Assembly: GCF_004323735.1 (NCBI RefSeq)
Contig: NZ_CP036455.1
Location: 4,025,101-4,089,100 of the forward strand
Source: Streptomonospora litoralis
GTDB taxonomy: Bacteria; Actinomycetota; Actinomycetes; Streptosporangiales; Streptosporangiaceae
DNA: 64,000 bases
Reading direction: 5' to 3'
Shown piece after piece: positions 1-64,000 of the stretch; within the stretch, counting starts at the first letter, position 1; every line of letters begins with the position of its first letter. Under the pieces are notes generated by a model. The model worked only from the letters and a program-made list of their open reading frames with translations. It searched no databases and was not told the origin of the DNA. The translations under genes were made by a program, and so were the position numbers.

Positions 1-2
1 TC

Positions 3-644
3 GACTCCGAGCGGCACGTCGTGCCCATCGGCGACCTCGACCCGGTGCGCACGGTACCGCTGACCGACGCGGGCCTGACTCCCTACCACGCGATCAAGCG
101 GTCGCTGGACCGGCTCACCGCGGGCAGCGTCGCCGTGGTGATCGGGGTCGGCGGACTGGGGCACATCGCCGTGCAGCTGCTGCGCCGGCTCTCCGCGGCC
201 GCGGTGGTGGCCCTGGACGTGCGCTCGGAGAGCCTCGACCTGGCACTGCGCAGCGGGGCGCAGCACGCGCTCTCCAGCGACGAGTGGGCGATCGACGCCG
301 TTCACGAGCTGAGCCGGGGCCAGGGCGCCGCGGCCGTGTTCGACTTCGCCGGCTCCGCGGCGACCACGTCGCTGGCCACGCACATGGTCGGCAGGGACGG
401 CGACCTCACCCTCATCGGGATCGGGAACGGGAGCATCGACGTCGGGTTCGAGTCGGTGCCGTACGGCACCCGGACCGGCACCACCTACTGGGGCACCCGC
501 TCGGAGCTGATCGAACTGGTCGACCTGGCCCGGCAGGGCGCACTGGATGTGCTCGTGGAGCGCTACGACCTGGAAAACGGCCCCGACGTCTACAAGCGGA
601 TGGAATCCGGTCTGATCCAGGGGCGTGCCGTGGTGGTGCCGTGA
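3..644 (+). CDS. Zinc-type NAD(P)-dependent alcohol dehydrogenase, 3' part
   Basis: The reading frame is open from the left edge, so the N-terminal catalytic GroES-like half lies outside the window and 213 residues are visible. The sequence GVGGLGHIAVQLLRRL is the glycine-rich NAD(P)-binding turn of a medium-chain dehydrogenase Rossmann fold, followed by a typical MDR C-terminus (DVLVERYDLE...RAVVVP). The family oxidises alcohols or reduces aldehydes in the cytosol; substrate cannot be told from this half. A GTG at 21 is only an internal codon, because in-frame coding sequence continues upstream of it. Confidence 0.85.
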   Translation, partial: DSERHVVPIGDLDPVRTVPLTDAGLTPYHAIKRSLDRLTAGSVAVVIGVGGLGHIAVQLLRRLSAAAVVALDVRSESLDLALRSGAQHALSSDEWAIDAVHELSRGQGAAAVFDFAGSAATTSLATHMVGRDGDLTLIGIGNGSIDVGFESVPYGTRTGTTYWGTRSELIELVDLARQGALDVLVERYDLENGPDVYKRMESGLIQGRAVVVP

Positions 645-701
645 GGCGGCGGAAACCCGCGCGGGGGCTAGGATGCCGAAAAATCCCTTAGGAGCGCATT
701 T

Positions 702-919
702 GTGGGCACCGCCCCCCGCCAGCCGGCGGCCGATCACGAGAACGCCGAGCAATCCCCCTCCCTCGACACGTCGGTACCGCACTCGGCCCGTGTCTGGAAC
801 TACTGGCTGGACGGAAAGGACAACTACGCCGTCGACCGGCGTCGCGCTGGCGCCCGAACGAGGGCACGCTCTACTCCGACCGCGACGTATCCCAGCTGTG
901 CGGCGTTGCACGCAATCCC
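702..919 (+). pseudogene. Decayed SAM-dependent methyltransferase (DUF574/PF04672 family), internally deleted
   Basis: The GTG at 702 has an AGGAG ribosome site and a TAGGAT box at about 671, so the 5' end looks intact. The first 45 codons carry the family's N-terminal signature PHSARVWNYWLDGKDNYAVDR. Immediately afterwards, in another frame (from 845), comes a stretch ending RPNEGTLYSDRDVSQLCGVA, which resembles the C-terminal GGVARKP-type end of the same family. The middle of the protein, normally around 200 residues with the SAM-binding core, is missing and the two ends are out of frame. This looks like a single deletion relic. The family assignment of the C-terminal piece rests on recognition, not alignment. 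Confidence 0.6.
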
Positions 920-1188
920 AGAAGCGGGGCAGTGGAGAACGCGGCGACCATGAGCGCCCCGGCGGTCCGGCGACCGGGCCGCGGGAGTGCGGAGTGGCGA
1001 GGCTGCCCGCAGGCTGCATGCGGTCCAGGTCGGCGAGGAAGGCACGGCGGTACCGCCGTGTCTGTCTACGCTGACCGGAACCGGACGTCGGGGCGCGGAA
1101 TCACTCCTGTCCCGCCGATGCTGTTCCAGGGTGTGAATGCGGGCCGGCGCGGTCAGCCGGTCCGCGGTGACCGCGAAGGAGGGCGCCC

Positions 1189-1938
1189 ATGCCGAGTGAC
1201 AGCGAAGCGACCGAGCGGAACGCGCACACCAGCGGGATCGAGCGCGCGCTGGTGGTCATGGCCCATCCCGACGACGTCGACTTCGGCTGCGCCGGGACCG
1301 TCGCCGCGTGGACCGACGCAGGGGTCGAGGTCACCTACCTCATGGTGACCGACGGCGAAGCGGGCGGCGACGAGCGCACCCTCGACGGCGACGGGATGGC
1401 CGAGCTGCGCCGCAGCGAGCAGCGCAAGGCGGCGGCGGCCGTGGGTGTGCACGACGTCCGGTTCCTCGGCTATCCCGACGGCCGGGTGATGCACACGCTG
1501 GAACTGCGCCGCGACATCGCCCGCGTCATCCGCCGCGTGCGCCCCCAGCGCGTGGTCGTCCCCAGCCCGGAGCGCGACTGGTCGCACATCGCGCCCAGCC
1601 ACCCCGACCACCTGGCCACGGGCGAGTCCGGGATCAACGCGGTCTACCCGGACGCCCGCAACCCGCACGCCTACCCCGAACTGCTCACCGAAGAGGGCCT
1701 GGAGCCCTGGAAGGTGCCCGAGGTGTGGCTGGTGCACGGCCCTTCCCCCAACCGCTACAGCGACATCACCGACACCTTCGACCGCAAACTGGCGGCGCTG
1801 TCCTGCCACGCCAGCCAGATCGAGGACGCTGCAGGGATCGGGGAGATGCTGCGCCCGTGGCTGGCCGAGAACGCGGCCGCGGGAGGGCTGGCCGAGGGCC
1901 GTCTGGCCGAGGCGTTCCAACACGTCGACACCCGTTAG
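1189..1938 (+). CDS. PIG-L/LmbE-family deacetylase
   Basis: 249 residues. The N-terminal strand ends in MAHPDDVDFGCAGT, the AHPDD motif that binds the catalytic zinc in the PIG-L/LmbE superfamily, and HPDHLATGE supplies the second histidine group. Relatives such as MshB and Mca act on N-acetylglucosaminyl or mycothiol conjugates in actinobacteria; this one could be a general N-deacetylase or an MSH-conjugate amidase-like enzyme. Start ATG follows GAAGGAGGG at a good distance. No signal peptide, so cytosolic. Same direction as the next two genes but with separate spacers. Confidence 0.88.
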   Translation: MPSDSEATERNAHTSGIERALVVMAHPDDVDFGCAGTVAAWTDAGVEVTYLMVTDGEAGGDERTLDGDGMAELRRSEQRKAAAAVGVHDVRFLGYPDGRVMHTLELRRDIARVIRRVRPQRVVVPSPERDWSHIAPSHPDHLATGESGINAVYPDARNPHAYPELLTEEGLEPWKVPEVWLVHGPSPNRYSDITDTFDRKLAALSCHASQIEDAAGIGEMLRPWLAENAAAGGLAEGRLAEAFQHVDTR

Positions 1939-2028
1939 CGAACACGCCGATCTCGCGATATGCGTTGGGGTAGCAGGAGGCGCGGGGACGGACGTCCCCG
2001 GCCAACCGACCACTCCAGGAGGACCGAC

Positions 2029-2562
2029 GTGGCACAGCCGCCATCTCCGTACGAATTCCTGCCCGCCGTTCCGTCGTTCAGCGTGCTCAGCGACGACGTC
2101 GCCGACGCGCGGACCCTGCCCGACGCCCAGGTCAGCGGCATCATGGGCGCGGGCGGCGAGGACGTCTCGCCGCACTTGTCCTGGAGCGGCTTCCCCGAGG
2201 GCACCCGCAGCTTCGCCGTCACCTGCTTCGACCCCGATGCGCCCACGGCCAGCGGCTTCTGGCACTGGGCGGTGTGCGACATCCCCGCCTCGGTGACCGA
2301 ACTGCCCACCGGAGCCGGCGACGAGAACGGCTCGGGCCTGCCCGCGGGGGCACTGACACTGCGCAACGACGCCGGTGCCCGCCGCTACATCGGCGCGGCG
2401 CCGCCCGGAGGGCACGGCCCGCACCGGTACATGTTCGCGGTGCACGCCGTGGACGTGGAATCCCTGGGTATCGACGAGACGGGCACACCGGCCTTCCTCG
2501 GGTTCAACCTGTTCTTCCACGCCATCGGGCGCGCCATCGTTACCCCGGTCTACGAGGTGTAG
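2029..2562 (+). CDS. YbhB/YbcL-family Raf kinase inhibitor-like protein (PEBP fold)
   Basis: 177 residues from the GTG at 2029, which has AGGAGG eight bases upstream; an in-frame ATG at 1960 lacks a ribosome site and would add non-conserved sequence. The PEBP anion-pocket motifs are present: [19 protein letters not shown] followed by a glycine/proline-rich loop and [10 protein letters not shown]. Bacterial members are small cytosolic proteins whose ligand and role are mostly unknown. A terminator-like hairpin follows the stop. Confidence 0.9.
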
Positions 2563-2581
2563 CCGCCGCGCAGCGCACCGT

Positions 2582-2612
2582 GCGGGGGCCTCCCAACCCG
2601 GGGAGCCCCCGC
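2582..2612 (+). terminator. GC-rich hairpin after the PEBP gene
   Basis: GCGGGGGC pairs with GCCCCCGC, then TCCC pairs with GGGA after one bulged C, with an AACC-type loop. It starts 20 bases after the stop codon. There is no long T run, so termination strength is uncertain. Confidence 0.5.
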
Positions 2613-2697
2613 GCGTCGATTCGGCGGCGTTCACCTCTCTCACACATGTGCCGTGCGAAGATCGGGTCTTTCAACACATACAGGGGTGTATAGCGAC

Positions 2698-3336
2698 ATG
2701 GGTTCTGGCTCTTCGGACATCGACGTCGTCGTCTTCGACTTCGGGGACGTCATCTCGCGTACGCCGCCGCCCGAGGACCAAAAGGCGATGCAGGAGGTCG
2801 CCGGCGTTGCGCCCGAGGACCTGTGGGCGGCCTACTGGAGCGAGCGACGCGCCTACGACCGCGGCATCGAGGCGGTCGAGTTCTGGAGGCGCGTCGCCCG
2901 CCGCGTCGGCGCCGAGTGGAGCTCCGCCACGGTGCACGAGCTCTGGGCGCTCGACGTCGGCTCGTGGATCCACGTCCGCGAGGATTCCGCGCACCTCCTC
3001 GACCGGCTCAGCGGGGACGGTGTGCGCCTGGCGCTGCTGTCCAACGCGCCGCGGGACATCGCGGGCGCGCTACGCCACTCGCCGGTGATGCGGCCGTTCG
3101 AGGCGCTGTTCTTCAGCGCGGAGCTGGGACGCTGCAAGCCCGAGCCCGAGATCTACGAGCACGTGCTAAGCGAACTCGGTACCGCGGCGGAGCGCACCGC
3201 GTTCGTCGACGACCGCGAGGAGAACGTGCTCGCCGCGCAGCGGTTCGGCATCGCCGCCCACCGCTACGCGGACCACGCCGGACTGGAGTCGTTCCTGGAC
3301 GACCACGGGCTGCTCGGCGCCCGCGAGCGCGCCTGA
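2698..3336 (+). CDS. HAD-IA family hydrolase
   Basis: 212 residues. Motif I is present as VVVFDFGDVIS, with the nucleophile Asp, motif II as LLSNAPRD, motif III/IV as LGRCKPEPEIY and FVDDREENVLAAQRFGI. This layout is that of a haloacid-dehalogenase-like phosphatase with a small alpha-helical cap (residues ~18-90). The substrate is unknown. The ATG at 2698 was chosen because motif I then sits ten residues in, as usual; a GTG at 2653 is possible but adds a non-conserved stretch. Confidence 0.88.
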   Translation: MGSGSSDIDVVVFDFGDVISRTPPPEDQKAMQEVAGVAPEDLWAAYWSERRAYDRGIEAVEFWRRVARRVGAEWSSATVHELWALDVGSWIHVREDSAHLLDRLSGDGVRLALLSNAPRDIAGALRHSPVMRPFEALFFSAELGRCKPEPEIYEHVLSELGTAAERTAFVDDREENVLAAQRFGIAAHRYADHAGLESFLDDHGLLGARERA

Positions 3337-3562
3337 ACCGCGGCAGGGCCGACGCCCTACGCCGCAGACCCCCGTTCGGTTGACGTGGGAACCGGAACCG
3401 GCCACCAGCGGGTTGAGGCCGCCGCGCCGGTCTAGGCTCGATGGATCGCCCGGCCCGGGGGCGCGCCGCCTCGCCGGGGCCGCGGCGCAGCGATGCCGCA
3501 GCGCGCCTCGGGCCCCGAGCCGACTCGCGCCATCAGCCCGACCGCAACGGAAAGGTCCACCG

Positions 3563-4420
3563 GTGTCCGCTGCAGCTGACTCCACTCAGCCCACCGTCGT
3601 CGTCACCACCGCAGGCGCTCCCCAGACTCCCGAAATCGTCCAGCATCTCCAGCGGCAGGGCTACCGCGTCGTGGCCACCGACATCGACCCCACCGCCCCC
3701 GGCCTGTACCTCGCAGACCGCTGCTACCTCGTCCCGCCCGGGAACAGCGAATCCTACCTGCCGGAGATCCGCGGCATCTGCCTCAAGGAGCGGGCCGACG
3801 CGCTGGTGCCGCTCGTCGACGAGGAACTGGCTGCCGTCTCCCGGCTCGCCGACGACGGCATCGCCGTGCTGCTGCCGCGCCCCGGGTTCGTGGCCGTGTG
3901 CCTGGACAAGTACACCTTGATGCGCCGGCTCGCCGACGCGGGCGTGCCCGTCCCCCGCACCGGGCTCGCTGCGGAATGGACGAACGCGCACGAGGTGCCG
4001 CTGCGGGTGGCCCCGGCCGCCTCGGGTGCAGGCGTGCTCACCGACAACACCCCCGAGCCGCGCGGCATCGCGCGTGCCGCCTACGAACGCTTCGGCTGCC
4101 GCGGCTACCTGGAGTCGGGCAGCATCGCGCTGAAGCTGTGCCGCATCGCCGACGGCGGCGCGCACCTGTTCGTCAAGGACGTCCGGGTGCGCGACTGGGA
4201 CGTCGCGGCGCCGGCGCTGGTGCTGGAGGAGTCCGGGGGCGCGCTGGCGCGCCTGGACGGCACACCGTTCGCCTACACCGGTTCCTTCGAGCACACCGGC
4301 GTGATAGGCGCGGCCGCGGCGGGCGTCTGCGCCGCCGTGGCCGCGTGGCGCCGCGCGGACAGCGGGGCGCCGCAGGCGGGAGACCGCGAGGGCGGACCGA
4401 TCGAGCGGACTGCGACCTAA
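3563..4420 (+). CDS. Chimeric ORF: ATP-grasp N-terminal part joined to inositol-monophosphatase C-terminal part
   Basis: 285 residues; GTG start with GGAAAGG upstream. Residues ~1-130 look like the pre-ATP-grasp fold and the first helix of an ATP-grasp enzyme (VVVTTAGAPQTPEIVQHLQR, then CLDKYTLMRRLADAGVPVP). From about residue 145 the sequence switches to the C-terminal half of an inositol monophosphatase/CysQ-like enzyme (PLRVAP, GSIALKLCRIADGG, RDWDVAAPALVLEESGGAL). The ATP-grasp catalytic core and the IMPase GxxD/DPIDGT metal sites are both absent. It is either a deletion fusion of a longer two-domain enzyme or of two genes. Catalysis by either half is doubtful, although the frame is intact. 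Confidence 0.7.
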   Translation: MSAAADSTQPTVVVTTAGAPQTPEIVQHLQRQGYRVVATDIDPTAPGLYLADRCYLVPPGNSESYLPEIRGICLKERADALVPLVDEELAAVSRLADDGIAVLLPRPGFVAVCLDKYTLMRRLADAGVPVPRTGLAAEWTNAHEVPLRVAPAASGAGVLTDNTPEPRGIARAAYERFGCRGYLESGSIALKLCRIADGGAHLFVKDVRVRDWDVAAPALVLEESGGALARLDGTPFAYTGSFEHTGVIGAAAAGVCAAVAAWRRADSGAPQAGDREGGPIERTAT

Positions 4421-4519
4421 GGCGTATGCGCGCGGCCTGGAAACCGGCCGAAAGAGGGATCCCGGGCCGCGCCCGCTGCGTCTAAGCTTGAAACGGACAG
4501 CATGAAGGGGGCGTGCCGG

Positions 4520-4960
4520 TTGACTGCCGATCTCACTCCGCACGACGAACTCCGCGCCTCGGACGCCGACCGCGACGCCGTCGCGCGCCGACTCTCGACG
4601 GCTCTCTCCGAGGGCAGGCTGGACCTGGCGGAGTACCAGAACCGCCTCGACTCCGCGATGGGCGCGGTCACCGTGGGCGACCTCGCGCCGCTGACCGACG
4701 ACCTCCCCGACCCCGCCGGCCGGCCGCGCGCGAACGGTCCCGTCGACCTCGCCCAGACGGGCAAGGAGAACGCCCGCCGAGCCGCCCGGCGCCGACCCGC
4801 CGAGCAGTGGCGCACCTGGTCGGGCGCCGCGGCCGTGATGACCACCATATGGCTGTTCTCCAGCGTCGCCTCCGGCGAACTCCTGTACTTCTGGCCGCTG
4901 CTGCCGCTGGGCATCTGGGCCGTGGTGCTGATTTCGTCGGGTGGCCGCTGCCGCGGCTAG
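4520..4960 (+). CDS. DUF1707 and 2TM domain membrane protein, copy 1
   Basis: 146 residues from a TTG with AAGGGGGC upstream; an ATG at 4502 is an alternative. The N-terminal ~55 residues are a DUF1707 domain (LRASDADRDAVARRLSTAL, EGRLDLAEYQNRL). A charged linker follows, then two hydrophobic segments at the C-terminus (WLFSSVASGELLYFWPLLPL region). DUF1707 is a small helical domain common in actinobacterial membrane proteins and has no settled function. First of three tandem paralogues. Confidence 0.85.
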   Translation: MTADLTPHDELRASDADRDAVARRLSTALSEGRLDLAEYQNRLDSAMGAVTVGDLAPLTDDLPDPAGRPRANGPVDLAQTGKENARRAARRRPAEQWRTWSGAAAVMTTIWLFSSVASGELLYFWPLLPLGIWAVVLISSGGRCRG

Positions 4961-5086
4961 CTCGTCGGCGATTCCGCGGCCCGCCGCTGACCTGCCGCTT
5001 TCCTCCAGCCCTGCTCCGGCCGCTTTTCTCCTGCGCGTGCGCGGCGTATCGTGAAAGTCCCATCATCGTGCGGCAGGGGGTGGGCG

Positions 5087-5545
5087 TTGGACGACGAACG
5101 CGTCCCGGAAGGCCGGATGCGTGCCTCGGATTCCGACCGGGATGCCTGCGCCGAACGCCTCGCCACCGCGCTCTCGGAAGGCCGCCTCGATCTCGCCGAG
5201 TACGAACGCCGTTTGGACGAGGCGATGAGCGCTGTGGTCATGGGCGACCTGCGGGGACTCACCGCGGATCTTCCCGAGCCTCCTGTTCCGGCCGTGCCCG
5301 ACGACGCGGAGCCCGCGACCGTCGGTGCCAATCGCTCCACCCTGGTGTCTCCGTGGAAAGACTGGGTAGACGAGTGGCGATGGTGGCTTGGCGGCGCGGT
5401 CATCATGACCGGCATATGGGGCGTCACCAGCATCATGGGCGGCAACCTGGTGCCGTACTGGCCGCTGGTGCCGCTGGGGATCTGGGCAGCGATCCTCGTC
5501 GCCGCCGCCATCTGGCCCGACGAAGGTTCCGGGTCCCGCAGATGA
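5087..5545 (+). CDS. DUF1707 and 2TM domain membrane protein, copy 2
   Basis: 152 residues. The start is a TTG after GGCAGGGGG, mirroring copy 1. The DUF1707 part (MRASDSDRDACAERLATAL, EGRLDLAEYERRLDEAM) is closer to copy 3 than to copy 1. The C-terminus has two transmembrane segments around IMTGIWGVTSIMGGN and YWPLVPLGIWAAILV. It is separated from copy 1 by 126 bases and from copy 3 by 33, so copies 2 and 3 are probably co-transcribed. Confidence 0.85.
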   Translation: MDDERVPEGRMRASDSDRDACAERLATALSEGRLDLAEYERRLDEAMSAVVMGDLRGLTADLPEPPVPAVPDDAEPATVGANRSTLVSPWKDWVDEWRWWLGGAVIMTGIWGVTSIMGGNLVPYWPLVPLGIWAAILVAAAIWPDEGSGSRR

Positions 5546-5578
5546 GCGTCCCCGCTCCGGGTGGAGGGATCGACGACC

Positions 5579-6028
5579 ATGGACGAACACCAGTTGCCCC
5601 CGGAACGGATGCGGGCGGCCGACTCCGACCGCGACGCCTGCGCCGAGCGCTTGGCCGCCGCCCTGCGCGACGGACGGCTGGACCTCGACGAGTACCAGGA
5701 GCGGCTCAGCACGGCGATACAGGCGAAGACCATGGGCGAATTGTGGCCGCTCACCCGTGACCTCCCCGAACCCCCGGCGGTCCCCGAGACCGCCGAGCCC
5801 GCCGACCGCCGCGGGCAGGCCCGCGCCGAGTGGCGAGAGCGGCTGGAGCCCTGGCGGGGCCTGGCCGCCATCTCGGTGATACTCGTCGGGATCTGGGGCG
5901 TGACCAGCATCATCCACGCCGAGCCGCTGCTGTTCTGGCCGATGATCCCGATCGGGTTCATGTTCCTGTTCACTCTCGCCGGCGCGATCGCCGGATCTCC
6001 GAGCGACCGCCACCGGGACGGGCCCTGA
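5579..6028 (+). CDS. DUF1707 and 2TM domain membrane protein, copy 3
   Basis: 149 residues from the ATG at 5579 after a GGAGGGA site. N-terminal DUF1707 domain (MRAADSDRDACAERLAAAL, DGRLDLDEYQERLSTAI), a Pro/Glu/Arg linker, and two C-terminal transmembrane segments (ILVGIWGVTSIIHAE, FWPMIPIGFMFLFTL). The motif GIWGVTSI is shared exactly with copy 2, which points to a recent duplication. Predicted inner-membrane protein with the DUF1707 domain on the cytosolic side. Confidence 0.85.
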   Translation: MDEHQLPPERMRAADSDRDACAERLAAALRDGRLDLDEYQERLSTAIQAKTMGELWPLTRDLPEPPAVPETAEPADRRGQARAEWRERLEPWRGLAAISVILVGIWGVTSIIHAEPLLFWPMIPIGFMFLFTLAGAIAGSPSDRHRDGP

Positions 6029-6124
6029 GTCGAGCGGCAGCGGCGGTGCTCCGGACCGCAGTCGCCGTCGTCCCGCCGGTGACCGTGCTGTCTCCGGCGG
6101 GTACGGCGGAAGGTCCGGGCGCGG

Positions 6125-6622
6125 TCAGCCGGCTGCGTGCAGCCAGCGCACCGGGGCGCCGTCGCCGGCGTAGCGGAAGGGTTCGAGCTCCTCGTCCCAG
6201 ACCCGCCCGGTGAGCCGGTCGAGCTCGGCCGCGAGGTCGGTCTCCTCCTGGGCCGCCGTGCGCTCCATGGCGTTGCGCAGCCGGGCCTCGGAGACCATCA
6301 CCTCGCCTGCGGCGCTGGTGACGGCGGTGAAGATACCCAGGCTGGGCGTGTAGCTGTACCGCACGCCGTCGCAGCCGGGAGTAGCCTCCTCGGTGACCTC
6401 GTAGCGCAGCTTCTGCCAACCGTTGAGTGCCGATGCGATGGCACCCGAGGTGCCGGGGGCACCCTGCCAGTTCAGCTCGGCGCGATGAGCACCGGGAGCC
6501 GCCGGCTGGGCGCTCCAATCGAGTTTCACAGGCACGCCAACCACACCCGCGACCGCCCACTCGACGTGTGGGCACAGCGCCGCAGGCGCGGAGTGGACGT
6601 ACAAGACGCCACGTGCGGACAC
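6125..6622 (-). CDS. DUF3145 family protein
   Basis: 165 residues. The GTG at 6622 is preceded by GGAGG on the minus strand and starts right at the conserved RGVLYVHSAPAALCPHVEWA. Other family landmarks are LDWSAQPAAPGAHRAEL, RYSYTPSLGIF and the C-terminal WDEELEPFRYAGDGAPVRWL. The family is nearly universal in actinomycetes but has no assigned function. It is transcribed divergently from the sigma factor gene that follows. Confidence 0.9.
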   Translation of the reverse strand: MSARGVLYVHSAPAALCPHVEWAVAGVVGVPVKLDWSAQPAAPGAHRAELNWQGAPGTSGAIASALNGWQKLRYEVTEEATPGCDGVRYSYTPSLGIFTAVTSAAGEVMVSEARLRNAMERTAAQEETDLAAELDRLTGRVWDEELEPFRYAGDGAPVRWLHAAG

Positions 6623-6764
6623 CGAACCTCCTGATACGAACGAGTGCGCTTCCCCGACGCCCTCGTACCCGCAGAGGAGCTGTCCGTTCTGGATTTTCCC
6701 GGCACCATTGTGCCCCATAGGCACCATCGGCACCAGGTCCGCCACGACCGGATCCGGTGTTTCC

Positions 6765-6793
6765 CCACATCCCATTCGGCCAGCGGCTACTGT
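6765..6793 (+). promoter_or_regulatory. Promoter-like element CCACAT-N17-TACTGT upstream of the sigma gene
   Basis: CCACAT at 6765-6770 and TACTGT at 6788-6793 are separated by 17 bases, 40 bases before the sigma gene's GTG. The second box fits the actinobacterial -10 pattern TANNNT. The same two hexamers at the same spacing occur upstream of the CHAT gene. The first box does not resemble TTGACA, so it may be a regulator site or an alternative -35. Confidence 0.5.
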
Positions 6794-6832
6794 TGCCGTG
6801 CGCGCGAGGCGGGAGCTGAGAGTCTACTGGGG

Positions 6833-7414
6833 GTGCGGGTGGCGGACCAGCCCTATGGGGAGGTCTCGACGGGCGAGCTGGTGAAGCGCGCTCTCGGCGA
6901 CGACGGCGCGGCATGGGAGGCGTTGATCGATCGGTTCGCCGTGCGGGTCCACGCAGTCGTACGCAGCCACGGCCTTTCGCCGCACGACGCACAGGACGCC
7001 GAGCAGACCGTGTGGTCCAATCTGGCCGAGCACCTCTCCCGCATCCGTACCCCGGAGAGCGTCGGCCCCTGGCTCGCGACCACTACCCAGCGAGAGTGCG
7101 GCAAACTCCGCCGCCTGGCCCGGCGCGCTCCGCCCACCGATCCCGAGCGGCTCGACGCCGCCGACCACCGCAGCCCGGAGGCGATCGCGATGGCGGCCGA
7201 GCGCGACCGCCTGGTGCGCCGCGCAATCGCATCCCTGCGCGAGCCCGACCGGACGGTGGCCGTACTGGAGTTGGAGGCGCCGCGCTCGCCGGCGGCCGAC
7301 ATCGCCGAGTTCGCGGGCGTGGAGCCCAGTGCGGTCCCGGCCGTGCGCCGCCGCGTCCGCCGCAGGCTGCAGCGGCTGCTGGTCGAGCAGGGGTACGGCA
7401 GGGGCGGTGGCTAG
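6833..7414 (+). CDS. ECF-like RNA polymerase sigma factor of the CHAT cluster
   Basis: 193 residues from the GTG at 6833; GTG at 6839 is also possible. Residues ~12-80 match sigma region 2 (WEALIDRFAVRVHAVVRSHG, DAEQTVWSNLAEHLSRI, then ESVGPWLATTTQRECGKLRR). Residues ~120-190 match region 4 (RAIASLREPDRTVAVLELE and a predicted HTH ending RRRVRRRLQRLL). The region-4 helix-turn-helix is divergent, which may alter promoter choice. It opens a gene cluster with a small beta-rich protein and a TPR-CHAT protein; actinobacterial sigma factors of this type are known neighbours of such proteins. Its own upstream motif is repeated before the CHAT gene, suggesting autoregulation. Confidence 0.8.
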   Translation: MRVADQPYGEVSTGELVKRALGDDGAAWEALIDRFAVRVHAVVRSHGLSPHDAQDAEQTVWSNLAEHLSRIRTPESVGPWLATTTQRECGKLRRLARRAPPTDPERLDAADHRSPEAIAMAAERDRLVRRAIASLREPDRTVAVLELEAPRSPAADIAEFAGVEPSAVPAVRRRVRRRLQRLLVEQGYGRGGG

Positions 7415-7599
7415 GCGCGCCCCGGAAGAGCTGCGGAGGCGGGGCGCGGCGCCCGGTCGCCCGGCGCGGCTGCGGCGCGGGCGGTGCGGTGCCCGGGCCG
7501 TCCACGGCCGACGCCGGCGAGTGGGGCCCCGGCCCGGTCGCCGCCGAGGGGGCGGGCCGGCGCGGCAAGGAACGGCACATCGGCAGGAAGGCACCCGGC

Positions 7600-8127
7600 A
7601 TGAGCCACGGCGACGACGCACCCGGCACGGGATCCGCGCCGTACGGGGCGGAGCGCGGCCCCGGCGAACCCGACCTCGACCGCCTCATCGCGGACCTGCA
7701 GGCCGACCGCGGTCCCTGCTCGGGCACCGTCAGCGATGAGGTTCGTGCGGCGGCCAGGGCCGCCTATGCGATGCGCCGCGACGACGCGGTCATGAGCGAG
7801 GTCGGCACCGACTCGGCGGAGTCGCCGCCCGCCGGCGTCCGCGATTCCGCCCTCCTGGCCGAGGCGCCCCGCTACCTGCGCTTCGACACTCCGGGCGCCA
7901 CGCTCGATCTGGAGATCACCGCGGTCGGCGACCGGCGCACCCTCGTCGGCCGCGTCGACCCGCCGGGGCCGACCTCGGCGGATATCCGCACCCCGCACGG
8001 GTCGGCTCGGGCCCCCGTCGACGCCGACGGCGCCTTCGTCGCCCCCGATGTCCCGACCGGACCGGTCAGCGTCCTCCTGCACCACCCCGCCGCCCCACCC
8101 GTGGCGACCCCCTGGGTCACCGCCTGA
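7600..8127 (+). CDS. Small predicted beta-rich protein between sigma factor and CHAT protein
   Basis: 175 residues; ATG after GGCAGGAAGG. A helical segment at ~45-75 (VRAAARAAYAMRRDDAVMSE) is followed by strands (YLRFDTPGATLDLEITAVG, RRTLVGRVDPPG, VDADGAFVAPDVPTGPVSVL) and a TPWVTA end. The strand pattern resembles a transthyretin or carboxypeptidase-regulatory-like beta-sandwich. I recognise this only as the usual middle gene of actinobacterial sigma/CHAT clusters; no function is established. Possible jobs, by inference, are anti-sigma factor, sensor, or CHAT substrate. No signal peptide or membrane segment. Confidence 0.7.
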   Translation: MSHGDDAPGTGSAPYGAERGPGEPDLDRLIADLQADRGPCSGTVSDEVRAAARAAYAMRRDDAVMSEVGTDSAESPPAGVRDSALLAEAPRYLRFDTPGATLDLEITAVGDRRTLVGRVDPPGPTSADIRTPHGSARAPVDADGAFVAPDVPTGPVSVLLHHPAAPPVATPWVTA

Positions 8128-8138
8128 TCCCCGACGCG

Positions 8139-8173
8139 TTGGCGCGCTCCCCCGCTGCAGCCGGGGGATTCCG
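8139..8173 (-). mobile_element. Probable IS200/IS605-type right-end (omega-RNA-like) hairpin scar
   Basis: Read on the minus strand this is GGAATCCCCCG, a CTGCAGC loop, CGGGGGAG and then GCGCCAA. It resembles the ending of actinobacterial IS605/TnpB elements (a GGGGAG...TCAA-type terminus). The minus-strand frame just upstream (8174-8340) reads KQEVQEAREAVVVPMRYG, like a TnpB C-terminal tail. No TnpB catalytic or zinc-finger sequence remains. It could instead simply be a terminator of the gene ending at 8127. Confidence 0.4.
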
Positions 8174-8742
8174 GCCCGTACCGCATCGGCACGACCACGG
8201 CTTCCCGGGCTTCCTGGACTTCCTGCTTCATCGACCTGTGCCGACCGTGAGGCCGCCCTTGCCCGGTCTCCACGGGCTTTCGAGCCTGACGGCTCCGTTC
8301 CCGACTTGTCCGGCGGTACCCGACGGGGATAAGACACCAGATGCTGTTCCGCCGGGCGGGCGAAACAGGGTGCCGTGCCCCGCTACCCGGGAAGGTCGGC
8401 CAAGCCGTGCCGGTCAACGACACGGGCCGACAAGGCCGCCCAGCGGACCCGAGCTGCACGGCCGGGCCGCCCATGGGTGCCCGACCGATCCAGCACTTCC
8501 TAGGACAGGGCTGAGACCTCCGCTCCGAACGGCGGAGCACCGCCGAAGCAACGGCAGCCGCCCCGCTCCCGGGAACAACCGACCGCTGCGGCGCGATGCC
8601 GACGGCGGCGATTCGGTCGGGCGATTGCGGCGGTGCGATTGCCGCGGTTCCGGGCCGGGCGCACGGGCGACGGAATGTCGGTTTGGTCGCGACCCGGTGG
8701 GCCCCGTAAGGGGATGAATCCGACAGGTCACTCCGCGACTCT
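8174..8742. other. Non-coding gap before the CHAT gene
   Basis: About 570 bases with no credible gene. Frames here are fragments or antisense extensions of the CHAT gene. The left part may be decayed transposon sequence; the right end holds the CHAT promoter motif. Confidence 0.6.
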
Positions 8743-8771
8743 CCACATGCGGGTAACCGCGTTAGTACTGT
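8743..8771 (+). promoter_or_regulatory. Promoter-like element CCACAT-N17-TACTGT upstream of the CHAT gene
   Basis: CCACAT at 8743-8748 and TACTGT at 8766-8771, separated by 17 bases, duplicate the element before the sigma gene. The spacers differ completely, so only the two boxes are conserved. The downstream leader to the ATG is about 90 bases. Confidence 0.5.
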
Positions 8772-8868
8772 CAGTGGCGCTGCGCACCGAAAACGGCGAG
8801 CGGTGCCCGTATATCCCTTCCCGCACGCCTTGCGCACTCCCTGCATCGACGGCGAAAGGCACCCCTCC

Positions 8869-11538
8869 ATGACCCCTGGGCGGCTCGACGGCGTTTCCCA
8901 CCCGGTCACTCTGGTCGCTCGGGACCCCGACCTGGCTCGGCAGTGCGCCGAGCAGGTGCTGTCCGGCGACTGCGACGCGGCTACCCGCTCCGCCGCCCTG
9001 CGCATGCTGGCCGCCGCCAGCCGCGAGTCCGGGCAGGACGCCGCCGCCGAACGGCTGCTGCGCCAGTCGGCCGCCGTCGCCGCGCGTGTCGGCGACGGCG
9101 AACGCGCCGCGCACGCGCGCGCATCCCGGCTGGGCCTGCTCGCGTTGCGCGGCAGCGGCGGGATGGCGGCCGAGTCGCTCGCCCGGCTGAGCGCGGCGGC
9201 CGCATCGGCGCGCGCCGTGCTGCTGACCCACCAAGGCGTGGCCGCGGCCCAGCGCGGCCGCTTCGGCGCGGCCGTGGCCGGATTCGACTCCGCCCTGGCC
9301 GCCCTCGACCGCGAGACCGACCGCCATCTGCTGCCGGGGGTGCTGAGCAACCGCGGTCTCGCCCTGATGTACGAGGGCCGATCGGAGGAGTCCGCCGCGG
9401 ACCTGGCCGACGCCCTGCGCCACGCCGACGAGCACGGCCAGTCGTGCCTGCGCGGCGTCACGCTGCAGAACCTCGGATGCCTGGCCGTGCGCCGCGGCGA
9501 CATCGCCCATGCGGTCTCCTGCTTCGCCGCCGCCGAGCACCTCGTGCCGCCGCAGCGCCGTCCCGGCGTGCGCCTGGACCACGCCGACGCGCTGCTCGCC
9601 GCCGGCATGCACCGCGAGGCCGAGCGCCTGCTCGGCGGGCTCGCTGTGCACGCCGGCAGCGGTCGCGATTCCGCGGAGGCCGCTACCGCCGGTCTTCTCC
9701 ACGCGAAGATGCGCCTTGCTCGCGGAGATGCCCAAGGGGCCCGGGATCTGGCCCGCCGGCTGCGGCGCGCGTTCGCGGCCGACTCGCTCTGGACGGAGCT
9801 GGCGCGCCTGGTCGAGTGGTCCGCCCGCCACAGCGCGTTCCCGCCGCCGCGCTCCACCGGATCCCGATCCGCACGATCCGGCTCGGTCGCGGGTGCCGGC
9901 CGCCGGGCGGCCGAATGCGCCGCAATCGCCGCGCCGATCGGCGCCGACGCGGCGGCTGCGGGGGCGCGGGCCCGGCCGGCGGTCAGTGCCTCCGAGGTCC
10001 CCCGTCCGCGGCAGGGCGGGGAACACGTGGGCGAGCCGACACCGCCCGCTCCGGCCGCCCCGGTCGACGCCGACTGGTCGGCCACGCCCGAGACGACCAC
10101 CGCCCTCGCCCACTGCGTCCACGCCGCGCCGCTGGGCCCGCTCTCCGCCGTCTTGCCCTCCGCCCACGAGGCGGCCGCCCTGCGCGCGCTCGCCGCGGGC
10201 GACCACGGCAGCGCCCGCGACCGGCTGCTCAGCCGACCGGAACACACCACCCCCGCCCGGCATCTGGAACTGATGGCCCACGCACGTGCCCGACGGCGCG
10301 AGATGGCGGCCGCCGGCGCGCGGCTCGCGCTGCGTGCGGGCGACGCGGCCGCGGCCCTGGAATGGGCGGAGTTCGCATCCCTTTCGACCGTGCCCTCGGG
10401 CCCCTGCCACGACCGGGAGTGGTCGGCGCTGCTGGACCGGTGCCGAAGGGCGCACGTCCGCGCACACGGCGGCGATCCCGCGGCCCGGCAGGAACTGTCG
10501 GCCATCGCAGATCGGCTGAGTGCCGCCCAGTGGCACCCGGAATGCATGGCCGCCGAAGACGTCGGCGGCCCGGAACACCCCGTGGCGGCCACGCTCGCCG
10601 AGCGCCTGGGCGAGCGGGCGCTGGTCCGGTACCTGCGCGTCCACGGCAGGGACGCCGCGATCACCCTCGCCGGCGGCCGGATGCGCGTCCACCCGCTGCC
10701 GCCGCCGGGCGACACCGAGGACGCCGTCGCGAAGCTGGCCTATGCCGCCCGCGCGCGGGTGTTCGCCGAAGAGGGCGGCCGGTTCCGCCGGGACGGCGTC
10801 GCCGCGGCGGCCGCCGCGGTCGAACGGCTGCTCGTCGGCCCCGTACGGGAAGCGGTCGGGGACCGCTCGTTGGTGGTGGTTCCGCCCCCGTCGGCGCAGG
10901 CGCTGCCCTGGGGGCTGCTGCCGAGCATGCGGGGCCGTGAGATCAGTGTCGTCCCGTCGGGGCGTTCCTGGTTGGCGTGCCGCGAGCGAGGAGAGGGTCG
11001 CGCCGAGCGCGGTGCCGGTGCGCGGGTCCTGCTGGCCGCGGGGGCGGCACCCGCCGGAGCCGCGGCCGAGGTGGACGCGCTGCGGGCCGCGCTCCCGCGG
11101 GCACGGGTGCTGTGCGGGCCGAGGGTGTGCGTGGATGATGTCCTGGGCGGCCTGGAGGAGGCCGACATCGCCCACCTGGCCGCCCACGGCTCGGCGTCCT
11201 GGCAGGCGCCGATGCTGGCGGGTGTACTGCTGGAGGACGGACCGCTGTTCGCCTACGACGTCGAGCGGCTCGCCCGCGCGCCGCGGGTGACGGTGCTCTC
11301 GTCGTGCTGGGTCGGAGGTTCGGTTCCCGCGGCTTCGGGTGCCCCGCTGGGAATGGCGGCCTCGCTCCTCGCCGTGGGCGGCGGGGCGGTGGTGGCCGGG
11401 GTGCTGCCGGTAAGCGACCGCGGTATCACGCCCGCCATGCTCGCCTTCCACACGGCGCTGCACGCGGGCGCGACGCCCGCCGGCGCCGTTGCCGAGCACC
11501 TCGCCGACGCCGGTTTCATTTGCTACGGCGCCGGATGA
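8869..11538 (+). CDS. TPR-repeat CHAT-domain protein (caspase-like protease fold)
   Basis: 889 residues from the ATG at 8869; a GTG at 8803 would add 22 residues with untypical codons. The N-terminal ~300 residues are alpha-helical TPR-like repeats (for example FGAAVAGFDSALAALDRETD and RSEESAADLADALRHADEHG). A low-complexity Pro/Ala/Arg linker occupies ~325-400, then further helical repeats. The C-terminal ~250 residues are a CHAT domain. It has HLAAHGS, with the catalytic-type His at 773, and LSSCWVG, with Cys 813, in the caspase-like His-Cys arrangement. CHAT proteins are separase/caspase relatives, often in conflict or programmed-death systems. There is no signal peptide, so it is probably cytosolic. 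Confidence 0.85.
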   Translation: MTPGRLDGVSHPVTLVARDPDLARQCAEQVLSGDCDAATRSAALRMLAAASRESGQDAAAERLLRQSAAVAARVGDGERAAHARASRLGLLALRGSGGMAAESLARLSAAAASARAVLLTHQGVAAAQRGRFGAAVAGFDSALAALDRETDRHLLPGVLSNRGLALMYEGRSEESAADLADALRHADEHGQSCLRGVTLQNLGCLAVRRGDIAHAVSCFAAAEHLVPPQRRPGVRLDHADALLAAGMHREAERLLGGLAVHAGSGRDSAEAATAGLLHAKMRLARGDAQGARDLARRLRRAFAADSLWTELARLVEWSARHSAFPPPRSTGSRSARSGSVAGAGRRAAECAAIAAPIGADAAAAGARARPAVSASEVPRPRQGGEHVGEPTPPAPAAPVDADWSATPETTTALAHCVHAAPLGPLSAVLPSAHEAAALRALAAGDHGSARDRLLSRPEHTTPARHLELMAHARARRREMAAAGARLALRAGDAAAALEWAEFASLSTVPSGPCHDREWSALLDRCRRAHVRAHGGDPAARQELSAIADRLSAAQWHPECMAAEDVGGPEHPVAATLAERLGERALVRYLRVHGRDAAITLAGGRMRVHPLPPPGDTEDAVAKLAYAARARVFAEEGGRFRRDGVAAAAAAVERLLVGPVREAVGDRSLVVVPPPSAQALPWGLLPSMRGREISVVPSGRSWLACRERGEGRAERGAGARVLLAAGAAPAGAAAEVDALRAALPRARVLCGPRVCVDDVLGGLEEADIAHLAAHGSASWQAPMLAGVLLEDGPLFAYDVERLARAPRVTVLSSCWVGGSVPAASGAPLGMAASLLAVGGGAVVAGVLPVSDRGITPAMLAFHTALHAGATPAGAVAEHLADAGFICYGAG

Positions 11539-11623
11539 GCCGATTCCGGGCGACGGGACCCGTACCGCCCGGTCCCGCCCGTCCCACTGCGGATCGGGAG
11601 GCGCAATGGTCTAGCGTGCGGGT

Positions 11624-12052
11624 ATGGACGACGCCGCACATCCCCCCGCCGACCCGTTCACCGAAGGCTGGAGCGAGCCGCGCCTTTTCACGCTCGCCGA
11701 GGCGCGCTCGCTCATGCCGGAGGTCCACCGCCACGCCGACGAACTGGTGAACCTGCGCGCCGATCTCGCCGAGCTGGCCGCCGACCTGCGCGGCGGCGAT
11801 TCCGCCCTGGGCGGCCGCGCCGAACTGAAGGCGGCCGAAGCGCGCTTGACCGAGCTGCAGACGTGGTTCGCCGACAACGGCATCGAGGTCAAGGGCGTGG
11901 CACCGCTGCTGATCGATTTCCCCGCCCTGCTCGACGGCGTGTCGGTGCGGCTGTGCTGGCTGGAGGGAGAGACCGAACTCGCCTGGTACCACCGCACCGA
12001 TCTCGGATTCGTCGCCCGGCGGCCGCTGCCGGAGCACACCTCTCCCTTCTGA
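11624..12052 (+). CDS. DUF2203 family protein
   Basis: 142 residues. It begins FTLAEARSLMPEVHRHADEL and continues as a helical hairpin (ELKAAEARLTELQTWFADNG), then GIEVKGVAPLLIDFPALLDG and WYHRTDLGFVARRPLP, the pattern of DUF2203. The family is a small soluble helical protein without known function. A standalone gene 86 bases downstream of the CHAT gene; no evidence that it belongs to the CHAT cluster. Confidence 0.85.
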   Translation: MDDAAHPPADPFTEGWSEPRLFTLAEARSLMPEVHRHADELVNLRADLAELAADLRGGDSALGGRAELKAAEARLTELQTWFADNGIEVKGVAPLLIDFPALLDGVSVRLCWLEGETELAWYHRTDLGFVARRPLPEHTSPF

Positions 12053-12123
12053 GGCCGCCACTGCGGCTCCGCCCCTGCTCACGCCGCGATTAGACGGCCG
12101 GATGCGGGGTTAGTGGAGCGCAT

Positions 12124-12585
12124 ATGAGCGAGAACCACCCGGAGGAGAACGAGTTCCCGGACGACCCGGTCAACGAGACCGCCGCCGATTGGGAGGAAGC
12201 CGGGCTGCCTGCGCAGGAGGACACCACCGAGGACCAGCCGCTGCCGGGCCGGGTTCCCACCGCCATCGACGAATCCGGCTCGACCGGCACGGAGAAGGAG
12301 TCGGGCGAACCGCTGGAGGAGTCCGGCGAACCGCTCGACGACGCGCTCGCGCGCGAGCAGCCGGACGTCCCCGGCGCCCTCGGCAGCACAGCCCGCACGG
12401 CCGACGAGTTTCCCCCGCCGGGGCCGGAGCAGGAGACCGGCGGAGTGCGCGTGGTCGAGTCCGACGAAGGCGTCCGCGAGGACGCCGAGGACACCATGAT
12501 CGCCCGCGACGCCGGTGTCGACCGTCAGGCCTTCAGCGCCGAAGAGAGCGCAGTCCACGAGGAGGACGAGTCCGAGCTGTCCTAG
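12124..12585 (+). CDS. DUF5709 family acidic protein
   Basis: 153 residues, strongly acidic and likely disordered in the first ~70 positions, with a short duplicated segment (SGEPLEESGEPLDDALA). The C-terminal half carries the DUF5709 landmarks VRVVESDEGVREDAEDTMIA and the SAEESAVHEE end. Function unknown; family widespread in actinomycetes. ATG start closely follows a GGAGCG site. Confidence 0.8.
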   Translation: MSENHPEENEFPDDPVNETAADWEEAGLPAQEDTTEDQPLPGRVPTAIDESGSTGTEKESGEPLEESGEPLDDALAREQPDVPGALGSTARTADEFPPPGPEQETGGVRVVESDEGVREDAEDTMIARDAGVDRQAFSAEESAVHEEDESELS

Positions 12586-12882
12586 GTCGTTCCTGAACCG
12601 GTGCTGTGGGGCCGTCGCCACGGCCGGGGCGCGAGCGGCGAAGGTCCGCTGTGCGGCCTGGTCGGCCTGTCGGGCGACGAGTGGCTTCGAAATAGCAGCG
12701 ACAACGGTCGCGGATTGGCCGAGCCCGTGCGCACCGGACCGGGTGCCCGCCGCCGACCCACCCGACGAAAGCGACGACGCCGGCGCGGGGTGGCGCCCGC
12801 GCCCAACGGGCCGGCCGCGCCGTCCCGCCCCCGGCCCGCCAGGCGGCCGGAGCCGGAGGTGGGACGGCGCGTCAGGTGGGTG
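12586..12882. other. Convergent spacer with nothing recognised
   Basis: About 300 bases between two convergent genes. It is very GC-rich, with local inverted repeats such as GGCCGCGCC-type stretches but no clear terminator with a T run, and no credible ORF. Confidence 0.5.
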
Positions 12883-13545
12883 TCACCAGCCGCGGGCGTG
12901 CCACTCGGGGAGGCTGGGGCGCTCGGCACCCAGGGTGGTGTCCTTGCCGTGGCCGGGGTAGATCCAGGTGTCGTCGCCGAGGACCCCGAAGACGCGCTGC
13001 TCGACGTCGCCGATCAGCGACTGGAAGTCCCCTGCGCTGGTGGTCTTGCCGACACCGCCGGGGAACAGGCTGTCGCCGGTGAACAGGTGCGTGGTGCCTT
13101 GCGGGTCGTCGTAGCGCAGGGCGATCGAACCGGGGGTGTGCCCGCGCAGGTGGACGACCTGGAGTTCGGACTCGCCCACAGGGACGCGCGATCCGTGCTC
13201 TACCGGCTCGTCGATCGAGACCGGCAGGTCGTCGGCGTCGTCGGGGTGGGCGACGGTACGCGCACCGGTGGTTCCCACGACCTCCGCCAAGGCACCCCAG
13301 TGGTCGGGGTGGCGGTGGGTGGTGATGGCGCGGGCCAAGCCGTCGGAGCCGATGAGTTCCAGGATGCGGTCGGCCTCGGCGGCGGCGTCGATCAGCACCG
13401 CATCGCCGGAGCGGCGGCACCGCAGCAGGTAGGCGTTGTTGTCCATCGGCCCGACCGCCAGCTTGCTGATGGTCAGCTCGGGCAGTTCGCGTACGTCGGC
13501 GGGTCCCCCGACCCGCGTATCTCCGGAGTAAGTCACGTCGTCCAT
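12883..13545 (-). CDS. MBL-fold metallo-hydrolase (glyoxalase II-like)
   Basis: 220 residues. The zinc-binding motif THRHPDHWGAL (HxHxDH) is followed by LRGHTPGSIAL, FTGDSLF and YPGHGKDTT, giving the full ligand set of a metallo-beta-lactamase-fold hydrolase. The arrangement resembles hydroxyacylglutathione-hydrolase-like thioesterases. Its ATG overlaps the stop of the upstream enoyl-CoA hydratase in the sequence TAATG, so translation is probably coupled. A substrate related to that acyl-CoA enzyme is possible but unproven. Confidence 0.9.
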   Translation of the reverse strand: MDDVTYSGDTRVGGPADVRELPELTISKLAVGPMDNNAYLLRCRRSGDAVLIDAAAEADRILELIGSDGLARAITTHRHPDHWGALAEVVGTTGARTVAHPDDADDLPVSIDEPVEHGSRVPVGESELQVVHLRGHTPGSIALRYDDPQGTTHLFTGDSLFPGGVGKTTSAGDFQSLIGDVEQRVFGVLGDDTWIYPGHGKDTTLGAERPSLPEWHARGW

Positions 13546-14474
13546 TACAACACCCACTTCGGTGATCGCTTCTCCAGGAAGGCGGCGCGGCCCTCGGCGG
13601 CGTCCTCCCCGGCGAAGTACTCCGCGGAGAGCTCGGCCATGTGCGCAAGCTCGACCGCGCGCTCCCCCGGCGCCACCGCTCCCGCGCGCGACAGCAGGTC
13701 CTTGGTCCCACTCAGCGCGCGCGGCGCCGCGCCGCGCATGCCCTCCAGGACCGCCTCGGTCGCCGAGTCGAGTTCGGTGCGCGGCACCGCTGTCGTCACC
13801 AGGCCCGCCGCGGCGGCGGCCGCGGCGCCGAAGGACTCGCCCGTCAGGAAGTAACGGGTGAGCTGGCGGTCGTGCATGCGGGCCGCAACAGGCACCGAGA
13901 TGATCGCCGGGATGACGCCGATGCGGACCTCGGTGAACGCGAAAGTGGCGTCCTCGGGTGCGATCGCGATGTCGGCCGCCGCCACCAGGCCGATCCCCCC
14001 GGCACGCGCCGGGCCGTTGAGCTTCACGACGACCGGCTTGGGCGCCTCCATGATCGCGGAGAACAACTCGGCCATGCCCGGCGCGGCGACCGGAGGCGGG
14101 GTGCCGGCGCGTTCGGCGGCGATCTCCTTGAGGTCGGCCCCCGCGCAGAAAGCCGGTCCCGTGCCCGTGAGAAGGACCGCCCGAACGGCGTCGTCCGCCA
14201 TGGCCGCGGCCAAGGCACCGGAGAGGTCGGCGCGCAGCCGCGCGGAGAGGGCGTTGCGGTTCGCCGGGGAGTCGAGCGTGAGCACCGCCACGCCCCTTGC
14301 GGTCTCCCGCCTCACCAGCGGGTCGGCGGCCTCCCCTGCGCCCGCTGCGCTTCCGGCGGCACCGCCGGACTCCTCCGACGCCGCCGCGTCGGCCTCGCCT
14401 GCTCCTTGCGCGCCGGTGCGACCCGCCGGGCCTGCGCCCGCGAAGCCGCCGTCGTGCTCCGCTCGATCTGACAT
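13545..14474 (-). CDS. Enoyl-CoA hydratase/isomerase family protein
   Basis: 309 residues from the ATG at 14474. The first ~55 residues are an Ala/Gly/Glu-rich low-complexity extension. The crotonase core follows: SPANRNALSARLRADLSGAL, the oxyanion-hole motif GPAFCAGADLKEI, then GPARAGGIGLVAAADIAIA and FTEVRIGVIPAIIS. Such enzymes hydrate or isomerise enoyl-CoA thioesters in fatty-acid or side-chain breakdown. Substrate not determinable. Operon with the MBL hydrolase downstream. Confidence 0.9.
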   Translation of the reverse strand: MSDRAEHDGGFAGAGPAGRTGAQGAGEADAAASEESGGAAGSAAGAGEAADPLVRRETARGVAVLTLDSPANRNALSARLRADLSGALAAAMADDAVRAVLLTGTGPAFCAGADLKEIAAERAGTPPPVAAPGMAELFSAIMEAPKPVVVKLNGPARAGGIGLVAAADIAIAPEDATFAFTEVRIGVIPAIISVPVAARMHDRQLTRYFLTGESFGAAAAAAAGLVTTAVPRTELDSATEAVLEGMRGAAPRALSGTKDLLSRAGAVAPGERAVELAHMAELSAEYFAGEDAAEGRAAFLEKRSPKWVL

Positions 14475-14608
14475 GTCCGCGACGGTCCCTTTCTGCTGCT
14501 GTTTCCCGGACCAGAACCCGCGATCGGACGAGGTGCGGCGGTCGTGCAGCTGTCGGCACGACACGCCGTGGCCCTTCACGACAGCCGCTTCGCCGCGCTT
14601 CCGGCCGT

Positions 14609-15103
14609 TCAGCCGCCGCGGCCGCTCTGCTTCCGCCCCTCGCGCAGGACCCGCAGGGCGCCGTCGGCGTGGGCCTGCATGCGCAGTTCGCTCTTGATGA
14701 CGTGCCGGATCCGCTGGTCGGAACCGATCACGAAGGTGGTGCGGCGGGTCGGCGACAGAGCCGCCAGCGGACCGCTGCGCCGCACGCCGTAGCGAACGGC
14801 GACGGTCCCGTCGGGGTCGGACAGCAGCGGATAGTCGAACCCGTTCTTGTCGGCGAAGGCGCGCTGGGTGTCGACGTTGTCGGCGCTGATACCCACGCGG
14901 CGGGCGCCCGCCTCGGCGAACTCGGCTGCGAGATCGCGGAAGTGGCAGCTCTCGGCCGTGCACCCCGGTGTCATGGCCGCCGGGTAGAAGAAGAGGACCA
15001 CGGACTCGCCCGCGGACAGCATGCCGCCGAGAGTGCGGGCGGCGCCGTCCTGGTCGTGCAGCTCGAAGTCGGGAGCGGGGTCTCCGATGTTCACGAGGGC
15101 CAC
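14609..15103 (-). CDS. Peroxiredoxin, BCP/PrxQ type
   Basis: 164 residues. The peroxidatic cysteine sits in FFYPAAMTPGCTAESCHF (Cys48) and the likely resolving cysteine five residues later (Cys53), the CxxxxC pattern of PrxQ. It reduces peroxides in the cytosol at the expense of thioredoxin or mycoredoxin. The GTG at 15103 lies one base from the stop of the upstream gene; a GTG at 15094 is equally possible. Confidence 0.88.
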   Translation of the reverse strand: MALVNIGDPAPDFELHDQDGAARTLGGMLSAGESVVLFFYPAAMTPGCTAESCHFRDLAAEFAEAGARRVGISADNVDTQRAFADKNGFDYPLLSDPDGTVAVRYGVRRSGPLAALSPTRRTTFVIGSDQRIRHVIKSELRMQAHADGALRVLREGRKQSGRGG

Positions 15104-15104
15104 C

Positions 15105-16250
15105 CTAGGCCACGGTGGCGACCTGCAACAGGGGCACCCGCAGCTCGGCGGACGTCAGCGAACCGTGGTGGCCGATCAGCCTGCTCACGGTGCGTTCGGA
15201 CGCCGGTGCCACTAGGGCGGTGGCGCCCCGGGCGAAGGCGACGACGTCGCCGATGCGCGGCCGCACGGCGTCCTCGACGTCGCCGAAGAGGCCGTCGGCC
15301 ACGGCCTCCTCGCGGGTGAGGACCAGGGCCCGCTCACCGAGGAGGTCGCGCCAGGTGGCGGCGACGTCCGCGGCGGCCCCCTCGCGTGTGTAGAGGTGGC
15401 GTGCGCGCGGCTCGCCGGCGCGCAGCCGCACACCGGCGGCGAACGCGGGTTCGGACTCGACGTCGACGCGGGTGTCCGGTGCGGTGTCGACCATGCCGTG
15501 GTCGGCGGTGATGTAGAGCGCGGAATCGGGCGGCAGGGAGTCGGCGATCTGCTCGGCGAGCCGGTCGACGTGGCCCAGATGCAGCCGCCAGTAGGGGGAG
15601 TCGACGCCGTAGACGTGGCCGAAGGAGTCCAGGTCGGAGTGGTAGACGAACGCGAGGACCCGGTCGTCGCCGCCGAGTGCCTCGCCGGCGCGCACGGCGA
15701 GTTCGGTGGCGCTGTCGGCGCCGACGTAGCGGGCACCGCGCGCCGAGGCCCGGCTCAGCCCGCTGCCGCGGTAGGCGCCGTCGGCGATGTAGGCGGTGCG
15801 TACGCCGGCGCGTTCGGCGCGCTCGTAAGCGGTGGCGTGCGGCTGCCAGTCCTCGGGGACGATGTCGGGGTCGCCCCACCGCAGCTGGTTGAGGACCCGT
15901 TCGGTGCCGGGAACAGCGACCTGGTATCCCACGACGCCGTGGTGGCCGGGCACCCGCCCGGTGCCCATCGTGGCCAGGCTGGTGGCGGTGGTGGTGGGGC
16001 ATCCGGCGGCGATGTGGGTGCCGGTCTCCAGCAGCTCGGCCAGGAAGGGAGCGTGGACGCGGTACTCGCCCAGCGCCTGCCAGCCCATCCCGTCGACGAG
16101 CAGCACGCAGGCCCTGCGGACCGGCGGCAGCCGCAGCGGGTCGGGCTCGCCGGCGACCCCCAGTGAGGCCAGCACCGATGTGCTCAGCGCGGCCAGGGAC
16201 TCCTCGTAGCTCGGCACTTTCAGGTCGTCGGGGTAGGTGGGCACGGGCAC
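15105..16250 (-). CDS. Alkaline-phosphatase-superfamily nucleotide pyrophosphatase/phosphodiesterase
   Basis: 381 residues. The metal and nucleophile sites of the type I phosphodiesterase/alkaline phosphatase fold are visible: CVLLVDGMGWQAL, CPTTTATSLATMGTG (Thr/Ser nucleophile region), FVYHSDLDSFGHVYG, and YITADHGMVD. No signal peptide, so probably cytosolic. The substrate may be a phosphodiester or nucleotide sugar. It is followed, without a gap, by the peroxiredoxin gene, implying one transcript. Confidence 0.88.
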   Translation of the reverse strand: MPVPTYPDDLKVPSYEESLAALSTSVLASLGVAGEPDPLRLPPVRRACVLLVDGMGWQALGEYRVHAPFLAELLETGTHIAAGCPTTTATSLATMGTGRVPGHHGVVGYQVAVPGTERVLNQLRWGDPDIVPEDWQPHATAYERAERAGVRTAYIADGAYRGSGLSRASARGARYVGADSATELAVRAGEALGGDDRVLAFVYHSDLDSFGHVYGVDSPYWRLHLGHVDRLAEQIADSLPPDSALYITADHGMVDTAPDTRVDVESEPAFAAGVRLRAGEPRARHLYTREGAAADVAATWRDLLGERALVLTREEAVADGLFGDVEDAVRPRIGDVVAFARGATALVAPASERTVSRLIGHHGSLTSAELRVPLLQVATVA

Positions 16251-16460
16251 GCCCCATTTCTGGCTATTCGGACCCGGGTGCGGTGTCGGCTGCCGGGTTG
16301 CCTGCTGTCGTCGCGCGGGGGCGCCGCCCGCAGGGCGGTCGGCCCGCCGGCGGCGGCCGCCCGCGGGCCCGTCCCCACCGTCTGCCTACCCGGCTTCCGC
16401 GGCGCGCACCGCCCTTCGCCGCACCGCGGTGGATGCGGTACGGCGCGCCTCGTCTCGGCC

Positions 16461-17054
16461 TCAGCCGCCGGTGGCCTCCGACAGCACGTCGGTGAAGTGG
16501 ATCAGGTTCTCCACGGATTCGGTGCCGTCGGCGGTCTGACTGACCCGTACGGTGAGGGGCTCGGCGGTGATGGCGCCGGTGTAGCCGTGGTCGGCGTCGC
16601 AGGACTCGTCGGTGCACGACGCGGGTTCGAGGTCGATGTTGGCGATGGCGCCGGGACTGACGCTCAGTCCGATGCTGAGCACGGCTTCGCTGGGCATGGT
16701 GCCGGGCACGTAGTTGGCGGGGTCGGAGACGACCCGCGTAAGTGCGACCGACTGGATGTTGCCCAACCGGATGGCGTCGGTGGTGGTCGATGCGTGCGGG
16801 CGGCCTCCGGCCTCGGCGGGCGGATGCTCGTCGGTGTGGCAGACCAGCAGCCGGGTGGGCGTCAGGAGCATGACGGTGATGTGCCGCCGCATCTCCAGGC
16901 CTGGGTCGAAGGTGGCCTCGTGGTGGACGACGAAAGCCTCGGCGGCCTCGTCGCCGAGCGCCAATGCCACGGCGTCGATCACCAGGGCCGGGTAGTAGCC
17001 GCTGCGCTCGATCTCCGAGCGCCAGTCGGTGGACACGGCACGCGTTTTCCTCAT
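16461..17054 (-). CDS. DUF5998 family protein
   Basis: 197 residues from the ATG at 17054. It contains WRSEIERSGYYPALVIDAVA, VHHEATFDPGLEMRRHITVM and TPTRLLVCHTDEHP, recognisable as the actinobacterial DUF5998 family; two cysteines occur in ASCTDESCDADHGYTG. It is soluble with no known function. It lies 210 bases upstream of the phosphodiesterase gene in the same direction. Confidence 0.78.
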   Translation of the reverse strand: MRKTRAVSTDWRSEIERSGYYPALVIDAVALALGDEAAEAFVVHHEATFDPGLEMRRHITVMLLTPTRLLVCHTDEHPPAEAGGRPHASTTTDAIRLGNIQSVALTRVVSDPANYVPGTMPSEAVLSIGLSVSPGAIANIDLEPASCTDESCDADHGYTGAITAEPLTVRVSQTADGTESVENLIHFTDVLSEATGG

Positions 17055-17217
17055 GGTTCCATCCTGCCTTCTCCCCATGACACATCGCACCCGCAGGGCG
17101 CGGAGGATCGCGGCGCGCCGACTCCGGGAGGACGGCGAAGGCGGCGGCCGTCGTCCGACGCCCGGTCACTCTCCGGCGGAAGTGGAAAGCCGGGGGTTAG
17201 CGGGTAGTCCCCGTGGC

Positions 17218-17406
17218 ATGTACGCAACCGTGCCTCCAGTACCGGGACCGCCGGAACCAGGTGGCCCTCCGATGCCCGACGAACCGGGGCGGCCGTCGCC
17301 CGAACCGGTGCCCGACCCGCCCGCACCGCCCGATCCCGAACCGGGTCCGGGACCGGGTCCCGGACCCCTGCCGCCCGACCCGGAGCCCCAGCCCGAGCCG
17401 GCCTGA
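17218..17406 (+). CDS. Small proline-rich peptide (possible gene)
   Basis: 62 residues, from ATG at 17218. The sequence is almost wholly Pro, Gly, Glu and Asp (MYATVPPVPGPPEPGGPP, DPPAPPDPEPGPGPGP). Such a composition could arise by chance in GC-rich DNA, but the frame is clean and proline-rich small ORFs do occur in actinomycetes. No strong ribosome site is seen. Unknown function; low certainty. Confidence 0.35.
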   Translation: MYATVPPVPGPPEPGGPPMPDEPGRPSPEPVPDPPAPPDPEPGPGPGPGPLPPDPEPQPEPA

Positions 17407-17672
17407 TCGCGGCCTGCCGTCCGTGCGTCTCCGCACGCGCGGGGGAGCACACACGCACACAGACACAGAGATAGGCACAGACACAGATACAGCCGCAGCC
17501 GGACGGCTCGGGCAACCGCCGCGAACCGCCCGCACGCCGCCGCTCCGGGGCGCGGCGACAGGGCCGTGCGCGGGGACGCTCCCCCTTCGGCGGACGGGAC
17601 CCGGTCACGGCCCGCCCCGCCCGGTGCCGCAGGCGCCTACGCTCCCGGGCCGTAGCGGATCAGCGCCGGCGA

Positions 17673-20396
17673 TCAGAACGTCACACCGCGCAGGCGCCGC
17701 GGCCCGGAGTCCATCCGCCGGTCGGGCGGCTCCCGCAGCCACGCGCGAGCACCCAGCACGTGCGCGCCCTCTGAGTTGACGATCACCGGGTCCAGTTCGA
17801 TGTGGGCGACCTCGGGGAACGCGTCGACCAGGCGGGAGACCCGTAGCAGCGTCTCCTCCAGCGCCTCGACGTTGGGCTGCTCGGCCAGGCTGGTCGCGCC
17901 GGCGGGCAGACCGAACAGCAGCGGCGCGGCCCGCACCGCGTGCACCAGGTCGGAGGCGTCGGTGTCGGTGAGCGGGGCGAGCCGGAAAGCGCGGTCGTCG
18001 AGCAGCTCCGCCGTCACGTCGGCGAGTCCGAAACCCACCACCGAACCGAACGAGGGGTTCTCCCCCGCCCGGATGACGGTGGGCACCCCCGGAACGACCA
18101 TGGGCTGCACCACCAACTCGGCCTCGGTGCCGAGCCGGTCGTACAGCGCGTCGAAGGCGCCGCGCACGTCGGTGGGCGAGTGCAGGTCGGCGCGGATCCC
18201 GCTGCCGCCCGCCCGCAGCCGCAGGTCGGGGGCGTTGGCCTTGACCACCACCGGGTAACCGAGCGCCTCGGCCGCCTCGACCGCCTCCTCGGGGGTGGAC
18301 ACCGGTGTGTAGGGCACCGCGTCGACGCCGTAGCAGGACAGCAGCGCGTAGGCGGTGTCGCGGTCGGCGGCCGCTTCCTCCTGCTGCACGGGTTCGCTGG
18401 TGAACCAGACGCTCTGGCTGGATGCCGGGCCGTCGTCCTTGCCGATCGCCTGGTCGACGATCTCGCGCGCCCGGGCGCCGTCGATGTCGGCCAGCTCGGG
18501 GTGGCGGCCGCTCTGGCGGTCGCGCCAGAGCGCGTAGCGGGTGGCGTGGGCCAGCGCCCGAACCGCGTCCTCGGGAGCGGGGTAGGAGGGGATGGAGCCG
18601 CTCGCCGTCTCACCGTTGTCGCCGATCCGGCGCAGCTCGGCGGGCAGCCCCTGATAGCCCAGGTAGGTGGTGACGATGGGCTTCTCCGCGGACGCGGCCT
18701 TGGCCCGCATCACCTCGGCGACGTCGTCGGAGATCGGCGTCAGCGCCGGGATGAACACGACCACCACCGCGTCGACGGAGTCGTCGGCGAGCACGGTCGT
18801 CAGCGCCTCGTCGAAGTCCTCCGCCGTGGCGGTGGGTCCCAGCGCCACCGGGTCGCGGGGTTTGAGGCCCTGACGTACGCAGGCGTCCTTGACAAGGAGG
18901 CCCAGCGAGTCGGAGTTGCCGACGATGCCGACCCGCGGCCCCGACGGCAGCGGCTGGTAGGCGAACAGCTGGGCGACGTCGAACATCTGGGTGATGTCGT
19001 CCACACGCACGACGCCGGCCTGCTCGAACAGCGAGGTCACCGCGTAGTCGGGCAGGGACAGCGCTCCGGCGGCGTGGCCGGTGGGCACGCCCTGGGAGGA
19101 GCCGCCGCTGCGCACGGCCACCACCGGCTTCTGCTTGGCCAGGCGCCGGGCGAGCCGGGTGAACTTGCGCGGGTTGCCCAGCGACTCCAGGTACTGCAGC
19201 ACGACCTTGGTGGCGGGGTCCTCCTGCCAGTACTGGACGAGGTCGTTGCCCGAGACGTCGGCGCGGTTGCCGGCGGAGACGAACGTGGACAGCCCCATGC
19301 CGCGCTCTGCGACCCGCTGGAGGATGGCCCGGCCCAGCGCACCGGACTGCGAGAAGAACCCGATGGGCCCGCGCGGCGGCACGTAGGGCGCGAGCGTGGC
19401 GTTGAGGGAGACCTCGGGGTCGGTGTTGGCGATTCCCAGGCAGTTGGGGCCGATCACGCGCAGCCCGGCGGCGCGGGCGGTCAGCACCAGCCGGTCCTGG
19501 CGGTCGCGGCCCTCGGGCCCGGCCTCGCCGAAACCGGAGCTGACCACCACGAGGCCGTGGACGCCTTTCTGCGCGCACTCGTCGACGACGTCGCCCACCA
19601 TGTCGGCGCGCACGGCGACCACCGCCAGGTCCACGGGGTCGGGCACGTCCAGGATGCCGGCGTAGGCGCGCACGCCCGCCACCGCCTTGGCGGTGGGGTG
19701 CACGGGGTAGACCGGGCCCTGGAAGTCTCCCGCCAGAAGGTTGCGCAGCACCGACTGGCCGATGGTGTGCGCGGTGCGGCTGGCGCCGATGACCGCGACC
19801 GAACCGGGCGAAAGCAGCCGGGCGATGGAGCGGGACTCGGCGCGCTGCTCGCGGGCGCGCATGACCTCCTGGGCGTCGTGCGTGGGCTCCAGGTCCAGGG
19901 TGAGGCGGATGACGCCCTCGTCGAACGACTGCTGAGCGGTGTAGCCGGCCTCGCGGAAGACGTTGGTCATCCGCCGGTTCTCCGGCAGCACGTCGGCGAT
20001 GAAGCGGCTCACCCCGCGTTCCATCGCCGCGGCGGCGATGTGCTCCAGCAGTACCGACGCCAGGCCGCGTCCCTGGTGGGCGTCCTCGACGACGAAGGCG
20101 ACCTCGGCCTCGCCGGGCGCCACCTTGTCGTAGCGCACTACGGCCACCATGACGTCGGAGATGGTGGCTATCAGGGCCACCCGGTTCTCGTAGTCGACGT
20201 TGGTGAAACGCTCGACGTCGCGCGACGACAGCTTGGGGTAGGGCGCGAAGAAGCGGTAGTAGATGGTCTCCGGCGAGAGGCGGTCGTGGAACGCGCGCAG
20301 CAGGTCGGCGTCGTCGGGGGTGATGGGACGCAGGTGCGCGGTGCCGCCGTCGGTCAGGACTACGTCGGCTTCCCAGTGGTTCGGGTATGAATGCAC
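17673..20396 (-). CDS. GNAT acetyltransferase fused to NDP-forming acyl-CoA synthetase (Pat-like)
   Basis: 907 residues. Residues ~15-165 are a GNAT domain (VVRYDKVAPGEAEVAFVVED, then HQGRGLASVLLEHI, the acetyl-CoA-binding Q/RxxGxG/A loop). From ~190 follows an NDP-forming acyl-CoA synthetase: CoA-binding Rossmann part (GSVAVIGASRTAHTIGQSVL), succinyl-CoA-synthetase-like part (GPIGFFSQSGALGRAIL), and a C-terminal ATP-grasp (GYPVVVKANAPDLRLRAGG). Streptomyces and related Pat proteins with this layout acetylate lysines of acyl-CoA synthetases. Whether the synthetase half is catalytic here is unknown. Divergent from the PfkB kinase gene. Confidence 0.9.
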   Translation of the reverse strand: MHSYPNHWEADVVLTDGGTAHLRPITPDDADLLRAFHDRLSPETIYYRFFAPYPKLSSRDVERFTNVDYENRVALIATISDVMVAVVRYDKVAPGEAEVAFVVEDAHQGRGLASVLLEHIAAAAMERGVSRFIADVLPENRRMTNVFREAGYTAQQSFDEGVIRLTLDLEPTHDAQEVMRAREQRAESRSIARLLSPGSVAVIGASRTAHTIGQSVLRNLLAGDFQGPVYPVHPTAKAVAGVRAYAGILDVPDPVDLAVVAVRADMVGDVVDECAQKGVHGLVVVSSGFGEAGPEGRDRQDRLVLTARAAGLRVIGPNCLGIANTDPEVSLNATLAPYVPPRGPIGFFSQSGALGRAILQRVAERGMGLSTFVSAGNRADVSGNDLVQYWQEDPATKVVLQYLESLGNPRKFTRLARRLAKQKPVVAVRSGGSSQGVPTGHAAGALSLPDYAVTSLFEQAGVVRVDDITQMFDVAQLFAYQPLPSGPRVGIVGNSDSLGLLVKDACVRQGLKPRDPVALGPTATAEDFDEALTTVLADDSVDAVVVVFIPALTPISDDVAEVMRAKAASAEKPIVTTYLGYQGLPAELRRIGDNGETASGSIPSYPAPEDAVRALAHATRYALWRDRQSGRHPELADIDGARAREIVDQAIGKDDGPASSQSVWFTSEPVQQEEAAADRDTAYALLSCYGVDAVPYTPVSTPEEAVEAAEALGYPVVVKANAPDLRLRAGGSGIRADLHSPTDVRGAFDALYDRLGTEAELVVQPMVVPGVPTVIRAGENPSFGSVVGFGLADVTAELLDDRAFRLAPLTDTDASDLVHAVRAAPLLFGLPAGATSLAEQPNVEALEETLLRVSRLVDAFPEVAHIELDPVIVNSEGAHVLGARAWLREPPDRRMDSGPRRLRGVTF

Positions 20397-20608
20397 GGTT
20401 TGAGCCTATTCGAGTCGTCGGTGGACGTGGCGGACCTCACTCGGCCGCAGCGGGTCGGACATCGGGCAGGCGGTCCGATATCACGCAGCTCTGCCACTTC
20501 GTTACCCGACGTCTCCCTCTAACCTGTTAACGTCTGTCAGCACACAGGCTCTTCGGGCATGATCGCGCAAGTCCCCCATTTCGGGGCCGCAAGGTGGTGG
20601 GCAAGGCA

Positions 20609-21508
20609 ATGGCACGAGTGGTCGTGATCGGCGATCTCATGACCGACAGCGTCGCACGGGCGTTCTACCCTCTTGCGCGCGGCAGTGACACCCCCGCGTC
20701 CGTGCTGACCTACGGGGGCGGCTCGGGTGCCAACGTGGCGGCGTGGCTGGCCATGGAGGGCACCGACACCATTTTCGTGGGCCGCCGCGGGTCGGACATC
20801 ACAGGGCGCACCCGCGAGATGGAGCTGATGGGCTACGGCATCGACTCCCGCCTGGTCATGGACCCCGAGCGAGCCACCGGCACCTGCGTCGTCATGATCA
20901 CCCACCGCGGCGACCGCACGATGCTCAGCGACCCCGGCGCCAACGCCCGCCTGCAGCCCGAAGACCTGCCCCGCGACGTTTTCGGCCCCGACGGACATCT
21001 GCACATCTCCGGGTTCACGCTGATCAACCCCGACTCCCGCCGCGCGGCCCGGATGGCGCTGCGCATGGGCCGCGAGTCCGGGATGTCGATCTCGGTGGAC
21101 GGCGGCTCCCACGCCCCGCTGGAGCGGGCGGGCGCCGAGAACTTCCTCGACTGGACGAACGGCGCGCGGCTGCTGTTCACCAACACCCGGCAGGCCAAGG
21201 TGCTCACCGGCCGCGAAGAGCCCGAAGCCGCCGCCAAGGTGCTCACCGCGTGGTACCCCAACATCGTCATCAAGCTCGGCGACGAGGGCGCGCTGTGGGC
21301 GTCCACGACCCGCGACGACCTGGTCACGGTGCCCGCCGAACCCGTGGAGCCCTCCCCCGGCTCCATCGGCGCCGGCGACGCGTTCATCGCGGGCTTCCTC
21401 CCGTCCTGGCTGGCCGGCAAGCACCCCAAGGACTCCCTGGCCCGCGCCCAGAGCCTCGCGGCTCGGGCACTCCACCAGCCGGGGGCGCGGCCGGACCTGG
21501 GGGATTAG
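20609..21508 (+). CDS. PfkB-family carbohydrate kinase
   Basis: 299 residues from ATG at 20609 (GTG at 20594 also in frame). PfkB signatures: YGGGSGANVAAWLA near the N-terminus and PGSIGAGDAFIAGFL near the C-terminus, with the catalytic Asp of GAGD. It phosphorylates a sugar or nucleoside, substrate unknown. The last 125 bases overlap a convergent small ORF. Promoter region is shared with the divergent Pat-like gene. Confidence 0.9.
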   Translation: MARVVVIGDLMTDSVARAFYPLARGSDTPASVLTYGGGSGANVAAWLAMEGTDTIFVGRRGSDITGRTREMELMGYGIDSRLVMDPERATGTCVVMITHRGDRTMLSDPGANARLQPEDLPRDVFGPDGHLHISGFTLINPDSRRAARMALRMGRESGMSISVDGGSHAPLERAGAENFLDWTNGARLLFTNTRQAKVLTGREEPEAAAKVLTAWYPNIVIKLGDEGALWASTTRDDLVTVPAEPVEPSPGSIGAGDAFIAGFLPSWLAGKHPKDSLARAQSLAARALHQPGARPDLGD

Positions 21509-21845
21509 CGGCACTCGGGTCCGCCTTTCCCTCCCCGCTGTCGCGAGAGGCGGTCGCTGCGCTGCCGCCGTCGTCGGCGTCGTGCCAGACGACGCGAGTG
21601 GCGCGGCAAGGGCCGAACAGCCGCATCGCCGATTCGAGCGTCCGGAAGCGGGCGAAGCCCGTGCCGTCGGCCCCGGTGAGGATGACGCGGTCGGGCCAGG
21701 ACAGGCCCCAGCCGAGGATCCAACCGTCGTCGTTGTCGACGTCGATCTCGGCGACGGTGAACAGCCGGGGGGCTTCCTCCCGGCAGAGTTCGGTGATTTC
21801 CGCGGTGAGGGCGGACTCGTGGCCATGGGTATCGGAGGGGGTCAT
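21384..21845 (-). CDS. Small actinobacterial protein of unknown function, divergent from the XRE gene
   Basis: 153 residues; ATG after TGGAGGAACC. Residues 1-~90 look genuine (LTAEITELCREEAPRLFTVA, GWILGWGLSWPDRVILTG and a following FRTLESAMRLFG), resembling a ~95-residue actinobacterial family I cannot name. The remaining ~60 residues are Pro/Gly/Arg-rich and overlap the PfkB gene by 125 bases, so the normal stop may have been lost. Its promoter region contains the large inverted repeat, and XRE/DUF397 lie on the other side. Confidence 0.55.
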   Translation of the reverse strand: MTPSDTHGHESALTAEITELCREEAPRLFTVAEIDVDNDDGWILGWGLSWPDRVILTGADGTGFARFRTLESAMRLFGPCRATRVVWHDADDGGSAATASRDSGEGKADPSAANPPGPAAPPAGGVPEPRGSGRGPGSPWGACRPARTGGSPR

Positions 21846-21873
21846 GGTTCCTCCAGAGAAGGCGAGAGGATTA

Positions 21874-21910
21874 GTTTGGAACAGTTACGCACCTTGTAAC
21901 TGTTCCAAAC
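21874..21910. promoter_or_regulatory. Perfect 15-bp inverted-repeat operator
   Basis: GTTTGGAACAGTTAC (21874-21888), a seven-base spacer GCACCTT, and GTAACTGTTCCAAAC (21896-21910) form a perfect palindrome. It sits 28 bases upstream of the leftward gene's ATG and about 90 bases upstream of the XRE gene's GTG. It is AT-richer than its surroundings. Likely a regulator-binding site over the leftward promoter, possibly for the XRE protein next door. Confidence 0.7.
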
Positions 21911-21961
21911 CCGGAGAGCTTTCGCAAGCACTCTCGGTAACCAGGCATTCCCGGTAGCCCG

Positions 21962-21967
21962 TAGGAT
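21962..21967 (+). promoter_or_regulatory. Probable -10 box of the XRE gene
   Basis: TAGGAT matches the actinobacterial -10 pattern, 34 bases before the GTG at 22001, with GAAGGAGG as ribosome site between them. No good -35 is seen, which would suit an activator-dependent promoter. Confidence 0.4.
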
Positions 21968-22000
21968 GCCGTTGTTCACGGCGAAGGAGGTCGGTAGCAG

Positions 22001-22846
22001 GTGCCGCGAAAGCCAACAGTCCGGGCACGCGGCCTGGGCGCCGAACTCAAGGAGCTTCGTCTCCAGTCGGGGCTAACCACACGCGAGGCTGGCGACCGTG
22101 CCGGTTGGTCGCACACCATGATCAGCCGCATCGAGATCGGCAAGCGCGGTGTAACGACCGAAGAGATAGCGACGCTGTTAGCGATCTACCAGGTCAAAGG
22201 CGACGATCGCGATCGGCTCATCGAACTGGCACGGGAGGCACACCGCCCAGGATGGTGGGAAAGCAGCGAATCCAGCCTGCCAAGCCAGCTCGCCGCACTC
22301 ATCAGCTTCGAGAGTCAGGCGACCGCGATCACGGACGTCGCTCTCATCCTCGTTCCCGGACTCTTGCAGACTTCGGGCTACACGCGCGCCGTCATGGCAG
22401 CGACCGGGATCGAGAAGAACGTCGCCGAGACCCGTGTCGCAGCGCGCCTCGGACGTCAGGCCATTCTCAAGGGCGAGGACGGACCTTCGTTACAAGCCTT
22501 CATCGACGAGGCCGTTCTACGGCGCCCCCTCGGCGGAGGCGAAGTGATGACGAATCAGCTCGATCACCTCGTCGAGTCCAGCAAGGACCCCCGCGTCTGC
22601 ATTCGCGTCCTGCCGCAGACCTCGGCGGGTCACATAGCGCTCAACGGGCCGTTCACTGTCCTCGAATTCAAGAAGGCGCAGCCCCTTGTCCATCTGGAGC
22701 ACCGACGCTCCAGCCTCTTCCTGGATGAGCCCCGGGACATCGACGCCTTCCGTGCTGACGTCGCTACGCTGACAGAAACCGCCCTGGATCCAGCCGAATC
22801 GGTGGATCTCATGACAGAGATCGCTCAGAACTACAGGAGACAGTGA
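22001..22846 (+). CDS. XRE-type helix-turn-helix regulator with DUF5753 domain
   Basis: 281 residues, GTG start. Residues ~10-65 form a helix-turn-helix of the lambda-repressor type (LKELRLQSGLTTREAGDRAG, WSHTMISRIEIGKRGVTTEE). Residues ~85-270 are a DUF5753 domain (LILVPGLLQTSGYTRAVMAA, VLPQTSAGHIALNGPFTVLE). Such regulators are paired with DUF397 proteins in streptomycetes and relatives and govern development or antibiotic-related promoters. The inverted repeat at 21874-21910 is a candidate target. The DUF397 gene starts two bases after the stop. Confidence 0.92.
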   Translation: MPRKPTVRARGLGAELKELRLQSGLTTREAGDRAGWSHTMISRIEIGKRGVTTEEIATLLAIYQVKGDDRDRLIELAREAHRPGWWESSESSLPSQLAALISFESQATAITDVALILVPGLLQTSGYTRAVMAATGIEKNVAETRVAARLGRQAILKGEDGPSLQAFIDEAVLRRPLGGGEVMTNQLDHLVESSKDPRVCIRVLPQTSAGHIALNGPFTVLEFKKAQPLVHLEHRRSSLFLDEPRDIDAFRADVATLTETALDPAESVDLMTEIAQNYRRQ

Positions 22847-22847
22847 C

Positions 22848-23035
22848 ATGAATCTTCGGATCGGCCAATGGAAAAAGAGCAGCTACAGCGGAAGTGAGAC
22901 CAACTGCGTCGAAACCGCCCGACTCCCCGACCAGGTCGGCCTCCGCGACTCCAAGTCCCCAGACACCACCCTCCTCGCCTTCCCCCACCACGAGTGGGTC
23001 GGCTTCCTCCGCGAGGTCGCCGCCGAACCGGTCGG

Positions 23036-23039
<4 letters not shown>
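22848..23039 (+). CDS. DUF397 domain protein
   Basis: 63 residues: WKKSSYSGSETNCVETARLP, LRDSKSPDTTLLAFPHHEWV and FLREVA are the DUF397 hallmarks. ATG follows the XRE stop by one base after GGAGACAGTGAC, so the two genes are one unit. DUF397 proteins act as partners of the XRE regulator, by established precedent in Streptomyces bldB/whiJ-like systems. The last four bases overlap the convergent RecQ stop. Confidence 0.92.
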
Positions 23040-25222
<2,183 letters not shown>

Positions 25223-25347
25223 GCTCCCTTTGGTACCAGAACCCGGCGGCGCGGTGCGGCGGCTGTCCACAGGCGCCTTGCGCCGGTCCTGGAACCGCAG
25301 CATGCGGCGTGGAAAGGGCCGCCGCGGTGCGCCCTTCGCCTCGACCG

Positions 25348-25716
25348 TCAGGACTGGGCGCCCTCCTCGCCCTTTTCGCGGGACAGCTCCACCGCGTCGG
25401 CCAGCTCGTCGGCGACCAGCAGCTCGGTCTTGACCTCGCCGCGGCTGTAGGCGACGCGCCCCAGCGTCTGGGCGAGTACCGGCACGGTGAGGAACTGGAA
25501 CAGCGCGGCCAGTCCCAGCCAGGCGGCCACCCGGATGTCGGGCAGCTGGAACGCGGCACCGGCCAGTATCAGCACGAGGCCCACCGTGTCGGGCTTGGTG
25601 GCGGCGTGCACGCGCCCCAGCAGGGTGGGAAAGCGAACCAGCCCGACCGTACCGACGAACGCGAACGCCGCCCCCAGCGGCAGCAGGACGGCGGTGGCCC
25701 AGTCAGCCCCGGTCAT
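25348..25716 (-). CDS. mnhG: Mrp cation/proton antiporter subunit G
   Basis: 122 residues with three predicted membrane helices (VGTVGLVRFPTLLGRVHAAT, TVGLVLILAGAAFQL and FLTVPVLAQTLGRVAY), matching MnhG/MrpG in size and order. A small membrane subunit of the multi-part Na+(Li+)/H+ antiporter. Its start overlaps the 3' end of mnhF by 14 bases. Confidence 0.9.
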   Translation of the reverse strand: MTGADWATAVLLPLGAAFAFVGTVGLVRFPTLLGRVHAATKPDTVGLVLILAGAAFQLPDIRVAAWLGLAALFQFLTVPVLAQTLGRVAYSRGEVKTELLVADELADAVELSREKGEEGAQS

Positions 25717-25981
25717 GCGCCCTCCTCTCGGCGAAGCGGGCCGCGGTGAGCGAACCCACGAATCCCAGCAGCGCGAAGGTGATCACCACACCGATGTAGG
25801 CCGGATCGCCGCGCAGCGCGACCTCGACCGCGATGAAGCTGATCAGCAGCACCGAGGTGGCGTTCAGGCACACGATGCGGTCCATCACCGAGGGCCCCCG
25901 CACCAACCGGTACACGGTCAGCAGCACCCCGGCTCCCAGCAGCACGAAGGTCACCGTGTAGGCGTAGTCCAGGACGTTCAT
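25703..25981 (-). CDS. mnhF: Mrp cation/proton antiporter subunit F
   Basis: 92 residues, from the ATG at 25981, overlapping the mnhE stop by four bases (ATGA). Three membrane helices: VTFVLLGAGVLLTVYRLVRG, ATSVLLISFIAVEVAL and VVITFALLGFVGSLTAARF, with the MDRIV motif between the first two, as in MrpF. A longer open frame upstream is only antisense-like continuation into mnhE. Confidence 0.9.
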   Translation of the reverse strand: MNVLDYAYTVTFVLLGAGVLLTVYRLVRGPSVMDRIVCLNATSVLLISFIAVEVALRGDPAYIGVVITFALLGFVGSLTAARFAERRAHDRG

Positions 25982-26619
25982 CGACTCTCCTCCCCGGCGT
26001 CTTGGGACTCGGCCTCGCGCATCAGCCGCTCCTCCCGTTCGAACTCCTCGACGTCGGCCGCGGTGCCGAACGCGCGGACGAAGCGCTCCTCGGTGTGCCG
26101 CACCTGACGGCGCAACTTGCGCACGGCCCGCGCCGACTGCACCGGCGTGCCGTGCACATAGAGCACGCCTTCCTCCCGGTTCAGCTCGATTACCAGGCTG
26201 CCGGTGATCAAGGAGAGCCCGGCGGTGACCATGACCAGCAGCAGGTCGGAGTCGGTGCGCATGGGGACCGCCACGATGGCGCCGCGCATGCGCGCGGGCC
26301 GCCACAGCGCGTGGGCGGCCACCCGGATACTGGAGGCCAGCAGCTCCAGGGAAATGTGTCCGACCAGCAGCAACGCGTGCAGCGGCCGGAAACGCAGGCG
26401 CACGGGCAGGTGCGGCAGCCGAGTGACCGCGTAGCAGCCCGATGCCACGCCGGCGCCTGCGAGTACCGTGCCCGGGCTCGCATCGCCCCACAGGACCACC
26501 CACATCAGCGTCAGCCACAGCAGCATCGGCAGCCGCCGCAGCAACCGCTGGAGCGGGCTGGGCGGCCGCTCCCGCCCCGGTCCGGGCGCACTCGCGCGGA
26601 CGGCGGGCCCCGTGCTCAT
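25978..26619 (-). CDS. mnhE: Mrp cation/proton antiporter subunit E
   Basis: 213 residues. Two N-terminal membrane helices (LPMLLWLTLMWVVLWG, TVLAGAGVASGCYAV), then a helix at HALLLVGHISLELLASSIRV and a soluble domain containing TAGLSLITGSLVIELNREEG, typical of MrpE. A ~45-residue charged C-terminal tail is extra. Overlaps mnhD by four bases. Confidence 0.9.
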   Translation of the reverse strand: MSTGPAVRASAPGPGRERPPSPLQRLLRRLPMLLWLTLMWVVLWGDASPGTVLAGAGVASGCYAVTRLPHLPVRLRFRPLHALLLVGHISLELLASSIRVAAHALWRPARMRGAIVAVPMRTDSDLLLVMVTAGLSLITGSLVIELNREEGVLYVHGTPVQSARAVRKLRRQVRHTEERFVRAFGTAADVEEFEREERLMREAESQDAGEESR

Positions 26620-28142
26620 CGCGCCCCCTCACCCAGCACGGCCTCGATGTAGGACGTGCCGTTGACCAGGTCGTGCGCCGCGACGAAGGCCAGGTCCGAC
26701 AGCGGGCCCGCCGCGGCGGCCACCGTGAGCCCGGCCGCGACCATCACACCGGTCATCGCCGCCATGAACCGCAGGCCGCCCAGGTGGGCTCCGCGCTTGA
26801 GCCGCTCACGGGCCTCGACCATGTCCGGCATCGGTGTCCCCCAGAACCCCCGCACCCATACGCGGAACACCGCCATGACGGTCAGCAGACTGGTGGCGAC
26901 CCCGGCGGCGATCGCGGCGTAGACGAGCCACCCGCCGGCGCCCACCCCCGCCTGGAACAGGGCGACCTTGGCGATGAACCCCGACATCGGCGGCAGCCCC
27001 GCCAGGCTCATCGCGGGCAGGAAGAAGTAGACGGCCAACACCGGCGACACCGTGTTGAGGCCGCGCATGGCACGCAGCGAACTATGCCCCGCGTACTGCC
27101 GGATCAGCCCGTTGACCAGGAACAGACTGGCCTGGACGACGATGTGGTGCACCAGGTAGACCACCACCCCGGCCATGCCCGAGACCGAGTTCAGCCCCAG
27201 CCCGAAGATCATGAACCCGATGTGGCTGACCAGGGCGAAGGACATCAAGCGGTTGAGGTCGTCCTGCACCAGGGCGCCGAAGATACCCACGAGCATGGTC
27301 GCGATCGCGATGCACAGCAGCACGGCGGATATGTCGTCGCGGCCGAAGAGCAGGGTCTGGCTGCGGATGATGGCGTAGACGGCGACCTTGGTGAGCAGCG
27401 CCGCGAAGATGGCGGAAATGCGGGTGATGGCCACCGGGTAGCTGTCGGGCAGCCAGAAGTGCATCGGCACGAGCGCGGCCTTGATCCCGAACACCACCAG
27501 GAACAGCAGCGCCAGCACCATGCGCAGCTCCTCCGGGGCGCCGCCCAGCTTCACCGCGATGTCGGCGAGGTTGACCGTGCCGGTCAGCCCGTAGACCAGC
27601 GCGATCCCGGTCAGAAACAGGATCGAGGAGGTCAGGCTGACCACGGTGTAGATCATGCTGGCCCGCACTCGGGCGCGCGTGGGCGCCTGGGTGATCAGCG
27701 CGTAGCTGGCCGTCAGCATGACCTCGAAGCCGACGAAGAGGTTGAACAGGTCGCCCGCCAGGAAACTCAGGCACACTCCGGCGGTCAGCACCAGGTAGAT
27801 GGGGTGGAACACCTGCGGCATCGCGCGGCTGAGCCCCGCAATGTCCTGACCGATCGCATACAGCTGCACCACCAGCAGCACCACCGCCGACACCGCCAGC
27901 AGCAGAGCCGCGAGCGGGTCGGCGACGACGGTGACACCGAAAGGCGCCTCCCAGGCCCCCGCCTGGCTGGTCAGCACGGTGCCGTCGGCGGTGGCGCGCA
28001 GCAGCAGCGCGGTGTCCACGACGACCGCGGCCAGCGCGGTAACCGCCACGGCCTGCTGCAGGCGCGGGGCGCGGCGCATCAGCAAAGCGGCCGCGGCACC
28101 CAGCAGCGGCACCACCACCGGCACGGCCAGCAGCACGTTCAC
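26616..28142 (-). CDS. mnhD: Mrp cation/proton antiporter subunit D
   Basis: 508 residues, about 14 membrane helices, from a GTG overlapping the mnhC stop (GTGA). Homologous to NuoN/NuoL-type proton-translocating subunits; conserved HFWLPDSYPVAITRISAIFA and AYALITQAPTRARVR are the family's core. Carries the Lys/Glu residues of the ion channel in membrane helices. Forms the antiporter core with MnhA. Confidence 0.92.
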   Translation of the reverse strand: MNVLLAVPVVVPLLGAAAALLMRRAPRLQQAVAVTALAAVVVDTALLLRATADGTVLTSQAGAWEAPFGVTVVADPLAALLLAVSAVVLLVVQLYAIGQDIAGLSRAMPQVFHPIYLVLTAGVCLSFLAGDLFNLFVGFEVMLTASYALITQAPTRARVRASMIYTVVSLTSSILFLTGIALVYGLTGTVNLADIAVKLGGAPEELRMVLALLFLVVFGIKAALVPMHFWLPDSYPVAITRISAIFAALLTKVAVYAIIRSQTLLFGRDDISAVLLCIAIATMLVGIFGALVQDDLNRLMSFALVSHIGFMIFGLGLNSVSGMAGVVVYLVHHIVVQASLFLVNGLIRQYAGHSSLRAMRGLNTVSPVLAVYFFLPAMSLAGLPPMSGFIAKVALFQAGVGAGGWLVYAAIAAGVATSLLTVMAVFRVWVRGFWGTPMPDMVEARERLKRGAHLGGLRFMAAMTGVMVAAGLTVAAAAGPLSDLAFVAAHDLVNGTSYIEAVLGEGAR

Positions 28143-28513
28143 GGGGAGTCCTCCGGCTCCGAGAGCCGCCCGATCCGGCGGTCCTCCAGGTCGGCGGGCA
28201 CCTCGTCGTTGTCGTCGCCCAGCCACACCCGGTAGGCCAGTGCCAGCAGGAAGGTGGTGACCCCGAAGGTGATGACGATCGCGGTCAGCGCCATCGCCTG
28301 CGGCAGCGGATCGGAGATGGGACCGTCCTTGCCCGTCAGCAGCGGCGGCAGGGTGATCGCCCGGTCGGTGAGCATCAGCGACAGGTTGGCGGCGTGGCCC
28401 AGCACGACGATTCCGAACACCACGCGCATCAGCGAGCGCTGGAGCAGCAGGTAGAAGCCGCAGGAGTAGAGGACGGCCACGGCCACGATGAGAATGAACC
28501 CGGGCGCGCTCAT
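28139..28513 (-). CDS. mnhC: Mrp cation/proton antiporter subunit C
   Basis: 124 residues, three helices; NuoK-like (VLYSCGFYLLLQRSLMRVVF, GIVVLGHAANLSLMLTD, QAMALTAIVITFGVTTFLLA). The ATG overlaps the mnhB stop by four bases. Acidic C-terminal tail. Confidence 0.9.
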   Translation of the reverse strand: MSAPGFILIVAVAVLYSCGFYLLLQRSLMRVVFGIVVLGHAANLSLMLTDRAITLPPLLTGKDGPISDPLPQAMALTAIVITFGVTTFLLALAYRVWLGDDNDEVPADLEDRRIGRLSEPEDSP

Positions 28514-29139
28514 CGGGCACCCTCCTCGGCGGAGCCCGCGCGGCGTCGGCCGCGGGCTTCCTCTTCCTCGGCCTCCATGCGCGCGCCCAGGGCGGCGACG
28601 ACGGAGAGCACCAGACCGACGACGATGAGGAACACCCCCGATTCGAAGAGCAGGTAGCTGGCGAACTTGACCTTGCCGAAGACCGGCAGATGGGCCGTGT
28701 AGCTGTAGACCTCCAGCACCGGATCGCCCAGCAGCAGCGGCGCGGCGGCGGTGCCGCAGGCGATCAGCAGCCCCACGGCGAGCAGCCCGTTGGGGCGCAT
28801 GGGCATCCCGGCCGCCAATTCGTGGCGGCCTCCGGCGATGTAGCGCAGCACGTAGGCCATGCTGGCCACCAGGCCGCCGGCGAACCCGCCGCCCGGCCGG
28901 TCGTGCCCCGAGACCAGCAGAAACACCGAGAAGGTGAGGATGGCAGGGGTCAGCAGCCGCGCAGCGACCTCCAGAAGCACCGAGCGGGGACCGAACGCCG
29001 GGCGCACGCCGGTGCTCAGCCACCGCTCGCGCGGCGCCTCCCAGTCCTCGGGCGGGGCGCCGCTGCGATCGGCGCGGCCCCACTCGCCGTCGGCGCGCCC
29101 CGGGCTGGGCTGGGGGCGTGCCGGGTCATCCTCGGTCAT
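28510..29139 (-). CDS. mnhB: Mrp cation/proton antiporter subunit B
   Basis: 209 residues. A ~50-residue soluble, Pro/Arg-rich N-terminal extension is followed by four helices (ILTFSVFLLVSGHDRPGGGF, GLVASMAYVLRYIAGG, GLLAVGLLIACGTAAAPLLL and ESGVFLIVVGLVLSVVAALG) with the GHDRPGGGF loop typical of MrpB. C-terminal tail is Glu/Arg-rich. Overlaps mnhA by 14 bases. Confidence 0.9.
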   Translation of the reverse strand: MTEDDPARPQPSPGRADGEWGRADRSGAPPEDWEAPRERWLSTGVRPAFGPRSVLLEVAARLLTPAILTFSVFLLVSGHDRPGGGFAGGLVASMAYVLRYIAGGRHELAAGMPMRPNGLLAVGLLIACGTAAAPLLLGDPVLEVYSYTAHLPVFGKVKFASYLLFESGVFLIVVGLVLSVVAALGARMEAEEEEARGRRRAGSAEEGAR

Positions 29140-31684
29140 CGGGGCTCCCCTCCTCGTCGTCCTCGGCCGCCGTGTCCTCTCCGGTCGCCGCGTCCTGGCC
29201 GCGTCCGGGATCGCGCTCGGCGGACTGTGCGCCGACGGACTCCGAGCCGGACGGGCGCCGCAGCGCCGGTGCGCCGGTTCCGGGCGGCTCCGGCGCTTCG
29301 CCGCCGGCCTCCGACTCGGTCTCGGCGGCGGGTTCGTCGACGACCCGGTCGCGCCGGTTCAGCAGCACCAGGGAGGCCACCGCGACCGCCGCCGTGGCCA
29401 GCACGACGATCTCGCCCAGGGTGTCCAGGGCGCGGAAGTCGGCCAGGATCACGTTGACGAGATTGGTGCCGCCGGCCTCCTCCGCCCGGTCGGCGTAGCC
29501 CGTGGAGATCGGATCGTCGGTTCGCGCCGCGGTCATCAGCCACAGCGAGATCGCGATGAAGGTGCCCGCGGCCGCGCACAGCAGCACCGTCAGCCGCTTG
29601 CCCCAACCGTCGGGCCGGACGCTGAACGTCGTGGGCAGCCGCCGCAGCACGAAGACCAGGATGATCGTGGTCAGCGTCTCCACGAGCACCAGCGTCAGCG
29701 CGAGGTCGGGCGCGCCGTGCAACACGAACAGCCCCGCGATGCCGAACCCGAGGACGCTGAGCAGGATCAGCGCCGGGAACCGCCGGTGCTCGCGCACGGT
29801 GGCGACCGTGGTGACGACGATGACCACCGCCACCAGCAGCTCCAGAGGGCTGTCCCACAGCCGCAGCCCCTCCTGGGGGCCGGGCACGTCGATGCCGCCG
29901 GTGACCAGCCCGGCCGCCAACCGGAACCCGGGCAGCACCAGCATCGTCGCCAGGATGATGCCCAGGTACACCGGCAGCGAGCCGCTCTGGGTGCGGCGGG
30001 TGACGCTCAGCGCGACGCTGTAGGTGCCGTGGATGAAGAAGTGGTAGCCGTACTCGGCGTCGGGCCAGCGCGGCATGGCGTTCTGCAGTCGGCCGACGGT
30101 CCTGCGCTTGGCGAACATCAGCACACCCGCGGCGACCACCAGCCCCGTCAGCAGCAGAGGCGGCGTCAGACCGTGCCACAGCGCCAAGTGGTAGGGCTTC
30201 TCCGGGGCCGGCAGCGCGTGCGCATAGCCCTGGGCCAGCGGGTCGGCGGCCGAGGGGACGGCGCCCAGCGCCAGGCTGAGCACCGACAGCACCACCGGAG
30301 CGGCGACGAAGGCCGCGGAAGGGGCGAAGAAGCTCCGCTCGGAAACGGTGGACTTGTCGGCGAAGGCGCCCCAGAGAAACCGGGCGCTGTAGGCGAAGGT
30401 GAGGACGGAGGCCGCGACCAGCCCGGCCAGCACGGCCGCGGCCGCCTCGGGCGGCGGCGCCGGCGCCGCCCCCGGCACGAACGCCTCCAGGGCCGCCTCC
30501 TTCGCGGCGAACCCGAGCAGCGGCGGGAGCCCGGCCATGGACATCGCGGCCAACCCGGCGGCGGCCGCGAGCACCGGCATGCGCCGTCCCAGACCGCTGA
30601 GTCGGCTGATGCTGCGCGTTCCGGTCTGGTGGTCGATGATGCCGACCGTGAGGAACAGCGCCGACTTGAACAGGCCGTGGGACAGCAGCACCCCGATCAT
30701 GGCCGTGGCGGCCACCTGCGTTCCCGCGCCGCCGAGGACGATGAGGAAACCCAACTGGCTGACGGTGCCGTAGGCCAGCAGCAGCTTCAGGTCGTCCTGG
30801 CGCAGTGCGCGCCAGCCGCCCGCGATCATCGTCGCCAGGCCGACTCCCAGCACCAGCACCTGCCAGACGTCGGCGTCGGCGAAGCCCGGCGCCAGGCGGG
30901 CGACGAGGTAGACGCCGCCTTTGACCATCGCCGCAGCGTGCAGGTAAGCGCTGACCGGGGTGGGGGCGATCATCGCGCCCGGCAGCCAGAAGTGCATCGG
31001 CACCTGCGCGGACTTGGCGAAGGCCCCGATCAGGATGAGCACGAGGGCGCCCGTCAGCCACGGCCCGCCGTCCGGCGGGTCGGCCACCAGCGCCGAGATG
31101 CTGTAGTCGCCCGCGGCCCAGCCCAGCATGATGAACCCGATGAGCATGAGGAGCCCGGTGCCGGTGGTGGTGACCAGTGCCTGAGTGGCCGCGCGGCGCG
31201 CCTGCTCCTTGCGGTCGTCGTGGCCGACCAGCAGGAACGACGTGACCGAGGTCAGCTCCCAGAAGACGTACAGCGCGAAGAGGTTGTCGGTGGTGACCAC
31301 GCCGAGCATGGATCCGGCGAACAGCACCATCACCGCGGCCAGTCGGCCCAGGCTGCGCTCGTCGGCGTGGAAGTAGGTGGCGCAGTAGCCGAAGATGACC
31401 GCACCCACGCCGCTGACCAGCAAGGTCATGGCAAGCGCGAGGGCGTCGACGCGGAACTCGAACCCGATACCCAGTGCCGGTGCCCAGGCGACGGCCGCGG
31501 TCGCCGGTGTTCCGGAGAGGATCGACGGAGCCTGCAGGAGCACCCACACCGCAGCGGCCGCGGGCGGCAGCGCGGCGAGCAGGAAGACGCGGGCGCCGAG
31601 GCGGCCGGCGAGCGGTGGCAGAACCACCGCGACGGCGGCGTGCAGCACGAGGATGGCGGGCAGCAGCATAGGCACGTCGTTCAT
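29126..31684 (-). CDS. mnhA: Mrp cation/proton antiporter subunit A
   Basis: 852 residues, the largest Mrp subunit, NuoL-like in its first ~600 residues (HFWLPGAMIAPTPVSAYLHA, TLLVSGVGAVIFGYCATYFH) with the additional C-terminal MbhE/D-like helices (PALILLSVLGFGIAGLFVL, VNVILADFRALDTLGEIVVL) ending in a Glu/Arg tail. First gene of the operon; ATG at 31684 follows a plausible ribosome site. The operon faces away from parC across ~500 bases. Mrp exports Na+ in exchange for H+ and supports pH and salt tolerance. Confidence 0.92.
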   Translation of the reverse strand: MNDVPMLLPAILVLHAAVAVVLPPLAGRLGARVFLLAALPPAAAAVWVLLQAPSILSGTPATAAVAWAPALGIGFEFRVDALALAMTLLVSGVGAVIFGYCATYFHADERSLGRLAAVMVLFAGSMLGVVTTDNLFALYVFWELTSVTSFLLVGHDDRKEQARRAATQALVTTTGTGLLMLIGFIMLGWAAGDYSISALVADPPDGGPWLTGALVLILIGAFAKSAQVPMHFWLPGAMIAPTPVSAYLHAAAMVKGGVYLVARLAPGFADADVWQVLVLGVGLATMIAGGWRALRQDDLKLLLAYGTVSQLGFLIVLGGAGTQVAATAMIGVLLSHGLFKSALFLTVGIIDHQTGTRSISRLSGLGRRMPVLAAAAGLAAMSMAGLPPLLGFAAKEAALEAFVPGAAPAPPPEAAAAVLAGLVAASVLTFAYSARFLWGAFADKSTVSERSFFAPSAAFVAAPVVLSVLSLALGAVPSAADPLAQGYAHALPAPEKPYHLALWHGLTPPLLLTGLVVAAGVLMFAKRRTVGRLQNAMPRWPDAEYGYHFFIHGTYSVALSVTRRTQSGSLPVYLGIILATMLVLPGFRLAAGLVTGGIDVPGPQEGLRLWDSPLELLVAVVIVVTTVATVREHRRFPALILLSVLGFGIAGLFVLHGAPDLALTLVLVETLTTIILVFVLRRLPTTFSVRPDGWGKRLTVLLCAAAGTFIAISLWLMTAARTDDPISTGYADRAEEAGGTNLVNVILADFRALDTLGEIVVLATAAVAVASLVLLNRRDRVVDEPAAETESEAGGEAPEPPGTGAPALRRPSGSESVGAQSAERDPGRGQDAATGEDTAAEDDEEGSPDDRG

Positions 31685-32184
31685 CGTCGGTCGGACCGGC
31701 GGTGGCGGCCCGCCACCGGGCGGCGGGCGGACGGTGCCGGCGGGGCGTGCGGTCGGGACGGGGCCGCGGGGGCGGTCGGGCCTCCCGGTATAACCCGGTA
31801 CGGGTCAAAGGCTAGCCCGGAGCTTCGTCTCAGCCTTGACTGCCCTGCCGACGGGTGTACCATTCGCCGCCTTCCATCGCCTCGACCGGCCCGGGACGCT
31901 GTGTGACGCACCTGCCCCCACCTGCGCCGACACCCGCCGCTTCGCGCCGCTTGCCGCGCGTCTTCCCGGCAGGGGGGGTGGGCCTTCTCACCCGCGGGAC
32001 GCCCCCGGGACCCGACGCATCCACCCGGAGTCACCCAACGTGAGCATCGTCGCGACCGCGTCGGCGCGGAAAACCTCGGGCAGCCCAAATTACCGGCATT
32101 TTGACGAAATCCTAACGCGGCACGGCGGGTCGGCGCGGGGCCCCTGGTTCGCCATGGTCGCCGCGCGGGGCCAGAATTACCGGC
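31685..32184. other. Intergenic region between mnhA and parC
   Basis: 500 bases, no credible gene. On the plus strand a TTGACT box at 31836 and TACCAT at 31858 (16-base spacing) form a possible promoter for parC with a ~315-base leader. A 12-base direct repeat AATTACCGGCAT occurs at 32088-32099 and 32175-32186; the second copy includes the first two bases of the parC start codon. Confidence 0.5.
31836..31863 (+). promoter_or_regulatory. Possible parC promoter (TTGACT-N16-TACCAT)
   Basis: The two boxes are near the TTGACA/TANNNT consensus of the principal sigma factor at slightly short spacing. The leader to the parC ATG would be about 315 bases, so other promoters nearer the gene are not excluded. 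Confidence 0.35.
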
Positions 32185-34680
32185 ATGGCCCGTACAACCT
32201 CTCCACCACCCGAGGACCTCGCCGAGAAGATCATCGACATCGACGTATCCGAGGAGATGCGCGGCAGCTTCCTGGAGTACGCGTACTCGGTGATCTATCA
32301 GCGCGCGCTGCCCGACGCGCGCGACGGCATGAAGCCGGTCCAGCGGCGCATCCTCTACCAGATGAACGAGATGGGGCTGCGCCCCGACCGCGCCCACGTC
32401 AAGTGCGCCCGCGTGGTCGGCGAGGTGATGGGCAAGCTGCACCCGCACGGCGACTCCGCCATCTACGACGCCATGGTGCGGATGAGCCAGCCGTTCGCGA
32501 TGCGGGTGCCGCTCGTCGACGGCCACGGCAACTTCGGCTCCCTGGGCGGCGACGACGCGCCCGCGGCCATGCGCTACACCGAAGCACGGCTGGACCGCTC
32601 CGCCCAGCTCCTGGTGACCTCGCTGGACGAGAACGTCGTCGACTTCCACCCCAACTACGACGGCCAGGAGAACGAACCCGAGGTCCTGCCCGCCGCCTTC
32701 CCCAACCTGCTGGTCAACGGTGCCTCGGGGATCGCCGTCGGCATGGCCACGAACATGGTCCCGCACAACCTCGGAGAGGTCATCGCGGCGGCGCGCCACC
32801 TGGTCTCCCACCCCGACGCCTCGCTGGACGACCTCCTCGCGTTCGTCCCCGGGCCCGACCTGCCCACCGGCGGCACCGTCGTGGGGCTCGACGGTATCCG
32901 CGACGCCTACCGCAAGGGCCGCGGCACCTTCCGCACACGCGCGACCGTCAGCATCGAGAAGGTGTCCCCGCGCCGCACCGGCCTGGTGGTCACCGAACTC
33001 CCCTACAGCGTGGGGCCGGAGAAGGTCGTCAGCCGCATCAAGGAGCTGGTGCAGACCAAGAAGCTGCAGGGCATCAGCGACCTCAAGGACCTCACCGACC
33101 GCAACCAGGGCCTGCGCCTGGTCATCGAGCTGAAGAACGGGTTCAACCCCGAAGCCGTGCTGGAGGAGCTCTACCGGCTGACGCCGATGGAGGAGAGCTT
33201 CGGCATCAACAACGTGGCGCTGGTCGACGGCCAGCCGCGGACGCTGGGGCTGCGCGACCTGCTCCAGGTGTTCGTCGACCACCGACTGGAGGTGGTGCGG
33301 CGCCGCTGCGAGCACCGCCGGAGCAAGCGCGAGGAGCGGCTGCACCTGGTGGCGGGCCTGCTGGTCGCGCTGCTGAACATCGACGAGGTCATCGCGCTCA
33401 TCCGCGATTCCGAAGACACCGCCCAGGCCCGGCAGCGGCTGATGACGACCTTCGAGCTGTCCGACACCCAGGCCCGCTACATCCTCGACACCCCGCTGCG
33501 CCGGCTGACCAAGTACGACCGGCTGGAGCTGGAGAACGAGCGCGACCAGCTCAGCAAGGACATCGAGGAGCTCACCGCCATCCTGGAGTCCGACGCCAAG
33601 CTGCGCCGGCTGGTCTCCAAGGAGCTGGGCGAGGTCGCCAAGGAGTACTCCTCCCCCCGCCGCACCGTGCTGCAGGAGAGTTCGGGCGAGACCCGCAGCG
33701 CCTCCATCCCGCTGGAGATGGCCGACCAGCCCTGCCACGTGCTGCTCAGCTCCACCGGTCTGCTGGGCCGAAGTTCCACAGCCCAGGTGCCGCCGATGTT
33801 CGAGGGCCTGCGCACCCGGCACGACGCCGTTGCCGTCTCGGTACCCGCCACCTCCCGCGCCGACATCGGCCTGATCACCGACCTCGGACGGGCCGTACGG
33901 GTACCGGTGGTGGAGCTGCCCGAACTGCCCGACGACGCCTCGGAGTCACCTCCGCAGTCACACGGCGTGCCCGTCGAGGAGTTCGTCGAACTGGGCGAGG
34001 ACGAGCGCGTCGTCTCGGTGGCGGCCCTCGACGACGACGGGCCCGGCATCGCGGTGGGCACCGAGCAGGGCGTGGTCAAACGCGTCACCTCGGAGTCCGC
34101 GCCCAATAAGGACGACTTCGAGATCATCAACCTGCGCGAGGGGGACCGCGTCGTCGGCGCGTCCCAGTTGGCCACCGGCGAGGAGGACCTCGTCTTCGTC
34201 ACCTCCGAGGCGCAGCTGCTGCGCTTCTCCGCCGACAACGTCCGCCCGCAGGGACGGCCCGCCGGAGGGGTGGCCGGTGTCAAGCTGCCCGAGGGCGCCA
34301 CGGTGCTCTGGTTCGGCGCGGTCGCGCTGCCTGAGGACACCGTCGTACTCACCGTCGCGGGAAGCTCCACGGAGACGGAGCTGCCCGGCACCGGCGGCGG
34401 CTCCGCCAAGCTCACCCCGCTGGAGGCGTTCCCAGCCAAGGGCCGCGCCACCGGCGGCGTGCGCTGCCAGCGCTTCCTCAAAGGCGAGGACACGCTGGTG
34501 CTGGCCTGGATCGGACGTGCGCCGGCACGAGCGAGCCGCGCCGACGGGGGCCCGATCCGGTTGCCCGACCTGGACGAACGCCGGGACGGCTCCGGCGAGC
34601 CGCTGCCGCGGGTCATCTCCGTCGTCGGTACCGGCCGCACCGACACCGGCGCCGCCTCGGCCTCCGGCACCGCGAACTGA
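32185..34680 (+). CDS. parC: Type IIA DNA topoisomerase subunit A (topoisomerase IV ParC-like)
   Basis: 831 residues. N-terminal breakage-reunion domain with AARGD-type core [18 protein letters not shown] and [10 protein letters not shown] (Ser91 and Asp95, the fluoroquinolone-relevant positions of the family, in the sensitive state), catalytic [10 protein letters not shown] (Tyr131). A coiled-coil tower occupies ~ 390-500, then a beta-pinwheel C-terminal domain of ~300 residues with [14 protein letters not shown]-type blades. No GyrA box was seen, which suits ParC rather than GyrA. It pairs with ParE at 37-39 kb. No ribosome site is obvious before the ATG. Confidence 0.85.
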
Positions 34681-34833
34681 GCCCGCTGACCCTTGTTCCC
34701 GCGGCGGCGGAGCCGCGGCCCGCTCCGGCGGGCACCTCCACCGCCGTGACGTGACCGCTTCGACCCCGGGGCGGGTAGGGCGCACCGCCGGGCGCGCGCC
34801 CGCCCTCGGGCCCCGAACTTCCGGGAGTACCGC

Positions 34834-35337
34834 TTGAACAGCGCCTTCGACGACCTCTACACCGCCAACGCCGACTACGCCGCCGGGTTCGGCCACACCG
34901 GTCTGAAGCCGGTCGCCGCACGCGGCCTCGCCCTCGTCACCTGCATGGACTCCCGTATCGACCCGCTCCCGGCGCTGGGTCTGCAGACGGGTGACGCCAA
35001 GATCCTGCGCAACGCCGGCGGCCGCGTCACCGACGAGGTGCTGCGCACGCTCGTGCTCGCCGCCTACCTGCTGGAAGTCGACCGGGTGCTGGTCATGCCG
35101 CACACCCGCTGCAAGATGGCCTCGGTCTCCGGCGACGCCGAGGTGCACGACCTCATCGAGCGGGAGCACGGCGTGGACACCCGCAGCCTGGCGTTCGGCG
35201 CCGACAACGACCAGATGGGCGCCCTCCGCCGCGACGTGGAGCGCATCCGCCACCACCCGCTGCTGCCGCGGGAGCTGCCCGTGGCCGGGGTCGTCTACGA
35301 CGTCGACACCGGCCGGATCGAGCCCGCCGACGTGTGA
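34834..35337 (+). CDS. Beta-class carbonic anhydrase
   Basis: 167 residues; TTG start. The zinc ligands Cys37 (VTCMDSR), His90 and Cys93 (VMPHTRC) and the Asp39/Arg41 dyad are all present. It interconverts CO2 and bicarbonate in the cytosol, similar to mycobacterial small beta-carbonic anhydrases. Lies 153 bases after parC in the same direction. Confidence 0.92.
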   Translation: MNSAFDDLYTANADYAAGFGHTGLKPVAARGLALVTCMDSRIDPLPALGLQTGDAKILRNAGGRVTDEVLRTLVLAAYLLEVDRVLVMPHTRCKMASVSGDAEVHDLIEREHGVDTRSLAFGADNDQMGALRRDVERIRHHPLLPRELPVAGVVYDVDTGRIEPADV

Positions 35338-35403
35338 GGGACCGCGCTAACGGGAATACGTCATTCCGCTTCGGGGTTGTGCTGCCCGACGAAGGGAGTT
35401 CCG

Positions 35404-35730
35404 GTGAAGGAGACGACCTACGAGACGTTCAGCCGCGGCAAACTGTACTTCGACCTGGGCGACTACATCGAGGCCGCCCGAATCCTGGGGCCCATAGCCG
35501 AGGACGAGCCGGGCAGCCGCTCCATCCTGGAGCTGCTGGGGCGGTCCTACTTCCACTCGGCCCAGCTCGCCAAGGCCGAGCGGACCTTTCGCCGGATCAT
35601 CGACCTCGACCCCTGCGACAGTTGGGCCCACATCGCCCTCGCGCGCTCCCTCGAACGCCAGAGCAGGGACGACGAAGCCGCCCCCTACCGGCGGATGCAC
35701 GCCGCGATGTCGGGCGGCTCGCTGGACTGA
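35404..35730 (+). CDS. Tetratricopeptide repeat protein
   Basis: 108 residues from the GTG at 35404 after AAGGGAG. Two TPR units are visible ([20 protein letters not shown] and [20 protein letters not shown], followed by [12 protein letters not shown]). Likely a small scaffolding protein. Function otherwise unknown; separated from the carbonic anhydrase by 66 bases. Confidence 0.8.
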
Positions 35731-35760
35731 GAGCCGCACCGGCGCCGCCGCACCGCGTAT

Positions 35761-35794
35761 CGAGGGGCTCTCCCGCAGGCGGGAGAGCCCCTCG
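35761..35794 (+). terminator. Sixteen-bp inverted-repeat terminator
   Basis: CGAGGGGCTCTCCCGC pairs perfectly with GCGGGAGAGCCCCTCG, leaving an AG loop centre. It starts 31 bases after the TPR gene's stop and ends 34 bases before the next ATG. No T run follows. Confidence 0.6.
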
Positions 35795-35827
35795 GCGCCG
35801 CTTCAGCGCGGCGATAAAGTCGACGCC

Positions 35828-36970
35828 ATGACGGCACCCTCCGACTCCCCAGACGGACCAGACGGACCAGACGGACCCTGCGTGGAAAGCGGCTCCGCCC
35901 GCGCCCGCGCCTGGGTGGACGAGGCGGTGCGCAAAGTGGTCGCCGACGCCAACCGTTCGTCCGACACCCACCTGCACGTGTTCCCCCTGCCGCCCGAGTG
36001 GGGCATCGACCTCTACCTCAAGGACGAGTCGGTCCACCCCACAGGCAGCCTCAAGCACCGGCTGGCCCGCTCACTGTTCCTGTACGCCCTGGCCAACGGC
36101 TGGATCGGCGAGCACACCACCATCGTCGAGGCCAGCTCCGGATCGACGGCGGTCTCCGAGGCCTACTTCGCCCGGCTGGTCGGGCTGGACTTCGTGACCG
36201 TGGTGCCGCGCACGACCAGCCCGGAGAAGATCGCGCTGATCGAGCGCTACGGCGGCAAGTGCCACTTCGTCGACGTGCCCGCCGAGATGTACAGCGAGGC
36301 CGAGCGGCTGGCGGCGGAAACCGGCGGGCACTACCTGGACCAGTTCACCTACGCCGAGCGGGCCACCGACTGGCGCGGCAACAACAACATCGCCGAGTCG
36401 ATCTTCGAGCAGCTGGCCATGGAACGCCACCCGGTACCGGACTGGATCGTCGTGGGCGCGGGGACCGGCGGCACCTCGGCCACCATCGGGCGCTACGTGC
36501 GCTACCGCAGACACGACACCCGCCTGGCCGTGGTAGATCCGGAGAACTCGGCTTTCTTCCCCGGCTGGGTCACCGGTGCCTCCGACTACGCCACCGGCAT
36601 GCCTTCGCGCATCGAGGGGATCGGCCGCCCGCGGATGGAGCCCAGCTTCGTACCCTCGGTCATCGACCTGATGGTGCCCGTCCCCGACGCGGCGAGCATC
36701 GCGGCCATGCGCCACCTCAATGCCGTTACCGGCCTGAGCGCGGGCGGCTCTACCGGCACCAACATGTGGGGCGTGTGGCACCTGGTCGCGCGCATGCTGC
36801 GCGAGGGCCGCCGCGGCAGCGTCGTCACCCTGATCTGCGACGGCGGCGAGCGGTATCGGCACAGCTACTACGACGACGCGTGGGTGGCGGAGCGGGGCAT
36901 GGACCCCGCGCCCTACACCGCGGCGATCGAGCGCTTCCTGGCCGGCGGCGAATGGCGGCCGCCGGGCTGA
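35828..36970 (+). CDS. PLP-dependent cysteine synthase/desulfhydrase family protein (Cds1-like)
   Basis: 380 residues. PLP-binding lysine in [11 protein letters not shown] (Lys76), phosphate-binding [18 protein letters not shown], and [10 protein letters not shown], the beta-family fold-type II landmarks. The N-terminus bears a triple GPD tandem ([10 protein letters not shown]) from a 9-base tandem repeat. The closest family I recognise is actinobacterial Cds1, an L-cysteine desulfhydrase that makes H2S and pyruvate; O-acetylserine sulfhydrylase activity is an alternative. Confidence 0.82.
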
Positions 36971-37025
36971 GCCACCGCCGAGGGCCGGCGGGGGTCCGCC
37001 CCGTCGAGCCCCGCGGCCGAGCCGC

Positions 37026-39131
37026 TCAGGTGTCGATGCGGCTGACGTCGAGCTCCTGGGCGCCCTGCGAGATGAACTCCCGGCGCGGCGCGACCTCGTT
37101 GCCCATCAGCAGGTCGAAGACCTTGGCCGCCTCTTCGGCGTGCTCGACGCGGATGCGGCGGAGCGTGCGGTGCCGGGGGTCCATGGTGGTCTCGGCGAGC
37201 TGGTCGGCGTCCATCTCGCCCAGGCCCTTGTACCGCTGCACCGGCTCCTTCCAGGTCATCTGCTTCTTCTCCAGCTCCAGTAGACGGCGCTGCAGCTCGG
37301 AGTCGGTGTAGGTGTAGATGTAGCGGTCCTCGGGCTTGGCGCCGCGCTTCTTGCGGACGTTGGTCAGCTCGATGCGGTGCAGCGGCGGCACCGCGGCGTA
37401 GACCCGGCCGGCCTCCAGCATGGGGCGCATGTAGCGGTAGAACAGCGTCAGCAGCAGGCAGCGGATGTGCGCGCCGTCGACGTCGGCGTCGGCCATGAGG
37501 ATCACCCGGCCGTAGCGGGCGGCGTCGAGGTCGAAGGTGCGGCCCGAACCGGCCCCGATCACCTGCAGGATCGCCGCGCATTCGGAGTTCTTCAGCATGT
37601 CCGAGACCGAGGACTTCTGCACGTTGAGGATCTTGCCGCGGATGGGCAGCAGCGCCTGGAACTCCGAGTCGCGCGCCAGCTTGGCGGTGCCCAGCGCGGA
37701 GTCGCCCTCGACGATGAACAGCTCGCTGCGGTCCAGGCCCTCGCTGCGGCAGTCGACGAGCTTGGCGGGCAGCGCGGAGCTCTCCAGCGCGTTCTTGCGC
37801 CGCTGGGTCTCGCGCTGCTGGCGGGCGGCGATGCGCGCCTTCGCGGCGTTGACCACCTTGTCCAGCACGGCACGGGCCTGCTGCTTCTCACCGCGGCGGG
37901 TGGAGGCGAGAAAGGCGCGCAGGTCCTTGCCCACGACCTGGGACACGATGCGCGAGGCGGCCGAGGTGCCGAGAATCTCCTTGGTCTGGCCCTCGAACTG
38001 CGGTTCGGGCAGGCGCACGTTGACCACGGCGGTGAGCCCTTCGAGGACGTCCTCCTTGGTGACCGGGTCGTCCTTGTCCTTGAGCAGCTTGCTGGCACGC
38101 AGCTGGTCGTTGACCACCCGCACCAGCGCCCGCTCGAAGCCGGTCATGTGCGTGCCCCCCTTGGGGGTGGCGATGACGTTGACGAAGGAGCGCGCCGTGG
38201 TCTCGTAACCGGTGCCCCAGCGCAGCGCGATGTCGACCTCCAGTCGGCGGTCGACGTCGGTGGGGGTCATGTGGCCCTGGTCGTCGAGGACGGGCACGGT
38301 CTCGGTGAACTGGCCCGAGCCCTGGATGCGCAGCACGTCGTTCACGGCCTCGTCGGGGGCCAGGTAGGTGCAGAACTCCCCGATGCCGCCGTCGAAGCGG
38401 AACTCCTCCTCGTAGGTGCCCTCCTCCGGGAAGCGCTCGTCGCGCACGGCGATGGACAGGCCCGGGATGAGGAACGCCGTCTGGCGGGCGCGGTCGAGCA
38501 GCGACTCGCGGGCGATGTCGGCGTCCTTGAGGAAGATCTGCCGGTCGGGCCAGAACCGGATGCGGGTACCGGTGACCTTCTTGGCCACCCGGCGGACCTC
38601 CTCCACCCCGGAGCCGGCGGTGAAGGGGGCGTCGGGCCCGGCGCCGTCGAAGCCGCCGGGGATGCCTCTGCGGAAGCTCATCGCGTGCGTGCGGCCCTGC
38701 CGGTCGATCTCCACGTCCAACCGGCCCGAAAGAGCGTTGACCACCGAGGCGCCGACACCGTGCAGACCGCCGGAGGCGTTGTAGGACCCGGAGCCGAACT
38801 TGCCGCCCGCGTGCAGCTTGGTCATGACCAACTCCACGCCCGGCAGGCCGGAGCGGGGCTCGGCGTCCACGGGGATGCCGCGCCCGTTGTCGCGGACCTC
38901 GACGGAGCCGTCACCGTGCAGCACGACGTCGATACGGGTGCAGAAGCCGCCCAAGGCCTCGTCGACGGAGTTGTCGATGATCTCCCACATGCAGTGGGTC
39001 AGACCGCGGCTGTCCGTGGACCCGATGTACATGCCGGGACGCTTGCGGACCGCCTCAAGTCCTTCCAGGACCGAAAGGTGCCGCGCGGAGTAGTCCTCGG
39101 GCTCGTCGACGGCTGCGGTTAGGGCGGTCAC
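37026..39131 (-). CDS. parE: Type IIA DNA topoisomerase subunit B (topoisomerase IV ParE-like)
   Basis: 701 residues from the GTG at 39131 after AGGAG; an upstream GTG lacks support. GHKL ATPase (LEAVRKRPGMYIGS, NGRGIPV, SGGLHGVGASVVNALS), transducer domain, and TOPRIM (LFIVEGDSALGTAKLARDSE, DADVDGAHI). A ~170-residue insertion typical of E. coli GyrB is missing, and the total length suits ParE. It decatenates DNA with ParC. Direct repeat TGTGAC lies ~115 bases upstream. Confidence 0.88.
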   Translation of the reverse strand: MTALTAAVDEPEDYSARHLSVLEGLEAVRKRPGMYIGSTDSRGLTHCMWEIIDNSVDEALGGFCTRIDVVLHGDGSVEVRDNGRGIPVDAEPRSGLPGVELVMTKLHAGGKFGSGSYNASGGLHGVGASVVNALSGRLDVEIDRQGRTHAMSFRRGIPGGFDGAGPDAPFTAGSGVEEVRRVAKKVTGTRIRFWPDRQIFLKDADIARESLLDRARQTAFLIPGLSIAVRDERFPEEGTYEEEFRFDGGIGEFCTYLAPDEAVNDVLRIQGSGQFTETVPVLDDQGHMTPTDVDRRLEVDIALRWGTGYETTARSFVNVIATPKGGTHMTGFERALVRVVNDQLRASKLLKDKDDPVTKEDVLEGLTAVVNVRLPEPQFEGQTKEILGTSAASRIVSQVVGKDLRAFLASTRRGEKQQARAVLDKVVNAAKARIAARQQRETQRRKNALESSALPAKLVDCRSEGLDRSELFIVEGDSALGTAKLARDSEFQALLPIRGKILNVQKSSVSDMLKNSECAAILQVIGAGSGRTFDLDAARYGRVILMADADVDGAHIRCLLLTLFYRYMRPMLEAGRVYAAVPPLHRIELTNVRKKRGAKPEDRYIYTYTDSELQRRLLELEKKQMTWKEPVQRYKGLGEMDADQLAETTMDPRHRTLRRIRVEHAEEAAKVFDLLMGNEVAPRREFISQGAQELDVSRIDT

Positions 39132-39244
39132 GTGGGGTACTCCTGCGTTCGACTGAAAAGACCGGCGCACTCGCCGAGCGGGCGTGCGCTGGACGTGGGC
39201 GGACAGGGGGCGGATGCGTTGTCGCCGCTAGCTTGACGCACCGG

Positions 39245-39261
39245 TGTGACAGGAATGTGAC
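39245..39261. repeat. Phased direct repeat TGTGAC x2 upstream of parE
   Basis: TGTGAC at 39245-39250 and again at 39256-39261, 11 bases apart (one helical turn). On the minus strand it is GTCACA-N5-GTCACA, about 115 bases before the parE GTG. Possible regulator site; unassigned. Confidence 0.3.
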
Positions 39262-39791
39262 GCCAACGCCGCCGCGCACACCAGGCGGCCGGACCCGGCG
39301 ATCCGGAGACGGCCGGGGCGCCGCGGGCGGCACCCGGCGGCTCTGCGCCGTCACGGGGTGAGCGCGCCGGTGGCGTGCGGTACACCCGGCCGCAGCGGTG
39401 CGGTCGCCTGATCATCACGTGCACACCACGCGCGAGATTACCACCTCGGTTTCCGCGGACTCCGCCGCCTCACCGGCGTTCCGGCGCGGCGGCGGCCCTC
39501 GGCGACGCCTCACGGGCCTCCTGGACCCCGTCGGCCACCCGCACGCCACCGCCTCACCCCCGGTCGGGCAAGCCGAGACCGCGAACAAGTAGGGTGATCC
39601 CCATCACCATCGATCACCAGGAGAGGGCCCGCCCGTCGGCGGCAAGCGGCGCGAACGCCCGGAAAACCCCCCGTACCGGCGCACCGCACAGGCCGATTCC
39701 GCTGATGGCGTACAAAGGGGCTGGTTGGGAAGCTCTTGGTCCGGTTAGATGTTGTGCTGAGTGACTAGCGCCGAGTATTGAGGAAGGCGAA
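39262..39791. other. Intergenic region between parE and the DUF7455 gene
   Basis: About 530 bases with no credible gene. It presumably carries the DUF7455 promoter: a TTAGAT box at about 39744 lies ~45 bases before the GTG, with TTGGGA some 17 bases earlier. Confidence 0.45.
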
Positions 39792-40022
39792 GTGACTGGA
39801 ACCCTTGCCCCCACCCAGCCGCTGACGGCTGCTGACCGTTGCGACCGTTGTGGTGCGCAGGCGTACGTCCGAGTGGTTCTCAACTCCGGTGGCGAACTGC
39901 TGTTCTGCGCGCATCACATGCGTGAGCATGACGATTCGATCCGCAAGATCGCCTCGGAGATCCAGGACGAGACGAGCCGACTGCAAGAGAGCCCGGCCAC
40001 GTCCGCCGACGAGGAGCGTTAG
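39792..40022 (+). CDS. DUF7455 small zinc-ribbon-like protein
   Basis: 76 residues. CDRCGAQAYVRV and LLFCAHHMREHD hold the cysteine/histidine set of this family, likely binding one zinc. GTG follows GAGGAAGGCGAA. The gene is a conserved neighbour of parE and the hrdB region in actinomycetes. Function unknown. Confidence 0.9.
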   Translation: MTGTLAPTQPLTAADRCDRCGAQAYVRVVLNSGGELLFCAHHMREHDDSIRKIASEIQDETSRLQESPATSADEER

Positions 40023-40037
40023 TTATCGAAAGGCGTG

Positions 40038-40077
40038 CGGCGGAGGCCCTCCCGCGGGAGGGCCTCCGCCGTTTTCG
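40038..40077 (+). terminator. Strong rho-independent terminator after DUF7455
   Basis: A perfect palindrome CGGCGGAGGCCCTCCCG/CGGGAGGGCCTCCGCCG from 40038 to 40071 is followed by TTTT. Sixteen bases after the DUF7455 stop. Confidence 0.85.
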
Positions 40078-40159
40078 CGTGCGGTCCCGGTGAAGACCGC
40101 GCTTTCGAACCGGGTGGCCCCGTCCGCCGCGCCCGAGCGCGGACGCGCCGGATCGGCCG

Positions 40160-40987
40160 CTACTCCCGCGCCCGAGGTGAGAGGCGGCTTCGCAGCGCGG
40201 CCGCCACCGCGCGGTCCTCGTCGGTCCGCTCGGCCGCGATCGCCGCGTACTCCGCCGGCAGCGCCCCCTCTCGGGGCACGCCGGGAGCGACGCGGTAGCG
40301 GTACGTGCACCGTGTGCTGAAACCCGCGCGCTCGTAGACGCGAAGGGCCGCGGCGTTGTCCGCTTCCACCATCAGGTAGGCGTTTTCGGCCCCGCTGAGG
40401 CGGGCCCACTCCAGCAGCGCCTCCAGCACGGCGCCGGCCAGCCCGCGCCCGCGGTCGGCGGGGCGCGTGACCATGGCGTACACGCCCGCCCACGCTCCGC
40501 TCAGCGCCGCGCAGCCGCGCGCCGCCCCGCTCTCTTCGAGCGCGTAGCCGATCCGCGGCACCCGGTCCAGAATGCGGTGGAGGGCCGCGACGCGCTCGGG
40601 AGGCTGCCCGGCCTCGGCCCACAACGCACGCCAGGCGGCGCCGGGCCGCTCGGCCACGGCGACATCCGCGCCGTGAGCGGCGGGCGGCCACTCCCCCAGA
40701 TCGCGGACGAGCACCTGCGTGGCGGCCTGTTCAGCGTAGCCGCGCCGGGCCAGCACGGCGTCCAGATCCTCGTCACCCGGCCAGGTCTGGAAGCACGGCG
40801 CCAGTCCGCGTTCGCGGTAGAACTCCTCGGCGGCCTCGACGCGCGCCCCGGCCTCCAGCCGCACAGCCGAGTTGGCGCGCCGGGTAACGCCCTCGTTCCA
40901 GGACAGCCGCCATCCGTCGCGGATCTCGACCTCGGCGGCGGGCCAATCCGCCCCGATCCGCTCCACCCACCCCACGTCCGATACCAC
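40160..40987 (-). CDS. GNAT-family N-acetyltransferase (two-lobed)
   Basis: 275 residues. The C-terminal lobe has the acetyl-CoA loop RPADRGRGLAGAVLEALLEW and NAYLMVEADNAAALRVYERAGF. The N-terminal ~130 residues form a degenerate second lobe, as in tandem-GNAT proteins (WPGDEDLDAVLARRGY). Acceptor unknown. GTG start after AGAGGGGCGAGG. The C-terminal ~40 residues are Arg/Glu/Ala-rich. Confidence 0.85.
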   Translation of the reverse strand: MVSDVGWVERIGADWPAAEVEIRDGWRLSWNEGVTRRANSAVRLEAGARVEAAEEFYRERGLAPCFQTWPGDEDLDAVLARRGYAEQAATQVLVRDLGEWPPAAHGADVAVAERPGAAWRALWAEAGQPPERVAALHRILDRVPRIGYALEESGAARGCAALSGAWAGVYAMVTRPADRGRGLAGAVLEALLEWARLSGAENAYLMVEADNAAALRVYERAGFSTRCTYRYRVAPGVPREGALPAEYAAIAAERTDEDRAVAAALRSRLSPRARE

Positions 40988-41179
40988 CCTCGCCCCTCTC
41001 GCTGCCGAACGGCGTCCAAGCTACAGCCTGCCCCTTCGCGGGGAGAAGGCGTTTGTGCGGACCGGCCGCCGCGCCGAACCGGGCCGCGGCGCCTCTATCC
41101 TGATGGGCCGGGCGGCGCGGTGTTTCCGCACCGCTGTGCCCCTGCACATCCGACCGCGTTATCGGGGAGGAGCCCGCGC

Positions 41180-41977
41180 ATGCTGATCCTGCTGCCGCCG
41201 TCCGAGGGCAAGGCCGCGACCGGCGACGGCCCTCCGGTGGATCTCGGCACGCTGACGCTGCCGGAGGTCGCCCAGGCGCGGGAGGAGGTGACGGCGCACC
41301 TGGAGGAGCTGTGCCGCGGCCCACAGGAGCCCGCGCGGGAGGTGCTGGGGATCTCCGCCGCTCAGGGCGAGGCGCTCCGGCGCAACCGGAACCTCTCCGA
41401 CGCGCCGACGCTGCGGGCCGCCGACCTCTACACCGGCGTGCTCTACGACCGCATGGCACTGCCGGACCTGCTCGACTCCGCTGCGGCCGAGCGGACGGCG
41501 GCGTCCGTGTTGATCTTCTCCGGCCTGTGGGGCGTAGTGGCCCCGGGCGACCGGGTGCCGCCCTACCGACTGTCGATGGGCGTGAAGCTGCCCGGAATCG
41601 GCCCACTCGGCGCGTACTGGCGCGCTCAGCTCAGCGACCTGCTGGATAAGCGCGCCGAGGGCGAACTCGTCGTCGACTGCCGCTCCTCCACCTACGCCGC
41701 GGCGTGGCGGCCCGGCGGCGAAACCGCGCGGCGCACGGTGGCGGTGCGGGTGCTGCGTGAGACCGGCACCGGCGACACGGCGAATCGCACCGTCGTCAGC
41801 CACATGGCCAAGGCCGTCCGCGGCTCCGTCGCGCACAGCCTGCTGGCCGAGGGCGTGAACGTGCAGACCCCGGCCGAGTTCGCGGAGGCACTCGGCGACC
41901 TCGGCTACCCGGTCGAACTCGGCGAGCCGGCACGCCGCAACCACCCGTGGACACTGGACGTGATCGAGCGCGGGTGA
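41180..41977 (+). CDS. yaaA: YaaA-family peroxide stress protein
   Basis: 265 residues. MLILLPPSEGKA at the start, VLIFSGLWGVVAPGDRVPPYRLSM in the middle (quoted part shortened: FSGLWGVVAPGDRVPPYRL) and VVDCRSSTYAA are YaaA landmarks; the E. coli homologue limits intracellular iron during peroxide stress and binds DNA. ATG follows GGGGAGGAG. It lies divergent from the GNAT gene. Confidence 0.9.
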   Translation: MLILLPPSEGKAATGDGPPVDLGTLTLPEVAQAREEVTAHLEELCRGPQEPAREVLGISAAQGEALRRNRNLSDAPTLRAADLYTGVLYDRMALPDLLDSAAAERTAASVLIFSGLWGVVAPGDRVPPYRLSMGVKLPGIGPLGAYWRAQLSDLLDKRAEGELVVDCRSSTYAAAWRPGGETARRTVAVRVLRETGTGDTANRTVVSHMAKAVRGSVAHSLLAEGVNVQTPAEFAEALGDLGYPVELGEPARRNHPWTLDVIERG

Positions 41978-42697
41978 AGACGCCGGGCACGATCGAGCAC
42001 GGGAGGATGCGCCGCCTTCGACGGCCGACGGAGTGCGGGGTGGTGACACCGCGCACGTACTGCGAGCTTCCCCGCTTTCCACCAAGTGCGCGAAAGGCCC
42101 GTGTGACGGGGGGATTTCCGGCACCGTCCGGACGCTGAGCGGCGATAGCGGCACCGCTCGGTAACGAACGGATATCGACGCTTTATCTCGGCCATACACG
42201 GCGATCGGCAGGATAGTCGCGTCGGATGAGGAAGTTGTACGGAGCGGTCGCACGGCCGCGGTGCTTCCTGCGGAGTCGCCACACGTACAGGGAGCACCGG
42301 TGTCGGCCGGTACCGCGGATGCGTTCCGGGCCGGTCCCCGTGGTCAGGAGGGACCGGCCCGGTCGACCGTCGAATCGGCGCAACGAAATCGCCGAGCGGC
42401 ACCCGCCGTCCGTACGCACCCTTCGGCGACCGGACGCCCGCCTCTTCGGCGGCGCGCTCGGGCGACCAGGCACCACGAACGACACGGAGCATGGACAACG
42501 CAACTCGACGCCGCCGGCCCTCGGCCCAGGCGGCGACGGACCGCCGCCACCGCAGGCGCGCGCCGCGGCGCATACCGTCGCCGATGCGCAGCCGCCCGCT
42601 CATCCCAGCGCCGGGATGCCCGGACGCGGGTTCGTGGGCGCAGCGCTCCAGCGGCGGGCTCGTCTTTGCCGAGGTGCGGTTGCGGTGCCGCCGCGCC
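41978..42697. other. Long convergent intergenic region before hrdB 3' end
   Basis: 720 bases between yaaA and the hrdB stop without a gene I can support. The only structured element is the hairpin at 42326-42362. Frames crossing it are antisense extensions of hrdB or lack any family motif. Confidence 0.5.
42326..42362. repeat. Thirteen-bp perfect inverted repeat
   Basis: CCGGGCCGGTCCC pairs with GGGACCGGCCCGG around an 11-base loop (CGTGGTCAGGA). It lies 350 bases beyond the yaaA stop and 336 bases beyond the hrdB stop. Could be a bidirectional terminator or an RNA structure; no T run either side. Confidence 0.55.
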
Positions 42698-44530
42698 TCA
42701 GTCCAGGTAGTCGCGCAGCACCTGGGAACGGGACGGGTGGCGCAGCTTCGACATGGTCTTACTCTCTATCTGTCGAATGCGCTCGCGGGTCACACCGTAG
42801 ACCTTCCCGATCTCGTCGAGGGTCTTGGGCTGGCCGTCGGTGAGACCGAAGCGCATCGAGACCACGCCAGCCTCGCGCTCGGACAGCGTGTCCAGCACCG
42901 AGTGCAGCTGCTCCTGCAGCAAGGTGAAGCTGACCGCCTCGCCCGGCTGGATCGCCTCGGAGTCCTCGATGAGGTCGCCGAACTCGGAGTCGCCGTCCTC
43001 GCCGAGCGGAGTGTGCAGCGAGATCGGCTCCCGACCGTACTTCTGCACCTCGACGACCTTCTCCGGGCTCATGTCGAGTTCCTTGGCCAGCTCCTCGGGC
43101 GTGGGCTCGCGGCCCAGGTCCTGCAGCATCTGCCGCTGCACCCGCGCCAGCTTGTTGATGACCTCGACCATGTGCACCGGGATGCGGATGGTGCGCGCCT
43201 GGTCGGCCATGGCCCGGGTGATCGCCTGGCGGATCCACCAGGTGGCATAGGTGGAGAACTTGAAGCCCTTGGTGTAGTCGAACTTCTCGACCGCGCGGAT
43301 CAGACCGAGGTTGCCCTCCTGGATGAGGTCCAGGAACAGCATGCCGCGGCCGGTGTAGCGCTTGGCCAGCGAGACCACCAGGCGCAGGTTGGCTTCGAGG
43401 AGGTGCTTCTTGGCGCGGCCGCCGTCCTCGGCGATCCACTCCAGTTCGTCGCGGAAGTCCCGGGTCAGGGAGGCCCCGTCGTCGGCCAGCTTCTCCTCGG
43501 CGAACAGGCCGGCCTCGATGCGCTTGGCGAGCTCGACCTCCTGCTCGGCGTTGAGGAGTGCGACGTTTCCTATCTGCTTGAGGTAGTCCTTGACCGGGTC
43601 GGCGGTGGCGCCGGCGGCCACGACCTGGGCGGCGGGCGCGTCGTCGTCATCGTCGTAGAGGACGAACGCCTCGTCCTCGGAAGTGTTGGCCGCGGCCTTC
43701 TCCGGGATGCCCACGGACTCGGGCTTGACGCCCGAGCCGGCGACAGGCCCTTCGGCGGGCGCGAAGCCGTCGTCCGGGTCCTCGACGAGCTCCAGCTCGA
43801 CGCCGGTGTCCTCGAACTCCTCGTCGGTCGACTCCAACTCGATGTCCTGGTCCTCGGCGACCTCCAGCGCACCGTCCGCGCCGCCCTCACCCTGGTCGTC
43901 CTTGGCGCCGCCCTGGGAGGAGTCGCCGGCGGGAGCCGCCGCCGGAGCGGCGGTGTTGGCGTCCGCGGCCTCGGCGGTCTTCGCCTTGGCCTTGGTCTTC
44001 TTGGTCCCCGCGGAGGACTTGGCGGAGCTCTTGCGGGCGGGCTTCTGAGCCGGCTCGGCGGCGGGAGCCGCCGCTTCCTCCTCCGGCGCAGCCTCCGGGG
44101 CCGGGGCCGCGGCGGCCGCACGCTTCTTGGGCGCGGTGGCGGTGGCGGCCGGCGACGCGGAGTCGACGACAGCGGTGACGGTGTCGGTCTGCTCCTGGGC
44201 CGCGGCGGCGCGCTTGGCCTTGGGGGCGGCCTCGGCCGCGTTCTTGGCGGTCTCGCGCTTACGGCCCGCCGCGGACTTGCGGCCCGCCGCCGACTTGCGC
44301 CGGGACGGGGCCGACTCCTCGGCGCCCACGACGAGGGTCACGCCCTCTTTGGTCAGGCTGCGAAGCACGGCCTGCGCCTGCGACATGGGGATGTCGGCCT
44401 CCTCGAAGGCACGGCGCACGTCCTCGGGCTCAAGGTACCCCTGGGACCGCCCACGCTCGATCAACTGCTGGATGACGGGCTCGTGCAGCGAGTCCGGCTG
44501 CTTAGAGCGGGTCGAACTGGCAGGTGACAC
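42698..44530 (-). CDS. hrdB: Principal RNA polymerase sigma factor (HrdB/SigA type)
   Basis: 610 residues. The GTG at 44530 has GAGAGG five bases upstream; an in-frame GTG at 44536 would lie right on that site. The N-terminal ~270 residues start with a helical domain ([20 protein letters not shown]) and continue as Ala/Lys/Glu repeats ([13 protein letters not shown]) and an acidic stretch, like other HrdB proteins. Region 1.2 begins at [20 protein letters not shown]. Region 2 has [19 protein letters not shown], region 3 and region 4 end [20 protein letters not shown]. It directs transcription of housekeeping genes. Confidence 0.95.
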
Positions 44531-44833
44531 AAACACCTCTCGAACGGACGTGTGGCGAGATTGCTGGACCCGGCGGCCCTATGAGCCGCGAGGGGAGAGC
44601 TGCCGCCTCTCCTCGCTCTTGCCCGGGAGCATCCCCGCCTGGCCGACGGGGACACCGACTTCTTTCAGCGTATGCGCCCTCTCTAGCGTTTGGGCACATC
44701 CGCCCAGTAGGATCTTGCCGCGCCGTGCGCGGAACCGAACCCACCGTCGGGTCCTCGAACCCACCCCCCGCCGCAGCGGGGCTGATGGCTCCTCCACCTT
44801 AGGCAAAGTGTCGGACTTCTTCGTACGGTCTAT
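44531..44833. other. Region between hrdB start and phosphatase gene
   Basis: About 300 bases that hold the hrdB promoter on the minus strand. A short hairpin CCCCGC-CGCA-GCGGGG at 44766-44781 lies 53 bases after the phosphatase stop and may terminate it. I cannot pick the hrdB -10/-35 boxes with confidence. Confidence 0.45.
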
Positions 44834-46930
44834 CTACTCCGGTGCGCTGTCCATCACCGGGAGGTGGACGGCGAGCAGCGTGACGTCATCGTCCTGCTCA
44901 TACCCTGCGAGCATGCCCTCAACAAGGTACTGGAGCATGTGCTGTGGATCGCCCACCACCTCCGGCCGCGCTTGGGACGCTACGGTGACCAGTTCGTCGA
45001 GACCGGAGGCGACAGCACGCTTTCGGTTCTCAACAAGTCCATCGGAATAGAGCACCACGGTGTTACCGGGTTGCACGAAAAACTTGTGGTGTCCCCGTTC
45101 GGAGCTGACTCCCAGAGGGGTGTCGGGCTCGGCCTCCAGCAGCCAGGGGCCCGCCTGCTCGGTAACGACCAGCGGGGGCAGGTGGCCGGCGTTGCTCAGG
45201 TCGATCTGGCCGGTCTCGGGGTCGAGAACGAAGTAGACGAGGGTGGTCACCTGGTCGGCGCCCTCGGTGGCGTCGAACATCCGGTCCAGGCCGGTGAGGA
45301 CGTCGGCCGGCTCGGGCATGCTGAACGCCAGGGCGCGCAGCGCGTTGCGCACCCGGCTCATGCCGGTCGCGGCCTTGATGCCCTTGCCCATGACGTCGCC
45401 GAGCACGCCGGCGACGCGGCCGTCGGGCAGCGGGAAGGCGTCGTACCAGTCGCCGCCGACCTGCACGTGCTGGGTGCCCGAACGGTAGAACGCCTGCATC
45501 CGGATGCCCTTGACCTTGGGCAGGTCCTCGGGCAGCAGGCTCGTCTGCAGCGCCTCCGCCGTGCGGTGCTCGCGCTCGAAGAGCTTGGCCCGCTCCAGAG
45601 CGAGGGCGCACTGGCCGGCGAGCGCTTCCAGGAAGACCTTCTCTTCGTCGGAGATGTCGCGCGCGGAGGCGAAGGCGAAGCGCAGCGCGCCGATGGGCTG
45701 GCCGGCGCTGAGCAGCGGCAGCGCGACCCAGGCCCGCTGGTCGGTGGCGTGCAGGAACTCCAGGACCTCGGTGTCGTCCTCGTCCTCCAGCAGGGCCCGC
45801 AACTCGGCGGGGTTCTGGGCGATGAAGGGCTTCTTCTCGCGGACCGCCATGTCCATCGTCGCCGGACAGCCCGGGGCCGCGTAGCCCGGCCGGGCGGCCG
45901 AGCGGGCACCGGGATCGTCGCTGAGCATCGACAGGCGCAGGCTGTCGGGGTCCAGTTCGCCCAGGGTGGTGGTGTCGGCGCCCACGGCCGACTGGCCGAT
46001 CTCCGTCATGGCTTGGACGACCTCGCCCACCGTCAGCGCCTCCGCGAGGTCCGCGGTGGCCTTCTGCAGCCGCACGGTGCGCAGCGCCGCCTCGCCCAAC
46101 TGCTGGGTGAGGCGCTGGCGCATGTCGTCGGCCTCGTGCTGGGTGGTGATGTCGCTGTGCGCGCCCACCCACTCCATCAGCGAATCGCCGCGCATGATCG
46201 GCACGGCCCGGGAGCGGTAGTAGCGGAAGTCGCCGGACTGGGTGCGCACCCGGAAGATCTCGTCGAAGGTGGTGTGATCGGCGACCGCGTCGTTCCAGGC
46301 GCGCTCGACCTGTTCGTGGTCGTCGGGATGGGCGGCGTCGAGCCAGCCGCGGCCCAGGTACTGCTCGGCCGTCTGTCCGGTGATGGTGCGCCACTCGGGG
46401 CAGTCCTCGCGCACGGTCCCGTCGGCGTCGGCGGTCCACACGACCTGGTTGGTGGCGGTGAGCAGGGAGCGGTAGCGCTCCTCGGTGCGGCGCAGCGCCA
46501 CCTCGGCGGTGTAGCGGTCGGAGAGGTCGACCGCGATGAGCGCCACTCCGTCGATCTCGCCGTCGGCGCGGGCAGGGTACCAGGCCAGCGACCACCCGTG
46601 CTGCCTGCCGGTGTCGTCGGGCTCGGTGCCGGCGGCGCGGTGGTCGGTGTCGACCACGCCCTCACCCGCGAGCACGGCCGCTATCGCCGCCTCGTGGGCG
46701 GCGGCGTCGTCGGCCGACGGCAGGACCTCCGAGGGCGCGCGGCCGCGGCAGGCGGACTCCTCGATGCCGTAGATCGCGGCCAGCGCGCGGTTCACGCGCT
46801 GGAACCGGCCCGCCTGGTCGAAGAACGCGAAGCCGATGGGGGCCTCACGCAGCAGGGTGTCCAGCAGGGCGGAGTCGACGGGGCCCAGTTCGGACATGCG
46901 CGGGGGCGGGACGGACGTCTCGGTGCTCAA
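44834..46930 (-). CDS. PAS-GAF-PP2C (SpoIIE-type) serine phosphatase
   Basis: 698 residues. The TTG at 46930 has a strong GGAGGTG six bases upstream, better than any upstream start. Two PAS domains (~15-130 and ~145-270; for example WTADADGTVREDCPEWRTIT and YYRSRAVPIMRGDSLMEWVG), then a GAF domain (~300-440), then SpoIIE PP2C (HVQVGGDWYDAFPLPDGRVA, LGDVMGKGIKAATGMSRVRN, YSDGLVENRKRA). The acidic metal-binding residues are present. Such proteins dephosphorylate anti-sigma-factor antagonists in stress or development. Adjacent to hrdB but separately transcribed. Confidence 0.92.
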   Translation of the reverse strand: MSTETSVPPPRMSELGPVDSALLDTLLREAPIGFAFFDQAGRFQRVNRALAAIYGIEESACRGRAPSEVLPSADDAAAHEAAIAAVLAGEGVVDTDHRAAGTEPDDTGRQHGWSLAWYPARADGEIDGVALIAVDLSDRYTAEVALRRTEERYRSLLTATNQVVWTADADGTVREDCPEWRTITGQTAEQYLGRGWLDAAHPDDHEQVERAWNDAVADHTTFDEIFRVRTQSGDFRYYRSRAVPIMRGDSLMEWVGAHSDITTQHEADDMRQRLTQQLGEAALRTVRLQKATADLAEALTVGEVVQAMTEIGQSAVGADTTTLGELDPDSLRLSMLSDDPGARSAARPGYAAPGCPATMDMAVREKKPFIAQNPAELRALLEDEDDTEVLEFLHATDQRAWVALPLLSAGQPIGALRFAFASARDISDEEKVFLEALAGQCALALERAKLFEREHRTAEALQTSLLPEDLPKVKGIRMQAFYRSGTQHVQVGGDWYDAFPLPDGRVAGVLGDVMGKGIKAATGMSRVRNALRALAFSMPEPADVLTGLDRMFDATEGADQVTTLVYFVLDPETGQIDLSNAGHLPPLVVTEQAGPWLLEAEPDTPLGVSSERGHHKFFVQPGNTVVLYSDGLVENRKRAVASGLDELVTVASQARPEVVGDPQHMLQYLVEGMLAGYEQDDDVTLLAVHLPVMDSAPE

Positions 46931-47044
46931 CGATGACACCTCCGGGGTCCTTTCCCCCGTTTCGAGGGGACTCGCCTGGGCGAGCGCCAGAAGCTTAACC
47001 AATGCGGGCCGGGCACCTGTGGAGGCGGGAGCCACTCCGTCCAC

Positions 47045-47551
47045 GGCTCACCGGTGGTCGCGCCGATCACTCCCTATCGTCCATGACTCACCGGCGGCGC
47101 GCGATCCCCTGCGGGCGGACCCGCGCGTGGCCGGGCCGGGACCGCCACCGCATCAGCATAGGCCACAACCGCGTCGACTCGCCGAGACGGGGCACAGCGG
47201 AAAGTCAGCGGCCATAGCGGATGGCAAATAATACGCCGTCACGTCCAGCATAGGGGCGTGTTCGCTGTTTCGGTCATCCTTTTCCGAATCAGCAGTGGTT
47301 TGTCCCTGCTAAGAGCGGGAAATCCGAAATCGGTGCACGCACGCCACCTGTCCGAAATAAACCGCGACGCCGCCGGTACCTTGCGGCCGGCCCGCGCCGG
47401 CGGGTGTCGGAGCGCCCCGTCCACCGCGGGCCAGCAGCGCGCAAAACCTCGTTAAGGCCGCCCGCTGCGGGGGTTGACACCCCGCCACAACGCAGTGAAA
47501 TGGATGGTGGTCGCCGTCCAGACCACAGCCAGCGAGGGGGCGTGAGCGAGG
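47045..47551. other. Intergenic region between the phosphatase and the three-helix protein gene
   Basis: About 500 bases, locally AT-richer (for example ACGCCGTCACGTCCAGCATA and surrounding), with no credible gene. Contains presumed promoters for the leftward phosphatase and the rightward small gene (GGGTTGACACCCCGCC at ~47470 has a TTGACA box). Confidence 0.45.
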
Positions 47552-47809
47552 ATGCTGCAAACCTATCCCGTAGGTGATCTCCAACGAATCGCGGGCCGAC
47601 TCCAGGGCGAGTTCGGCGCGCTGTCCCACCGTTGCGTCGAGCGCTGTGTCAACGACACCTGGAAATGCGCAGAGCACCTGGGCTTCAGAGTCACCCCCGG
47701 GTTGGTGGAGCGCGTAGCGCGCGAGCACCTGCAGGCGATGATCAAGTCCGCCCCGCCCTCCGGGCTCATCGTCCCGCCCCGCATCCACGGCCACGGCCGG
47801 CCGGCCTAG
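47552..47809 (+). CDS. Three-helix-bundle dimerization-domain protein
   Basis: 85 residues, all helical (LQRIAGRLQGEFGALSHRCV, ERCVNDTWKCAEHLGFRVTP, LVERVAREHLQAMIKSAPPS). It resembles the small actinobacterial three-helix-bundle dimerization family. Preceded by GTGAGCGAGG; a TTGACA box lies about 80 bases upstream. Function unknown. Confidence 0.65.
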   Translation: MLQTYPVGDLQRIAGRLQGEFGALSHRCVERCVNDTWKCAEHLGFRVTPGLVERVAREHLQAMIKSAPPSGLIVPPRIHGHGRPA

Positions 47810-47929
47810 CGTCCGCCGTGTCGCGGCGCACGGGCGCGCGCCGCGACGGGCGCGCACGCGCACTTTCGGCACGCGGTGATCGCACCGATGCACCCTGGCC
47901 GATGGTCCGGGTGCCCTAGGCTCTGTGGG

Positions 47930-49549
47930 GTGTCCGTACCGCCCCACTCAGACCAGCCGGATCCGGGTGCCATGCCAGAGGCCGTTTTCGCCGAGATGCT
48001 GCGCGCCGCACGCACCCTGCTCGCGACCCGTGAACCGCTCGACGCCGAGATCGGCGTCAGCGAGATGCTCGGCTCGTGGTGGGGCCGCCGCGTGCCCGGA
48101 GTCGACGTCGAGCGCCTGCTGGGCGAGGGCCTGGTCGCCCACGCCGAGGCCTCGGGTTCGGCGGCCGGTCTTGCGCTGCTCACCGGCATCGCCGTTCTGG
48201 GCACGACCGTGCATCAGCGCGAGCTGGCCGAAAAGGGAGCGACGGCGCTCGCCGAGAACGGGGCGGCGCGCCCGGTCTGGGCCGATGCGATCGGACGTGC
48301 CCGGCCCGTGGCGGCCTACGTCTCGGGCAACCGCTTCGGCGACACCGACGACATCATCACCACGTTCCGCTACGACGGTGCGGACTCCGGCTCAGACGCC
48401 GGCGAGCACGCCCTGATCGCCGTCGTCGACCACAACAGCGGCGGCGTGCTGCGCGACGCCTGGGTGACCACCAAGGTCGAGCAGCTGCTGGCGCACTGCC
48501 GCGGCCGCGCCGAAGGCGGCGACCCGATGGCGACCTTCGCCCAACTGAAGCTGGAGCGCGCCCGCGTGCTGCTGGAGAGCGCCGTGACCCAGACCGACCG
48601 CGCCATCGCCGCGGGCTCGGGCGGCCAGGGCATCACCGACGGGTCGCCGGCCGCCCACCACGCCCTGATCCGGTCGCGCGTGCGGGTGCTGCCGCGCGAG
48701 CCCGCGAGCCAGAACCGCACCGCGCGCAGCCGCGACCGGCGGGCGGTGCTCGCCGCGCGGTTCCTGGCCTCCGACGCCGCCGCCGAGTTGTCCGACTCCT
48801 ACGCGGCGAGCCGCTGCGTCGACCACATCATCGCCTACGGCTGCGACGTGGACAGCGACCGCCCGCTGCGGGTGAGCCCGCGCAAGGTCGAGGCGTTCCT
48901 GCTGAGATGGCTGCCCCGGCGGGTCATCCTGCTGCCCGAGGAGCACGAGGCCATGCCGCACGTGCTGGCCGCCTGGATCCGCTGGGCGGGGCCGCGCCAC
49001 GGCCTCCCGGAGGTGGCGGTCAGCGCGACGCTGGACGCACTCTGGGAGGCCACCGCCGCGTTCACCACCTCCTACCTGGACGTCTCCGCCTCGTTCGGGC
49101 TTCCCGCGAAGGTGGTGCGGCGCCTGCTGCCCGACGGCGACCTGTCGGCGCTGCCACGCCGCATGTTCGCGTTTCCGCTGCTGACCAGCGACCTGCTCGC
49201 CGAGTCCGAGGACGAGTTCGACCCGGCCACGCGCGAGGGGCGGCGGGCGCTGCTGCGGCTGGACCACTTCGGCGAGTACGAGTCCCCCGTCCGGCACAAG
49301 GGCAGGCACTCCACCGGCATCCCCGATACCGGCCGGGCCGCCGACCCGGCCGCCACGGAGGAGGCGCTGGACGCCCACGAGCAGCTGGCCGAACGCCTCT
49401 GGAAGGGCGACCCGCCCCAGCTGTGGAGCGCGGCCGAACGGCTGCTCGACCGCGGCCACGAGCGCCCCGTGGTCCTGCGCACCCTGATGGAGGTGCTGGG
49501 GGACGCCGAGCCCGGCGAGGACGTATCCGGGCGGCTGGAAGACCTCTGA
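47930..49549 (+). CDS. Actinobacterial protein of unknown function
   Basis: 539 residues from GTG at 47930 (ATG at 47972 also possible). I do not recognise a named domain. It is soluble, without signal peptide or membrane helices. Notable segments are MLRAARTLLATREPLDAEIG near the start, an Arg-rich stretch around 255-290 (VRVLPREPASQNRTARSRDR), and a distinctive VILLPEEHEAMPHVLAAWIR near 335-355. The C-terminal ~60 residues are acidic (EQLAERLWKGDPPQLWSAAE). Composition and size suit a regulatory or adaptor protein; no catalytic motif is visible. Confidence 0.7.
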   Translation: MSVPPHSDQPDPGAMPEAVFAEMLRAARTLLATREPLDAEIGVSEMLGSWWGRRVPGVDVERLLGEGLVAHAEASGSAAGLALLTGIAVLGTTVHQRELAEKGATALAENGAARPVWADAIGRARPVAAYVSGNRFGDTDDIITTFRYDGADSGSDAGEHALIAVVDHNSGGVLRDAWVTTKVEQLLAHCRGRAEGGDPMATFAQLKLERARVLLESAVTQTDRAIAAGSGGQGITDGSPAAHHALIRSRVRVLPREPASQNRTARSRDRRAVLAARFLASDAAAELSDSYAASRCVDHIIAYGCDVDSDRPLRVSPRKVEAFLLRWLPRRVILLPEEHEAMPHVLAAWIRWAGPRHGLPEVAVSATLDALWEATAAFTTSYLDVSASFGLPAKVVRRLLPDGDLSALPRRMFAFPLLTSDLLAESEDEFDPATREGRRALLRLDHFGEYESPVRHKGRHSTGIPDTGRAADPAATEEALDAHEQLAERLWKGDPPQLWSAAERLLDRGHERPVVLRTLMEVLGDAEPGEDVSGRLEDL

Positions 49550-49679
49550 GGCGCCGACCGGAAACCCCCGGGCGGTGGGGCGTGATCAGCGCTGGGAGTA
49601 CCGCACCGAGCCGAGACCGCGCGGCCCCGGCCGGCAGCGGCAGGCGGGGCCGGATGCAGGCCTTCGCCGTCCACCCGCT

Positions 49680-50285
49680 TCAGGACGCGACTAACACTCC
49701 CACGAAGCCGATCAGCACGACCCCCGTGATCGCGAACCCGATCCGGTACGGATACCGCTCGACAAACGAAACCAGGTGCAGCCCCGGGTACATCTTGGCG
49801 AGCTCACCGGAGTCGACCGGGCGCCGGGGACCGCTGCGCCGGACTCCGAGCGCTCTCACCAGCCGGCCGATGTCCCCGCGGGCATAGTTGCGGGCGTTGA
49901 TCCTCAGGAGCAGGGTGCGCCGGGCGTCCAGTAGGAACACGGTCTCGACGTGCGGCCCTTGGGGCGCGACGATGGTGGCGCGCACCACCTCCGCCACGCT
50001 CGACCGTGCCCGCCGCCGCTGGAGCACAGCGCCGCGATGGACGATCTCCTGCGGTGTCAGCAGGATCCGGGAGCGGTAGAGGTGCAAGGCGCTGAGAACG
50101 ACCATCACCGCGAACAACGCGGCCACACCCGACCCGATCACCGGACCCGCCTCCAACACCGCGCTGAGGCTTGCCCCGGCGCCCACCACGGTAGCCAGGG
50201 CCAGGTTCGCCGGCCCTTTCCGGACGTCGGGCCGGACTACGAGATCCTTTCTGCCGCTGCGCACCTCCCGGCCCCTCCCGCCCAT
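49680..50285 (-). CDS. PH-domain-like membrane protein
   Basis: 201 residues. Two N-terminal helices (LATVVGAGASLSAVLEAG, SGVAALFAVMVVLSALHLY), then a PH-like beta domain (ILLTPQEIVHRGAVLQRRRA, TVFLLDARRTLLLRINARNY), and a third helix at the C-terminus (GFAITGVVLIGFVGVLVAS). Six bases after the phosphatase stop, so co-transcribed. Role unknown. Confidence 0.75.
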   Translation of the reverse strand: MGGRGREVRSGRKDLVVRPDVRKGPANLALATVVGAGASLSAVLEAGPVIGSGVAALFAVMVVLSALHLYRSRILLTPQEIVHRGAVLQRRRARSSVAEVVRATIVAPQGPHVETVFLLDARRTLLLRINARNYARGDIGRLVRALGVRRSGPRRPVDSGELAKMYPGLHLVSFVERYPYRIGFAITGVVLIGFVGVLVAS

Positions 50286-50291
50286 CGGCTC

Positions 50292-51077
50292 CTACTCCAG
50301 CATCCGCCCGCGCAAGGCGTCGATCGTGGACTGCGCCAACCCCAGACCCTCGGCCGCATACGCCTCGAAGGAGCCGAAGGCCTCCTCCACTTCGGTGTAG
50401 GCCGCCTCCAGGTAGGAGCGGCGGCACTCCACCATCGGCCAGACCAGCTCCGGGTCGACACCCGACTGCTCGGAGATGTCGCGCATCGCCGCCCGCAGTC
50501 CGGCCAGCCGGTCATTGCTGGCGAGGTAGTCGGCGAAGACGGTCTCGCGCGGCACGTCCAGCAGCTCCAGCACCAGCGCCGCCGCCCACCCGGTGCGGTC
50601 CTTGCCTGCGGTGCAGTGCACGACGGTCGGGCCGGGGCCCGCGGCGATGCGCCGGACCGCCTCGGCGTAGCCGGCGCGGGCTTCCTCACCGGTGACGAGG
50701 ATGCGGTTGACCTCGTGCATGAACCGGGTCGCGCCGCCGTCGCCGAACACGCTCTCGGCTCGGGACGGGTCGGTCAGCACCTCCACCAGATCGGCGCCCG
50801 TGGAGTGGTCGCCCTGCACGTCCAGCGGGATGTAGTCGGCGCCGTCGGGCAGCAGGTCGGCGTTGTTTTCGCGCTCGAAGACCGTACGCAGGTCCACGAC
50901 CTGCCGGATGCCCAAGTCGCGCAGCGCCGCCAGGTCGGCGTCGTCCAACCGGTCGAGGGCGCCGGAGCGGTAGGCGACGCCGGATCGGACACGGCCGCCG
51001 CCGCGCGTGCGGTATCCGCCGAGATCGCGGAAGTTGGGCGCCTGGGAGAGCAGCCGCGGTGCTTCGTTCGTCGTCAC
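50292..51077 (-). CDS. Dual-specificity/tyrosine-protein phosphatase (PtpB-like)
   Basis: 261 residues from the GTG at 51077. N-terminal NFRDLGGYRTRGGGRVRSG and the active-site loop VVHCTAGKDRTGWAAALVLE (Cys155, Arg161) are typical of the PtpB/lipid-phosphatase-like family of actinobacteria. Substrate may be phosphotyrosine or a phosphoinositide. Downstream partner is the PH-like protein. Confidence 0.9.
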   Translation of the reverse strand: MTTNEAPRLLSQAPNFRDLGGYRTRGGGRVRSGVAYRSGALDRLDDADLAALRDLGIRQVVDLRTVFERENNADLLPDGADYIPLDVQGDHSTGADLVEVLTDPSRAESVFGDGGATRFMHEVNRILVTGEEARAGYAEAVRRIAAGPGPTVVHCTAGKDRTGWAAALVLELLDVPRETVFADYLASNDRLAGLRAAMRDISEQSGVDPELVWPMVECRRSYLEAAYTEVEEAFGSFEAYAAEGLGLAQSTIDALRGRMLE

Positions 51078-51150
51078 GGGCGCGACGATACCGCGCACCG
51101 GGCGCCCCGCCCGCTCCGCCCCTCGCCGGCGGCGCCGCAGCCTACCCGGC

Positions 51151-51879
51151 TCAGGTGACCCGCGCCGACCCCCGAAGCGCCGGGATCTGCTCGCCGGCCT
51201 CCTTGACATCCTTGACCGTGTCGACACCGCGCCAGAAGCCGTTGATGCGGTACCCGAACAGGCGGCCCTGCGCGGCCAACTCGGGGAAGGTGGTGGACTC
51301 GTGGTCGCCCTTGGCCGGCAGCAGTTCGGTGGCCGACGGCTCGAAGACGTAGACGCCGGCGTTGATCCAGAACGGCAGCATCGGACTCTGCGTGAACCCC
51401 TCGATCGCGCCGTCGTCGGTGACGTCGACGATGCCCCAGCTCGTCTGGTACTGGGCGAGCGCCAGGGTGGCCGCGCCGCCCTTGTCCCGGTGGTAGGCGG
51501 TGAACTCGTCCAGCGGGAACCAGGTGAGCACGTCGCCGTTGAGGGCGAAGTAGGGCTCGGGGGACTCGTACAGGCCCGACGCCGCGTACCGGAGGGCGCC
51601 GCCGCGGCCCAGCGGCTCGTCCTCCACCAGCAGCGTGATGTCCGGCCCGGCCGGGTGGCCGTCCAGGTGCTCGCGCAGCACCTCGGCCTTGTAGCCGCAG
51701 GAGACGACGACGTGCTCGACGCCGTGCGAGGCCAGCCACTCCAGCTGGTAGTCGATGATCGGCCGGTCGGCGACCTCGACCATGGCCTTGGGGCGGGTGT
51801 CGGTGTAGGGACGCAGCCGGGTCGCCTGCCCTCCGGCGAGGATCACGGCCTGGCGCACGGGGGTGTTGGGTCCACTCAT
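51151..51879 (-). CDS. Sugar-1-phosphate nucleotidyltransferase
   Basis: 242 residues. AVILAGGQATRLRPYTDTRPKAM (shortened: LAGGQATRLRPYTDTRPKA) is the G-G-x-x-x-R-L nucleotide-binding signature, with PLGRGGALRYA and FALNGDVLTWFPLDEF (metal-binding Asp) and WRGVDTVKDV. It makes NDP-sugars for cell-wall or exopolysaccharide pathways; no neighbouring sugar genes identify the product. Confidence 0.9.
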   Translation of the reverse strand: MSGPNTPVRQAVILAGGQATRLRPYTDTRPKAMVEVADRPIIDYQLEWLASHGVEHVVVSCGYKAEVLREHLDGHPAGPDITLLVEDEPLGRGGALRYAASGLYESPEPYFALNGDVLTWFPLDEFTAYHRDKGGAATLALAQYQTSWGIVDVTDDGAIEGFTQSPMLPFWINAGVYVFEPSATELLPAKGDHESTTFPELAAQGRLFGYRINGFWRGVDTVKDVKEAGEQIPALRGSARVT

Positions 51880-51910
51880 GGGCCGGACACTAGCAGCAGG
51901 GCCGCGCCCC

Positions 51911-54352
51911 TCAGCGCTGCGTCACCTCGGCGTAGGCCTGGCGCACATCCTCGCTGGTGACGACGGTCAGCTCGGCGGCCGTCGCGCTGTCGCCGAGCTC
52001 GTCGGCCACCCGCACGTCGCGGTGGGAGCACGCCTTCTCGAACAGGGAGCGCGCGAAGCGGCCGTTGCCGAGCTCGTCGATCCACCCGGAGTCGCAGACG
52101 TAACCGAAGATGCGCCGCAGGTCCTCGCGTGCGGAGTCGTCGAACGCGTCGCCGGTGTCGTCGGCCACCGCCTCGGCGATCTCCGTCAGCTCCTCGGGGG
52201 TGTAGCTGGGGAACGCGACCCGCACGTTGAACCGCGACGCCAGCCCGGCGTTGCCCGCCAGAAACCGGTCCATCTCGGCCGGGTAGCCGGCCAGCACCAC
52301 CACCAGGCGGGCGCGGTCGTCCTCGGCGCGCTTGAGCAGGGTCTGCACCGCCTCCGAACCGAAGGCGTCGCCGCCGCTGTAGCCGGGGTTGGCCAGCGCG
52401 TAGGCCTCGTCGACGAACAGCACACCGCCCAGCGCCCGGTCGACCAGCTTGTCGGTCTTGATGGCGGTCGCACCCAGGTGCTCGCCGACCAGGTCGGCGC
52501 GCTGGGCCTCGACCACCTCGGCGCGGCTGAGCAGCCCCAGCGCGGCGAAGACCCGCCCGAGGATGCGGGCGACGGACGTCTTACCGGTGCCGGGCGGCCC
52601 GGAGAAGACGAAGTGCCGCATGGGCGGATGGTTGCGCAACCCCTGCTCCTCGCGCAGCTTGGCCATCTGCAGCTGGGCCACCAGCGAGCGCACCTGGCGC
52701 TTCACCGGCGCCAGACCGATCATGGCGTCCAGCTCGGCCAGCGCCTCGTCGACGTCGGGGGCCTCGCCGATGCCGGGCATGCGGGCGGTGAGGCCGTCGA
52801 ACGCCGCCGCGACGTCGGGGGCGCGCACGGTCACCAGCTCTTCGGGGTCGGGGCGGTGCGCGGACTCTCCGGCGGTGACGACGCGCACGTCACGCGCCTC
52901 GGCCGCCTTCTCGACCAGGGAGCGCACGAAGCGGCCGTTGCCGAGGTCGTCGATGGCGCCGCGCTGCTCGGTCTGGTCGAAGCGGCGGCGCAGCGCGGGA
53001 CCGGCCTCGCCGTCGAGGAGGTCGCCCCGCTGCTCGAACAGGGCCTCCGCGATGCGTTGCAGCTCTTCCGCGGTGTAACTGGGGAAGGTGATGCGGGTGG
53101 CGAACCGCGAGGCCAGCCCCGGATTGGACGACAGGAACCGGTCCATCTCGGCCTCGTATCCGGCGAGGATGATCACGAGCCGGTCGCGGTCGTCCTCGGC
53201 GCGCTTGAGCAGGGTCTGCACCGCCTCGTTGCCGAACCGGTCGGGCTGCCCGTCGCCGTCGTTGACCAGCGAGTACGCCTCGTCGACGAACAGCACACCG
53301 CCCAGCGCCCGGTCGATGAGCTCGTTGGTCTTGATGGCGGTGGCACCCAGGTACTCCCCCACCAGGTCGGCGCGCTGGGCCTCGACCACCCGCGGCGTGG
53401 GCAGCAGACCGAAGGAGTGGAAAACCGTGGCCAGCGCGCGGGCGACACTGGTCTTGCCGGTTCCCGGCGGCCCGGAGAACACCAGGTGGCGCAGCGGTCG
53501 GTCCACCGAGTACCCGGCGTCCGCGCGCAGCCGCGCGGCCTCGATCGACGCGGCGATCGCGCGCACCTGCTGCTTGACCGGGTCCAGACCGATCATGTCC
53601 TCCAACTCCGCCAGCGCCTCGTCGACGGGGACGGGTGCGGCGTCCTCACCGCCGTCTGCCGCGGTGCGGGCGCGCCCGCCCTCCGACGCCCGCTGGCGCA
53701 CCCCGGCGGCGGGGGCGGCCTGCGCCGGCGCACCGCCGCGCATCCCGCCCTCGCGCGTGGGCGGGGGCGCCCCCAGGTCGCTCAGGGTGCGGCGGAGCCG
53801 GTAGGCCGCCAGCACCCGCCACAGCAGCGCCAGCCCGGCAGCTCCGGCGGCGCACAGCACACCCAGCGCGGCCGGGGCGGATCCGGCGACCATCCCGGCC
53901 AGCGCCACACCCAGCCCGGCGATCAGCGCAACCAGCAGCGCCACCAGGGTGGTGTGCCACACGGGGAAGGCCGTGATGCGGGTGGCGGCCAGCGACACGA
54001 GCAGCGCCAGCACCGGCAGGAGCAGTAGCACCGAAGCGTCGGCGACCCGCACGGGGATGAGGAACAGGGCGTAGGCCAGGACGACCCAGCCGATGCAGAT
54101 CAGCGCGGTGGCCACGGCGTCGCCGGAGCGCATCAGCGCCGCGAAGACCAGCAGGGCGGCCGCGGACGCCGACACGGTCGTCAGCACCGGCAGGCCCAGC
54201 AGCGCCGCCGCCACCGCCAGCACGGTGACGGCGACCAGGCCCGCCACCAGGCGGGTGCGCAGGAGGTAGCCGTAGTAGAGCGCGCGTAAGCGGTTCAGGG
54301 CGGAGGCGCGCCGGGGCGGCTCCGAGGTGCGGGAGCGTTCGTCGCGCGGCAT
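51911..54352 (-). CDS. Membrane-anchored protein with two CbbX/SpoVK-type AAA+ domains
   Basis: 813 residues. Roughly residues 35-185 form about six membrane helices (LVAGLVAVTVLAVAAALLGL, LLLLPVLALLVSLAA and others). After a Pro/Arg/Ala linker come two similar AAA+ modules (~235-510 and ~540-800), each with Walker A FSGPPGTGKTSVAR, Walker B GGVLFVDEAY, and ASRF arginine-finger motif. The two modules share most of their sequence, pointing to internal duplication. CbbX/SpoVK/EccA-type ATPases remodel proteins; here the target is unknown. Gene follows rnhB in the same direction. Confidence 0.9.
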   Translation of the reverse strand: MPRDERSRTSEPPRRASALNRLRALYYGYLLRTRLVAGLVAVTVLAVAAALLGLPVLTTVSASAAALLVFAALMRSGDAVATALICIGWVVLAYALFLIPVRVADASVLLLLPVLALLVSLAATRITAFPVWHTTLVALLVALIAGLGVALAGMVAGSAPAALGVLCAAGAAGLALLWRVLAAYRLRRTLSDLGAPPPTREGGMRGGAPAQAAPAAGVRQRASEGGRARTAADGGEDAAPVPVDEALAELEDMIGLDPVKQQVRAIAASIEAARLRADAGYSVDRPLRHLVFSGPPGTGKTSVARALATVFHSFGLLPTPRVVEAQRADLVGEYLGATAIKTNELIDRALGGVLFVDEAYSLVNDGDGQPDRFGNEAVQTLLKRAEDDRDRLVIILAGYEAEMDRFLSSNPGLASRFATRITFPSYTAEELQRIAEALFEQRGDLLDGEAGPALRRRFDQTEQRGAIDDLGNGRFVRSLVEKAAEARDVRVVTAGESAHRPDPEELVTVRAPDVAAAFDGLTARMPGIGEAPDVDEALAELDAMIGLAPVKRQVRSLVAQLQMAKLREEQGLRNHPPMRHFVFSGPPGTGKTSVARILGRVFAALGLLSRAEVVEAQRADLVGEHLGATAIKTDKLVDRALGGVLFVDEAYALANPGYSGGDAFGSEAVQTLLKRAEDDRARLVVVLAGYPAEMDRFLAGNAGLASRFNVRVAFPSYTPEELTEIAEAVADDTGDAFDDSAREDLRRIFGYVCDSGWIDELGNGRFARSLFEKACSHRDVRVADELGDSATAAELTVVTSEDVRQAYAEVTQR

Positions 54353-54462
54353 CCCTGTCCCCTCCTTGCTTAGCGGGTCCCACTATTGCAGCACTGCCGC
54401 GGACCACGAGCCTGCCGCAGCAGCGGTGCCCAGCAGGGATCCGGCGTGTCGCGCCGCGGGAC

Positions 54463-55194
54463 CTACAGCAGCGGTATCTGCCCGCCGGGATCGGGGCGCG
54501 GCTTGCGCAGGTGCCGCCACTCGGGCAGGTCGTCCAAGTAGGACCAGGTCATCCGGTGATGGGGGGTGGGGCCGAACTCGGCCAGGGCACTTCGGTGGAC
54601 GGGCGACGGGTAGCCGACACAGGTGTCGAACCCGTAGTCGGGGAATTCGGGGTGCAGGCCCGCCATGAACGCGTCGCGGTGCACCTTGGCCAGCACGGAG
54701 GCCGCGGCCACGGCGATGCTGGTGAGGTCGGCCTGGATCTCGGTGCGCACCCGCCAGGGGGCGCCCAGGTAATCGTGCTTGCCGTCGAGGATGACGGCGT
54801 CGGGCGGGGCCGCCAGCGCTTCGAGCGCCCGGGTAGCGGCCAGGCGCAGGGCGCGCGTCATACCGAGTTCGTCGATCTCCTCGGGCTCGGCGCCGCCGAC
54901 GGCGTGGTCGTACACCCAGGGGCGCAACTGCTCGGCGATGCCGATGCGGCGCTGCGGGGTGAGCTTCTTGGAGTCGGTCAGCCCCTCGGGCGGGTCGGTG
55001 CCGTCGGTGACCGCGGCGCAGACCACGACAGGGCCGGCCCAGGCGCCGCGGCCGACCTCGTCCACACCGGCGACGCGCACGGCGCCGCCGCGCTGCAGTT
55101 CGCGTTCCAGGCCGTAGGTGGGTACGGCCGACGGTTCGGCGGCGGCAGCGGAGGCGCCGACCGCCGGGGCGGGGGTCGCGGAGGTCTCAGCCAC
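54463..55194 (-). CDS. rnhB: Ribonuclease HII
   Basis: 243 residues, GTG start. [20 protein letters not shown] carries the DEDD carboxylates Asp45/Glu46, with LDGKHDYLG and [13 protein letters not shown]. It removes ribonucleotides from DNA and RNA primers. A ~30-residue Ala-rich N-terminal extension precedes the core. Confidence 0.93.
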
Positions 55195-55343
55195 GGCTCA
55201 AGCCTAGGGGTTCGGCGACGGCGGGCACACCTTTGCGGCGGGATGCCGCAGGGCTTTTCGGCGGACCACCGCGTGTTACACAGGGCCACGACCGGCCGCC
55301 GTCGGTAGTTTCCGCATGACTCCGGGCCGCCGAGGAAGGAAGC

Positions 55344-56012
55344 ATGCAGCTGAGCAGACCACAGGGCGAGCCGCCGCCGACGCGGACCGGCAGCAGCGCC
55401 GGGCACCCCGGCTCGCCTACCCACTCGGGGGCCGCCAACCGAAACGCCCCGACTAACGGCGGCGCAACCCGTCCCGAACGCGCGCGGTCGTGGGCGCGTC
55501 GCGGCCGCGATGCGGTCCGCGCGGCGGTGCTCGACCTCGCGGCCCTGAGCGGGCGGCTCGCGGCCGCCTGGATCACCGCCGGGTGGGCCCTGGATGCACT
55601 GGCGGGCGGCACCCGGTCCGACCTGCTCGCCGGCACCGTGCTGGCCGGCGCGGCCGCGTTCGCCGCGGGCCTGGCCGCCCCGCTATCGGGCACGGCGCTG
55701 GCCGCGGCGGCAGCGCTCGCGGCACTGGGTCCGGTTCCGCTCGGCGCCGCGCCGGCACCGGGCCCGGTGCCGGCGTCGGACGCGCCGTGGTGGATCGCGC
55801 TGTCCGCGGTCTGCCTGCTGGGGGCACTGGCCCCCGGACGGCTCTGTGCCGACGCGCTGATCCTGCACCGCCGCCGCGTCGGCCGGGTCGGCGCCCGCGA
55901 CCCGGAAGGGGCGCGAAACAGGCAGATGCGAATCGGCAGACGGCCCGAGGAAGCCCCGCCGCTCCCCTATCCTGGAGGCAGGGCCGCGCTCGGCCGGCCC
56001 TCCCGTATCTGA
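55344..56012 (+). CDS. Hypothetical membrane protein
   Basis: 222 residues; ATG after GAGGAAGGAAGC. An ~60-residue charged N-terminus precedes four hydrophobic Ala/Leu/Gly-rich segments (~65-175), and an Arg-rich C-terminus. No family recognised. Ala-rich composition could reflect high GC, but the ribosome site and hydrophobic pattern support a gene. Confidence 0.5.
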   Translation: MQLSRPQGEPPPTRTGSSAGHPGSPTHSGAANRNAPTNGGATRPERARSWARRGRDAVRAAVLDLAALSGRLAAAWITAGWALDALAGGTRSDLLAGTVLAGAAAFAAGLAAPLSGTALAAAAALAALGPVPLGAAPAPGPVPASDAPWWIALSAVCLLGALAPGRLCADALILHRRRVGRVGARDPEGARNRQMRIGRRPEEAPPLPYPGGRAALGRPSRI

Positions 56013-56086
56013 CCCGGTCGCCCGAGGCCCCTTCTGTGCACCCCTCGGGTCGACCCGTGTCATGGCCTGAGGGGGAAGATCCGCGC

Positions 56087-56728
56087 ATGTCCGCCGCCGA
56101 CGAGGGCTCGGTCGCGAAGCTCATCGAGATCGCCCATCCGCCGACTCCTCGGCAACGGCTGTCCTCATGGGCGTCGCGGCCTCCCGGCCGCCTGTACATC
56201 CCGGCGTGCGTCCTGGTGGGGCTCGTGCTGCTCTACGAGGACAGCGTGCCCGGCGGGCACCTGCCGAGCTTCGTGATCGGCATGGGCGGCGGCGCGCTGC
56301 TAGCCGCGATGGGCGCACTGCGCCTGGGCATCGCCGTTTCCATCGCCCGGCCCATGATCCTGCGGTACCGGCTGCGCTGGATCGCCGCGCCGCTGATCGC
56401 CGCCGGGGCGATCGCGCTGTCGCTGACCGACATCCCGCTGCAGGCCCGCGTGGAGACGTCCGCCGCCGCCCTGCGGGCCGTGGGCGACACCGCCCGGCCC
56501 GCCACGACCGCCCCGCTGGACACGTGGGCGGGGCTCTACCCGCTGAAGTCCGTTTCGGTGACCGAGGACGGCGTCACCCGCTACACGGTGCGCGGCGCGG
56601 GGCTGCTGGACGCCTCCGGGCTCGCCTACAGCCGGGAACCGCTGCGCACCGACGTGTTTCTGCAAGGGCACGGCGGCGTCGTCTACGAGCACATCAGCGG
56701 CCCCTGGTACTCCTGGACGGAGTACTGA
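56087..56728 (+). CDS. Hypothetical membrane protein
   Basis: 213 residues from the ATG at 56087 after AGGGGGAAG. Membrane helices at ~33-55 (LYIPACVLVGLVLLYEDSV), 60-85 (FVIGMGGGALLAAMGALRLG) and ~95-112 (WIAAPLIAAGAIALSLTD). The C-terminal ~95 residues form a predicted extracytoplasmic beta-rich part (YPLKSVSVTEDGVTRYTVRG). Unknown function; conserved-looking. Confidence 0.65.
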   Translation: MSAADEGSVAKLIEIAHPPTPRQRLSSWASRPPGRLYIPACVLVGLVLLYEDSVPGGHLPSFVIGMGGGALLAAMGALRLGIAVSIARPMILRYRLRWIAAPLIAAGAIALSLTDIPLQARVETSAAALRAVGDTARPATTAPLDTWAGLYPLKSVSVTEDGVTRYTVRGAGLLDASGLAYSREPLRTDVFLQGHGGVVYEHISGPWYSWTEY

Positions 56729-56929
56729 CACCCGCCCCTTTCGAGCACACCGAGCGAGACCGGCCGTCGGCCGCAGCGGGCCGCAACCCGCTCCTCGTCC
56801 GCCGATGCGGTTCCCGGATCGGGGGTGGGTCTCCTCATGCCGTTTCCCCGCTCGGGCCTCACCCCGCTTTTATCCGCGATCGGTAGACATGGATGCGACA
56901 GGGGATTTCCTCAGGGACGGGGGATTGCG

Positions 56930-57121
56930 ATGAACGAGTTCATGACGGCTCTGCACCTGCGCCTCTACGACGCCGTCAGCGCTTTGCAAGAGGCGCGCGA
57001 GCGAGGCGACGAGGACCTGTGCCTGGTACAGGCCGGCGAACTGGAGGACCTTGTCGAGATCGCGGCGCGGCACGGCGTCGACATCGACTGCGGCTACGGC
57101 GCCCTGGCCCACGCCGCCTGA
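56930..57121 (+). CDS. Small helical protein
   Basis: 63 residues from the ATG at 56930 after ACGGGGG. Sequence MNEFMTALHLRLYDAVSALQ, then EDLCLVQAGELEDLVEIAARHG and VDIDCGYG. It resembles a small actinobacterial family without a name. Compact helical protein, cytosolic. A longer upstream start is unlikely. Confidence 0.7.
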   Translation: MNEFMTALHLRLYDAVSALQEARERGDEDLCLVQAGELEDLVEIAARHGVDIDCGYGALAHAA

Positions 57122-57525
57122 GCGCCGCGCGAGATCGGCGCGGGGCCCGTCGAACGGGGGCGGTCCCGCGCCCGAGGGCGCCGGCCGGGCGTATCCGGCG
57201 CGAGCGCGGACGAGAAACGGCGTCCGCGTGCGGCACCGGCCGGCGTCGGCGGCGGCTGTTCCCGGATCTCCCGGAAGACGGGGCCGGGAATCCGGGAACG
57301 GTCCCCCGTAGAGCTGCAGAATACGCCGCCAACGGCAAAGCGGAGGCAAAGAACGGCCCTCCCGAAGGTCCGACAGGCCGCCGTCCGCACGGCGCGAGTC
57401 CCCGCTACGCGAAAGGCGGCGCGGCCGCGTCAGGCAGGGAGGGACCGGACCGGCGAACCGCATCGCCCCGCCCGCCGAACGCGAAAAAGGGGGAGGCGGG
57501 TGCCTCCCCCTCTCGCTTCTCGCGC
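57122..57525. other. Convergent spacer
   Basis: About 400 bases with no gene supported; contains the terminator for the SPFH operon at its right end. Confidence 0.5.
57484..57511 (-). terminator. Rho-independent terminator of the SPFH operon
   Basis: On the minus strand GGGGGAGGC pairs with GCCTCCCCC around a four-base loop, followed by TTTTT. Fifteen bases beyond the SPFH stop. Confidence 0.85.
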
Positions 57526-58971
57526 CTACCTGCCGCGGCGGCGCCCGCCGCGGTCGGCGCGGTCGCCGCCGTCCTGGTTCTCCGCGTGGTCGGCGTAGGT
57601 GCGGCCCCGATCGGCGGCCGCCGACATCGCGCCCTGCACCTGCTGGAACGCGTCAGAGGCCGTCTGGGCGGCCTCGTCCGCGTCGCCGGAGTCCAGCGAC
57701 TGCCGCGAACCGCCGCGCTTGCCGCCCAGATCGGGCAGCAACTGGGCCAGCAGCAGCGTCGACAGCGCCGAGGAGTCGCCGCTCTGGCCGTCGGTGCGCA
57801 CCACCACCGGCTGCGGCGCGTGCTCGGCCAGGGTCGCCCCCACGTCCAGTCGGCGCCGGGCCAGCTCGTAACGCAGCACCGCGCGGTTGTCGCGGTAGGA
57901 GGTCGCCAGGCGCCGCTGCGCCTTGGCCTCGTTCTGCGCGGCAACCAGGTCGGCCCGGCCGCGGGTCTCGATCTCGTAGCGCACCCGCTGGGCCTCGGTC
58001 TCCTGCTCCTCCAGCATCTGCGCGACGTCCTTGCGCGCCTTGTTCAGCGCCGCGTTGACCTCGACGATCTTGGCGTCGCGGGTCTTCTTGGACCGCTCGA
58101 TGTCCATCAGCAGGGTGTCGATGCGCCGCTTGCGGGTCAGCTCCCACTCCTGCTCGTAGGCGACCAGCTCCTTGGCGACGCGCTCGCGCGTGGCCAGGTG
58201 CTGCTGGTACTGGTTGGGCAGCTGCACATCGGGGATGTTGCAGCCCATGATGCGCACGCCGTAGCGGCTCAGCTGCCGGTTGAGCAGCTCCTGCATGTCG
58301 GCGACGTCGGAGCCGCGCAGGTCGTAGGCGCTCTCGGTGAGCACCTGGCGGCTGCGCTGGCGGATGGCGTCCTGCACCGCGTTGGACAGCACCAGGTCGA
58401 AGTTGCTGGCGCCGATACTGCGCACGAACGCGACCGCGTCGGTGATGCGGAACTTCAGGAAGAACTCGATCGACTTCAGCGGCACGTTCTCGTGGGTGGG
58501 GCAGGCCAGCACCGGCGCGGTGTAGGGGATCTCCGTGGAGATGTCGACCACGAAGTCCACCCGCGACCACGGGTGCCACAGGTAGTGCCGGCCCGGGTCG
58601 AGCTGGCCCACGACAGCGCCGTACTTGGTGAGGACGCCCACGGTGCCCTGCTCGATCTCCACGATCGAGGAACGCCACCACCACAGCAGGCCCAGCAGCA
58701 GCGCGCCCAGCGCGAGCGCGAACGCCGGGATCGCCGCCCACGACAGGAAGAACCCGCCGACCGAGGCCAGCAGCAGAGCGGACAGCAGCAGGTACAGGGC
58801 GAACCACACCAGCATGGTCCACCGCAGGCCGCGGCTGTCGCGCGGGATGACGACCGGCACCAGCGCGCCCTGGTCACCGCCGCGCAGCAGGCGCGCGATG
58901 TCGTTCCAGGAGGCCAGCGCCTCCTTGATGCTGGAGCCGCCGGTACCGGGCTCGGGGTGCTGCTGGCTCAT
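57526..58971 (-). CDS. SPFH-domain (flotillin-like) membrane protein, second of a pair
   Basis: 481 residues. Two adjacent N-terminal hydrophobic segments (~55-95), then an SPFH/band-7 domain (~100-275; IVEIEQGTVGVLTKYGAVVG, DISTEIPYTAPVLACPTHEN) and a coiled-coil stretch (~275-350; AKELVAYEQEWELTRKRRID). The C-terminus is Gly/Arg-rich and disordered. The ATG overlaps the upstream SPFH stop by four bases (ATGA). SPFH proteins form membrane microdomain scaffolds and can control proteases; the partner here is the neighbouring SPFH protein. Confidence 0.85.
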   Translation of the reverse strand: MSQQHPEPGTGGSSIKEALASWNDIARLLRGGDQGALVPVVIPRDSRGLRWTMLVWFALYLLLSALLLASVGGFFLSWAAIPAFALALGALLLGLLWWWRSSIVEIEQGTVGVLTKYGAVVGQLDPGRHYLWHPWSRVDFVVDISTEIPYTAPVLACPTHENVPLKSIEFFLKFRITDAVAFVRSIGASNFDLVLSNAVQDAIRQRSRQVLTESAYDLRGSDVADMQELLNRQLSRYGVRIMGCNIPDVQLPNQYQQHLATRERVAKELVAYEQEWELTRKRRIDTLLMDIERSKKTRDAKIVEVNAALNKARKDVAQMLEEQETEAQRVRYEIETRGRADLVAAQNEAKAQRRLATSYRDNRAVLRYELARRRLDVGATLAEHAPQPVVVRTDGQSGDSSALSTLLLAQLLPDLGGKRGGSRQSLDSGDADEAAQTASDAFQQVQGAMSAAADRGRTYADHAENQDGGDRADRGGRRRGR

Positions 58972-60779
58972 CGGGGACCTCCCTCGTCCGTGCCGGGCTG
59001 CTGCGGCCACGGCGGCGCCGGCGGGCCGTCTGGCGCGGCGGGCCCGCTCTGGGACCGCTCATGGCCGGGCTGCTGCGGGTCCGTTCCGGGTTGCTGCGCA
59101 CCGGGCCGCCCCTGCTCCGGGCCGGAGCCGGCCGCCATGTCCGCACCCTCCGCGGAATCGCCCGCGACCGAGCTGAGCCGCTCGTCGATGGAGTCGTCGC
59201 TCACCGACTGGCGGATCTCCTCGATCCGGTCGGCGTTGGGCACGTCCTCCGGCGGAGGAGGCTCGACGGTCTCCTCGCCGTCCTCTTCCAGCACCCGGGT
59301 GATCTCCTCCTCGCGCTCGGAGATGCGCTCGGAGATCTCCTGCAGCCGGGCGCGGATGGCCGCCATGTCCTCGTCGGAGAACAGCGTCGACTCGGCTTCG
59401 CCGATGATGCCCTGGGCCACCCGCAGGAAGTCGACGCTGGTGTCGTCGCCGCCGCCGATGTGCAGCACCTGCGGCAGGCTGTCGGCGACCGACTCGAGCT
59501 TGTCCAGCAGGTCCTGCTGGTAGCGGTAGTTGAGGATCTCGGGGGCCTCGGCGGCGCTGACGGCGCGGATGTCCAGCGCCTGGGCCTCCAGCAGCGCCGC
59601 GTTGGCGTTGGCGGTGCTCTCGGCCTCCACGAACCGCTGGCGGGCCTGAGCGCGCGCCCGGTTGGTCTCACGCTCCAGCGCAGTGTCCATCTGCGCTTGG
59701 TATTGGGCGATGTCGGCCTGGATCGCCGACAGCGTCTCGTTCAGCGAGGCGAGCTCCTTGTTCAGGTCGCCCTCGTTCTGCTCCTTGCGGAGCTGGAGCT
59801 CGTATTCGTAGGTGTAGGCCTCCTTGGCCACCCGCACCATCTCCGGCGCCGCCAGGTCCATGCGGTACTCCTGGCTGGAGGGCTCGGCGTGGGTGATGTT
59901 GGCGTTGGTCAACCGGACCGCGGGCAGGAACTGCTGGTTGAGCTGCTCCAGCAGCCGCGCGGTGTTCTCGCCGACCATGTCGTAGATCTCCGACGCCTGC
60001 TGGTCGTAGATCAGGCTGCGGGTGACCTCGCTGATGGCGTTGTTCAGCTTTTCCTGGAAACCCTGCACCGCGCCCAGCACGAAGATGAACTGCTCCGGGT
60101 CCTCGATCTTGAACTGCACGAACAGGTCGATGGATGCCTTGACCCCGCTCTTCGTGGGGGCCTCGCGGATCGGTGCGTTGAACGGGTACTCGCGGTTGGT
60201 GTTGACGATGTAGGAAACCCGCTTCCACGGGTTGAGCAGCGTGACGCGGCCCGGCCCCACGACCTGCTCCAACTTGCCGAACCTGGTGATCAGCGCCGCG
60301 CAGCCGTCGGGCACCATCACCATGCCCTGGCGCCACCACATGAACGCGGCGAAGCCGACGAACACCACCCAGTAGTGGATTCCGAAGAACGGGTTGAGCA
60401 GCGCACCGGTGGCGGCCGAGAGCGGGAAAGTCACGATCTGACCGGCGACTCCCGCGATCAGCAGCAGGATCACCGGCAGCATGGTCGTGAACGTGCGCCC
60501 CTTGGGGATCACCATGGGGCAGATGACGTGTACCGGTCCGCTCGGACCGCGCTCGTAGGAGCTGCGGTTCAACGCCTCGCCGGAATTGTTGAGGGAGGAG
60601 CTCTGCTGCTCGATGCGGGTTCCCACCGAGGCGCCCTGTTCACGGGCGGCCAGGAAGTCGCCCGGGTCGAGGCCGAACCCCTCCGCCGCGTCGCCGAGCG
60701 CGTCGGAGACCGCCTCGCGCGGATCGCCGCCTTCGGCGACGGCGGAGGCGGCTCCGCGCACGGTCTGCGCGAAGGACAT
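58968..60779 (-). CDS. SPFH-domain (flotillin-like) membrane protein, first of a pair
   Basis: 603 residues from the ATG at 60779 after AAGGAG. ~85-residue soluble N-terminus, two membrane helices (FTTMLPVILLLIAGVAGQIV, IHYWVVFVGFAAFMWWRQGM), then an SPFH domain (~160-325; PDGCAALITRFGKLEQVVGP), a long coiled-coil (~325-425; AYTYEYELQLRKEQNEGDLN) and an acidic/Pro/Gln-rich C-terminal tail with repeated QQPGTD. Pair partner is the protein encoded immediately downstream. Neither has FtsH nearby. Confidence 0.85.
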   Translation of the reverse strand: MSFAQTVRGAASAVAEGGDPREAVSDALGDAAEGFGLDPGDFLAAREQGASVGTRIEQQSSSLNNSGEALNRSSYERGPSGPVHVICPMVIPKGRTFTTMLPVILLLIAGVAGQIVTFPLSAATGALLNPFFGIHYWVVFVGFAAFMWWRQGMVMVPDGCAALITRFGKLEQVVGPGRVTLLNPWKRVSYIVNTNREYPFNAPIREAPTKSGVKASIDLFVQFKIEDPEQFIFVLGAVQGFQEKLNNAISEVTRSLIYDQQASEIYDMVGENTARLLEQLNQQFLPAVRLTNANITHAEPSSQEYRMDLAAPEMVRVAKEAYTYEYELQLRKEQNEGDLNKELASLNETLSAIQADIAQYQAQMDTALERETNRARAQARQRFVEAESTANANAALLEAQALDIRAVSAAEAPEILNYRYQQDLLDKLESVADSLPQVLHIGGGDDTSVDFLRVAQGIIGEAESTLFSDEDMAAIRARLQEISERISEREEEITRVLEEDGEETVEPPPPEDVPNADRIEEIRQSVSDDSIDERLSSVAGDSAEGADMAAGSGPEQGRPGAQQPGTDPQQPGHERSQSGPAAPDGPPAPPWPQQPGTDEGGPR

Positions 60780-61110
60780 AGGTATCGACTCCTTGCTGGT
60801 TGCGGAACTGCGGATTCGACGCGGACGACGCCGTCGCGGTTCCGCGGCTCCTGCTGAGAGTGCAAGGATGCTCCCACACCACCTCGCCCCATGGAGGGGG
60901 GAGACGATAACCATCGCCTATCCATGTCCGAAAATCAGACCGGCCGCCCGTTCGCCCGGCGAAGGCCGGACCCCGGGCGGCTGATAGATCCGGACCCGGA
61001 GGGGTAGCGCACCGATCAGACGGGCGTCGCGGTAGCGTCGGCGGTGGAGCAGGCCGACCCGCACACGCCGGGCGGCCCGCGGACCCCCGCGGAAGCAAGG
61101 AGTGGAGACG
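60780..61110. other. Divergent promoter region
   Basis: About 330 bases between the SPFH operon (minus) and a small membrane gene (plus). No ORF supported. Holds the upstream regions of both; no clear boxes chosen. Confidence 0.45.
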
Positions 61111-61422
61111 ATGGCTTCGGTACCCAGCAGCCTGCTGACCACCGCCGGCCTCATCGGCGGTTACAGCGTCGCCCGCAGCACCGGCAACCGGCAGCTGGGC
61201 GGCGCGGTGCTGGCCGCCTGCGGTGCGGCGGCCTTCCGCAGCTGGCGGCGCAGCGCCGGACTGCCCGCGGCCGCGACGCTCACCGCCGTCTACACGGGAG
61301 CGTTCGGGCTCTCCCACCCGTTGGCCAAGAAGCTGGGCGCCTGGCCGTCCGTACTGGCCGTGACCGCCGCCACCGGCACCGCCGCCCACCTCGTCGCCGA
61401 CCGGCGGCGCGGCCGCGACTGA
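61111..61422 (+). CDS. Small membrane protein
   Basis: 103 residues, ATG after AAGGAGTGG. Three hydrophobic segments (LTTAGLIGGYSVARSTGNRQ, GAVLAACGAAAFRSWRR, AATLTAVYTGAFGLSHPLAK) and an Arg-rich C-terminus. Resembles conserved small actinobacterial membrane proteins; function unknown. Confidence 0.65.
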   Translation: MASVPSSLLTTAGLIGGYSVARSTGNRQLGGAVLAACGAAAFRSWRRSAGLPAAATLTAVYTGAFGLSHPLAKKLGAWPSVLAVTAATGTAAHLVADRRRGRD

Positions 61423-61477
61423 CGGCGGCGCCGCAAAGGAGGGCGGGCGACGTCGAGAGGGGTGCGGCGGCGCGCCG

Positions 61478-61906
61478 TCACCCCTGGGTGATGTAGGCCT
61501 CCAGCTGGCTGCGCTCCTGCTCCAGCTGACTGATGCGGCTCTTGACCACGTCGCCGATGCTGACGATCCCCACGAGGGTGCCGCCGTCGAGCACCGGCAC
61601 GTGGCGCACCCGGTTCTCCGTCATCAGCACGGTCAGCGTGTCGGCGGTGTCGTCGGTGGTGCAGGTGACGACGACAGAGGTCATGATCTCGGATACGGGG
61701 GCCTCCAGCAGCGTGGTGCCGCGCTCGTCCAGCGCCCGGACGATATCGCGCTCGGAGGCGACACCCGCGACCGCGCCGTCCCGCATCACCACCACCGCAC
61801 CGATGTTGTGCCGCGCGAGCAGCGTGAGCAGGCCGGCCACCGTCTCCCGCGGGGAGACGCTCACGACGGCCGAGCCCTTGTTGCGCAGAATCTCAGCTAT
61901 CAGCAT
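61478..61906 (-). CDS. CBS-domain-pair protein
   Basis: 142 residues with two CBS motifs (VSPRETVAGLLTLLARHNIG, GVASERDIVRALDERG; TDDTADTLTVLMTENRVRHV and LVGIVSIGDVVKSRI). It likely binds adenine nucleotides and senses energy state. Standalone protein, cytosolic. Confidence 0.92.
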   Translation of the reverse strand: MLIAEILRNKGSAVVSVSPRETVAGLLTLLARHNIGAVVVMRDGAVAGVASERDIVRALDERGTTLLEAPVSEIMTSVVVTCTTDDTADTLTVLMTENRVRHVPVLDGGTLVGIVSIGDVVKSRISQLEQERSQLEAYITQG

Positions 61907-62055
61907 GGCGGTCCTTCCAGAGGGTAACGACGGGTTACCCGCCGAACGCGCCTCCTAACCGCGCGGAGGCGCCCGGCGTGCAAGGCAGCCGTTTCGGGCG
62001 GGCCGGAGCCCCGCTCCGGCCCGCCTCGGCCTGTCGTTCCCGTTGGCTCGTCCGA

Positions 62056-63243
62056 CTAGAACGGGGTCAGTGTGACCTCGAAGGACGACGGGGCGTGGTC
62101 CTGGATGTAGGACGCGAAGCCCGAAACGTCGTCGAAGGCGAAGCCGTAGGCCTTGCCGTCCTCGGCGACCTCGTGGAACACCTCCGCGTACCTGTTCGTG
62201 ATGTCGGCGTTGTAGAACGCCGCCGGGTCGGTGACCGGGTGGTCGGCGGTGTTCAGCAGTGTCGAGCGGTTGAGCGCCGCGCCCAGGATCGCCGCCACCG
62301 GGCCGTTGAGGCCGTCGTTCGGGGCGTGCAGCGCGCCGTCGCAGAAGAACACGTCGCGGGTGGAGGGCTTGGAGATGGGCGCCACTCCCCCGTCGAAGGC
62401 CAACTGCCCGGAGCCGTTCACCCGGCCGGTGAAGGTGCCCTGGTTCGTCGTCACGATCAGGTCCCGGCCGCCGTAGCGCGACCACACCCGGTCGATGTAC
62501 GGGGCGTAGTAATCGGCGGAGAACCGGCCCGAGTCGATGCCGTGGCCGGGCGCGATGATCCGCCGATCGCCGACTACGAGCGGGGAGAAGTCGGGGTCGG
62601 CCCTGATGGTGTCGAACACCTGCGCACGACCGCCCGGCTGCAGGCGGCCGGTGGACTGCCGGCGCTCACCGCTCAGCGCGATCGCCAGCGGCACGCTGAA
62701 CTGGTCCACCATCGAGGTGTTGCAGTACATCCCACTCTCGTCGTGGGTGAATTCCACCGTGTCGTGCAGCACCGAGAAGTTCGGGTCCGACTCCACCCAG
62801 CCGGCCGGGTACTGCAGCGCGGGATTGCCGTTGCCGTCCTCGACGACCTTGAACCGCAGCTTGTCCTCCAGGGCGATGTAGATACGCCCCGACATGAACG
62901 GCAGCGTGAGACCGCCCGCCTCGCTCAGCGGAATCGAGTAGTCGGTGTATCCGCCGTCGGTGTTGTCCGAAAGCTTGACCGGCGCGAGCGTGCCGTCGGG
63001 GCGCACCCGGGCCTGCTTGCCGCTGGCGAGGTCGGTGCCGACGATGTAGAGGCGCACCGCTCCGGCGGCATAGCCGCTCTCGTTGACGAAGGAAACCGGC
63101 AGCGCGCCGGCCGCCGCCGCCTTGGCGCCACCGGCGGCCAGATCGGCTTTCGTGGAGGACGCGCCGCACGCGGCACTGCCGAGCAGCGGGGCGGCCAGAG
63201 CCGCTCCGCCGGCGCCGCGCAGGAACGAACGTCGGTCGATCAT
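62056..63243 (-). CDS. Secreted GH64 beta-1,3-glucanase
   Basis: 395 residues from the ATG at 63243 after GGAAGGGAG. Tat signal (DRRSFLRGAGGAALAAPLLG) with a Cys at the end of the signal (SAACGASS), so it may be secreted or lipid-anchored. The mature part matches GH64/thaumatin-like glucanases (FSVLHDTVEFTHDESGMYCN, MVDQFSVPLAIAL, YGFAFDDVSGFASYIQDHAP). It would hydrolyse beta-1,3-glucans such as fungal cell wall laminarin. Confidence 0.9.
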   Translation of the reverse strand: MIDRRSFLRGAGGAALAAPLLGSAACGASSTKADLAAGGAKAAAAGALPVSFVNESGYAAGAVRLYIVGTDLASGKQARVRPDGTLAPVKLSDNTDGGYTDYSIPLSEAGGLTLPFMSGRIYIALEDKLRFKVVEDGNGNPALQYPAGWVESDPNFSVLHDTVEFTHDESGMYCNTSMVDQFSVPLAIALSGERRQSTGRLQPGGRAQVFDTIRADPDFSPLVVGDRRIIAPGHGIDSGRFSADYYAPYIDRVWSRYGGRDLIVTTNQGTFTGRVNGSGQLAFDGGVAPISKPSTRDVFFCDGALHAPNDGLNGPVAAILGAALNRSTLLNTADHPVTDPAAFYNADITNRYAEVFHEVAEDGKAYGFAFDDVSGFASYIQDHAPSSFEVTLTPF

Positions 63244-64000
63244 CGAATGGACTCCCTTCCGAAGGGGCAAAGGGCGGACGGGCACCGCGCAGTCGAGTGG
63301 CGGCGCCCGTCCGCGGGGGAGGAGGTGCGACCACGGCCCGGGAGCGTGGAGGGGCCGGGCCTGCGGCCGCGCGGGGCGGGATCACGAACGAGCCGCGGGA
63401 TGGCGAGCGGGCCGGGTCGGCCTCACTCCCCCGGCGGGAGCAGAGGGATTCTCCTCCGCCGCCGGCCCCGATCCGCTTCAGGACCGCGGCATCGCGCGGC
63501 CGCCTCGCGGCGATCTCGGACCGGGGGCATCGCAGCGCCGGGCGCGGAGGGCGCCTGGGCGCTCGGGCAGGAACGCGGGCTCTTCATCTCGTCTTCCTCG
63601 GGTCAGGGAGTCAGCAAGAGATGCTCGGGATCCGAAGCGGTGAGGCGATCCGCACAGGCACCGCCCCACCGCCCGCAACCAGGTGCGCGGCGATGTCTCG
63701 ACAGCGGCGCCGACCCGGCGCTTCCGCGGGTTGACGCTGCGGAAGCGGAACCGGGCGCACGCCGCCCCACCTGTGGAACGGACGCACCCGCCACCGGCAA
63801 GCGACCGAAGGGGTCCGCCTTCAGACGGATCCGAATAGCCGGAGCGGAACTCGCGGACCCGGGGCATCCGGCAGGAAGCCCCGAGCCAGAAGCGCCGTTT
63901 CACTGCACCTGACTGCTGTTCGTGTGTGATCGGTTGGTTTCGGTCACTGTCGCCCGATGCTAGAGAGGTCACGACTGGGACGCAAGGGCCGCGAGTGGCG
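63244..64000. other. Terminal region without a supported gene
   Basis: 757 bases upstream of the glucanase gene. Frames present lack motifs, ribosome sites or sensible composition. It must hold the glucanase promoter and perhaps that of a gene beyond the right edge. Confidence 0.5.

Follow-up and report, generated by a model that had tools for sequence, protein, structure and literature searches.

What purpose is served by an ECF-like sigma factor gene, a small open reading frame and a TPR-CHAT protease-like gene placed one after another on one strand of the Streptomonospora litoralis chromosome? All three lie on the forward strand of the window, our term for the whole 64,000-nucleotide stretch that was analyzed, and the coordinates, strand, lengths and order originally given for them are correct. 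The sigma factor (6833-7414, 193 aa, GTG start at 6833) is followed by a small helix-plus-beta protein (7600-8127, 175 aa, ATG at 7600), proposed here as a sigma inhibitor, and by the TPR-CHAT protein (8869-11538, 889 aa, ATG at 8869; PF12770, 4e-18). Together they constitute a conserved module, which we tentatively read as a cytoplasmic protease-controlled sigma switch, a reading we hold at slightly below even chances, in which the small protein would inhibit the sigma factor and the CHAT protein would cleave the small protein. The original prediction stands in treating the three genes as one module, but it overlooked both the subtilase that usually accompanies them and the possibility that the sigma factor's partner is the small protein.

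The co-occurrence of the genes was retained from two starting points, the CHAT protein and the small protein, and after loss of linkage, and the counts that follow speak against a chance association. Among CHAT-first loci holding both genes, the sigma gene lies directly 5' of the small gene on the same strand in 44 of 44. In the small-first set the sigma gene adjoins in 18 of 18 loci (directly 5' in 17 and directly 3' in the remaining one) and a CHAT gene is nearby in 17; four of these 18 (L085-L088) belong to genomes that the CHAT-first set also includes, and the window's own locus (L084) is counted apart. A class survey found the directly 5', same-strand arrangement in 30/30 loci, seven of which, the window's included, repeat places already counted. 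When every locus fetched is considered, counting duplicates, a same-strand sigma gene lies no more than 900 bp 5' of the small gene in 222 of 232 cases, which is the arrangement looked for in a sigma/anti-sigma pair, a conserved gene directly after the sigma gene. The small protein occurs in 86 of the 246 genomes of the class (93 small-gene places, once two N-terminal fragments of listed genes are set aside). A strong CHAT match (cut-off about 1e-30, with 19 genomes holding weaker matches counted as without) was found in all but one of them (85 of 86) and in 3 of the remaining 160. Co-retention extends to unlinked genes: in four single-contig genomes (G173, G164, G213 and G099) a distance of 1.8 Mb or more separates the small gene from the CHAT gene, which has a subtilase gene within a few kb. 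This separation suggests that the natural halves of the module are sigma-small and subtilase-CHAT. In the order of actinobacteria to which the window's genome belongs the module is nearly universal, with the small protein in 324 of 345 genomes. Across the phylum the small-protein profile matched 50 of 396 genomes, 15 of these matches being weak and partial (best 2.8e-11) and all from one family (f56).

A single transcript for the module remains putative, since 741 bp (8128-8868, forward strand) separate the small and CHAT genes in the window. The stop-to-stop frames of the two genes abut, within 4 bp, in six relatives (L040, L046, L048, L049, L057 and L068). The window's gap holds a conserved block some 100 bp 5' of the first CHAT codon, where all 17 invariant columns of a four-congener alignment, whose stretches overlap only partly, fall at 8753-8775. 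We also considered the motif CCACAT-N17-TACTGT, which occurs exactly upstream of both the sigma and CHAT genes in the window (four matches at two or fewer mismatches; shuffles average 0.80, and 2 of 100 reach four), as a promoter common to both. This candidate was set aside: its CCACAT half is not conserved upstream of the sigma gene in five congeners, nor at the CHAT site in both congeners whose stretch covers it.

The gene context resembles that of the ECF54 group, whose sigma factors are described as having CHAT, subtilase and "carboxypeptidase" proteins for neighbors (PMC8999054). The sigma protein in the window matches Sigma70_r2 (1e-6) and TIGR02937 (sigma70-ECF, 5e-12), with no Pfam region-4 match, and its CHAT neighbor (8869-11538 in the window) is found likewise in 17 of 18 small-first loci. 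A subtilase is the fourth gene in most relatives; of the 86 class genomes with the small protein, 72 have one. The window differs from the ECF54 context here: no subtilase was found in its genome with a 15-row profile at 1e-40, scored on the best first-look candidates, or with one member as query at 0.01, a search run with no positive control. A carboxypeptidase-type neighbor is present through the small-protein family, 18 of 45 members of which match PF13620 (CarboxypepD_reg) at E of 0.1 or better (best 4e-5), the window copy itself giving no match. The likeness is one of gene context, comprising CHAT, subtilase in most relatives and the carboxypeptidase-type protein, and the "carboxypeptidase" of the published context is probably this non-enzymatic small protein. 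The published proposal includes no anti-sigma factor, whereas here the carboxypeptidase-type neighbor looks like a non-enzymatic sigma partner.

The structure model of the small protein predicts two helices (residues 26-36 and 46-67), a disordered linker at about 68-90 and an eight-stranded, CarboxypepD_reg-like sandwich at 91-169. Arg81 (codon 7840-7842, forward strand), which falls in the linker where model confidence is low, is shared by 184 of the 187 small proteins aligned, while the remaining linker columns peak at 71%; it is a candidate cleavage or contact site. None of the 45 small proteins scanned, all but one as sequences cut down to the domain, gave a Pfam anti-sigma match. The only match of the small-protein profile to PDB chains at E of 1 or better was an unrelated ciliary protein (0.36), and thus no Csx30 or known anti-sigma relative was found by sequence in a collection that includes 8eey, whose title names Csx30. 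A fold search with the model gave nothing at E of 0.001 or better, the best match being 0.014 and most matches being Ig-like or other beta sandwiches. In the open-access literature searched, none of the titles and opening lines of abstracts assigns an anti-sigma role to the small protein.

Coevolution tests on the three proteins gave mixed results that lean towards sigma-small pairing. In 55 loci, none of 60 within-clade shuffles reached the mean of the top 20 or top 100 sigma-small couplings (z of 4.3 and 5.0); the z values were lower for sigma-CHAT (1.5 and 2.4) and for small-CHAT (1.0 and 1.9). The gap narrows in the 32 loci where CHAT directly follows (3.5 and 5.1 for sigma-small; 2.4 and 3.1, and 2.5 and 2.4, for the other pairs). 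The strongest single sigma-small coupling is unexceptional, being reached by 9 of 60 shuffles, and the coupled pairs are not concentrated in the helical part of the small protein (16/60 and 38/60 shuffles reach the counts). Partial distance correlations point the opposite way, with 0.15 for sigma-small given CHAT and 0.49 for small-CHAT given sigma; the third value, for sigma-CHAT, is considered below. We consider it likely that the sigma factor is bound by the small protein.

The TPR-CHAT protein matches PF12770 at residues 647-876, with a TPR match only below the curated cut-off, and its model predicts an array of helical repeats and, after it, a CHAT-like domain. The His773/Cys813 pair, originally described as intact, is at those positions and is invariant, with each residue conserved in 73 of 73 aligned CHAT domains (including the window copy and four duplicate stretches), as are E734, H769 and D850. 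In the model, a CHAT-domain strand (767-771 for H773, 807-810 for C813) immediately precedes each of the two residues, which is consistent with their being adjacent in the fold; residues 815-825 have pLDDT below 50. Matches in the fold search include separase, DdvA and Csx29. Separase, which shares a helical-repeat array and a clan CD protease domain with a His-Cys dyad, gives the best protease fold matches (E of 2.8e-11, but with TM-scores of only 0.3-0.5). We regard it as highly probable that the CHAT protein is an active protease. Its specificity was also compared with separase, in which the Asp that binds a P1 Arg is D2070, at C2029+41, according to the published descriptions (PMC10317155, PMC12609080). 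D850, at C813+37, initially resembled this residue, but a gapless comparison by eye aligns it with D2066, and column 854, the expected place of D2070, is variable in the CHAT alignment. D2070 thus has no counterpart at the corresponding CHAT position, and specificity for Arg by analogy to separase, whose biology differs, is not supported.

A precedent is provided by the protease arm of type III-E CRISPR systems (Craspase), where the TPR-CHAT protein Csx29 is described as cleaving Csx30, which binds and inhibits the ECF sigma factor CASP-sigma (PMC10028731). By analogy, we infer a relay of TPR sensing, CHAT cleavage of the small protein and a sigma-driven change in transcription. The small protein would bind and silence the sigma factor encoded just upstream; a signal received through the TPR array would activate TPR-CHAT, which would then cut the small protein in its exposed linker, with near-invariant Arg81 as the leading candidate site, and the freed sigma factor would turn on its genes. 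In most relatives the subtilase and CHAT may act as a protease pair, and the window's clade would operate without the subtilase. That the small protein is a CHAT substrate is a possibility we put a little short of an even chance.

A less probable reading that still merits some weight is that the proteases degrade the sigma factor itself, as the published ECF54 proposal has it, in which case the small protein would be an adaptor, sensor or chaperone presenting or protecting it. The sigma-CHAT partial distance correlation given the small protein (0.54) is in its favor, but it leaves unexplained both the near-constant position of the small gene directly after the sigma gene and the persistence of the sigma-small pair where CHAT and subtilase sit elsewhere. 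We think it rather unlikely that TPR-CHAT is instead a regulator like DdvA, inhibiting the sigma factor by direct binding, the small protein serving to co-inhibit or to sense a ligand and catalysis being secondary. Among PDB sequences DdvA (8rot, 8rw5) matches the CHAT domain best (1e-11), and it appears at positions 5 and 11 of the fold search; the DdvS-DdvA system of Myxococcus xanthus likewise regulates an ECF sigma factor through a CHAT-containing protein. However, DdvA is by its PDB title a transmembrane anti-sigma factor, whereas in the present module CHAT forms a protein of its own, which has no Pfam anti-sigma domain and a model that starts with helical repeats, and it is a different gene to which we assign the proposed inhibitor role. 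The invariance of the His-Cys dyad suggests that catalysis matters, and CHAT is sometimes megabases from the sigma-small pair. That this best PDB match is itself titled an anti-sigma factor counts against our proposal. The original hint of a conflict or death system is not supported, and a reading with CHAT as a suicide protease whose expression the sigma factor merely boosts on infection or stress is improbable despite reports of caspase-domain proteins of proposed conflict systems beside ECF sigma and TPR-protein genes (PMC8195603), since the small protein is near-universal in the order, the genomic place of the module is often the same (open reading frames resembling the flanking DUF3145 and DUF2203 genes turn up again in 27 and 12, respectively, of 68 distinct fetched stretches) and a PADLOC search gave no match better than 0.048.

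Returning to the switch in which CHAT relieves inhibition of the sigma factor by the small protein, a broader and more speculative form of it, to which we give about one chance in three, is that this is an actinobacterial, chromosomal and CRISPR-independent relay like Craspase, in which TPR-CHAT, often with a subtilase, cleaves sigma inhibitors that carry a linker and make up a new family, and that the type III-E arm represents one recruitment of a widespread protease-inhibitor-sigma circuit. The two share the set of TPR-CHAT, regulator and ECF sigma factor, and their CHAT domains belong to one superfamily: the CHAT profile matches the TPR-CHAT chains of Craspase (2e-8 at best), the His and Cys residues align, and the folds of these chains are among the fold-search matches. 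Craspase differs in that Csx30 has 565 aa, compared with a regulator here of 175 aa with an Ig-like sandwich, and in being a defense locus, compared with a module nearly universal in an order. No Cas7-11 was found among the neighbors scanned, and the three window neighbors scanned are not cas-like. If this view is correct, the so far unexplained ECF54 loci would gain a concrete regulator and substrate, a new anti-sigma family would be added, and type III-E CHAT-to-sigma signaling would have a common chromosomal counterpart.

The window's own genome contains 28 sigma region-2 matches compared with only 2 CHAT matches. For the sigma gene, dN/dS is 0.16-0.27 in comparisons with three congeners and 0.39-0.50 with two more, and the latter two give 0.39-0.57 across all three module genes.

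The module occupies one strand of the window, where the gene for the ECF-like sigma factor (193 aa; 6833-7414, plus strand; Sigma70_r2 and ECF matches) is followed by those for the 175-aa small protein (7600-8127, plus strand) and the 889-aa TPR-CHAT protease-like protein (8869-11538, plus strand; CHAT PF12770 match), hereafter CHAT. A divergent DUF3145 gene lies on the left flank (6125-6775, minus strand) and DUF2203 (11624-12052, plus strand) and DUF5709 genes on the right; ORFs resembling DUF3145 recur in 27 of 68 distinct fetched stretches, and those resembling DUF2203 in 12 of 68. The original reading of the three genes as one module is borne out by searches begun both from CHAT and from the small protein. 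CHAT relatives (1e-10) are present in 45 of 60 genomes, own genome counted, and the set built on them (53 stretches fetched around CHAT matches and the window's own stretch) contains the small protein in 47/53 stretches and the sigma gene in 44/53. The sigma gene is directly 5' of the small protein on the same strand in all 44 of the latter; CHAT comes downstream on that strand in 33 and upstream on it in two, and is encoded on the opposite strand in nine. In the other nine stretches, some of which are short, CHAT is accompanied by the small protein but no sigma gene (three) or by neither (six). A contig scan whose query was an alignment of six small proteins found 18 loci, four from genomes of the CHAT-based set; the 18 loci span Streptosporangiales, Acidothermales, Sporichthyaceae, Pseudonocardia and Acidimicrobiia, among others. 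A sigma gene adjoins the small protein in 18/18 (17 on the 5' side, one on the 3' side), and CHAT is within the stretch in 17/18, the remaining one being an 8.5-kb contig. The same 5' placement was seen in 30/30 class-survey loci, seven of them places counted before, and across every fetched locus, duplicates included, 222 of 232 small-protein genes have a sigma gene within 900 bp on the 5' side. One CHAT, 47% identical to the window's (L042, in genome G013), has neither partner in its 14-kb stretch; G013 has a small protein nevertheless.

In the class-wide survey, the small-protein profile (1e-5) was present in 86/246 genomes, and a strong CHAT relative (cut-off about 1e-30) was found in 85 of these 86 versus 3 of the 160 others (Fisher p 2e-61, relatedness ignored). 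This is a real and conserved module that nearly the whole order shares: 324 of its 345 genomes carry the small protein (1e-10). Of 93 small-protein genes, 65 share a contig with CHAT at a distance of no more than 10 kb; of the other 28, 17 come from 17 genomes of a single family, mostly on separate draft contigs. Four single-contig genomes (G173, G164, G213 and G099) have the two genes at least 1.8 Mb apart with a subtilase within a few kb of CHAT, and thus the module splits into sigma-small protein and subtilase-CHAT halves, both of which are retained. Many genomes of the order have two to five small-protein matches, and at G603:C77:29424-39374 three lie on one strand within 10 kb. Six genomes, all of genus g55, carry small proteins that have diverged strongly (1e-12 to 1e-22) along with weaker CHAT matches, which suggests that the module is evolving fast or decaying in that genus.

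The subtilase (PF00082 in three members scanned; an alignment of 15 has D142, H182 and S352 among its invariant columns) forms one blastp cluster in 44/68 distinct fetched stretches. Searches scoring only the best first-look candidates detected it (1e-40) in 75/246 class genomes, comprising 72 of the 86 small-protein-bearing genomes and three others. Of the 14 bearing genomes without a match at 1e-40, 13 belong to the window's own family, its own genome among them; a single-member query at 0.01, run without a positive control, also found no subtilase there. The window most likely represents a reduced, three-gene form of the module.

At E up to 0.1 the window's small protein has no match in Pfam, NCBIfam or PADLOC, and fold matches of its model are weak. 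In the model (mean pLDDT 79.7), helices at 26-36 and 46-67 are followed by a low-confidence linker at about 68-90 and then by an eight-stranded sandwich (91-169). CarboxypepD_reg, a regulatory-like beta domain not known to carry catalytic residues, is matched (E up to 0.1) by 18/45 relatives, and from these matches we infer that the published neighbor of ECF54 sigma factors called "carboxypeptidase" is probably this family. The most conserved positions in 188 paired loci are W172, G144, G117, F146, R81 and T170. R81, Arg in 184/187 and isolated within the variable linker, is a candidate cleavage or contact site, since either kind of site would be expected to show up as a conserved residue amid a flexible linker.

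In the CHAT domain, E734, H769, H773, C813 and D850 are invariant in 73/73 aligned copies (the window's and four duplicates included). The full-length model (mean pLDDT 75.4) places H773 and C813 each just after a strand of the domain, with a poor loop after C813. A ciliary protein heads the fold matches, which include separase (2.8e-11), DdvA (1.8e-10) and Csx29 (5.6e-9); TM-scores of 0.2-0.5 come with large rmsd, and the helical repeats will account for much of the score. By sequence profile, DdvA is best (1e-11); Craspase TPR-CHAT chains come next (2e-8 to 4e-4), and separase is matched weakly (0.008).

In the type III-E CRISPR system, an ECF sigma factor is described as bound and inhibited by Csx30, which the TPR-CHAT protease Csx29 cleaves (PMC10028731). 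The window has the same three kinds of part but no CRISPR effector among the neighbors scanned. By analogy, the simplest reading would make the small protein inhibitor and substrate at once. Alternatively, a CHAT protein can itself be the anti-sigma factor, as described for DdvA (PMC4374960; PDB titles), or sigma may be controlled by proteolysis with no anti-sigma factor involved, as proposed for such loci (PMC8999054). Sigma and the small protein are coupled more strongly than in within-cluster shuffles (188 pairs, effective number 148; top-20 mean 0.610 vs 0.504, sd 0.014; 0/60 shuffles reach 0.610), with the location of coupled pairs in that set uninformative. Across one set of 55 loci used for all three pairings, sigma-small protein z values (4.3 and 5.0) exceed those for sigma-CHAT (1.5 and 2.4) and small protein-CHAT (1.0 and 1.9); in 32 loci with CHAT directly downstream this lead shrinks and partial distance correlations favor pairings with CHAT. 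Coevolution in these alignments thus leans toward a sigma-small protein pairing, short of proof. Judged by its gene neighbors, the module groups with the published ECF54 loci as a subtilase-less variant. What appears new is the small protein as a nearly constant sigma partner, together with the separation of the module's halves in some genomes and the resemblance to the protease arm of type III-E CRISPR, part of which may stand in the original ECF54 descriptions.

All three genes are constrained, the small protein most weakly: against three congeners, sigma has a dN/dS of 0.16-0.27, CHAT of 0.29-0.36 and the small protein of 0.47-0.56, and against two more distant congeners the values are 0.39-0.50, 0.48-0.52 and 0.54-0.57, respectively. 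A candidate shared promoter, CCACAT-N17-TACTGT, is exact at 6765-6793 (before sigma) and 8743-8771 (before CHAT) and was rejected, as it is not kept as such in congeners. A short block at 8753-8775, about 100 bp 5' of the CHAT start, contains all 17 columns invariant across four congeners and could be a promoter or regulator site. The window's own genome also has a second CHAT gene (G000:C1:1418999-1419946), whose PF12770 match (6e-44) is stronger than that of the window's CHAT (4e-19).
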